Source: Methanosarcina spelaei (GTDB lineage: Archaea > Halobacteriota > Methanosarcinia > Methanosarcinales > Methanosarcinaceae). Taken from it: 32,070 nt of DNA. This document shows, one piece after another, positions 1-32,070 of the stretch. The stretch covers positions 1-32,070 of the forward strand of contig NZ_LMVP01000390.1 in the NCBI RefSeq assembly GCF_002287235.1, written 5' to 3'. The notes under the pieces were generated by a model that saw only the letters and a list, made by a program, of their open reading frames with translations, did not search any database and was not told the origin of the DNA. The position numbers and the translations under genes were made by a program. Numbering within the stretch: the first letter of the stretch is position 1; every line of letters begins with the position of its first letter.

Positions 1-548
1 AAGTAAATCCATATGGTGTTTATGATATTACTGCTAATGAAGGATGGGTAAATGTTGGAATAGATCATGATACTGCATCTTTTGCAGTTGAAAGCATACG
101 AAGATGGTGGAATATGATGGGATGTAAATCATATCCTGAAGCAAAAAAACTCATGATTACTGCTGATTGTGGTGGAAGCAATGGATATAGAGTAAGATTA
201 TGGAAAATGGAATTACAAAAGTTAGCTGAAGAAACTGGAATTGAAATTTCGGTTTGCCACTTCCCACCAGGAACAAGCAAATGGAATAAGATAGAGCACA
301 GATTATTTTCTTATATATCCATGAATTGGAGAGGGAAACCACTTACAAGCTACGAAGTAGTTGTGAATCTTATTGCGGCAACAACTACATCAAAAGGGCT
401 TAAAGTTAAGTGCATGTTAGATAAGAATGTATACAAAAAAGGAATTAAAACCACAAAGGAAGAAGTTGAAGAATTAGGAATTATTCGTGATGAGTTTCAC
501 GGAGAGTGGAACTATACAGTCAAGCCTAAAAAAGAGGAAGCTGCATAA
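1..548 (+). CDS. ISAzo13-type transposase, 3' part (5' end outside window)
   Basis: The frame is open from the left edge of the window (first full codon at base 3) to the TAA at 546-548, so only the C-terminal part of the protein is visible. It resembles the DDE transposases of the ISAzo13 family. The visible part carries ADCGGSNG, containing a candidate catalytic Asp, then HFPPGTSKWNKIEHRLFS, containing a candidate catalytic Glu, spaced as in DDE enzymes. The end is Lys/Glu-rich. An ATG at 114 opens a 144-residue frame, but the upstream codons read as continuous protein, so it is internal. A perfect hairpin follows 26 bases after the stop. Whether the element is intact cannot be judged from here. 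Family assignment is from memory of the motifs. Confidence 0.8.
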   Translation, partial: VNPYGVYDITANEGWVNVGIDHDTASFAVESIRRWWNMMGCKSYPEAKKLMITADCGGSNGYRVRLWKMELQKLAEETGIEISVCHFPPGTSKWNKIEHRLFSYISMNWRGKPLTSYEVVVNLIAATTTSKGLKVKCMLDKNVYKKGIKTTKEEVEELGIIRDEFHGEWNYTVKPKKEEAA

Positions 549-574
549 TTTATTTTGAGACAGTTCCTTAATCA

Positions 575-600
575 CTCTTCGGGAAGTATTTCCCGAAGAG
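575..600. terminator. 11-bp perfect hairpin after the transposase
   Basis: CTCTTCGGGAA (575-585), a 4-base loop GTAT, then the exact reverse complement (590-600). It lies 26 bases past the transposase stop and could end its transcript or mark the end of the insertion sequence. No clear T-run follows, so its role is inferred. The arms share the TTCGGG/CCCGAA core with the hairpin repeats at 16043-16202. Confidence 0.5.
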
Positions 601-722
601 AGTCTTCAAGAGTAAAAAAGAACGAGGAGACATAAAGGTACATATATTATAAGGTATTGTCATATAAAAACATCTACAAGACAGGAAATTTAGTACTTAA
701 CCGATGACCAGTGAATTTTATT

Positions 723-1703
723 TCAAACCAGGACAACTTTTTTGCCTAATTTGCCTGCAGCTTCTACAAATTCTTTTGTATCCACACCAGGAAATGTATC
801 TATAATACAAATATCAAATTTTTTGTCTAAATAATTCGCTAATTCTCTTATGTCCATGCTGTAAACTTCAAATTTATCTCCAGATGCTATTAATCCTTCT
901 TCACTGCCTGAAGGTTTGACTGGAAATCCATTAGCCTCTAAATTAATCAAGGTAATTTCTATTGCAGGACTCCATATATCATTAAAAACAACTTTTTGCG
1001 CGTTGGCTTTAAGGCAGGCTATTCCTAAAGTCCCAGGGCCACATGTACAATCAAGAACAGTAGGTTTCTCATACTCTTCCATAACTTTTTCAAGTATTTC
1101 TATTTTGGGCGATTTTGTCTTTGGAAACTCTATGTGAATTTCACGCTGATACTTATATATTCCTAAAGCACCATAAGGAGTCTGTACAATATCACATCTC
1201 AAATCGCACCCAGCAAGAAGCTCATATACATGAGGGTTAGAATCAGAATCTTTTATACCCACAATTTTTCTTATATCTCCTTTTAAAACCCCACTAACTT
1301 CTCTCACTTCCTTTATAATTCTTTCAGCACATCTTTTATCCATTTCATTAGATAATATTACTAAAGAATCCTTAGGCAAATAAGGAACAGAATCAGTTGG
1401 ATAGCCAGGAGTCACAAGAGGAACACACGAGTTCCTTAAATTAGCTTTTTTATTTTTTACTCCTTCGTCAATCATTATTTTTAGTACATGTGATATTACA
1501 ATATCAAGATGCCTTTTACCGCATTTACAACTTCCAAAATAGTTATCTATTTCATCTAAGTTAATCTGTTCTGCTAGAGGAGAGAATTTCTTTATTTTTC
1601 CTATTTTGCAATTGTTGCACGGTTTGTAGAATAATTCAATGTCTTTCAGTGTTTCCGAAATAGGCCTTATGCACTTATCTCCACACCTACACCTCATTTC
1701 CAT
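723..1703 (-). CDS. Cys-rich class I SAM-dependent methyltransferase, substrate unknown
   Basis: 326 residues. The C-terminal half has a class I methyltransferase fold signature: motif I LDCTCGPGTLGI at about 217-228, an acidic residue after the next strand (FNDIWSP, about 240-246), D284 in a third strand and a motif-IV-like IIDTFPG at about 301-307. The N-terminal 65 residues carry Cys pairs (C5/C7/C11, C29/C32, C59/C61) suggestive of a zinc ribbon. The middle (about 95-200) is unassigned and may bind the substrate. The layout of a nucleic-acid-binding N-terminus plus methylase recalls tRNA methyltransferases, but IIDTFPG is not a classical NPPY, so base-amino methylation is not supported. 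It is transcribed away from the transposase, with no close partner. Methyltransferase is fairly sure; RNA target is a guess. Confidence 0.7.
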   Translation of the reverse strand: MEMRCRCGDKCIRPISETLKDIELFYKPCNNCKIGKIKKFSPLAEQINLDEIDNYFGSCKCGKRHLDIVISHVLKIMIDEGVKNKKANLRNSCVPLVTPGYPTDSVPYLPKDSLVILSNEMDKRCAERIIKEVREVSGVLKGDIRKIVGIKDSDSNPHVYELLAGCDLRCDIVQTPYGALGIYKYQREIHIEFPKTKSPKIEILEKVMEEYEKPTVLDCTCGPGTLGIACLKANAQKVVFNDIWSPAIEITLINLEANGFPVKPSGSEEGLIASGDKFEVYSMDIRELANYLDKKFDICIIDTFPGVDTKEFVEAAGKLGKKVVLV

Positions 1704-1946
1704 ATACTTAAATTGGAATATTTTGTATAAGTACTATGTCATTTCTTATTATTCCCATTATTTTTTATTACCTCTTATTATATTTTATTACACATTGTTT
1801 ATATTTTATCATCCATTAACATTTATTGACACCACTTGCTAACTTGCTATTTTATCATTTTATTTCTGGATTAGCCCTCAAAGTTAAGTAAAGTCTGATT
1901 TAATTTTATCTAGTCCTGGACTTCGGAACCTGTACTGTGTTTCAAT

Positions 1947-3239
1947 TTATTCTTCCGCAATATCCTTAATTTTCGCTCCAAGGCTGCACATATCTTTAAA
2001 GAAACCCGGGTAAGAAATCGATACAGCCTCTGTTGTGTCAATTGTTGTACTTCCTGCAACCATTCCTGCTATTGAAAGAGCCATAACTATCCTATGGTCA
2101 TCCCAGCCATGCACTGCTGCTCCATGCAGTTTTCCACCGGTAATGGTCAGACTTTCTCTTTCTTCTTTAAGGTCTACTCCAAGCTTCGGAAGTTCGGTTG
2201 CGAGGGCTCGCAGGCGGTCCGTTTCCTTATATCTGACATGTTCGGCATTTTCAATTCTGCTAGTTCCTTCGGCAACTGCAGCCAGGACAGCGACAGTAGG
2301 GACAAGGTCAGGGCTTGCTCCGGCGTCAAAAGTTGTAGCTTTTAATTGTCTTCCTCCCTTAACAGTCACATTGCCTGCTTCTTTATCCCAGGTAATATCT
2401 GCTCCCATTTGTCTCAAGATTTCGATGATTACCTTATCTCCCTGTTTTGATGGAAAGAGATTTTTGACTGTAATCTCAGATCCGTTCGTCATAGCTGCGG
2501 CTGCAAGGAGGTAGGATGCAGAGGAAAAGTCGCCAGGAACAGTATAATCTTTGAAATCGTACTTCTGTTTTCCTGGGATTATGAACCTGGTACCGTTACT
2601 TTCATCGATATGAACTTTAATGCCTGCCAGTTCAAGCATTTCAAGGGTTACGTCCACATAAGGTCTTGACTTAAGTTTTCCTGTGATAGAAAGGGTAGTA
2701 CTGTTTTCGGCAAGTGGACAGGTTATTAGAAGGGCCGAGATAAACTGGGAACTGATAGAGCCGTCAATACTCACATCCTTTCCCTTAAGTCCGCCTTTAA
2801 CAACAAGTGGAGCTCTCTCGTTTCCTCGAGTGGAGCAGGCTTTTACTCCCAATTTATTAAGGACTTCAAGAAGAGGCCCGTTTGGCCGGGTACGAAGGGA
2901 AGCATCTCCGGTAAGCACTGTAACCCCATCAGTAAATGCTGCTATTGCGGTCATAAACCGAAGAGTTGTCCCAGAATTTGCAGCATCAATTACGTCATCA
3001 GGGACATTTGGTTTCCCATTAATTCCATGAATAATAAGCTTGTCTTCTTCCCTCTCAACCGAAGCACCAAACATCTCGGAAGCCCGGACTGTGGCAAGAG
3101 TATCGGCCGAAATCAGGGGATGCCTGATGGTTGATTCTTTCGAAAGAGCTGCCAGGGCTACAGCCCTGTGGGTGTAACTCTTTGAGGGTGGGGCAAAGAC
3201 TTCCCCTTTGATTAAGGATTTGTCAATAGAAACACGCAT
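1947..3239 (-). CDS. aroA: 3-phosphoshikimate 1-carboxyvinyltransferase (EPSP synthase)
   Basis: Transfers the enolpyruvyl group of PEP to shikimate-3-phosphate, the sixth step of the shikimate pathway to chorismate; cytosolic. At 430 residues it has the usual length. Family motifs are visible in order: the N-terminal substrate-binding APPSKSYTHR (17-25, with K20 and S21), NSGTTLR (87-93), SISSQ (160-164), the catalytic Asp in GASPDLVPT (D310) and KETDR (337-341, with E338). The start ATG at 3237-3239 fits the family start MRVSI. No strong Shine-Dalgarno is visible. It lies upstream of the methyltransferase and downstream of thyA on the same strand, but gaps of about 185-240 A+T-rich bases suggest separate transcription. 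Nothing in the protein looks damaged. Confidence 0.96.
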   Translation of the reverse strand: MRVSIDKSLIKGEVFAPPSKSYTHRAVALAALSKESTIRHPLISADTLATVRASEMFGASVEREEDKLIIHGINGKPNVPDDVIDAANSGTTLRFMTAIAAFTDGVTVLTGDASLRTRPNGPLLEVLNKLGVKACSTRGNERAPLVVKGGLKGKDVSIDGSISSQFISALLITCPLAENSTTLSITGKLKSRPYVDVTLEMLELAGIKVHIDESNGTRFIIPGKQKYDFKDYTVPGDFSSASYLLAAAAMTNGSEITVKNLFPSKQGDKVIIEILRQMGADITWDKEAGNVTVKGGRQLKATTFDAGASPDLVPTVAVLAAVAEGTSRIENAEHVRYKETDRLRALATELPKLGVDLKEERESLTITGGKLHGAAVHGWDDHRIVMALSIAGMVAGSTTIDTTEAVSISYPGFFKDMCSLGAKIKDIAEE

Positions 3240-3424
3240 GTGTACCAGATCTCTTCTATTTCTTATTTTTGGATTTTTTATGGGATTCAGATGCTTACTT
3301 CTAGCTTTTGAATATTTTTACAATACTGCTAATAAATTAAGCAAAGTTTAATAACTTTTATAGCCCTGCTAATAAATTAAACAAAATTTAATATCTTGAA
3401 CGAGTTTAGAACTTAGTTTAAATC

Positions 3425-4078
3425 TCAGTTCACTCCTTTTATAACGTTTTCTACCATGTCCCAGTCATGATCATAGATATGTGCTGAGATACTGATAGTT
3501 GTGATCGTTCCGGGTTCTGTTCCCACTCTATCAGCCACGTACTCGAGGAGTTTCGAGAGTCCATAAAGGTTTGCCGGATAAGCTCCCCCAAAGTCGTGGC
3601 TTCTAAAAAGAGTTGTGAGGTGCATCCTTCCGTCTCTTATTTTAAAGTCGTCAAGCATCATGCAGGGAACTTCATTAACTTTCGTATCCATAGGAGGAAT
3701 CCAGGTAACCGCAATTGCTCGTCTGGAAGTAGGGTTTTCCTGCAGCTTTTCGATTACATAATCTATTTGATCAACTTTTCCATGCCAGTTTCGAAGACGC
3801 TGCCCGTATGTGTATTCAAAGTCCTGTGTGTTTTCTCCCGAAATTAGTTGTTTCGCGTACTCTTCAAGCCTTTCCTCATTCCAGGCAGTCTCACGTGGGA
3901 TCCTGTCAGTATAGGGATCTTCAATTATGATCATCAAATCCATAAATTCCCTGATCTGGCTTCCTCTTTCATCCGTAATAACCTGCCCGTGATTTCGGAT
4001 GATGTTAAGCCCGCGATACCATGCATCAGAGATAGTTTTTGCCCTGACAATTCTACCAATTTCAAATCTGTCTTCCAT
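3425..4078 (-). CDS. thyA: Thymidylate synthase, methanogen type
   Basis: Converts dUMP to dTMP using a C1-carrying reduced pterin; in methanogens the carrier is probably a methanopterin-type cofactor rather than folate. At 217 residues it is shorter than bacterial ThyA (about 264), as is typical of the methanogen branch. The catalytic cysteine sits in EVPCMM (C139). The substrate-binding block FRSHDFGGAYPANLYGLSKL (158-177) follows, and SAHIYDHDWDMV near the C-terminus matches the family's dUMP-binding end. The ATG is at 4076-4078, preceded by a weak GGGGAA. It stands alone between aroA and htpX. ThyX, the flavin-dependent alternative, is excluded by these motifs. Confidence 0.93.
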   Translation of the reverse strand: MEDRFEIGRIVRAKTISDAWYRGLNIIRNHGQVITDERGSQIREFMDLMIIIEDPYTDRIPRETAWNEERLEEYAKQLISGENTQDFEYTYGQRLRNWHGKVDQIDYVIEKLQENPTSRRAIAVTWIPPMDTKVNEVPCMMLDDFKIRDGRMHLTTLFRSHDFGGAYPANLYGLSKLLEYVADRVGTEPGTITTISISAHIYDHDWDMVENVIKGVN

Positions 4079-4550
4079 TGAAAATTCCCCGATAAAATCA
4101 GGATAGAGTATGCACGATTAATTCCCTGATCCGAAATCTCTCAAATCCAAAATTTGATTAGTGTCCATAATTTTGGGATTTTCGGATGTATTTGCTATAG
4201 CTAGAATATGGTGCAATATTCTGCATAGATGGTTATTTATCCTATTTTCTTTATTCACCATTTTCTTTTATAAGTGCTTTCTCTAAGATATGACTTAAAA
4301 CTTTACTATGCATATTGATAGCATATAACACGCCTAATTTAAAAAAATTCCGGACAAAAAGGATGGAAATTCCGGACAAAAAATATGGAAAAAAGATTAA
4401 ATAATATTTAAGAAAGTAAGCAGTTGAACATAAACTGAGTTAAAACCCGGAATACAAAATCTGGATAAAAGGATAAAATTAAAAACTTAAAAAAGCCAAA
4501 GAAAAAAGCCTGGTAAAAGAATCAAAAGATTAAAGGTTCGAGAAATATTC
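4079..4550. other. Intergenic region thyA-htpX with a 22-bp tandem duplication
   Basis: 472 bases without a convincing gene. Two adjacent copies of a 22-base unit starting ATTCCGGACAAAAA lie at 4347-4368 and 4369-4390; they differ at two positions. The rest is A+T-rich and probably holds the thyA promoter and the htpX 3' end. Confidence 0.5.
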
Positions 4551-5414
4551 TCAGAACCTCATTGCTCTAAGGCGTTTTACTCTCTCATCAGTTGCAGGGT
4601 GAGTGCTGAAGAGAGACTGGATAGCTCCTCCTTTTAACGGATTGACAATAAACATATGGGCACTGCTTTCTTTTGCCTGCACATCTGAGACTTTTGGACT
4701 GTAATTAGAGTTCCCATATTCGAGTTTTTCAAGGGCACTGGCAAGAGCCCAAGGTTTCCTGGATATACTGGCTCCTTCTGCATCGGCTGCATATTCTCTT
4801 GACCTTGAAATTGCAAGTTGAATCAAAGTTGCAGCAATAGGTGCCACAACAGCCATTACAATGAGGCCTATGATTCCTCCGTTGTCATCATCCCTGTTGC
4901 CGCCAAAGCCACCAAAAATTGCAGCCCACTGTGCCATACTAGCTAGCATTGTGACGACGCCTGCAAGGGTTGCAGCTATAGCACTTATTAAGGTATCTCT
5001 ATTCTTTACATGTGCAAGCTCGTGTGCCAGCACACCTTCCATTTCTTCATAAGAGAGCAGCTCAAGAATTCCTGTTGTAGCAGCCACAGCCGCATGCTCT
5101 GGGTTTCTCCCGGTTGCAAAGGCGTTTGGCATTCCGGACTCTACGATATACACTTTGGGCTTTGGGATTCTTGCTTTCATAGCCAGTCCATCGACGATCC
5201 TGTGAAGGTTCGGAGCCTCCGCAGGTGAAACTTCTTTTGCCCTGTACACTTTGAGTACTATTTTGTCGCTGTACCAGTAACTTCCAAAATTCATAATTAC
5301 TGCAAACAGGAACGCAATAATCATTCCGCTCGTACCACCAAAGTAGTCTCCTATCAAAACAAGGAGGCCTGTAAGGAAGGCAAGCAAAATTGTAGTTTTA
5401 AGCATGTTCTTCAT
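4551..5414 (-). CDS. htpX: HtpX-type membrane zinc metalloprotease
   Basis: M48-family protease that degrades damaged membrane proteins. 287 residues, normal for HtpX. Two hydrophobic segments lie near the N-terminus (about 7-22 and 31-48). The zinc motif HELAH is at 131-135 and the third zinc ligand is E207 in [12 protein letters not shown] Gly/Asp-rich loop (about 167-181) precedes a further hydrophobic stretch (about 182-203). The C-terminus has the family motif [14 protein letters not shown]. The start used is the ATG at 5412-5414; a second ATG lies three codons later. A GGGAGG sits about 20 bases upstream, rather far for ribosome binding. No neighbours are close enough for an operon. The active site is complete. 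Confidence 0.94.
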
Positions 5415-6250
5415 GACTCATCACACGACGTCCTCCCAGGCTAATGTCTGGGTTTTCGGTCTTTGATTCTTATTTCTGAACTTATTTTTATAAATTAAGC
5501 AGATTAGAAGCGGTTATATATTTTTCTGAACACAGATATATACTTATTCTCCTGCAAACGCAGGTTAGTACAATTGTGCTATTCTATTTCCTTATTTATC
5601 TTAAATCAATTTAAAATTATCTTAAAAGGCAATTTTATCCTCAAATTGGGAAATCTCATTCAAGAAATTATATTTTTCTCTGGAATCTCCCCCCATCAAA
5701 GCTTACATTAATAACTAGTATCTCTTTTTTGATATATTTACATTTGCATGTTTTAGGTATAATTTAGTTTGATTTCAAACTATTATTGCAACTTCAGGTA
5801 TATGTATTTATTGAAAAACTGACTCCAAAACCTAAATCTGTGTTATGAATTTTATATTCAGTTAAGATACGATTTATAAGAAATGTGTTATTTTCTTTGC
5901 CATTGTCTGTAAATCTATAAATGCAAATCGAGACGAGCCTATAATTACAGTAGCATTACAGTAGCCACTTTAACGTTGACAGATTCCTTAACCGAATACA
6001 AATAAGTCCTGTTTAATTCCCGGGATACACTGGAATCCGACTTTCCGCAGATGTTCTCAAAAAAACAACAATTCTCTTGCTATCGTTTTTGGGGAATTTC
6101 TCAAAAAAGGATAGGTCGTGTAAGTTATAAAGTATATAGCTTGTCGGACGGTGTGAGGAAATGAGAACTATAAAAAAGATGGAAACAACTGCATAAAAAC
6201 TGGCTTGAAAAAATAAAGAAAAAGATAGAGGGAATTTAACTTCCTCTAAA
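5415..6250. other. 836-base intergenic region, mostly A+T-rich
   Basis: No convincing gene. It contains an 11-base tandem duplication ATTACAGTAGC (5944-5954 and 5955-5965) and a small CCTGC-AAAC-GCAGG hairpin near 5552-5565. On the plus strand a TATA-like stretch near 6130-6138 precedes GAGGAA and an ATG at 6161 that opens only 11 codons. That could be a leader or nothing. Confidence 0.4.
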
Positions 6251-6922
6251 TTATAACTTATTCATACCCCAGCCGATATTAACTTTATTCTTTATATAGC
6301 TGTTATCTGTGAACGTGATTAATTTTCCGGGGTTTTGTTTCCAACCATATAGATAAACTCCATAATTACAATTTTTAAATGTGTTTTTCGCAACTGTGGG
6401 AATACTGTTCTTATCACCTACATAGAGTCCATATTTTGAATTAGAAATCGTGTTACCCTTAAGAGTTTGGTCATAGGTGTTATACAGTGCAACAGTTCCG
6501 CCTTTAATCTGATTGTTCATTATAGTAACGCCGTATGATGATTTCCCTTGTAAGGTGATACCACAATTATTGAAGTAGTTGTTTCGGATAATTGCGTTAG
6601 CACCAGCGTTATTGGCTGTTACTCCCTTCTTTGTAATTGTGAATCCGTTTATAGTACCGGATTTCCCTTTATCATAATAGAAACCGTAAACATTCGGATA
6701 TTTCGTTCCTACAATATACAGTTCCTTGGTAATTTTAACATTTTCTTTATATGTGCCTGATGCAACTTGTATAATGTCTCCGGGGATTGCTGCGTTTACA
6801 GCACTTTGAATTGTCTTGTATTTTTCTTTTGACCCTACGTTTAGGGTAGCTGCTGACGCAGTAGATGCCAATAATAATAATATTAGCATTACTGAAGTTA
6901 AAATTACTTTGTTTGTTTTCAT
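6251..6922 (-). CDS. Secreted right-handed beta-helix (PbH1-repeat) protein
   Basis: 223 residues. A clear Sec signal peptide (Lys-rich start, hydrophobic core about 7-20, cleavage after ASA near residue 24) sends it outside the cell. The mature part begins with the pectate-lyase/NosD-like opening YKTIQSAVNAAIPGDIIQV (about 35-53) and then TYKENVKI. It continues as repeated beta-helix coils with Asn-rich turns such as IIRNNYFNN, TIMNNQI and LKGNTISNSKYGLYVG. It ends without a membrane anchor, PGF-CTERM tail or S-layer domain, so it may be freely secreted or wall-associated. Methanosarcina encode many such surface proteins; substrate and function are unknown. At 223 residues it is short for this class. 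The start ATG at 6920-6922 follows AGGA. It stands alone, with long gaps on both sides. Confidence 0.75.
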   Translation of the reverse strand: MKTNKVILTSVMLILLLLASTASAATLNVGSKEKYKTIQSAVNAAIPGDIIQVASGTYKENVKITKELYIVGTKYPNVYGFYYDKGKSGTINGFTITKKGVTANNAGANAIIRNNYFNNCGITLQGKSSYGVTIMNNQIKGGTVALYNTYDQTLKGNTISNSKYGLYVGDKNSIPTVAKNTFKNCNYGVYLYGWKQNPGKLITFTDNSYIKNKVNIGWGMNKL

Positions 6923-7349
6923 GTCCTATTCCTACTCATTTCATTTTTCCATAGATAATACAAATAATTTTGATTTGTTATAAAGTCTTAAACTTTTCCA
7001 TTTTTATTTGAGTATTATAAAATAGGTTAATTTTTTGTGGAAAATAACAGACAATTTATTTTCTTCTCTGTCTGTGTTCTCACAAACTTAAAATTCTATT
7101 TTTCTATACATCTGTTTTACTTTTTATGATCTGTTTTATACAAAAATTAAACTTTAATTGTTAGCAGTGAGTTGATCCCAAAACTCAAAATTACTTCTTT
7201 TGATCTCGTTTTGTAAGCAACTGATAGAGTTTCTGGATTTTGGGTTCCAATCGTTAATTTTCACACTCGATTGAATTCCAAACATTACAACTTATAAACA
7301 TCTATATAATTTGTATTACCAAAGTATCTAACAATTAACATTTTATGCC

Positions 7350-7445
7350 CTGTTCTAAAATCTGGTGATTTTTGTGTTTCTTGATTGAAAATCTGAATCA
7401 GTAAGAAGAATTCAGGCTTCATTTAAACTAAATATTCGAGATCTT
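7350..7445. repeat. Dispersed intergenic repeat, copy A
   Basis: About 95 bases closely matching 17602-17696 in the same orientation. The longest exact shared block is TTTCTTGATTGAAAATCTGAAT, 22 bases at 7377-7398 and 17629-17650. The flanking AAATC-GGTGATTTTTGTG in this copy aligns to AAATCCAGTGATTTTTGTA in the other. Both copies are intergenic and have no coding potential. Confidence 0.7.
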
Positions 7446-7651
7446 CCAACACTAATAGGGTCCTTCCAAATCAGTGATAAAATTAAGGGTACAGAATGTT
7501 TATTTTGGACAACGTATATTCATTCAGAGTTCATTTAGAGTTTCCCTAATTAAGTTACACTCCAAAAACCAATTTTTTAGATAAAACAGCTATAATAACA
7601 TTTAAAATTGATAAATAAATGCGATAAAAACTTTATTTGCCCACAACCGTT

Positions 7652-7776
7652 GTTTGTTCGTTATTAAGGCATCTGATGTCATTTTCACTCATTAAAAATT
7701 CAATGCTAAATATAAGGAAAAATCAATGTTTAATTTACTAATTAAAGTGTATAAAATCCTTAAATAACAAACAAAC
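7652..7776. repeat. Imperfect inverted repeat pair
   Basis: GTTTGTTCGTTATTAAGG (7652-7669) is nearly the reverse complement of CCTTAAATAACAAACAAAC (7758-7776), with an 88-base spacer. It could be the ends of a small non-autonomous element or a chance A+T-rich match. Confidence 0.35.
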
Positions 7777-8080
7777 TGTTTAATGAACGTAACATAGTTG
7801 AAGGATGACTGATATATATTTAATTGGACAAATAAGGCTTAATAACTCTTAAAAAACCGATCATCTTTCAGAGGGTTTATTAGTCAATAGATCACGTTCA
7901 AAGGATTGGGATCATTTTCAAAAGTAGCTTCTTATCAGAGTACAGTACTTCTGAGCTTATTTCTGAGCTTATTATATGACCACCAACTAAATTTTTTTAC
8001 ACTAACGCTTAGAATCCAAAAAATTTCTTATTTAATGGTAAATTCGCTATCTTTGAATTGATTCAAGCATCAAGTTTTGT

Positions 8081-8120
8081 GAACATACTTCGGAATCATT
8101 GAACATACTTCGGAATCATA
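8081..8120. repeat. 20-bp tandem duplication
   Basis: GAACATACTTCGGAATCATT at 8081-8100 is followed directly by the same 20 bases with only the last one changed (8101-8120). It lies just past the 3' end of the winged-helix regulator. Confidence 0.75.
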
Positions 8121-8163
8121 GTACTAGGCAAAGATTATGCTCAATAATTTAATTTCCATGACA

Positions 8164-8973
8164 TTAGTTATTAGAATCCTGTAAATGCCTAATATGTTTT
8201 TCAACAACTGGCTCATATACATGATTTATTCTGTAAATTGTATTTCTTCCTTTTTTTGTTTCTATTATAAGGCCAATTTCTCTGAGATTTTTTATATACC
8301 AACTGACTGTAGCCCTAGATACTCTAAGTTCACGTGCAAGAGCAATGTTTGTATTACACTTACAAGTTAGTATTTCTAAAATTATTCTTTGATTCGTTAC
8401 ATTTTGAAGAGCAGAAATAACTTTTATTTCTTCCTCATTATAAGCAAAATTATTTTCGAAGAATCTTGTCTTCCCACCTTCTCTATAGGCTTCGATTTTG
8501 TTCTGGGATTCAAGGGCTTTTATGTGATACTTTATATGTTCTCTATCTAATCCTACATTTCCTACAATCTCACTAATATATGCTCCGGGTTTGTTTTTGA
8601 TATAGGTGTAAATACTAAGACGGCTGGGATTGTCAAGTACATTTCCAGAATTTACAATTTTATATCCTGCTATTGAGAAAATTAGCCTGGTGTAAAGGAA
8701 GTCAAAAGCCGTTGAGATATACACTATAGCCAGCCATAAAAGAAACTGCCAGTAGGGTATTTCGATGACTTGAAGCTCTACCATTTTTTCTCCATTAATT
8801 GGGACTCCGAATTGATCATCTGGAATAGGTTCTATAATATATTCAGTAGCCTCAGCTGTTTCTATCAAAAAAATAAACAATAAAAAGAGAAGTAGTTTAT
8901 TTTGAAGCTTAAATATAATAGACGGCTTTAAGCGTGTAGTACTCCGTTCCAATGATTGATTTTCCGAACACAT
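8164..8973 (-). CDS. Membrane-anchored regulator with two winged-helix domains
   Basis: 269 residues. A hydrophobic export signal at about 26-40 ends in ETAEA. A short predicted outside segment follows, starting EYIIEPIPDDQFG (44-56), then a membrane span (about 74-100) and a cytoplasmic part with two winged helix-turn-helix domains. The first (about 115-172) has DNPSRLSIYTYIKNKPGAY and IKYHIKALE; the second (about 183-250) has RELRVSRATVSWYIKNLREIGLI, the typical recognition helix and wing. This is a one-component design: a surface segment linked through one span to DNA-binding domains, known from other Methanosarcina regulators. The ATG at 8971-8973 makes it overlap the upstream gene by 65 bases; a TTG seven codons later is the only other start before the signal. 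The signal sensed and the target genes are unknown. Confidence 0.75.
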   Translation of the reverse strand: MCSENQSLERSTTRLKPSIIFKLQNKLLLFLLFIFLIETAEATEYIIEPIPDDQFGVPINGEKMVELQVIEIPYWQFLLWLAIVYISTAFDFLYTRLIFSIAGYKIVNSGNVLDNPSRLSIYTYIKNKPGAYISEIVGNVGLDREHIKYHIKALESQNKIEAYREGGKTRFFENNFAYNEEEIKVISALQNVTNQRIILEILTCKCNTNIALARELRVSRATVSWYIKNLREIGLIIETKKGRNTIYRINHVYEPVVEKHIRHLQDSNN

Positions 8974-9403
8974 TGAGTTTCCAGTTTCCTCCTTGCAGAT
9001 ATTTCCCTGTTTTTGGTTTTATACGTAAAACAATTTTGTTGTTAGATTTAGCTTTATAGGGGCCATAAGAGGCTCCTGTAGGGGAAAATATAGTAAGGCT
9101 TAGGATGTTTTTCTTATTTCCCCAACTTAAAGATATGTCAAGATAAATCGCTTTTGGGTTTACTTGTATTTTGTTATATTTCGTCTTTCCTTGTACTATG
9201 GATGTTCCTGTTGAGCATATATCAAAGCTGCTTTCAGACACTTTGGTGAATTCTAGTAATTCTACATCTTTCTTAATTGATGTTGAAGATGAAGCACTCT
9301 CGGTACAAACAAAATCATCTTTCAAGGGTTCAACAATATATTCTTGTTCGGTGGAGGTCGAATTAACTTCCTGATCTATGTTTTCTTTATATGAGGTTGT
9401 CAT
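8909..9403 (-). CDS. Small protein with PPC-like beta domain, overlapping the regulator
   Basis: 164 residues. The C-terminal half (about 80-164) looks like a bacterial pre-peptidase C-terminal (PPC)-type beta-sandwich: LDISLSWGNKKNILSLTIFSP, then YGPYKAKS, then GNWKLNVFGKSIIGTEYYTLKAVYY. Residues 21-30 read EYIVEPLKDD, nearly the same as EYIIEPIPDD in the downstream regulator, so the two products share an origin or a binding partner. PPC domains are usually outside the cell, yet no signal peptide follows this ATG. The frame stays open upstream (to about 9508) and would encode a hydrophobic stretch just before the ATG, but without ATG, GTG or TTG. The true start may therefore be lost or non-canonical. 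Its 3' end overlaps the regulator by 65 bases, implying co-transcription. Confidence 0.6.
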   Translation of the reverse strand: MTTSYKENIDQEVNSTSTEQEYIVEPLKDDFVCTESASSSTSIKKDVELLEFTKVSESSFDICSTGTSIVQGKTKYNKIQVNPKAIYLDISLSWGNKKNILSLTIFSPTGASYGPYKAKSNNKIVLRIKPKTGKYLQGGNWKLNVFGKSIIGTEYYTLKAVYYI

Positions 9404-9754
9404 AAAATTACCAAAAAATATGTAAAAAGATAAAATATAAATATTTTGATTTATACCTCTCCAATTAAAGCTAACGCTATTTTTATAATGTACAAAATAT
9501 ATTATATATTAATTTATGTTTGAATATTATTTATTAACTGATACAAGAAATTGACTATTATTTGTGAAATAACTTCAAACTTTTTATCTTCTCTTCCTGT
9601 CCACTGCATCAATTTTGAATGTTCTACAAACAGAGTTCTGGCTGAAATGAGGCAGAATCCTGAGGAAAGATATTTGAATGAGAATTCGACGTAAATCAAA
9701 CGGGGAGTTAATGACAGTTAAATGAGAATCTGAGAAAAAAGAGAGTTTTATCTT
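9404..9754. other. Intergenic region upstream of the PPC/regulator pair
   Basis: 351 A+T-rich bases. TATA-like stretches lie about 25-35 bases upstream of the 9403 start on the minus strand. A 61-codon TTG-started minus-strand frame (9514-9699) is present but has no supporting feature. Nothing else is recognised. Confidence 0.4.
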
Positions 9755-10666
9755 TCAATAATAATGGATTTTTGCCAGGTTTCTCCGGATAGCACGTCTG
9801 TATTTTACTGCGGGGTAACCGAAAATGACCACTATTCCCGGTTGGTTTCGGATGCTGATTCCGTACTTTTCTTTCACGTCTTTGCCTCCATTTTTCAGCA
9901 TTGGACCAATGGTTCCTATCATGCAGCTTCCAAGGTCCAGGGTTTCGGCGGCAAGCATGGCATAGGTAGCTGTGATAAAGGGATCTGCCAGGTCAGCATA
10001 AGGAGATACGTGGAAGTACATAGCAAGGGGAGCTCCATAGAGCAGGTAATCAGTGTTTTCTTTTCTAGTTTCTTCAAAGATTTCAATCGCTGGACACACG
10101 AATTTGTCAACGACTTCAAATTCTTCCTTCTTCATGAAAGGCCGCAGCAGGAGAAGTGTGGGTTTTGAAAATATCCATTTCTGACTTTTCATAAGCTCTA
10201 ATATGTCATCGGAAAATTCCCTTACCTTATCTTTTCCGTTTATAACCAGGACCTCAACATCCGAAGGTGGAATTCCCATGGGTGCCGTGCTTGCTGCTGC
10301 CAGAATCCTGTCTATTTTTTCCTGTTCGATGTCTCTGTCATCGAATTCCCGGGTGCTTCGCCTGGCTAGCATGAGAGCCATAAGTTCTTCATACCCTGCT
10401 CTTGTATCTTCCATCGGGATATCCATAAAGGAAGTCTGGGATATGTCTCTTCCTTCAATCGTGATAGCTCCTGTGGGGCAAACTGCAGCACAATGTCCAC
10501 AGCCGATGCAGCCGAAATAGCGAGTTTGGTCAATTCTTACTTTATTGTTTTCAAGGTAAAGAGGTGCTCCTTTGCAGACTTTAACACAGAGACCACAGAC
10601 CTTACACTTCTCATAATCGATTCTGACAGTTGCGGTTTCAGAATATCTGGCTGTAGGGATGACCAT
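9755..10666 (-). CDS. Nitroreductase-family flavoprotein with N-terminal 2[4Fe-4S] ferredoxin domain
   Basis: 303 residues. The N-terminus has two CxxCxxCxxxC clusters (C21/C24/C27/C31 and C53/C56/C59/C63) followed by PTGAITI, a classic bacterial-type ferredoxin domain. The rest is a nitroreductase fold that binds FMN: RRSTREFDDRDI (102-113) is the phosphate-binding start, and LAAETLDLGSCMIGTIGP and VVIFGYPAVKYRR are the typical later blocks. Such fusions feed electrons from reduced ferredoxin to an FMN site; the physiological substrate is unknown. The ATG is at 10664-10666. A TATA-like TTTTTATA about 25-30 bases upstream would place transcription start at or near the ATG, suggesting a leaderless message. 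It is monocistronic as far as visible. Confidence 0.88.
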   Translation of the reverse strand: MVIPTARYSETATVRIDYEKCKVCGLCVKVCKGAPLYLENNKVRIDQTRYFGCIGCGHCAAVCPTGAITIEGRDISQTSFMDIPMEDTRAGYEELMALMLARRSTREFDDRDIEQEKIDRILAAASTAPMGIPPSDVEVLVINGKDKVREFSDDILELMKSQKWIFSKPTLLLLRPFMKKEEFEVVDKFVCPAIEIFEETRKENTDYLLYGAPLAMYFHVSPYADLADPFITATYAMLAAETLDLGSCMIGTIGPMLKNGGKDVKEKYGISIRNQPGIVVIFGYPAVKYRRAIRRNLAKIHYY

Positions 10667-10687
10667 ATATTTTGTTCTAACCGTGGC

Positions 10688-10700
10688 TATAAAAATTTTT
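10688..10700 (-). promoter_or_regulatory. TATA box of the ferredoxin-nitroreductase gene
   Basis: AAAAATTTTTATA read on the minus strand, centred about 27 bases before the ATG at 10666. That is the archaeal TATA-to-start distance and implies little or no 5' leader. Confidence 0.4.
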
Positions 10701-10836
10701 GGTTGAATGCAGTTTGACTGAGAATTAAAGTGTTTTTCCTGTCGGTCTGAACGTCTCTCTTAAATATTTGAGAAAATGTAAGCTGCATACAGTGTGACAA
10801 CTTTTTTAAACTAACTTTCAGTTCGATAGGAACTTA

Positions 10837-10845
10837 TTTATATTA
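10837..10845 (+). promoter_or_regulatory. TATA box upstream of the 44-residue small gene
   Basis: TTTATATTA lies about 30 bases before an ATG at 10873 and about 75 before the better-supported ATG at 10918. Transcription would start near 10868. Confidence 0.4.
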
Positions 10846-10917
10846 TAACACGGTAATTTATTTCCGTAGTACATGTGTCAAATGATGGACTACAACCAAA
10901 CAAAAGGAGTTCCAGAA

Positions 10918-11052
10918 ATGAAAGACGCAACCCAGGAGACTTCTCTCAAACCCGTTTTGCATGGGTTTTTGTTAAGTAACGGAAAGTTTATCACTCCAGC
11001 AGAAATGAATATTATGGAAAGCCTCGGTGTCGTCCGGTCAACAAAAATCTGA
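10918..11052 (+). CDS. Small hypothetical protein, 44 residues
   Basis: An open frame of 44 codons ending in TGA at 11050-11052. GGAG at 10906-10909, eight bases before the ATG at 10918, is one of the best Shine-Dalgarno sites in the window, and a TATA box lies upstream at 10837. The protein begins MKDATQETSLKP, contains LHGFLLSNGKFITPAEMN and ends VVRSTKI. It has no signal peptide or membrane span. An in-frame ATG at 10873 would add 15 residues (MCQMMDYNQTKG...) and would suit a leaderless message. I do not recognise the family. The downstream 390 bases look like decayed coding sequence, so this could be the intact 5' remnant of a longer gene rather than a true small protein. Confidence 0.5.
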   Translation: MKDATQETSLKPVLHGFLLSNGKFITPAEMNIMESLGVVRSTKI

Positions 11053-11466
11053 ATTCCACAAACAAATCGGAAAAGACATTTCATTGGACAGACTAAAGAA
11101 TTTCTCAGAAATTACTTGCAATAATACCCTAAAAGTCTTCAACTCCTTAATCAGCCCTGCAAAAACTTCAACTTGTTGATAATATAAAAAACTCAAAAAC
11201 TTCCAGCAGGACGATCTTTAAAAACGGAACAAAAACGACTTCCATAAACTAGCAAAACCTCCAATCCCTGTACAAATCTGTAAAAGCCGGAGAAGTTGTA
11301 ACTAATATTGATTTCCTCCACAATCTAACTTTCTAAAAACGTAGAAGCTTAATAAAAAGCTTGATCAACAAGACAAGAAAAACAGATTGAGTAACTTACT
11401 GATATATTCGATTAGCCTGTTCTCTTCTGTCCTTTCCGGTTGAAGTTTTTCATTGTCTCTTTTCAT
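11053..11466. other. Region with broken reading frames, possibly decayed gene
   Basis: The base composition is less extreme than in nearby intergenic DNA. Short protein-like stretches appear in changing plus-strand frames, for example GQTKEFLRNYLQ then a stop, LKVFNSLISPAKTS then a stop, and KAGEVVTNIDFLHNLTF then a stop. No intact gene and no recognised domain. Confidence 0.3.
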
Positions 11467-11644
11467 CAGTTTTTATCAATCTCCTTTCATCAGTTTTTAT
11501 CAATCTCCTTTTGTCATTTTTTATCAGTTTTTATTAATCTTCTTTTATCAGTTTTTATTAATCTTCTTTTATCAGTTTTTATTAATCTTCTTTTATCAGT
11601 TTTTATTAATCTTCTTTTATCAGTTTTTATCAATTTCTTTTTAT
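11467..11644. repeat. 24-bp tandem repeat, about seven units
   Basis: Unit CAGTTTTTATTAATCTTC plus TTTTAT. Units start at 11467, 11491, 11525, 11549, 11573, 11597 and 11621, with a 10-base partial unit at 11515-11524. The four units from 11525 to 11620 are identical; the outer ones differ by a few C/T changes. The period is a multiple of three, so long artificial frames run through it on both strands. It ends about 100 bases before the nitrilase-family gene. Confidence 0.9.
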
Positions 11645-11746
11645 TAATCTTTATCAATCTCTTTATATCCTCTGCTCTAACCATCAAATGGAGTAACTTT
11701 ATGAAGTAAAATAACTTATACTTCGTAGAAGGAAAGAGTGACAACC

Positions 11747-12547
11747 ATGAAAGTTGCCTGCATCCAGATGAATATCTCCCTGTGCTCAAAAAAGGAAAAC
11801 CTTGAGCGTGCCCTCTCCCTGGCAGAAGAAGCGGTTTCGAAAGAAGCTGAGCTGCTTGCATTTCCGGAAGTCTTCTCCACCGGTTTTTGTTATGACCGGA
11901 TAGTCGAGGTAGCTGAAACTGTTTCCGGTTCTACCATCGGAGCTTTATGTGATTTTTCAAAGGAACATCAATGTATCCTTGCGGGTTCTATGATAGAGCA
12001 GAGAGAAGGCTCAGAATTCAGCAGTGAAATGAACATTCCTCCTCAGTTCAACCTGGGGTTCTGCATTGAGTCCGGAGAGCTAGTTGGAATCCATCGAAAA
12101 ACTCAGCTTTACGGTCTTGAAAAAGAATATTTTGCACTTGGAGAAGATATACATCCTATTCGGCTGAAAAAGTATGGACTTTCCATGGGGCTTATGGTAT
12201 GTAACGAAATCCGTTATCCGGAAGTTTCCCGGAAACTTGCTCTTGAGGGAGCTGATTTTCTGGTTTCGGCTTCTGATATGCCTGATTTTTATATCTATCC
12301 CTGGCGTATTATGTCTCTTTCTCGAGCAATTGAAAACCAACTGTTACATATCGCCTGTAATAGAGCAGGAAATGATAGGTTCTCAACCTATGCAGGAAAG
12401 TCTTTTATTGCTGATGGATGGGGTCGGATTCTTGCAGAAGCCGGAAAGGAAGAATGTGTTCTAATTGGAGAAATCGATCTCGAAAAGGCAAAAGAGATCA
12501 GGCAAACTGGCTCCATCATCGAGGATCGGAGGCCTGAAATTTATTAA
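11747..12547 (+). CDS. Carbon-nitrogen hydrolase (nitrilase superfamily)
   Basis: Hydrolyses a C-N bond (amide or nitrile) through a thioester on a catalytic Cys; substrate not predictable. From ATG 11747 the protein has 266 residues. The Glu-Lys-Cys triad is complete: E41 in AFPEVFSTGF, K118 in HRKTQLYGLEKEYF and C152 in VCNEIRYPE. The fold continues with SRAIENQLLHIACNRAG and FIADGWGRILAEAG, typical of the family, and ends in DRRPEIY. I prefer ATG 11747, which gives the family-like opening MKVACIQM. An in-frame GTG at 11738, four bases after AGGA, would add three residues. A tandem repeat lies directly upstream. An omega-amidase- or N-carbamoyl-amine-like role is possible. No operon partner. 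Confidence 0.9.
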   Translation: MKVACIQMNISLCSKKENLERALSLAEEAVSKEAELLAFPEVFSTGFCYDRIVEVAETVSGSTIGALCDFSKEHQCILAGSMIEQREGSEFSSEMNIPPQFNLGFCIESGELVGIHRKTQLYGLEKEYFALGEDIHPIRLKKYGLSMGLMVCNEIRYPEVSRKLALEGADFLVSASDMPDFYIYPWRIMSLSRAIENQLLHIACNRAGNDRFSTYAGKSFIADGWGRILAEAGKEECVLIGEIDLEKAKEIRQTGSIIEDRRPEIY

Positions 12548-12728
12548 TTTAAGATTAAGTTAAATACCTATTTAGAAAGAGAGTCTCAATCAATAAACAA
12601 ATCGTAAACCAAGGCTAAAATACACCTAAATTACAAAGCAAAATAAGCTCAAGTTATAAAGTAACTGAATAATTCATTAATAAATTTTAGATAAGTAAAA
12701 CATAATAAAAAGGTGAACCCTTGTAGGG

Positions 12729-14216
12729 TTACCCTTTCAGTTCTTTAATTATCAGGTCGCGTGCAGTTTTTGCATCCGCCGTGCCTTTTGTCTTTTTCAT
12801 GACCTGCCCTACAAGGAAGTTCAGGGATTTCTCCGTGCCTCCAAGATAGTCCTGTACTGCAGCTTCATTCTCGGCAATTGTTTCGGCAACCGCTTTAGTC
12901 ACCAGGTCGTCTTCGGCTTTGAAAAGGCCTTTTTCTTCGATAATCTGGGACGGAGTCTTTTCCTCCGCAGTGTCCAGCATAGTTCGAATTACTTCAACGG
13001 CAGCCCGGTCACTGATTTTACCTTCGGCAAAGAGGTTAACCAGTTCTACCATATCTGAAACCTTTATAGAATTCTTTATCCTTGGATCTTTTGCGTGGAT
13101 AAAACCTATTTTTTCTCCGTCATAAGAAGAGATTGCAAGGTCACGGTAATTTAATTCTCCAAGGAAGACATCAGCTGTCCAGGTAGCTGCAATCTTCGGG
13201 TCAACTCCTTTTGCACAGACACCTTCATAGAAGTCAGCAAGCATAATCTTTGATGTAAGAGACTTTGCATGCATATCCGTAATTCCGTACTGCTCTATGA
13301 AACGAGTACGTTTTGCGTCCGGAAGTTCAGGCAGAGTCTCCTTAACTGCAGGAATCCAATCGGTAATGCGCATAGGCATAAGATCGGGTTCGCGGAAATA
13401 ACGATAGTCTTCAGCTTCTTCTTTTGTCCTCATTGAGAGCGTTACGCCCCTGCCTTCGTCGAAGTGGCGAGTCTCCTGTGAAACTTTTCCTCCACGCCGG
13501 ATTACATTCTTCTGGCGCATAATCTCATAGAGAAGAGCTCTTTCAACCCCTTTATGGGAGGATATGTTCTTAACTTCAACACGGGTACCCCAGTGGACTG
13601 AAACATTTGCATCCACACGCATCGCTCCTTCAAGGTTACCGTCAAAAACATCCAGATACTCAAGGATATTCCTGAATTTGTCAAGGAACCTTCTTGCCTC
13701 CTTGGGACTGCGCATATCAGGTTCTGTAACGGTTTCAATCAGAGACACACCTGATCTGTTGTAATCGATAAGGACACCCTTTGACTTCTCTATGCTTCCG
13801 ATGTGCACAAGTTTGCCGGGATCTTCTTCCATATGGGCTCTTGTAATCCCTACCGTATGTTCTCCGTCTTCTCCTTCAATTACGATTTTTCCATTGCTCA
13901 CAATTGGAAAATCATACTGCGTGATCTGGTAACCTTTGGGAAGATCAGGGTAGAAATAGTTCTTCCTGTGGAACTGTGTCTCTTCTGCAATCTCTCCTTC
14001 AAGGGCAAGCCCAACTTTAATTGCAGCTTCCACCACTTTTTTATTGAGAACAGGAAGCGCCCCCGGAAGGCCCAGACAGACAGGGCAGGTGTGAGTGTTT
14101 GGGGCTGCATTATGATAGTCTGTAGAGCAACCGCAGAACATCTTGGTCTTAAGTTTATTCAACTGGATATGAATCTCAAGCCCGATTCTTACTCCGTCCG
14201 GATTTTCATAGACCAT
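12729..14216 (-). CDS. gatB: Asp-tRNA(Asn)/Glu-tRNA(Gln) amidotransferase subunit B
   Basis: tRNA-binding and kinase subunit of GatCAB, which activates Glu on tRNA(Gln) or Asp on tRNA(Asn) and amidates it with ammonia from GatA. 495 residues, full length. The N-terminus has IGLEIHIQL and a zinc site (C28/C30/C44/C47 in MFCGCSTDY and THTCPVCLGLPG). The catalytic body includes RKNYFYPDLPKGYQITQYD and DYNRSGVSLIE. The C-terminal YqeY-like tail domain ends in LVGQVMKKTKGTADAK. Its ATG (14214-14216) directly follows the gatA stop (TAAATG), so translation is probably coupled. Archaea also use GatDE for Gln-tRNA; here GatCAB is likely used at least for Asn-tRNA. Confidence 0.97.
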   Translation of the reverse strand: MVYENPDGVRIGLEIHIQLNKLKTKMFCGCSTDYHNAAPNTHTCPVCLGLPGALPVLNKKVVEAAIKVGLALEGEIAEETQFHRKNYFYPDLPKGYQITQYDFPIVSNGKIVIEGEDGEHTVGITRAHMEEDPGKLVHIGSIEKSKGVLIDYNRSGVSLIETVTEPDMRSPKEARRFLDKFRNILEYLDVFDGNLEGAMRVDANVSVHWGTRVEVKNISSHKGVERALLYEIMRQKNVIRRGGKVSQETRHFDEGRGVTLSMRTKEEAEDYRYFREPDLMPMRITDWIPAVKETLPELPDAKRTRFIEQYGITDMHAKSLTSKIMLADFYEGVCAKGVDPKIAATWTADVFLGELNYRDLAISSYDGEKIGFIHAKDPRIKNSIKVSDMVELVNLFAEGKISDRAAVEVIRTMLDTAEEKTPSQIIEEKGLFKAEDDLVTKAVAETIAENEAAVQDYLGGTEKSLNFLVGQVMKKTKGTADAKTARDLIIKELKG

Positions 14217-15644
14217 TTATGCCACCTCCGAAGGTCTCTTTGTGTGATAATCAGTATTTTGCTCAAAAGTATATGCTGCACGCAGCACAGCAGGCTCGTC
14301 AAATGGCTTTCCCATTATCTGAAGTCCTATTGGAAGACCATCAGTGAAACCGCAGGGCACGGAAAGTGAAGGAACTCCTGCAAGATTGATCGGGCAGGTA
14401 TTCACATCCGAGAGGTAGAGAGTAAGCGGATCTTCTATTTTTTCTCCTATTTTAAAAGCAGGATTTGGCATAGTCGGAGCCATGAGCACATCAACTTTTG
14501 AGAGGGCTCTGTCAAAGTCCTGCTTCACAAGAGTTCTTACCTTCAGGGCTTTTAAATAATACTTGTCGTGATATCCTGCTGAAAGGGCATAAGTTCCAAG
14601 GAGAATTCTTCTTTTCACTTCTGTTCCAAAGCCGTCTGCTCTTGTTTTTGAAACCATGGCATGCCAGTTTTCACCGTTTGCTCTATATCCGTAACGTGTT
14701 CCGTCAAATCTTGCAAGGTTTGAGGATGCTTCACTCATTGCAATGATATAATAAGACGCAAGAGCATACTTTATATGAGGCATGGAAACCTCTTCCCAGG
14801 ACGCTCCGAGATCTTCGCATTTGTGTATGGCGTTCCAGACAGCTTTTTCAACATCTGGATGGATACCTTCTCCGAAAAACTCCTTTGGAACCCCGATTTT
14901 AAGCCCTTTTACATCTTCTACAAGAGCTTTCTGGTACTCGATTTTACTGTCAATTGAAGTTGAATCCTTGCGGTCATAGCCAGCTATAACATCCATCAGC
15001 ACTGCAATATCTGTCACATTGTTTGCAAGAGGTCCGACCTGCTCAAGAGAATTTGCATAAGCTACAACTCCATACCTTGAAACCGATCCGTATGTTGGTT
15101 TAAGTCCAACTACACCACAGAATGCCGCAGGACAGCGTACGGATCCTCCTGTGTCTGAACCAAGGGCAAAAGGAGCTTCTCCTGCTGCAACAACTGCTGC
15201 ACTGCCACCGGAAGATCCACCCGGTACTCTTTCAAGGTCCCAGGGGTTTGCAGTCGGCCCAAAATAGCTGGTTTCCGTAGAAGAACCCATTGCAAACTCG
15301 TCCATGTTAGTTTTTCCCAGGATTACTGCACCTGCAGCGAGAAGCTTTTCAATAACGTGAGCATTGAATGGCGGGATATAGCCCTCAAGAATTTTCGAAC
15401 CGCAACTGTTTGGCAGTCCGACTACGGAAATATTATCTTTTATTGCAATTGGTATCCCTGCAAGAGGACCATTGTGCCCCTCGGCGTCAATTTTCTTCGC
15501 CTGCTCAAGAGCTTTTTCAGAGACAGTTATATAACCGTTAATTTTGCTCTTTCCTATAGCTTCGAGATACTGAGCTGTTACTTCTTCGGCTGAGTTTTCT
15601 TCAATTTTCTCTTTTACCTGTGCAACACTCATCCATTTTGCCAT
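14217..15644 (-). CDS. gatA: Asp-tRNA(Asn)/Glu-tRNA(Gln) amidotransferase subunit A
   Basis: Glutaminase subunit of GatCAB; an amidase-signature enzyme that releases ammonia from glutamine and channels it to GatB. 475 residues, usual length. The Ser-cisSer-Lys triad is visible: K69 in IAIKDNIS, the cis-Ser S144 in [10 protein letters not shown] and the nucleophile S168 in GSDTGGSVR. The C-terminal part has [22 protein letters not shown] and [11 protein letters not shown]. It is preceded by gatC with a 13-base gap and followed at once by gatB, giving the order gatC-gatA-gatB on one transcript. The start is ATG 15642-15644, with GAGG just upstream. Confidence 0.97.
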
Positions 15645-15657
15645 TAAAAAACCCTCC

Positions 15658-15939
15658 TCAGCCTATTTTCGGAACCCTGAAGGCTCCATCCTGCTTGTGT
15701 TCGGTGTTTGCAAGAACAACCTCCTGCGGGAGACATTCTTCTACCACATCGTCCCTGAACACGTTATAAATTTCAGCCACGTGGTAAGTGGGAGTTACGT
15801 CTTTAGTCGGCAACTCGTCAAGTTGTCCGAAGTACCCCAATACTGAATTAAGTTTTTCCATGTATTCGACGGTTTCCTGTTCGCTGATCTCAATGCGAGC
15901 AAGCCAGCCGATGTGTTCTACATCTTCTTTTGTAATCAT
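15658..15939 (-). CDS. gatC: Asp-tRNA(Asn)/Glu-tRNA(Gln) amidotransferase subunit C
   Basis: Small linker subunit that wraps the GatA-GatB interface and stabilises the complex. 93 residues, normal for GatC. The opening [21 protein letters not shown] is the family pattern; later [25 protein letters not shown] and an acidic C-terminal part ([18 protein letters not shown]) also fit, and the end is [12 protein letters not shown] 15937-15939 is preceded by GAGGA at a good distance (TGAGGAACTTTC). First gene of the gatCAB operon; a TATA-like box lies about 75 bases upstream. Confidence 0.95.
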
Positions 15940-16012
15940 GAAAGTTCCTCAAAAATAGAATGATCCTGAATAAATACCGTTGGTTGCTGCATAATACAAA
16001 TAGGTTAATGGG

Positions 16013-16022
16013 ATAAATATAT
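16013..16022 (-). promoter_or_regulatory. TATA box of the gatCAB operon
   Basis: ATATATTTAT on the minus strand, about 75 bases before the gatC ATG. This would give a leader of about 45-50 bases that carries the GAGGA ribosome site. It directly adjoins the hairpin-repeat region that begins at 16043. Confidence 0.4.
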
Positions 16023-16042
16023 GTTCATCCCGAGTTTCTTCA

Positions 16043-16202
16043 CCCGAGTTCCGTCTCGGGAGGACGGTGCCCTTTTCGCTACCCGAATTTCGCTTCGGGA
16101 GCACGAAGCCCTTTTCGCTTCGCTCAAGAGGGCAAATTTGTGGTCAAGATAAACCGGTTTTCAATTTGCTTAGAGGCTGCTTTTCCCGAATTATGCTTCG
16201 GG
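16043..16202. repeat. Three related hairpin repeats (REP-like)
   Basis: Three hairpins with the same design, a 6-bp stem CCCGAR/YTCGGG around a 6-base loop: 16043-16060 (loop TTCCGT), 16082-16099 (loop TTTCGC) and 16185-16202 (loop TTATGC). Each is followed by AG-A and a GCCC a few bases on. The first two copies are 39 bases apart and share the tail GCCCTTTTCGCT. A further imperfect stem, GCCCTTTT with AAGAGGGC, lies at 16108-16133. The block sits between gatC and the broken FrhB-like gene, both minus-strand, and may also act as a transcript end. Confidence 0.7.
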
Positions 16203-16280
16203 AGCATTGGGCCCATTTCATTGACTTTATTCTGGCAACGAGTAGTTTTTCACTAGTTTTCGAACGTATCTCTTAAATAG

Positions 16281-17446
16281 TTACTTTTTTTGTCTTCTGT
16301 TTAGGTCATACATCTGAACTTTCTTCATCTTTGCGAGGCTGAGCACTCTTTCAAGTTCGTTGTCGGCAAGGTGTCGGGCTTCAATGTAGCCATTGTCTAC
16401 GGCTTCATTGAAGATTTCGTATCCAAGAGCTGAACGGGTAAGGACTGTAGTCCAGCCTCTGGGGCTGCCAACTCCTCCAAAAGAGATATCTGAGTTTTCA
16501 GCAGTAAGGTCCGTACAGAAACGACAGGAAGAGCTCCTATGCTCGTCAAACTCACTGAGTTCAAAGATTTGTTGTTTTCCTTCTTTCAGAGTAACCTCAA
16601 ACTTTCCTTTCCGAATTTTCATGGCATCTACATTTTCCAGCGTGATTCCATAACTTTCCAGTACTGCTTTAATTCCCTCATAGGAGAAGGTGTCCATACA
16701 AAAGAGCCCTAGTTTGAGAACCTTTGCTCTCATGAAGAGGTGTAGAAATCCATAGGAACTTTTCTGCATTTTAGTGACTGCATCAATATTACAGCTCGTC
16801 CCTACGAACGCAATCCTGTTCATTCCCTGTTTAATTGCGCTCATAAGAGCTTCAAGAGTCATTGAATGAGAATAGATACTGCCACTACTCTCAAGGATTT
16901 CTTCCCTTGTTTTCGCAACTATTGGTACAGGTTTCCAGGGCTCTTCTTTTGAGCGGGTGGTAACTACGGCGGAGTCAATTAACCCCTCATCAAGGGCATA
17001 CAAAAGCAGAGACGTCACAACTCCCCCATCCTGTCCCCTTATTTCGGGAATAGTAGATCTTGCTGCATATGCGAAGCGGAAGCTCCCTATGAGTCCCTCT
17101 TCCGTGGTGATGGTTCTCGGACACTGGTAGTAGCAGACACCACAGGCTTTACAGGGGCGCCTACCAGTTTTGGTGCGCCATTCGCTATCGTTATATACTC
17201 GCAACTTGCTGCGCAGGCTCCGCAGAGAGTACAGATGCCTGGTTTTATAATGTCCTTTTTTAATTTTCCAAAGGAAATTCTCTCTTTCTCGCTAAGATTT
17301 CGCTTGAGCCGGATTACACTCTTTTCTAGAGCATCGAATTTCTGTTTGCATTCGGGACTGCAGAAATAGTAGCTCTTTCCCCCATAATCCGAAAAATACT
17401 CAGTATTGTCAGATATTATTTTTTTACAAATAGGATCCAGTGGCAT
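16281..17446 (-). pseudogene. YHS/ferredoxin/FrhB-like F420 flavoprotein gene, broken by a -1 frameshift
   Basis: Two overlapping minus-strand frames (17446-17087, 119 residues; 17204-16281, 307 residues) are parts of one gene. The first has a YHS-like metal site (DPICKKI, YYFCSPECKQKF), then the first iron-sulfur motif ICTLCGACAASC (C72/C75/C78/C82). The second continues with a second motif PCKACGVCYYQCPR, then a FrhB/FdhB-type body: GQDGGVVTSLLLYALDEG, FVGTSCNIDAV, CRFCTDLTAENSDISFGGVG. The reading frame changes at a run of four G (17154-17157, plus strand), between the two clusters. Adding one base gives exactly 389 codons from ATG to stop. The ATG at 17204 lies inside the overlap and is accidental. 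This is a frameshift mutation, a sequencing error in a homopolymer, or less likely programmed -1 frameshifting. An intact product would be a ferredoxin/F420-type oxidoreductase subunit of unknown partner. Confidence 0.8.
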
Positions 17447-17601
17447 TAAAAGCCTCCGATGCAGGTTACACGAAAATTTCAGGAAATACCATTAAGTGCG
17501 ATCAAATACGCGACTCCCAAACGAATTTGATGCCAACCTTAAAGGCTATTTATCTCTTTATCTTATGCCAATCAAGTTAGTAATTAATATTAAAAGAGAT
17601 T

Positions 17602-17696
17602 CTGTTCCAAAATCCAGTGATTTTTGTATTTCTTGATTGAAAATCTGAATTCGAAAGAAGAATCCGGTTTTCATCAAGATCAATATTCGATATCTA
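17602..17696. repeat. Dispersed intergenic repeat, copy B
   Basis: Matches 7350-7445 over about 95 bases in the same orientation, with a few substitutions and small indels. Begins CTGTTCCAAAATCCAGTGAT; the AAAATCCAGTGAT part recurs in the hairpin at 17742-17785. Confidence 0.7.
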
Positions 17697-17741
17697 AAGA
17701 CTTCAACCCCAATGTCGTATCAAACGGATTGTGACCACTTA

Positions 17742-17785
17742 CAAAATCCAGTGATTTTGAATTTTACATTCATCACTGGATTTTG
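17742..17785. repeat. 14-bp perfect inverted repeat
   Basis: CAAAATCCAGTGAT (17742-17755), a 16-base loop, then its exact reverse complement (17772-17785). The arm sequence also occurs in copy B of the dispersed repeat, so this may be the end of the same element. It lies about 160 bases beyond the priL stop and could form an RNA hairpin at the end of the pcn-priL message. Confidence 0.7.
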
Positions 17786-17944
17786 GTACTGAGTCTTAAA
17801 AGAGTATAAAATATAAATCTTTTTATTATTCTAATTTTTTATAATTATGATATTCCTTATTTCAGGCTTTTTATCTTTTTATACTTTATGGGGTCGTCCA
17901 TTAAAGACCATCAGATAACTAAATTTCTTTTTTTCCTTTTCCTC

Positions 17945-19042
17945 TTACTTTTCTTCTTGTTTTACCTTTTCCCCTTCCTTTTCTTCTTGTTTTACCTTTT
18001 CCTCTTCTTTTTCCTTTTCTTCCCTTTCTTTCTCTTTATTTTTCAGATATATTTTCTTCTCATAGTAAGCCAGAGGATGATTGATTTTTTCACACAGTCT
18101 GTCTTTACCTATGCAGTTTCCATAGGTTCTCATGGTGTCACATGCAGGAGGCTTGTATATGTTTCCTGTTGCGCCTGCAATATGCTCTATCTGGTAAAGG
18201 GTTACTTCTGCATCAAAATCAGGAGAAACATTGAAAAGGTTAAGAATTTCATCCACTGACATTCCTACGCTAAGCAGGAAGGAAGTCGTGGCAAAACGCA
18301 TAGAATGGGCAAGGTTTACTCCACCCTGTATATTTGCAAGGGCATGGGATATACAGGGAGGAAAGAGTTCGGGTTCCACTGTGCCAAAGTCCGTTGTTCC
18401 GTATTTTTTCTTGTGGATCTCAAACTTGTCTTTTATTTCGGCAACATAAGGTGCACAGAAACTTGAGACTTCAGAAGGAATTTGGGGGATGGGAAATGAT
18501 TTTTCTATTCTTTCTTTGATTGCTTCTTGAAGAAGTCTTACAAAATCTTTTTTCGTAACTACAACCATTCCGGATCTAAGTTCCCGGTTTGTTAATTTCC
18601 ATATGGGTTCCCTTATTGAAGAGGAGAAGCGTATGTAATCTGCAAAATGCATACTGAACTGTAAGTCTTCAACTTCTGCTTGAATCCCAAAATCCTCCCC
18701 AAATTCAAGTAAAAAATCAGTACTTTCTTTTTCGAGCCATTTTGAGGCTGCTTCTGCTTCTTTAAGTGCATATCGCTTGGTGAATAACTGGTCATCCACG
18801 CAAGCAACTAAAATTTGAGCAAAAGGATAAGAGAGAGTTTCGGAAAGAAGCCAGCTTTCGTCTTTCATGAGTGGTTTTTCAATCTCTCCTTCGATGGACT
18901 GCATTACTCTTTCCATCCCGCGAGCTCGAGATCTCCGGAAAGCTGGAGAATTAAGTAAACTCTCTAACGAGATTCTAAGGCTTTCTACATAAGCAGATAC
19001 TTCTGAAGCAAATGGGTAAAGAGCGATATGTTCTTCGTCCAT
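17945..19042 (-). CDS. priL: DNA primase large subunit
   Basis: Partner of the catalytic PriS; it binds template and initiating nucleotide and carries a [4Fe-4S] cluster. 365 residues from the ATG at 19040-19042. The four cluster cysteines are visible: C230 (LFPPCISHAL), C301 (PPACDT), C310 (YGNC) and C317 (DRLCEKINHPLAYYEKK). The frame could open earlier at 19108, but that would overlap pcn by 65 bases. The chosen ATG lies one base after the pcn TGA (TGAAATG) and gives the opening MDEEHIALYPFASE, so coupled translation is likely. The last 30 or so residues are a Lys/Glu repeat (EKVKQEEKEG) encoded by a 30-base DNA repeat and are probably a disordered species-specific tail. Confidence 0.92.
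   Translation of the reverse strand: MDEEHIALYPFASEVSAYVESLRISLESLLNSPAFRRSRARGMERVMQSIEGEIEKPLMKDESWLLSETLSYPFAQILVACVDDQLFTKRYALKEAEAASKWLEKESTDFLLEFGEDFGIQAEVEDLQFSMHFADYIRFSSSIREPIWKLTNRELRSGMVVVTKKDFVRLLQEAIKERIEKSFPIPQIPSEVSSFCAPYVAEIKDKFEIHKKKYGTTDFGTVEPELFPPCISHALANIQGGVNLAHSMRFATTSFLLSVGMSVDEILNLFNVSPDFDAEVTLYQIEHIAGATGNIYKPPACDTMRTYGNCIGKDRLCEKINHPLAYYEKKIYLKNKEKEREEKEKEEEKVKQEEKEGEKVKQEEK
17949..18002. repeat. 30-bp-period coding repeat in the priL tail
   Basis: The 24 bases starting TTTTCTTCTTGTTTTACC occur at 17949-17972 and exactly again at 17979-18002. The period of 30 keeps the frame and adds a ten-residue Lys/Glu unit to the end of PriL. Confidence 0.75.
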
Positions 19043-19043
19043 T

Positions 19044-19781
19044 TCAGTCCGACTCAATTCTTGGAGCCAGGAGGTAAGAAATCCTTCCTGCACCGTTTGC
19101 AATCTCAAAATCTATGAGCATTGGGAAGTCTTTTCCAAGGGAGAGAGTAACTTCATTGACTTTGTTTGTGGGTTTGACTATATCGGTCAGATAGTCCAGA
19201 GAGAAAAGAGAACATGCTTCGCCTGCTTTCAGGTCGATTAGCTGATCTCTGCCCATCTCGAGACGAACCTGGTCAGTATCGCCTTTTGCTTCCATATAGA
19301 ATGTGTCGTCAGAAACTCCCATGAGCATATGGTCGCTTATTTTTTCGGCAGCTTTAACAGCACGCCTGAGGTCTGCACCGTTGAGAACAACTTTAGCAGG
19401 TAATTCAAGCTGTGGAACTCTTGGTTCTGCTCGAATTGTAGAAGGATCGAGAAGAGAAAGTGTATAAGACAGCCCTCCGACATCAATCAGGAGTTTGTGA
19501 TTTCCTTCTTCAAGTTCCATCCGGACTGTGTCGTTCTTATCCGCAATTCCCAGCAGATCCATAATCTTACTCAGGTCGACTCCGATTTCACATTCATCAG
19601 CGTTATACTCATCGAAAGCAGATGACCCAAGCTCGAAAATTCCCATTGCAACGTTAGCAGGATCAACGGCTTTTACCGAAATACCTTCTGGTTTTATCCT
19701 GAATCTGACCTCATCTACAATTACAGCTAGTGCGGCAACCGCGTCTTTCAGAAGCTCTGCATTAATTGCTGCCTTAAACAT
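19044..19781 (-). CDS. pcn: DNA polymerase sliding clamp (PCNA)
   Basis: Ring-shaped trimer that holds DNA polymerases and repair enzymes on DNA. 245 residues, the normal length. Recognisable parts: the opening MFKAAINAELLKDAVAAL, the central RIKPEGISVKAVDPANVAM (28-46), the interdomain region LLDPSTIRAEPRVPQLELPA (110-129) and the C-terminal FEIANGAGRISYLLAPRIESD with the LAPR end typical of archaeal PCNA. ATG 19779-19781 is preceded by GGAG seven bases upstream, and a TATA box lies about 50-60 bases upstream. It is followed at once by priL, an operon joining the clamp to primase. The gene appears intact. Confidence 0.96.
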   Translation of the reverse strand: MFKAAINAELLKDAVAALAVIVDEVRFRIKPEGISVKAVDPANVAMGIFELGSSAFDEYNADECEIGVDLSKIMDLLGIADKNDTVRMELEEGNHKLLIDVGGLSYTLSLLDPSTIRAEPRVPQLELPAKVVLNGADLRRAVKAAEKISDHMLMGVSDDTFYMEAKGDTDQVRLEMGRDQLIDLKAGEACSLFSLDYLTDIVKPTNKVNEVTLSLGKDFPMLIDFEIANGAGRISYLLAPRIESD

Positions 19782-19831
19782 GTTTCTTCTCCAATAATAA
19801 ATTTAAATCTAACTCTTTATTACCCTTGAGA

Positions 19832-19841
19832 TATATAAATT
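19832..19841 (-). promoter_or_regulatory. TATA box of the pcn-priL operon
   Basis: TTTATATAT on the minus strand, about 50-60 bases before the pcn ATG. A start of transcription near 19807 would leave a short leader containing the GGAG ribosome site. Confidence 0.5.
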
Positions 19842-20079
19842 TCTTTACAGATTCCGTAATTCCAGTTCATTTAATGAATTAACTCTCCAAGTACGGTCAA
19901 ACGGGTTTCTATAACTGGAAAAATCACTAGATTCAAACTCCCGGCAACTATATAAATCTTGGTCAGAAAACAGGACGGCTTCAGGCTCTGTTTAAAGCAG
20001 AAAGGAAGCTGTAGCCTGATGAATCTATTTTTTCGGGAAATGTACTTTTTTCAAGGGGGAATAGAAAGGTAATTAAATC

Positions 20080-20394
20080 TCAGTCGTATTCTCTCCAGGT
20101 GAATCCGCATTTCGTACACTTGAAGAAGCGGGTTTCGGATTCGTCAGCCGACCTAAGTTGTCTGAGCCACCAGGCTGCAGTATTATTTCCACATTCTGGG
20201 CATTTTGCACTTGTTGTCGGCAGGCCTGAAGTCTGCTCACCTTCCAGAACCACTATTTCGTGATCATCGATCTTGGCTCTCGAAACAAAGCTTTTTTCAT
20301 CACTCTTTATAGGTATTATGTTTCCGCATTTTCTACACTCAAAATTTCCGTTTTTAGGAAACATCATACTTTTACATTTGGGACAGAACTGCAT
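20080..20394 (-). CDS. tfs: Transcription factor S (RNA cleavage-stimulating, TFIIS/RPB9-like)
   Basis: Helps archaeal RNA polymerase cleave backtracked RNA and proofread. 104 residues from ATG 20392-20394. Two zinc ribbons: C4/C7 with C20/C23 (FCPKCKSMM, ECRKCG), and C65/C68 with C93/C96 (KCPECGNN, KCTKCGFTWREY). The catalytic acidic pair is present in QLRSADESETRFF (D84, E85), so it is an active TFS and not a degenerate paralogue. The frame extends six codons further to 20412, but MQFCPKC is the family start. The start overlaps the 3' end of the Nudix gene by 23 bases, so both are probably on one transcript. Confidence 0.93.
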   Translation of the reverse strand: MQFCPKCKSMMFPKNGNFECRKCGNIIPIKSDEKSFVSRAKIDDHEIVVLEGEQTSGLPTTSAKCPECGNNTAAWWLRQLRSADESETRFFKCTKCGFTWREYD

Positions 20395-20803
20395 TAATAT
20401 CACTTTTTGCATCGTTTATAATTTTATTATGGTCAAAAGCCAGTTCAGGAATGGAATCAAGCTCAAAAAGATCGACGGAATCCGCGTCAGATCCGGATTC
20501 CGGTTCTCCGAATCCCTTTGCAAGGTAGCATACTGAAACAGTATGCCCTCTGGGATCGCGGACCGGGTCGGAATAGACTCCTACAAGTTTGATAAGCTCT
20601 ACAGAAAGGCCTGTTTCTTCAAAAGCTTCCCTCGCTGCTGCTTTTTCTGTAGTTTCCCCGATTTCTACGAAGCCGCCAGGAAGGGCAAATTTTCCCTGAT
20701 ATGGAGGATTTTTTCTCTTCACAAGCACAAGCCTATTTTTAAAGAGTATCACGGTATCAACGGTTAAACTAGGAGTTTGGGGTTTCATAAAACGCCTTCG
20801 CAT
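20372..20803 (-). CDS. Nudix hydrolase (ADP-ribose pyrophosphatase-like)
   Basis: Hydrolyses a nucleoside diphosphate linked to another group; the likely substrate class is ADP-ribose or a damaged nucleotide, but specificity is not readable. About 143 residues from ATG 20801-20803. The Nudix box is complete at about 44-66: GGFVEIGE, seven residues, then REAFEETGL. Upstream, PPYQGKFALPGG is typical of small Nudix enzymes such as archaeal ADP-ribose pyrophosphatase. The start is uncertain: a TTG at 20836 extends the frame 11 codons, and ATG 20788 (MKPQTPSLTVDTVI) is a good shorter start. It overlaps tfs at its 3' end. Confidence 0.85.
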   Translation of the reverse strand: MRRRFMKPQTPSLTVDTVILFKNRLVLVKRKNPPYQGKFALPGGFVEIGETTEKAAAREAFEETGLSVELIKLVGVYSDPVRDPRGHTVSVCYLAKGFGEPESGSDADSVDLFELDSIPELAFDHNKIINDAKSDINAVLSQM

Positions 20804-21176
20804 CTTTCTTTTTGGGAGATCTCTTTCCGCCACCAATCCCTTTCTGAATTAGCTTTTCCGGCAGGAACGCCAGAACAAAATAATATTATTATTGTACATA
20901 ATGTAGAAATTCTTCATCTTATTTCAATTTTGACATTGTAAGTCATGTTTCTGTCGAGCAGAAAAGTTCCTTATACGGTTGCTTCTATTAAATGTTTTTC
21001 CTCTTATCGAAACAAAAGTTTTTCATATTTCTGAAATTCTTCAATCTCTATATTTTTTATACAAATAAGGACATTTTTGTAAAGTTCTGTTTGTAACGTT
21101 ATTCTTCTATAATAGGAATCTATTATCTTATTTGAAGGCTCAATTACTCGATATCATTATATTGATGTAGGTAACA
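20804..21176. other. Intergenic, no gene recognised
   Basis: A+T-rich region between the divergent Nudix and artA genes. It should hold the Nudix promoter. Nothing else was seen. Confidence 0.4.
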
Positions 21177-21319
21177 ATTCTACCTCTTCATCGGTATAAA
21201 AAGTAGCAATGGAGGTAATAGTTCTAAATCTCTTCATCAACATAGAAAATAATGATGGAGGTAAATAGTTCTACATCTCTTCATCAACATTGAAAGCAAT
21301 GATAAGAGATAAGAGTTCT
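21177..21319. repeat. 43/47-bp tandem repeat upstream of artA
   Basis: Three units: 21177-21219 (43 bases), 21220-21266 (47) and 21267-21313 (47), plus the start of a fourth (AGTTCT). The consensus begins AGTTCTACATCTCTTCATCA and ends near AATGATGGAGGTAAAT. Inside each unit CTTCATCA is opposed by TGATGGAG, so each could form a small RNA or DNA hairpin. The block lies about 240 bases before the artA start and about 110 before its TATA box. Confidence 0.75.
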
Positions 21320-21431
21320 ATGTTTCCTAACCAATATGAAAAGTAAAATCCATAAGCTTTGAATTCCTAAATACTAACGATTATAGACGAATTCGACTCA
21401 TTCAAAATTTATGTAAAAATTTATTAATTAT

Positions 21432-21440
21432 TTTATATAA
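21432..21440 (+). promoter_or_regulatory. Probable TATA box of the artA operon
   Basis: TTTATATAA (21432-21440), about 115-120 bases before the artA ATG. A start of transcription near 21465 would leave a leader of about 90 bases, with AGGTG 8-12 bases before the ATG. If right, the 47-bp repeats are upstream of the promoter and not in the leader. Confidence 0.4.
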
Positions 21441-21554
21441 GTTAACTTGTCACTCTCGGAAACTTCATAACTTGCCTGAGGCTTTCTTAGCTTTCATAAA
21501 CAAGAATAATATTTAGAACTAAACTTTACCTCTGGCAAAAAAGGTGCGTGAAAA

Positions 21555-22424
21555 ATGATAGAAAGTATACTCTGGCTCGCAGTCGGGTTAATGGTTGCGT
21601 CATCCGTCATCCCCAGAACCTTAAGGGTTCGTAAACTTGTTGGAGGGATTGGATGGGGTGTATTTTCCATCCACTGGAGTTATCAGCCTCTCCATTATCT
21701 CAAAATTATGGACTATGCCAATGTGCTACTAACAATAGTAGTAACTCTGTTTTGTCTACTTGTAGCGTATATCATGTTTCTAGAGTACAGAAAAGGTCCT
21801 CTAAAGATAAGAAACAATAGAGAAGTACTGCACTCGAAGTTTTCAGCTCAGGATGAGGCTGATTTCCTTGACATAACCTCGATGCTTACAAGTGCCAGTG
21901 CACTTGGAGCTCTAGTTTATTTCCCATTTGCGAATTTCGCCTTTCTGAACACCTGGATTATAGGAGGTGTTACTTCTCAGGTTCTCTGGATTCTTCATTA
22001 TTTCGAGATTCCGGCGTATATGAAAGCCTGGAATATGATATCACTTAATGGGTACACAGTGGAAATCATTCTCGCTTGTACGGCAATTGAAAGCATTGCT
22101 CTCTTTATGGGGCTTATAGGTTCAGTGAGGGCTCCTCTTAACCGTCTGGCTATGGCTTTTGTCGTGTCAGTGCCCGTGATTTATATACTTAATCTTATAA
22201 GGGACATTTTCGTGGTAGTTGCTTATGGAGAACAATGGTTTGGGGCTGACAGTTTTATAATTGCACATAACTATATCGCAAAGGCTGGTTCAGGCATTGC
22301 CCTCTTTGTAATTTCATATGCAGTACTCCGGATTCTCCCCGAGTTGTTCGGAATGATTGATGGCCTCTGGGTCATTCTTTCTATAGAAATGAAATCTCTT
22401 CTGCGCATGTCTGAGGGGGATTAA
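21555..22424 (+). CDS. artA: Archaeosortase A
   Basis: Membrane transpeptidase-like enzyme that processes PGF-CTERM surface proteins and allows their C-terminal lipid attachment. 289 residues with about eight hydrophobic segments. The exosortase/archaeosortase catalytic residues are visible: C175 in ACTAIESIALFMG, R216 in NLIRDIFVVVAYG, H238 in IIAHNYIAKAGSG, and R259 (VLRIL), which may match the second Arg needed in haloarchaeal ArtA. ATG 21555 follows AGGTG. It is followed six bases later by psd and then pssA. This linkage is known in archaea that make archaetidylethanolamine and fits the lipid anchoring of ArtA substrates. No PGF-CTERM substrate is visible in this window. Confidence 0.9.
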   Translation: MIESILWLAVGLMVASSVIPRTLRVRKLVGGIGWGVFSIHWSYQPLHYLKIMDYANVLLTIVVTLFCLLVAYIMFLEYRKGPLKIRNNREVLHSKFSAQDEADFLDITSMLTSASALGALVYFPFANFAFLNTWIIGGVTSQVLWILHYFEIPAYMKAWNMISLNGYTVEIILACTAIESIALFMGLIGSVRAPLNRLAMAFVVSVPVIYILNLIRDIFVVVAYGEQWFGADSFIIAHNYIAKAGSGIALFVISYAVLRILPELFGMIDGLWVILSIEMKSLLRMSEGD

Positions 22425-22429
22425 GGTAA

Positions 22430-23053
22430 ATGCTTGCAAAAGGTTCAGAACCCTGGCTTTTTACAGCTGTGTCTATAACTGCACTATTTGCGGTCCTCTC
22501 CAGGGCAATGAACAGCTCTCGTTTAAACTGCATTGCTTATGTAGCAATGGCACTGACTTTTTTTATGGTTCTTTTTTTTAGAGATCCAGAAAGAAAGGTT
22601 GAAGTTTCGGACACTTATATGATTTCCCCGGCCGATGGCACTGTCATAGATATTCGAGGCCGGAAAATTTGTATTTTTATGTTTCTCCAGAACGTACATG
22701 TAAATAGAGCTCCGATTTCGGGAAAGATTAAGCAAATTACTTACAAAAAAGGTGGATATCTTCCTGCTTACTGGAAAGACTCTGAAAGAAACGAGAGAAA
22801 TGAGTTTATTATTCACAGCAAGTATGGTGACGTTAGTGTCACGCAGATTGCAGGCACAATTGCCAGAAGAATCGTCTCTTATTCTCAAGTAAATGATATA
22901 ATCGAGCAGGGACAGCGAATTGGAATGATTCGCTTCGGATCAAGGGTTGATGTAACGATCCCTCATGACTTTGAGATCATAGTACGGAAAGGAGAACGGG
23001 TACTTGCAGGCAAAACCATTATAGCAATAACAAAAAATGAAAGGGACTTTTGA
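22430..23053 (+). CDS. psd: Archaetidylserine decarboxylase (phosphatidylserine decarboxylase family)
   Basis: Removes CO2 from archaetidylserine to give archaetidylethanolamine. 207 residues, the short archaeal type. An N-terminal membrane region of two hydrophobic stretches (about 10-24 and 34-50) is followed by FRDPERKV, MISPADGTVIDI (64-75) and the conserved MFLQNVHVNRAPISG (84-98). The self-cleavage site that forms the pyruvoyl group is the Gly-Ser in RFGSRVDVTIP (G170-S171). The enzyme would be made as one chain and cut there into two subunits. ATG 22430 is preceded by AAGG, and the stop is two bases before the pssA ATG, so the two are translationally linked. Confidence 0.92.
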   Translation: MLAKGSEPWLFTAVSITALFAVLSRAMNSSRLNCIAYVAMALTFFMVLFFRDPERKVEVSDTYMISPADGTVIDIRGRKICIFMFLQNVHVNRAPISGKIKQITYKKGGYLPAYWKDSERNERNEFIIHSKYGDVSVTQIAGTIARRIVSYSQVNDIIEQGQRIGMIRFGSRVDVTIPHDFEIIVRKGERVLAGKTIIAITKNERDF

Positions 23054-23055
23054 AC

Positions 23056-23844
23056 ATGAACGTATTTCAAATGTTAAGACTCCCGGACCTGGTCTCTCTT
23101 TTGAACCTTATCTGCGGAATCAGTTCAATTGCGGTAGCTGCTCAGGCTACAATCCAGGCTGCTATATCTCAAACTGCAGCCCATAATGGATTTGTTCTGG
23201 CTTTGATCTTACTTCTTATTGCAGCAATTGCAGATGGGGCGGACGGGTACATTGCCAGACGATTTAAAGGAGGAGAACTCGGGGAACAACTTGATTCTCT
23301 GGCAGATGCAGTTTCTTTTGGGGTGGCTCCCGCTCTTTTAATATACTTGCAGTTCGGGCAAATAAACCCTCTTGTCGGAGATCCAGACCCTCTTGTTGCT
23401 GTATTTCCGGTTTTCTACGCTATCTGCGGTGTACTCAGGCTTGCACGCTTTAATTCCATGGCCTCCAGTAAAACCGGATTTGAGGGACTTCCCATAACTG
23501 CAGGCTGCGTTATGCTTGTTACATACATGCTATTAAGTGAAGATCTTGTCAAGATAGACTTCCTTCTAGCACTTACCCTTTGTCTATCTATTCTTATGGT
23601 GAGTTCGGTGAATTATCCGAAGATCAGGAACGTCAGGATTCTAGCTTTTGTAGCTTCCATTTTTGGTATAACTATGCTTCTCTATCTGTACAATATCGAA
23701 TATATGCGAATCTTCTCAGTCCTGCCTTTTATCCTGATGTTGATGTACATCTTTTCTCCTTTTTTCAAGGTCCCTCTATTAAGTAATCTGGGTAGTAAGG
23801 AATATCGAAATAAAGAATTTAGTGCCAGAAAAGAAAAACAGTAA
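23056..23844 (+). CDS. pssA: Archaetidylserine synthase (CDP-alcohol phosphatidyltransferase)
   Basis: Joins L-serine to CDP-archaeol, giving the substrate of the decarboxylase encoded just upstream. 262 residues from ATG 23056, with about seven or eight membrane segments. The CDP-alcohol transferase motif DGxxAR...G...D...D is complete: D63, G64, A67, R68, G76, D80 and D84 in ADGYIARRFKGGELGEQLDSLAD. The frame could open at a TTG (23050) overlapping the psd stop, but the ATG two bases after that stop gives the family-like start MNVFQMLRLPDLVSLLNL. It ends in a basic tail (EYRNKEFSARKEKQ). Confidence 0.92.
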   Translation: MNVFQMLRLPDLVSLLNLICGISSIAVAAQATIQAAISQTAAHNGFVLALILLLIAAIADGADGYIARRFKGGELGEQLDSLADAVSFGVAPALLIYLQFGQINPLVGDPDPLVAVFPVFYAICGVLRLARFNSMASSKTGFEGLPITAGCVMLVTYMLLSEDLVKIDFLLALTLCLSILMVSSVNYPKIRNVRILAFVASIFGITMLLYLYNIEYMRIFSVLPFILMLMYIFSPFFKVPLLSNLGSKEYRNKEFSARKEKQ

Positions 23845-23870
23845 AACTAACTTGTCCAAGACACTCATTA

Positions 23871-24266
23871 ATGGATTTCCAGAAGGAAGTGATTTGTTTG
23901 GTTCAAGAAAAAGCAATTGACAGAGATAACGCACTCTTTGAGGCAGGAATTAAACTCGGAGCTCTGTATCATCAATTTACTGGCTCTCCTGTAAATTTGA
24001 GTACTGTTTCAAGCCTTGAGCAAGCTATTCAGGAAAGCATTTCAGTCCAGCCCTATGTAGAAGATATCTCAGTAAAAATCGATAGGGATATGCTGAAAAG
24101 TAAGCTGAACAACGAGTTTGGTTATTCTGAACTTCAGGGGCCTATGCTTAAAGTAAAAATAACTGTAAAATATGGCTCTTCAAGGATAAAAGTTGGAATG
24201 GAATATGACCCTGAACTAAACTATCCGTTAATGAAAATTCTAAAAATCGAAGAAATAAACGTTTGA
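23871..24266 (+). CDS. mptD: Archaeal dihydroneopterin aldolase
   Basis: Cleaves 7,8-dihydroneopterin to 6-hydroxymethyl-7,8-dihydropterin and glycolaldehyde in the synthesis of methanopterin-type C1 carriers. 131 residues, the length of the archaeal family, which is unrelated in sequence to bacterial FolB. The conserved ALFEAGIKLGALYHQFTGSP (21-40) with E24, the QPYVEDISVKID block (Q60) and the C-terminal GMEYDPELNYPLMKI (Y112) match the family as I remember it. It lies 26 bases after pssA on the same strand without its own clear ribosome site, so it may be the last gene of the artA-psd-pssA transcript or have a leaderless start. Recognition was by pattern only. Confidence 0.8.
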   Translation: MDFQKEVICLVQEKAIDRDNALFEAGIKLGALYHQFTGSPVNLSTVSSLEQAIQESISVQPYVEDISVKIDRDMLKSKLNNEFGYSELQGPMLKVKITVKYGSSRIKVGMEYDPELNYPLMKILKIEEINV

Positions 24267-24425
24267 AATAAAAGTAAATAAAAGTAAATAAATGTAAATA
24301 AACATAAACAAATATTTGAAATAAATAGCCTCTAAAATGTGGACTTAGAAAGTAGAATTTAAAATAAATACAGAATTAAAGTAAAATTGAAAAATAATAA
24401 TTTGAACATTAGAGAACTGAGGCTC

Positions 24426-25526
24426 TTAAACCTCGTTCTTTACAGCTTCAAAAGCCCTGACAATTATTTCATTCTGTTCCGGAGTCCCGACAGTTACCCT
24501 GATAAAACTATCTCCAGCGTCCCTGAAGGAATCACAGGAACGTACAATAATTCCTTTTTTCATGAGGTTCTGTGTAACAGCTTTTGCTTTTAAAGGGGCA
24601 ACATCTACAAGTACGAAGTTTGCCTGCGAGGGATACACCTTAAAAGGAATTTTTTCTTTCAGGTATTCTCTGCCTTTTCTTGCGAGATCTATGCTCTTTT
24701 TACGGTGTTCGGTGTCTGAAAGGGCAGCAACTCCTGCTTTTAAAGCCGGAAGACTTACCGAAAACGGAGTTGCTGCTCTTATGTACTCTTTTGCCAGCCA
24801 TTCAGGCATGATTCCATAGCCCAGGCGAAGACCTGCAAGTCCAAACACTTTTGAAAAAGTTCTACCCACAACAAGATTGTCGTATTCTCTTACAAGCCCT
24901 GCAAGGTTTCTGTCCGCAAATTCGACATATGCTTCGTCAACGAACACAAGAGCCCTGGTAGTTTCAAGTATTTTTCTCAGATCATTTTCTGGAAGGAGGT
25001 TGCCTGAGGGGTTATTGGGGGAGCATAGAAAGATTATCTTTGTCCTTCCGGATGCGGCCTCCAGAATCTTTTCAGGATCTATTGAGAAGTCCTGTTTTCT
25101 CCTGACAAAGACCGGCTTTCCTCCACATGCCCTTGCCGGAAGCTCATAATAGGCAAAAGTAGGAGTAGGGATAATGACCTCGTCTCCTCTTTCAATAACC
25201 AGCCTGCAAACCCCGTCAAGTAGTCCGTCCATTCCTGGCCCTGAGGCTATGAGGTTTGAAACCGGAAAACCTGTGTATTTCGAGAGAGCTTCTCTGAGTT
25301 CGATCGCGTCTGCTGAGGGATAAATATTTGCATAGGAAGCTACGTTTACCAGGGCCTGAATGGCCTTTGGAGAGGGTCCGAGTGGGTTTTCGTTTGAGCC
25401 GAGTTTGATAATTGAAGTCGGTTCAAGACCGTAGGCAGAAACGATTTCTTCAATAGATTTCCCTGGAACGTACTCTGCGATATCAAAGATCTCTTTTTTT
25501 ATCAGTTCAGGCCTGCTCAAGAACAT
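24426..25526 (-). CDS. hisC: Histidinol-phosphate aminotransferase
   Basis: PLP-dependent transamination of imidazole-acetol phosphate with glutamate in histidine synthesis. 366 residues from ATG 25524-25526; a TTG one codon earlier is also in frame. Family blocks: [16 protein letters not shown] (41-56), [12 protein letters not shown] (167-178), [10 protein letters not shown] (195-204), the PLP lysine K226 in [18 protein letters not shown], and the C-terminal [15 protein letters not shown]. Its start lies inside the last codons of argD (20-base overlap), so the two aminotransferase genes are co-transcribed. Methanogen HisC-like enzymes can overlap in substrate with aromatic aminotransferases, but the motifs favour HisC. 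Confidence 0.92.
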
Positions 25527-26718
25527 CAACTACCGTATCAATCTGATCTTTTGTAATTACAAGTGGAGGAACAAGACGGAGCACCGAGTCCGATGTGCAA
25601 TTTACGAGCACTCCATATTCCCTTGCAAAATCAATGAATTGGCTACAGGGATGGTTTATCTCAACTCCTATCATGAGTCCTTTTCCACGGACTTCTACAA
25701 CATCTCCCCTTTCCATATTCTTGAGCTTTCCCATGAAATAAGCCCCGTTATCTTTTGAGCGTTTAAGGAGTCCTTCTTCCCTAATTACCTCAATCGAAGC
25801 AAGTGCAGCTGCGCAGGCAAGTGGCCCACCTCCGAAAGTAGAAGCATGCTGTCCACGCTCAAAGCTTAGTCCGTCCCTTGCCGCGATAGCGCCCATTGGA
25901 AAGCCTCCCCCGATTGCTTTTGCCATGCTCATGATATCGGGTTCCACGCCAAAATGGTCTTTACAGAACCATGTGCCTGTCCTTCCAAAGCCTGTCTGCA
26001 CCTCATCAAAGATAAGGAAAGTTCCGGTTTCGTCACAGATTTCCCTGACCTCTTTGAGGTACTCGGGATTAGGGATGTTAACCCCACCTTCTCCCTGAAT
26101 GGGTTCAAGAATCACAGCTGCCGTGTTTACCGAAATAGCCTGCCTGACAGCATCAGCATTGGAGTACGGGACAAAAGTAGTCTCGGAACTCACAGGAGGC
26201 ATGAAAGGGTCCCTGTATATGCTCTTGTGGGTTACACTGAGCGCTCCTATAGTCCTGCCGTGGAAGGAGTGTTCAGCAGCTACAAAGGCACTTTTCCCGG
26301 AAGCCATGCGGGCCAGTTTCATTGCAGCCTCCACAGCCTCAGCTCCTGAGTTACAGAAAAAAACACGTCCCATTCCTGTAACCGAGACAAGGGCTTCTGC
26401 AAGTTCAGCCTGAATCTCTGTGTAATAAAGGTTAGAGACGTGCAGCAGCTTCTCAGTCTGAGCCTGGATTGCCCTGATTACAGCTGGGTGGCAGTGCCCA
26501 ACATTGTTTACTGCAATCCCTGCTACACAGTCAATATATTCCTTTCCGTAAATATCCCGGACAACCGCCCCCTTTCCTTCTGAAAGTACAAGGGGCTGAC
26601 GCCCATAAGTCTGCATTACATATTTTGAATCTTTTTCTATAATTGAGGCGTATTTTGCCTGTAAATTCTCAGGCTCTGTAACCTGTAGATTTTCAGGCCC
26701 TATAAAATTCTCTGTCAA
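25507..26718 (-). CDS. argD: Acetylornithine aminotransferase
   Basis: PLP enzyme of arginine synthesis: N-acetylglutamate semialdehyde to N-acetylornithine. 403 residues. Motifs in order: [18 protein letters not shown] (33-50), [18 protein letters not shown] (61-78), [43 protein letters not shown] (235-248) and the PLP lysine K267 in [16 protein letters not shown]. The start used is a TTG at 26716-26718, with AAGGGATCC just upstream. No ATG comes before M35, which lies inside the conserved start YVMQTYGR, so the non-ATG start is likely. The N-terminal leader contains a duplicated PENLQ. It leads the argD-hisC operon. Confidence 0.93.
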
Positions 26719-27229
26719 TTGGATCCCTTCATGAAACTTGTTCCTTTTAAACTGGTCGGAAAGTTCAACGAGTAAAGTCTGGAATATTTTAAATTTAACT
26801 CTAGGTGCTTTGAATTAATTCTAGGTATTTTGAATTTAATTCTAGGTGTTTTGAATTTAATTTATAGTATTTTTGAGTCATATCTAAATTTGGAGACCGA
26901 ATAACTCAAAATGAATGTATTATTAAGATATTAAGATTTTTGAGTGCATTTTTTGAGGTTTCAAAAAGTTTACAGTTAATTATCAGAGTCGAGTTCTGCT
27001 CTGCTATCTCCAAAACTCAGATAGATCCTTGATCCCCTATGAATGTTACTGATCCTTCTCAAAAAAAGAAATTTTTTCTTCAATTCTTTCTCCATGAAGC
27101 ATTAGTTAACTTATGGATAAGGTTTGCTATATCCTGGACTAAAATTCAGAGTAGGAGTCGGCGAACTCCGGGTTTTTCTGGGTTTCAAAGGCATGCAAAA
27201 GGGCTCAAACCGGAGTAATTACTCTCAAA
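26719..27229. other. Intergenic region with a short 20/21-bp repeat
   Basis: 511 bases, very A+T-rich. Three copies of CTAGGTNNTTTGAATT start at 26801, 26821 and 26842, in the likely promoter/leader region of argD. No gene recognised. Confidence 0.5.
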
Positions 27230-28393
27230 TTACTCTCCGGACTTCTGTTCTTTTCTGTAAGTCCTGGCTCCTGTGAAGCGTGTGGTTCTTTCTAAGGCCC
27301 GTGTTCTGGCAGTTCTTCTTTTTCTACCAGGCACGAAAATATTCCTGGCTTTGGCATTCAGGTCGAGAGGTAAACCAATTTCTATCAAATTCAGAGGTTT
27401 TACGGTTTCACCCTGTGGCTCACTCTTAGTTTCATCCTTAGTTTCATTTTCGGGCAACTCATGAGTTTCGCTCATAATTAATTTCCCTAAAGCATTGACC
27501 TCTGCAAGAACAGGCATTTCTGCAGCGTCTCTTAAGAAAGATACTCCTGAAGGGGCTTTTATTGTACCATCTACTCTCGCGTTTTCAAGCAGTAAGACCG
27601 AGTTGGATTTTATTCCTCCGAAAACTCGACTGTTCCTGCCAATCTGTACATCTCCTTTTGAATAGAGATTGCCATAGACAGTGTTATTTTCCCCAATGAA
27701 GATTTTGCCTTCTGAGTAAATGCTTCCCTTTAGAGTCAGTTTTTCCCCTGTAGTGACAGCCTGCGCCCGAATATTTCCTGTTAACAGGCAGTTGTTTCCT
27801 ATAACGGTTTCACCATCAACCTCAATAGTATCGTGGGAAAGCTTTGAGCCGGCTGGTATGATCAGCACTTTTTCAGCGGGTTCTTTTCCTTCAAAGCTCT
27901 GTATGTCCTCAGAATCATCAAAAAGTTCTTCTACGGCTTTTTCAATTTCCTCGCCTTTCCCGAGGCGCATCATTTCCTTTATGTAAAGGAATAGAAAAAT
28001 TATTACAGGAATCGGATTCCTTACTACTATCCATCCCTTGGCTTCGAATCCTCCCCTGATTTTAACTTCTTTTCCTACGTCCAGGTCTCCCTGTACAAGC
28101 AGTTTTCCGTCAATGGTTACAAATTCTCCCAGGTAGGCGTTTCCTCCGACCTCTACTCTGTTCCCCAGTTTTGACCACATGTCAATCCTGATATCGCTAC
28201 TTGCTGCAATATCCCCTGAGACGGCCACCCCTTCTCCCATTATAACAGTATCGCCTATCAGGCTGTATTCAATATTAGAGTGATTGCCGACAACAACGTC
28301 TCCCTCAACTGTAATTATGTTTGCTTCGATTCTGGTGTTATCTGGAACCAGGAAGTATTTTAGAATCTCTTCTGACTCTGAAATATTGCTCAC
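27230..28393 (-). CDS. Bactofilin-like polymer-forming protein with basic tail
   Basis: 387 residues. Two beta-solenoid blocks (about 20-125 and 175-290) of short repeats built on GDVVVGNHSNI, GNAYLGEFVTIDG, GKIFIGENNTVYGNLYS and GDVQIGRNSRVFGGI resemble bactofilin/CcmA polymer-forming proteins and left-handed helix acyltransferases. The acyltransferase catalytic His is not obvious, so a structural role is more likely. The blocks are joined by a short hydrophobic segment (IPVIIFLFLYI, about 128-138) and an acidic linker (about 149-170). The tail after residue 310 is acidic and then strongly basic (PGRKRRTARTRALERTTRF). The start is a GTG (28391-28393), with GGAG very close upstream. It may form filaments or a membrane-attached scaffold. 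No operon partner within 400 bases. Confidence 0.65.
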   Translation of the reverse strand: MSNISESEEILKYFLVPDNTRIEANIITVEGDVVVGNHSNIEYSLIGDTVIMGEGVAVSGDIAASSDIRIDMWSKLGNRVEVGGNAYLGEFVTIDGKLLVQGDLDVGKEVKIRGGFEAKGWIVVRNPIPVIIFLFLYIKEMMRLGKGEEIEKAVEELFDDSEDIQSFEGKEPAEKVLIIPAGSKLSHDTIEVDGETVIGNNCLLTGNIRAQAVTTGEKLTLKGSIYSEGKIFIGENNTVYGNLYSKGDVQIGRNSRVFGGIKSNSVLLLENARVDGTIKAPSGVSFLRDAAEMPVLAEVNALGKLIMSETHELPENETKDETKSEPQGETVKPLNLIEIGLPLDLNAKARNIFVPGRKRRTARTRALERTTRFTGARTYRKEQKSGE

Positions 28394-28778
28394 TCTCCGG
28401 GAAACTGCTATTATTTGGCTTTATTTCTTAAAACTTTATTTTTTGATCTTTCATTTTTGATCTTTCATTTTTGAAACTTCATTTCTTGAAACTTCATTTT
28501 TGAAACTTTTACTTATTTAAATTTGAACTCAGGATTGAGGTTGCCTTTTAAAAATCCGTTCTTCTAAAGTTAATCATTCAAAAATTACTATCTATAATAT
28601 ATTCTTATTCATTTTATCTTTCACTATAAGAATATTTGAGCAATATAAGTAGCGTTTTATACCATATTTAACTATATGTAAATTTGTGTAAAATTTTAAA
28701 AATTCAGATTGTATCATAAAATTTAACACATTTCCCTTTTTCGATGTCTCTTTTTATATCCATAAGTTTTAAGAGTTT
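28394..28778. other. Intergenic region with T-rich short repeats
   Basis: Tandem copies of TTTTTGATCTTTCA and of TTTTGAAACTTCA lie at about 28438-28510, just upstream of the bactofilin-like gene start. The rest is A+T-rich with no gene. Confidence 0.5.
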
Positions 28779-28838
28779 CTAGGTTCACTTCTCTTTTTCT
28801 AGGTTCACTTCTCTTTTTCTAGGTTCACTTCTCTTTTT
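28779..28838. repeat. Three tandem 20-bp units overlapping a stop codon
   Basis: CTAGGTTCACTTCTCTTTTT at 28779-28798, 28799-28818 and 28819-28838. The third copy contains the TGA (28825-28827) of the PUA-domain gene read on the minus strand, so the unit probably arose by duplication of that gene's end. Confidence 0.9.
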
Positions 28839-29307
28839 TTGAAGCTACTCCTACTCTTATATCCACGGCTGCTCCACTGTTAAAAGCCAGGATCTCTGCA
28901 GGGGATAGAAGCAGTTGTCCTGTTGCGAGCAGTCTGTCAGTTTCATCCGTCACCAGTACTTCTTCTCCGGCCCTCAGTTCTGGATCAATTTCAACTACAT
29001 GTTTTATAAAAGCAGTTTTACCTTTCTCTACAAAAGGAGCAGCTTCTTCTGAGACAATGACCCTGAGCTTTTTTTCTGGTAAAAGCCTGTGGACGATGGA
29101 AGCTCCTTCAATACTGAGGGTGAAAAAACCATCCTTTGCTCTTGCTGTAGCTATACGCTTTCCGGAGTTTAAGACCTGACGTACTCTTTTTGTCCTGGAT
29201 AACTGGAATGTTGAGTTTTCAGGAAAAAGTTCTTTTCCGATACCTTTCCCAAACTGGTAGTCTGCTATCATGCGGACTCTGGCAAGTCTTTCGGTGTCAT
29301 AATTCAT
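28825..29307 (-). CDS. PUA-domain RNA-binding protein
   Basis: 160 residues. The C-terminal half (about 80-155) is a PUA domain: KLRVIVSEEAAPFVEKGKTA, then FIKHVVEIDPELRAGEEVLVTDE, then LLATGQLLLSPAEILAFNSGAAVDIRVGV. This is the fold that binds RNA in archaeosine transglycosylase and pseudouridine synthases. The N-terminal half (about 1-75) resembles the domain preceding PUA in archaeosine-type enzymes (ADYQFGKGIGKELFP, GKRIATARAKDGFFTLS). There is no catalytic domain, so it may be a stand-alone RNA-binding or accessory tRNA-modification protein. ATG 29305-29307. The C-terminus SKKEK ends inside a tandem repeat. Confidence 0.8.
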   Translation of the reverse strand: MNYDTERLARVRMIADYQFGKGIGKELFPENSTFQLSRTKRVRQVLNSGKRIATARAKDGFFTLSIEGASIVHRLLPEKKLRVIVSEEAAPFVEKGKTAFIKHVVEIDPELRAGEEVLVTDETDRLLATGQLLLSPAEILAFNSGAAVDIRVGVASKKEK

Positions 29308-29663
29308 AGAAGTACGTAATATATGCAGACCTTAAAGCCGTTCCGGTTATCTTGATTTTTCGGGAATGCACTTCTACATCTTTTAATTTTATAACATATT
29401 ATATATTTTTAGTTAATTATCCTTACATCTCGGTTTTACTTATTTTTATTTTTATTTTCACTTTTCCTTCTAATGCAATTGTTTTTTTCAGTAAACTGTT
29501 AAACTTTATTTATTTTAGCATTGATTTTTTCATTGTTCTATCTAGCAAAAATATTAAGAAGTAGAAGCGACAATCTATTATTGGGTTTACGAAAATGGAA
29601 ATATGCATATATCAAGAACTTTGAGCTGCTTACAGTCTCAAAAAGGCAGGAGAGGGAATCCGC
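29308..29663. other. Intergenic region, T-rich, divergent promoters
   Basis: 356 bases between divergent genes. A TATA-like ATGCATATAT lies at 29603-29612, about 55 bases before the TTG start at 29664. Nothing else recognised. Confidence 0.4.
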
Positions 29664-30758
29664 TTGATAGTCCGAAAAAATATCTCTATTGATCAGTGTT
29701 ACGTGGATAAATTAAAGCCCTTTCTGGAAAAAAATAACGGAAATTTAAGTGCGGCAATAAGGAATGCTATCGAAACTGCCTCTCTTGCTCTAGCTGGAAG
29801 AACTGGTGAAAATGGAGAAAAAGCTTCAAGTAAGGTCTCACAAAATGCAGAGTTTCGCAACGGGTTGATTGAAAACGAGGAATTCCTTCTTGTTCATCAT
29901 ACTCTACTTGAATGGCTTATTAATAACACTTCCGGGTTACTGATTGACGAATCAACTATATATGAAATAATTAACCCTTATAAAATTAAAGAAATCCCTG
30001 AGCTTGTCAGTTATATAAACTCGCTCAATGAAAAAATGGGCTGGAAAATTAAGGTTGATGCGGAGTGCAGTCAGGGTTCAGAGCCGGAAACTGCAAGTCT
30101 TACCCTCTTAAATGGAAATTCCTGCTTCAGGGAAATTATGGCTCACAGCCTGGCTCTTTATCTGGCAAAACAGATGAAGCTGGATGTTCAGGGTCTATTC
30201 TGCAAATCAAACGTAACAAAAATCTACTTTAAAAGGTTCGAGTTTCTTGAGTTTCAAAAAGTTCCTAAAGGGTTTGAGGAACATTTTGGTTGTATGGAAA
30301 GTACTTTCCAGGAAATTCAAAAAAAACCGGAGTTCTGGAAGAATCTTATCAAAACCCACAGGCAGCAAAATTACCAGCGGCTTAGCATGCAAAGAAAGAC
30401 TTTCGAAGCTTTTGTTTCAGGAGATCTTCCGTCCATAGCTGAATTGAGAAGAAATTTTGAGTTGATTACAGGCAAGCCTCCTGCGGCTTTTACCCTTGCC
30501 GAGCATATAATTATTTTTAAAGAAATTTATCTCACGGACAGAATAGGAAGTGATATAGAAATCTGCACGGAAAAGAACAGGGAATATGTGAAACTAATTC
30601 ACGATTACTCTGAAAGAAAAGTATGTGAATCTATTACAAAATATTATTCTAATGTTTTCAAGTCAATTAACCACTCTTTTAAAGTCACCACTAGCCCTCA
30701 TATGATTCTGTTTGAGTTTGGAAAAAACCTTGTTTCATCCAATACTTGTCCGGAATAA
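29664..30758 (+). CDS. Protein with ribbon-helix-helix-like N-terminus and uncharacterised body
   Basis: 364 residues. Residues 1-45 (MIVRKNISIDQCYVDKLKPF, then SAAIRNAIETASLAL) look like a ribbon-helix-helix DNA-binding unit: a short beta strand followed by two helices with the usual polar/hydrophobic spacing. The remaining 310 residues are soluble and mostly helical, with no motif I can name; one part (about 230-290) includes RLSMQRKTFEAFVSGDLP and RRNFELITGKPPAAFTLAEH. The start is a TTG: AGGAGAGG at 29648-29655 is well placed for it, and no ATG occurs before residue 125 or so. It is likely a sequence-specific regulator with a large sensor or oligomerisation domain. It stands alone. Confidence 0.6.
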   Translation: MIVRKNISIDQCYVDKLKPFLEKNNGNLSAAIRNAIETASLALAGRTGENGEKASSKVSQNAEFRNGLIENEEFLLVHHTLLEWLINNTSGLLIDESTIYEIINPYKIKEIPELVSYINSLNEKMGWKIKVDAECSQGSEPETASLTLLNGNSCFREIMAHSLALYLAKQMKLDVQGLFCKSNVTKIYFKRFEFLEFQKVPKGFEEHFGCMESTFQEIQKKPEFWKNLIKTHRQQNYQRLSMQRKTFEAFVSGDLPSIAELRRNFELITGKPPAAFTLAEHIIIFKEIYLTDRIGSDIEICTEKNREYVKLIHDYSERKVCESITKYYSNVFKSINHSFKVTTSPHMILFEFGKNLVSSNTCPE

Positions 30759-30854
30759 TGAATCTCGAACACTGACATTGACCCCTACTTTCTTTATTCT
30801 CTAACATTCAGTAAGATAGATAAATTCATATGTGGGATTCTCCTATCCTTTTTT

Positions 30855-31418
30855 ATGAGTGACGTAATTTTGCTCTGGGACTGCCCTCTTCTCTTTGAAA
30901 AACTGTTTGTGGAATATGGGCTTGAATGTACTCGTGTTCTCTCAACGTCCCTTGGTACTCCTTATCTTCCTGCCTGCAAGGTTCTGATTTTGCCGACAGG
31001 TTTTGCAAATAAACAGTATACAAAAACAGGTGTAGGACTTAAACACGGTCAACGCTCCCTTGAAAAATTTGTGACAAAAGGTGGGACTCTTCTTGTTTTC
31101 AGTCCTCTTATCCCGGAATACGAATATGAGTGGCTTCCTTTTTCTCTGAAATATGTAATGGAAGAAAATTCATGCACGCCTCAATCTGTGGGTAAGCACG
31201 AGGCTCAGAAACTTGTGGATATTGCCCCTCCTGTCGGATGTGACGGTTACTTCGCGGAAACCGACGCTGATGTGGTATTAACTGATGACAGGGGCAGACC
31301 TATAATGGTCGTAAAAGAAATTGGAGAAGGTATGGTCGTTGCAACCACAATACATGAGCTCCCCTCAGCCGGATTCTTTGAGTGCAGGGTTGCATGTACA
31401 AAAAAGGTAAAAGCCTGA
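30855..31418 (+). CDS. Class I amidotransferase-like (ThuA/BPL_N-type) protein
   Basis: 187 residues. It starts MSDVILLWDCPLLFEKLF and contains VLILPTGFANKQY (46-58) and KFVTKGGTLLVFSPL (71-85), the alternating strand/helix pattern of the glutamine-amidotransferase-like fold. There, VLILPTG would be the strand before the oxyanion loop and GGTLLVF the next strand. The catalytic Cys-His pair is not obvious, so it may be a non-catalytic relative. The C-terminal part has LTDDRGRPIMVVKEIGEGMVVATTIHELPS, typical of such domains that read an external signal or ligand. ATG 30855 has no clear ribosome site, so a leaderless start is possible. The function is unknown. Confidence 0.55.
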   Translation: MSDVILLWDCPLLFEKLFVEYGLECTRVLSTSLGTPYLPACKVLILPTGFANKQYTKTGVGLKHGQRSLEKFVTKGGTLLVFSPLIPEYEYEWLPFSLKYVMEENSCTPQSVGKHEAQKLVDIAPPVGCDGYFAETDADVVLTDDRGRPIMVVKEIGEGMVVATTIHELPSAGFFECRVACTKKVKA

Positions 31419-31510
31419 AAAAAGAAGAATTAAAGTAAAAAATCAGAAATAAGCAGAAAGAAAATTTTTAGGGAAAAGTAAACAGCTACAGGCATAATTG
31501 CTTTTATTCT

Positions 31511-31813
31511 TCATTTGATCTTTTTTACATTTTTGTCCTTTTTGTACTGGTTACTGAGCCTCTTTATTTCTTCGGTTTCGTTTTTTAGTTTGATTACAAA
31601 TAAGCCGAAGCAGGGCTTTGTGAATTGGAATATAATATCGCTCCCTGAAAAGCCAACGGGGGAAGCTGTACCCATGAGCATGAGCTCTTTTACTTTGTAC
31701 CCACCAGGTACAAGGTATACATTCTCTGAAATTTCCATTATAAATTTTTCACACTCTTTGAGGGTTGTATTTTTCAGGAGAATCTCATAGTTATACTCGC
31801 TTAAACATACCAT
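31511..31813 (-). CDS. Short methanogen-specific conserved protein (DUF1894-like)
   Basis: 100 residues, soluble. The pattern LLKNTTLKECEKFIMEISE (12-30), YLVPGGYKVKELMLMG (33-48), and GSDIIFQFTKPCFGLFVIKL (57-76) recalls the methanogen DUF1894 family, whose function is unknown to me; recognition is from memory and moderate. The C-terminus is charged (KKDKNVKKIK). ATG 31811-31813 is preceded by AAAGGT and a TATA-like ATATATATAAAG 28-40 bases upstream, so expression signals look good. No operon partner is visible. Confidence 0.6.
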   Translation of the reverse strand: MVCLSEYNYEILLKNTTLKECEKFIMEISENVYLVPGGYKVKELMLMGTASPVGFSGSDIIFQFTKPCFGLFVIKLKNETEEIKRLSNQYKKDKNVKKIK

Positions 31814-32070
31814 TTTTGTACCTTTTGTTATTTTTTCTTTATATATATCCAGAAATATTCTGTTAGTTGCCCCTGTTTCAAATGACCGCTAGTTTAATTC
31901 ACAAGTTAAAACTATGAGTGGATGGTATAAGAGACAATTCATTTTGAAAAATGGATATTAAATTCTCTGAATAACAGACATACACAAACGGAAGTACTTG
32001 AGAGTATTTTTATACCGTGCGACAAGAAGTTATGTCATGAATTGCTTTAATGCTGCCCTTTCCATTTGGG
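31814..32070. other. Right-edge intergenic sequence
   Basis: The minus-strand TATA for the 100-residue gene lies at about 31841-31852. No gene seen before the window ends. Confidence 0.4.

Follow-up and report, generated by a model that had tools for sequence, protein, structure and literature searches.

A small PPC-like protein and a membrane-tethered winged-helix regulator sharing a short motif: a putative sensor cassette of methanogenic archaea

Two genes of Methanosarcina spelaei, one for a small protein resembling PPC domains and the other for a membrane-anchored transcriptional regulator, overlap on the reverse strand of contig NZ_LMVP01000390.1, and their products carry almost the same ten-residue peptide. 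The question raised by this locus is whether the small protein is the signal, or the bearer of the signal, to which the regulator responds. Such a sensor pair had been proposed in a first-pass annotation, which made it depend on the two genes occurring together in relatives and on the peptide being conserved in each family. Hereafter, the window is the whole stretch of DNA analyzed, with 32,070 nucleotides, and the features of the locus are collected in Table 1. We propose that the locus would be one member of a conserved two-gene cassette, consisting of a small and normally secreted PPC beta-sandwich protein and an overlapping or just downstream membrane-tethered regulator, for which the first would act as the partner outside the cell. 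On balance, we regard this explanation as a whole as probable, by a small measure.

Table 1. Features of the PPC-regulator locus (positions in the window)
Feature	Position	Strand	Remarks
PPC-domain protein, 164 aa, upstream gene of the cassette, without signal-peptide segment	8909..9403	-	
Motif EYIVEPLKDD, PPC residues 21-30	9314..9343	-	
PPC beta-sandwich domain, about residues 59-163	8915..9229	-	
ORF overlap, regulator in +1 frame of the PPC gene	8909..8973	-	
Membrane-anchored regulator, two winged-helix domains, 269 aa	8164..8973	-	
Regulator export signal/first hydrophobic segment, about residues 19-42	8848..8919	-	Hydropathy: within residues 17-47
Motif EYIIEPIPDD, regulator residues 44-53, predicted mature N-terminus	8815..8844	-	
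Regulator second hydrophobic stretch, about residues 69-105, predicted membrane span	8659..8769	-	Hydropathy: within residues 69-95
First winged-helix domain, about residues 113-180	8434..8637	-	HTH_20, HTH_HVO_0163_N
Second winged-helix domain, about residues 186-251	8221..8418	-	HTH_24, ArsR-like

The overlap of 65 bases reported by the first-pass annotation does exist, as both ORFs are present and have these bases in common. Its precise length is a detail of annotation, because the start codons that define it are not conserved. G078 and G101 share the regulator ATG at 8973, but of two further near relatives, L017 has a Thr codon there and in L016 the position lies outside the ORF. The PPC ATG at 9403 is replaced by ATA in L014-L016. 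Across the genus, what is conserved is that the regulator ORF starts within the 3'-terminal part of the PPC ORF, in almost all cases in the +1 frame, with candidate ATG, GTG or TTG regulator starts giving overlaps of 14-89 bp at most loci. The two genes overlap, abut or lie tens of bases apart in other genera, and the genome G076 also has two near-identical cassettes in which both genes share one frame, with two stop codons between them (L134, 8674-8900 and 18180-18400). Translational coupling of the PPC gene to the regulator is likely. Two repetitive segments were also observed in the window: a short tandem direct repeat just 3' of the regulator gene (8080-8120, tgaacatacttcggaatca twice), and an array of short repeats at 11440-11861 with repetitive peptides on both strands, which lies just upstream of a nitrilase-like gene and overlaps the start of that gene.

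Co-occurrence of the two genes is the rule among relatives. In 112 genomes of the host's family, we found 90 matches to the PPC protein and 135 to the regulator, and in 84 of the 90 cases, distributed over 58 genomes, the PPC match immediately precedes a regulator gene on its own strand. Outside this family, the same arrangement was seen for 61 of 64 PPC genes in about eight families of the phylum, for which sixty regions were fetched and 64 PPC ORFs analyzed, including a few overlapping loci. A search of the phylum with a profile of the PPC family gave matches in 126 of 393 sampled genomes and in 37 of 137 genera. A search of the open-licence literature turned up no description of the pair, and it is apparently both widespread in methanogenic archaea and undescribed. 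Still, within the host's family 51 of the 135 regulator matches have no detected PPC gene, which indicates that PPC is not always needed. Cassettes often occur in several copies per genome. Four genomes of other families (G262, G296, G352 and G434) have eight or nine PPC matches each, and the cassettes fetched from the first three mostly differ from one another in their motif, a hint that one cell may contain several insulated pairs.

The two peptides of the locus, with the consensus EYI(V/I)EP(L/I)xDD, are indeed nearly identical, with seven matching residues out of ten. Within one locus such a match is only mildly unusual and proves nothing alone, since at least seven identities were reached in 29 of 2000 trials in which both proteins were shuffled. 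A search of the complete 5.09-Mb genome for DNA encoding the pattern EY[IV][IV]xP gave nine occurrences. Among ORFs of more than 60 amino acids the pattern was found four times, always in the cassette family: in both window genes and in the regulators on contigs C201 and C541. This search rules out, for the own genome, a general motif of surface proteins.

In relatives, the motif is kept in both protein families. When the residues next to the signal peptide were scored by a simple scheme, both proteins had the motif in 81 of 91 pairs, as Y-[ITVS]-[VI]-x-P directly behind the export signal; the general form of this strand-forming motif, near both mature N-termini, is [EG]Y[ITV][VI]xP. Removal of near-duplicates left 73 pairs for position counts. 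Tyr stands at position 2 in 70 PPC proteins and 70 regulators, Val or Ile at position 4 in 73 and 71, and Pro at position 6 in 54 and 63, respectively. Partner motifs are illustrated by EYTVRPSS/EYTVRPSQ (L193), GYTVRPSS/DYTVRPSI (L212), GYSVEPAR/GYTVEPYS (L204) and ECIIEPLT/ECIIEPIP (L102, PPC first in each case), the last with a Tyr-to-Cys change on both sides. Likewise, several pairs lack the Pro in both partners (in L198 and L200, GYTVSW and GYTITW with EYTVTF). Exceptions are a pair of family f8 with a motif-less PPC protein (L252) and two pairs in which the PPC protein has no motif and the regulator no Pro (L068, L070). The motif was absent from five unpaired PPC paralogs of Methanosarcina (L003, L005, L103-L105) and from one more ORF without a partner (L243); our pairing filter probably overlooked one pair, L248. 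Conservation in relatives rules out a chance match of two short peptides, and together with the co-occurrence of the genes it makes the reading of a secreted partner and a membrane regulator reasonable for the family. Neither of the two findings named in the first-pass annotation as speaking against the sensor pair was thus obtained.

We also compared the motifs of partners with those of non-partners, after correction by eye of a few regulator motifs that automatic selection had overlooked and with six pairs without a usable motif left out. Partner motifs are more alike than randomly re-paired ones, over the whole set as well as inside single families (p about 5e-5, the lowest value that the test can give). 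Compared with the nearest non-partner, the excess resemblance is significant when regulators are less than 80% identical (p 0.007) and less than 60% identical (p 7e-5), but not when the nearest non-partner is only required to be below 95% identity (p=0.09). Similarly, position 5 alone is significant only against distant non-partners (p=0.38 against close ones). As the excess is gone against close non-partners, much of the partner resemblance is co-inheritance, and the comparison gives no significant sign of a fine-scale coevolution of the motifs. Over longer times, the motifs of partners do change together.

A drop of partner resemblance with relatedness, such as plain co-inheritance produces, and a motif lying near the signal-peptide cleavage region in both proteins would also be found if a segment with export signal and motif had once been duplicated, the peptide being now an inherited relic devoid of joint function. 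We consider this very improbable. The motif is kept in both protein families in many families of the phylum while the flanking residues diverged, and it is kept even in PPC genes without a signal peptide. Moreover, its Val codons are mostly GTT in PPC genes and mostly GTA in regulators, and such synonymous differences between the copies indicate that the motif is not a recent DNA copy.

The assignment of the small protein to PPC domains is based on structure, as the PF04151 match of the window copy is below the cut-off (14.2 bits versus 25.9, E=0.085) and the predicted fold agrees with PPC. In an AlphaFold model built with an alignment of 43 sequences, the sandwich is confident and its best matches in the PDB are PPC, P-domain and GOLD beta sandwiches. 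Residues 22-26 (YIVEP) are modeled as an isolated beta strand (block pLDDT 81) with disorder on both sides (pLDDT <50 at residues 1-17 and 31-53), so that the motif would most simply be predicted to dock on its own domain.

In the regulator, two winged helices score above Pfam thresholds (HTH_24, HTH_20 and others), and the NCBIfam matches are ArsR-like but below the cut-offs of that collection. The hydrophobic signal ends in TAEA directly before TEYIIEP, and about 30 residues separate the first hydrophobic stretch from the second. We infer that a short segment lies outside, that the second stretch spans the membrane and that both winged helices are in the cytoplasm. In the first-pass annotation the regulator motif followed the export signal and therefore faced outside; its place directly after the signal is confirmed, and its outward orientation depends on the topology just given.

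A prediction of the complex, suggested by the same annotation, was run once, on a natural read-through pair of G076 with PPC and regulator in one frame; the PPC's own motif was left out and the two stops between the genes were read as Gln. AlphaFold did not dock the regulator motif on PPC in this test, and the regulator part was disordered (pLDDT 32-45). We take this as a weak negative, because the shallow alignment of the regulator tail had only two near-identical rows.

The PPC copy of the window departs from the family in a relevant feature. Most PPC homologs have a recognizable signal peptide, which is absent from the window copy, where no segment of 19 residues exceeds a mean hydropathy of 0.5. 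Genes of this type were compared from the window, G078, G076, G104, G089 and G093, plus G101 by translation. In most alignments with full-length homologs, the 5' flank and the start codon match at about zero offset, and the best ones around the ATG at 9403 cover -44 to +10; the approximately 22 codons that come next in the homologs and correspond to the signal peptide are missing. These alignments point to the loss of the segment by an in-frame deletion common to related Methanosarcina species, and a loss in their shared ancestor makes the window copy a derived one. A hydrophobic in-frame stretch upstream of the ATG was considered as a new signal peptide and rejected, as it corresponds in the alignments to the 5' flank of full-length homologs; in the window it contains no ATG, GTG or TTG. 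The window PPC is thus predicted to be cytoplasmic, and without a signal peptide it would not be in a position to face the regulator's outside motif. Consequently, the sensor pair of the first-pass annotation is reasonable for the family, given the pairing and the conserved motif, but fits the signal-less window copy poorly.

Could this copy, and this copy only, be a decaying remnant kept by translational coupling to the regulator? Besides the deletion, the start codon is ATA in G078, G101 and G076 (and GTG in one genome), and the other two cassette PPC copies of the own genome are broken. The one on C541 (L096, 5565-6133) has a frameshift right after the signal peptide, for which sequencing error, decay and phase switching cannot be told apart, and the one on C62 has stops and frameshifts. 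Because of these two broken copies, no intact secreted PPC with the motif was found in the 559-contig assembly of the own genome, where errors and gaps are possible. Nevertheless, in the window and six further species the PPC frame runs uninterrupted between the start position and the conserved stop. Between the window and G078 dN/dS is 0.17 (15 nonsynonymous and 21 synonymous changes); values range from 0.17 to 0.57 within the five closest species and reach 0.81 with L018. These ratios argue against a pseudogene for the clade and show purifying selection, weaker in comparisons with G076. Decay of the window copy is therefore possible but doubtful in our view, and selection appears to maintain the signal-less PPC next to a regulator whose export signal is still present.

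With regard to the neighborhood, cassettes of Methanosarcina often lie in islands with beta-propeller proteins, two ABC-2 permeases, an ABC ATPase, a NEW3-domain protein and NosD-type proteins (Pfam ABC2_membrane_2, ABC_tran and NEW3). Homologs of the ABC-2 permeases occur in 13 of 35 cassette regions but in none of 20 control regions, almost all of which come from these genomes. The regions are not independent, because several are one syntenic locus. Most such neighborhoods are from a single genus, L121 being the one clear case from a second genus, and the window locus has none; therefore, we rejected them as a general rule. Some islands (L090-L093 and L096) have several cassettes among two kinds of ABC-2 export cluster, interleaved with secreted beta-propeller proteins. 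Just downstream of the window cassette lies a gene for a NosD-like secreted protein with a right-handed beta-helix (6251-6922, reverse strand), kept beside the cassette in the near relatives L099 and L100.

Secreted proteins often contain PPC domains as accessory domains, and the fold of the cassette protein matches such domains. This, the vicinity of other surface proteins and exporters, the many regulators without a PPC partner and the docking not predicted in the trans test would all suit a PPC that is the output of the cassette, that is, a surface or adhesion protein under the control of the adjacent regulator. The motif would then be a shared address through which the two mature N-termini attach to a third surface component or are recognized by one protease. 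We find this rather unlikely, since the motif is restricted to regulator-paired PPC proteins, being missing from the five unpaired secreted paralogs, and its pattern is not found in other proteins of the own genome.

Returning to PPC as the extracytoplasmic partner, it would sense the state of the cell surface, or be part of it, and pass this state to the short outside segment of the regulator, whose DNA binding would change as a result. Plausible targets are the cassette's own promoter and the neighboring ABC-2 export and surface genes. The interaction, the signal and the targets are our inferences. A more specific mechanism, which we offer as a speculation unlikely to prove correct, is that the mature N-terminus of the regulator displays a copy of the docking strand of PPC, so that free PPC at the surface is sensed by strand exchange; PPC would use this strand to bind its own domain or the next PPC subunit. 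If true, strand mimicry would be a new way of transmembrane signaling in archaea, reporting a surface PPC straight to DNA. As the sensing of surface events by archaea is poorly known, the cassette provides a concrete and testable unit with a secreted partner, a membrane regulator, adjoining candidate targets and a shared peptide.

The fold of the cassette PPC is common to Tk-SP, KP-43, the collagenase CBD and p24, but those PPC, P-domain and GOLD sandwiches are domains of proteases or trafficking proteins, whereas the cassette protein stands alone and has an N-terminal strand motif. In the membrane-bound archaeal regulators ArnR and ArnR1, the DNA-binding part is N-terminal, unlike that of the cassette regulator, and to our knowledge no secreted partner is paired with them. 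Like the cassette regulator, they are membrane-bound archaeal transcription factors, and they control surface structures in Sulfolobus acidocaldarius (PMC6396743). Transmembrane transcription regulators (TTRs), enriched in Methanomicrobia according to a census (PMC10269533), also combine a DNA-binding domain and a membrane span in one protein, as does the cassette regulator with its two winged helices above Pfam cut-offs and its hydrophobic segments detected by hydropathy. TTRs are defined as one-component, whereas the cassette encodes a dedicated secreted partner beside the regulator.

The closest parallel in arrangement may be with the bacterial co-component systems VtrA/VtrC and ToxR/ToxS (PMC9214523), in which adjacent, often overlapping and fast-evolving genes also encode a membrane-tethered DNA-binding regulator and a partner. 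That partner is extracytoplasmic; in the cassettes, the sequence predicts this for most homologs but not for the window copy. An adjacent same-strand partner is what the 84 of 90 and 61 of 64 counts represent for the cassette. The differences are that the cassette is archaeal, that its partner gene comes first, and that the DNA-binding part of its regulator is C-terminal and double. Furthermore, the partner is lipocalin-like in the VtrA/VtrC type and a PPC/P-domain/GOLD-type sandwich in the cassette, and the outside part of the regulator is a periplasmic alpha-beta sandwich domain in the former and only about 30 residues long in the latter; because of these two differences, the cassette is not a member of the VtrA/VtrC superfamily. 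The outside parts of the VtrA/VtrC type form an obligate heterodimer; for the cassette, no docking was predicted in the read-through pair, whose tail alignment was shallow. By analogy of arrangement, the cassette may nevertheless work like the co-component systems.
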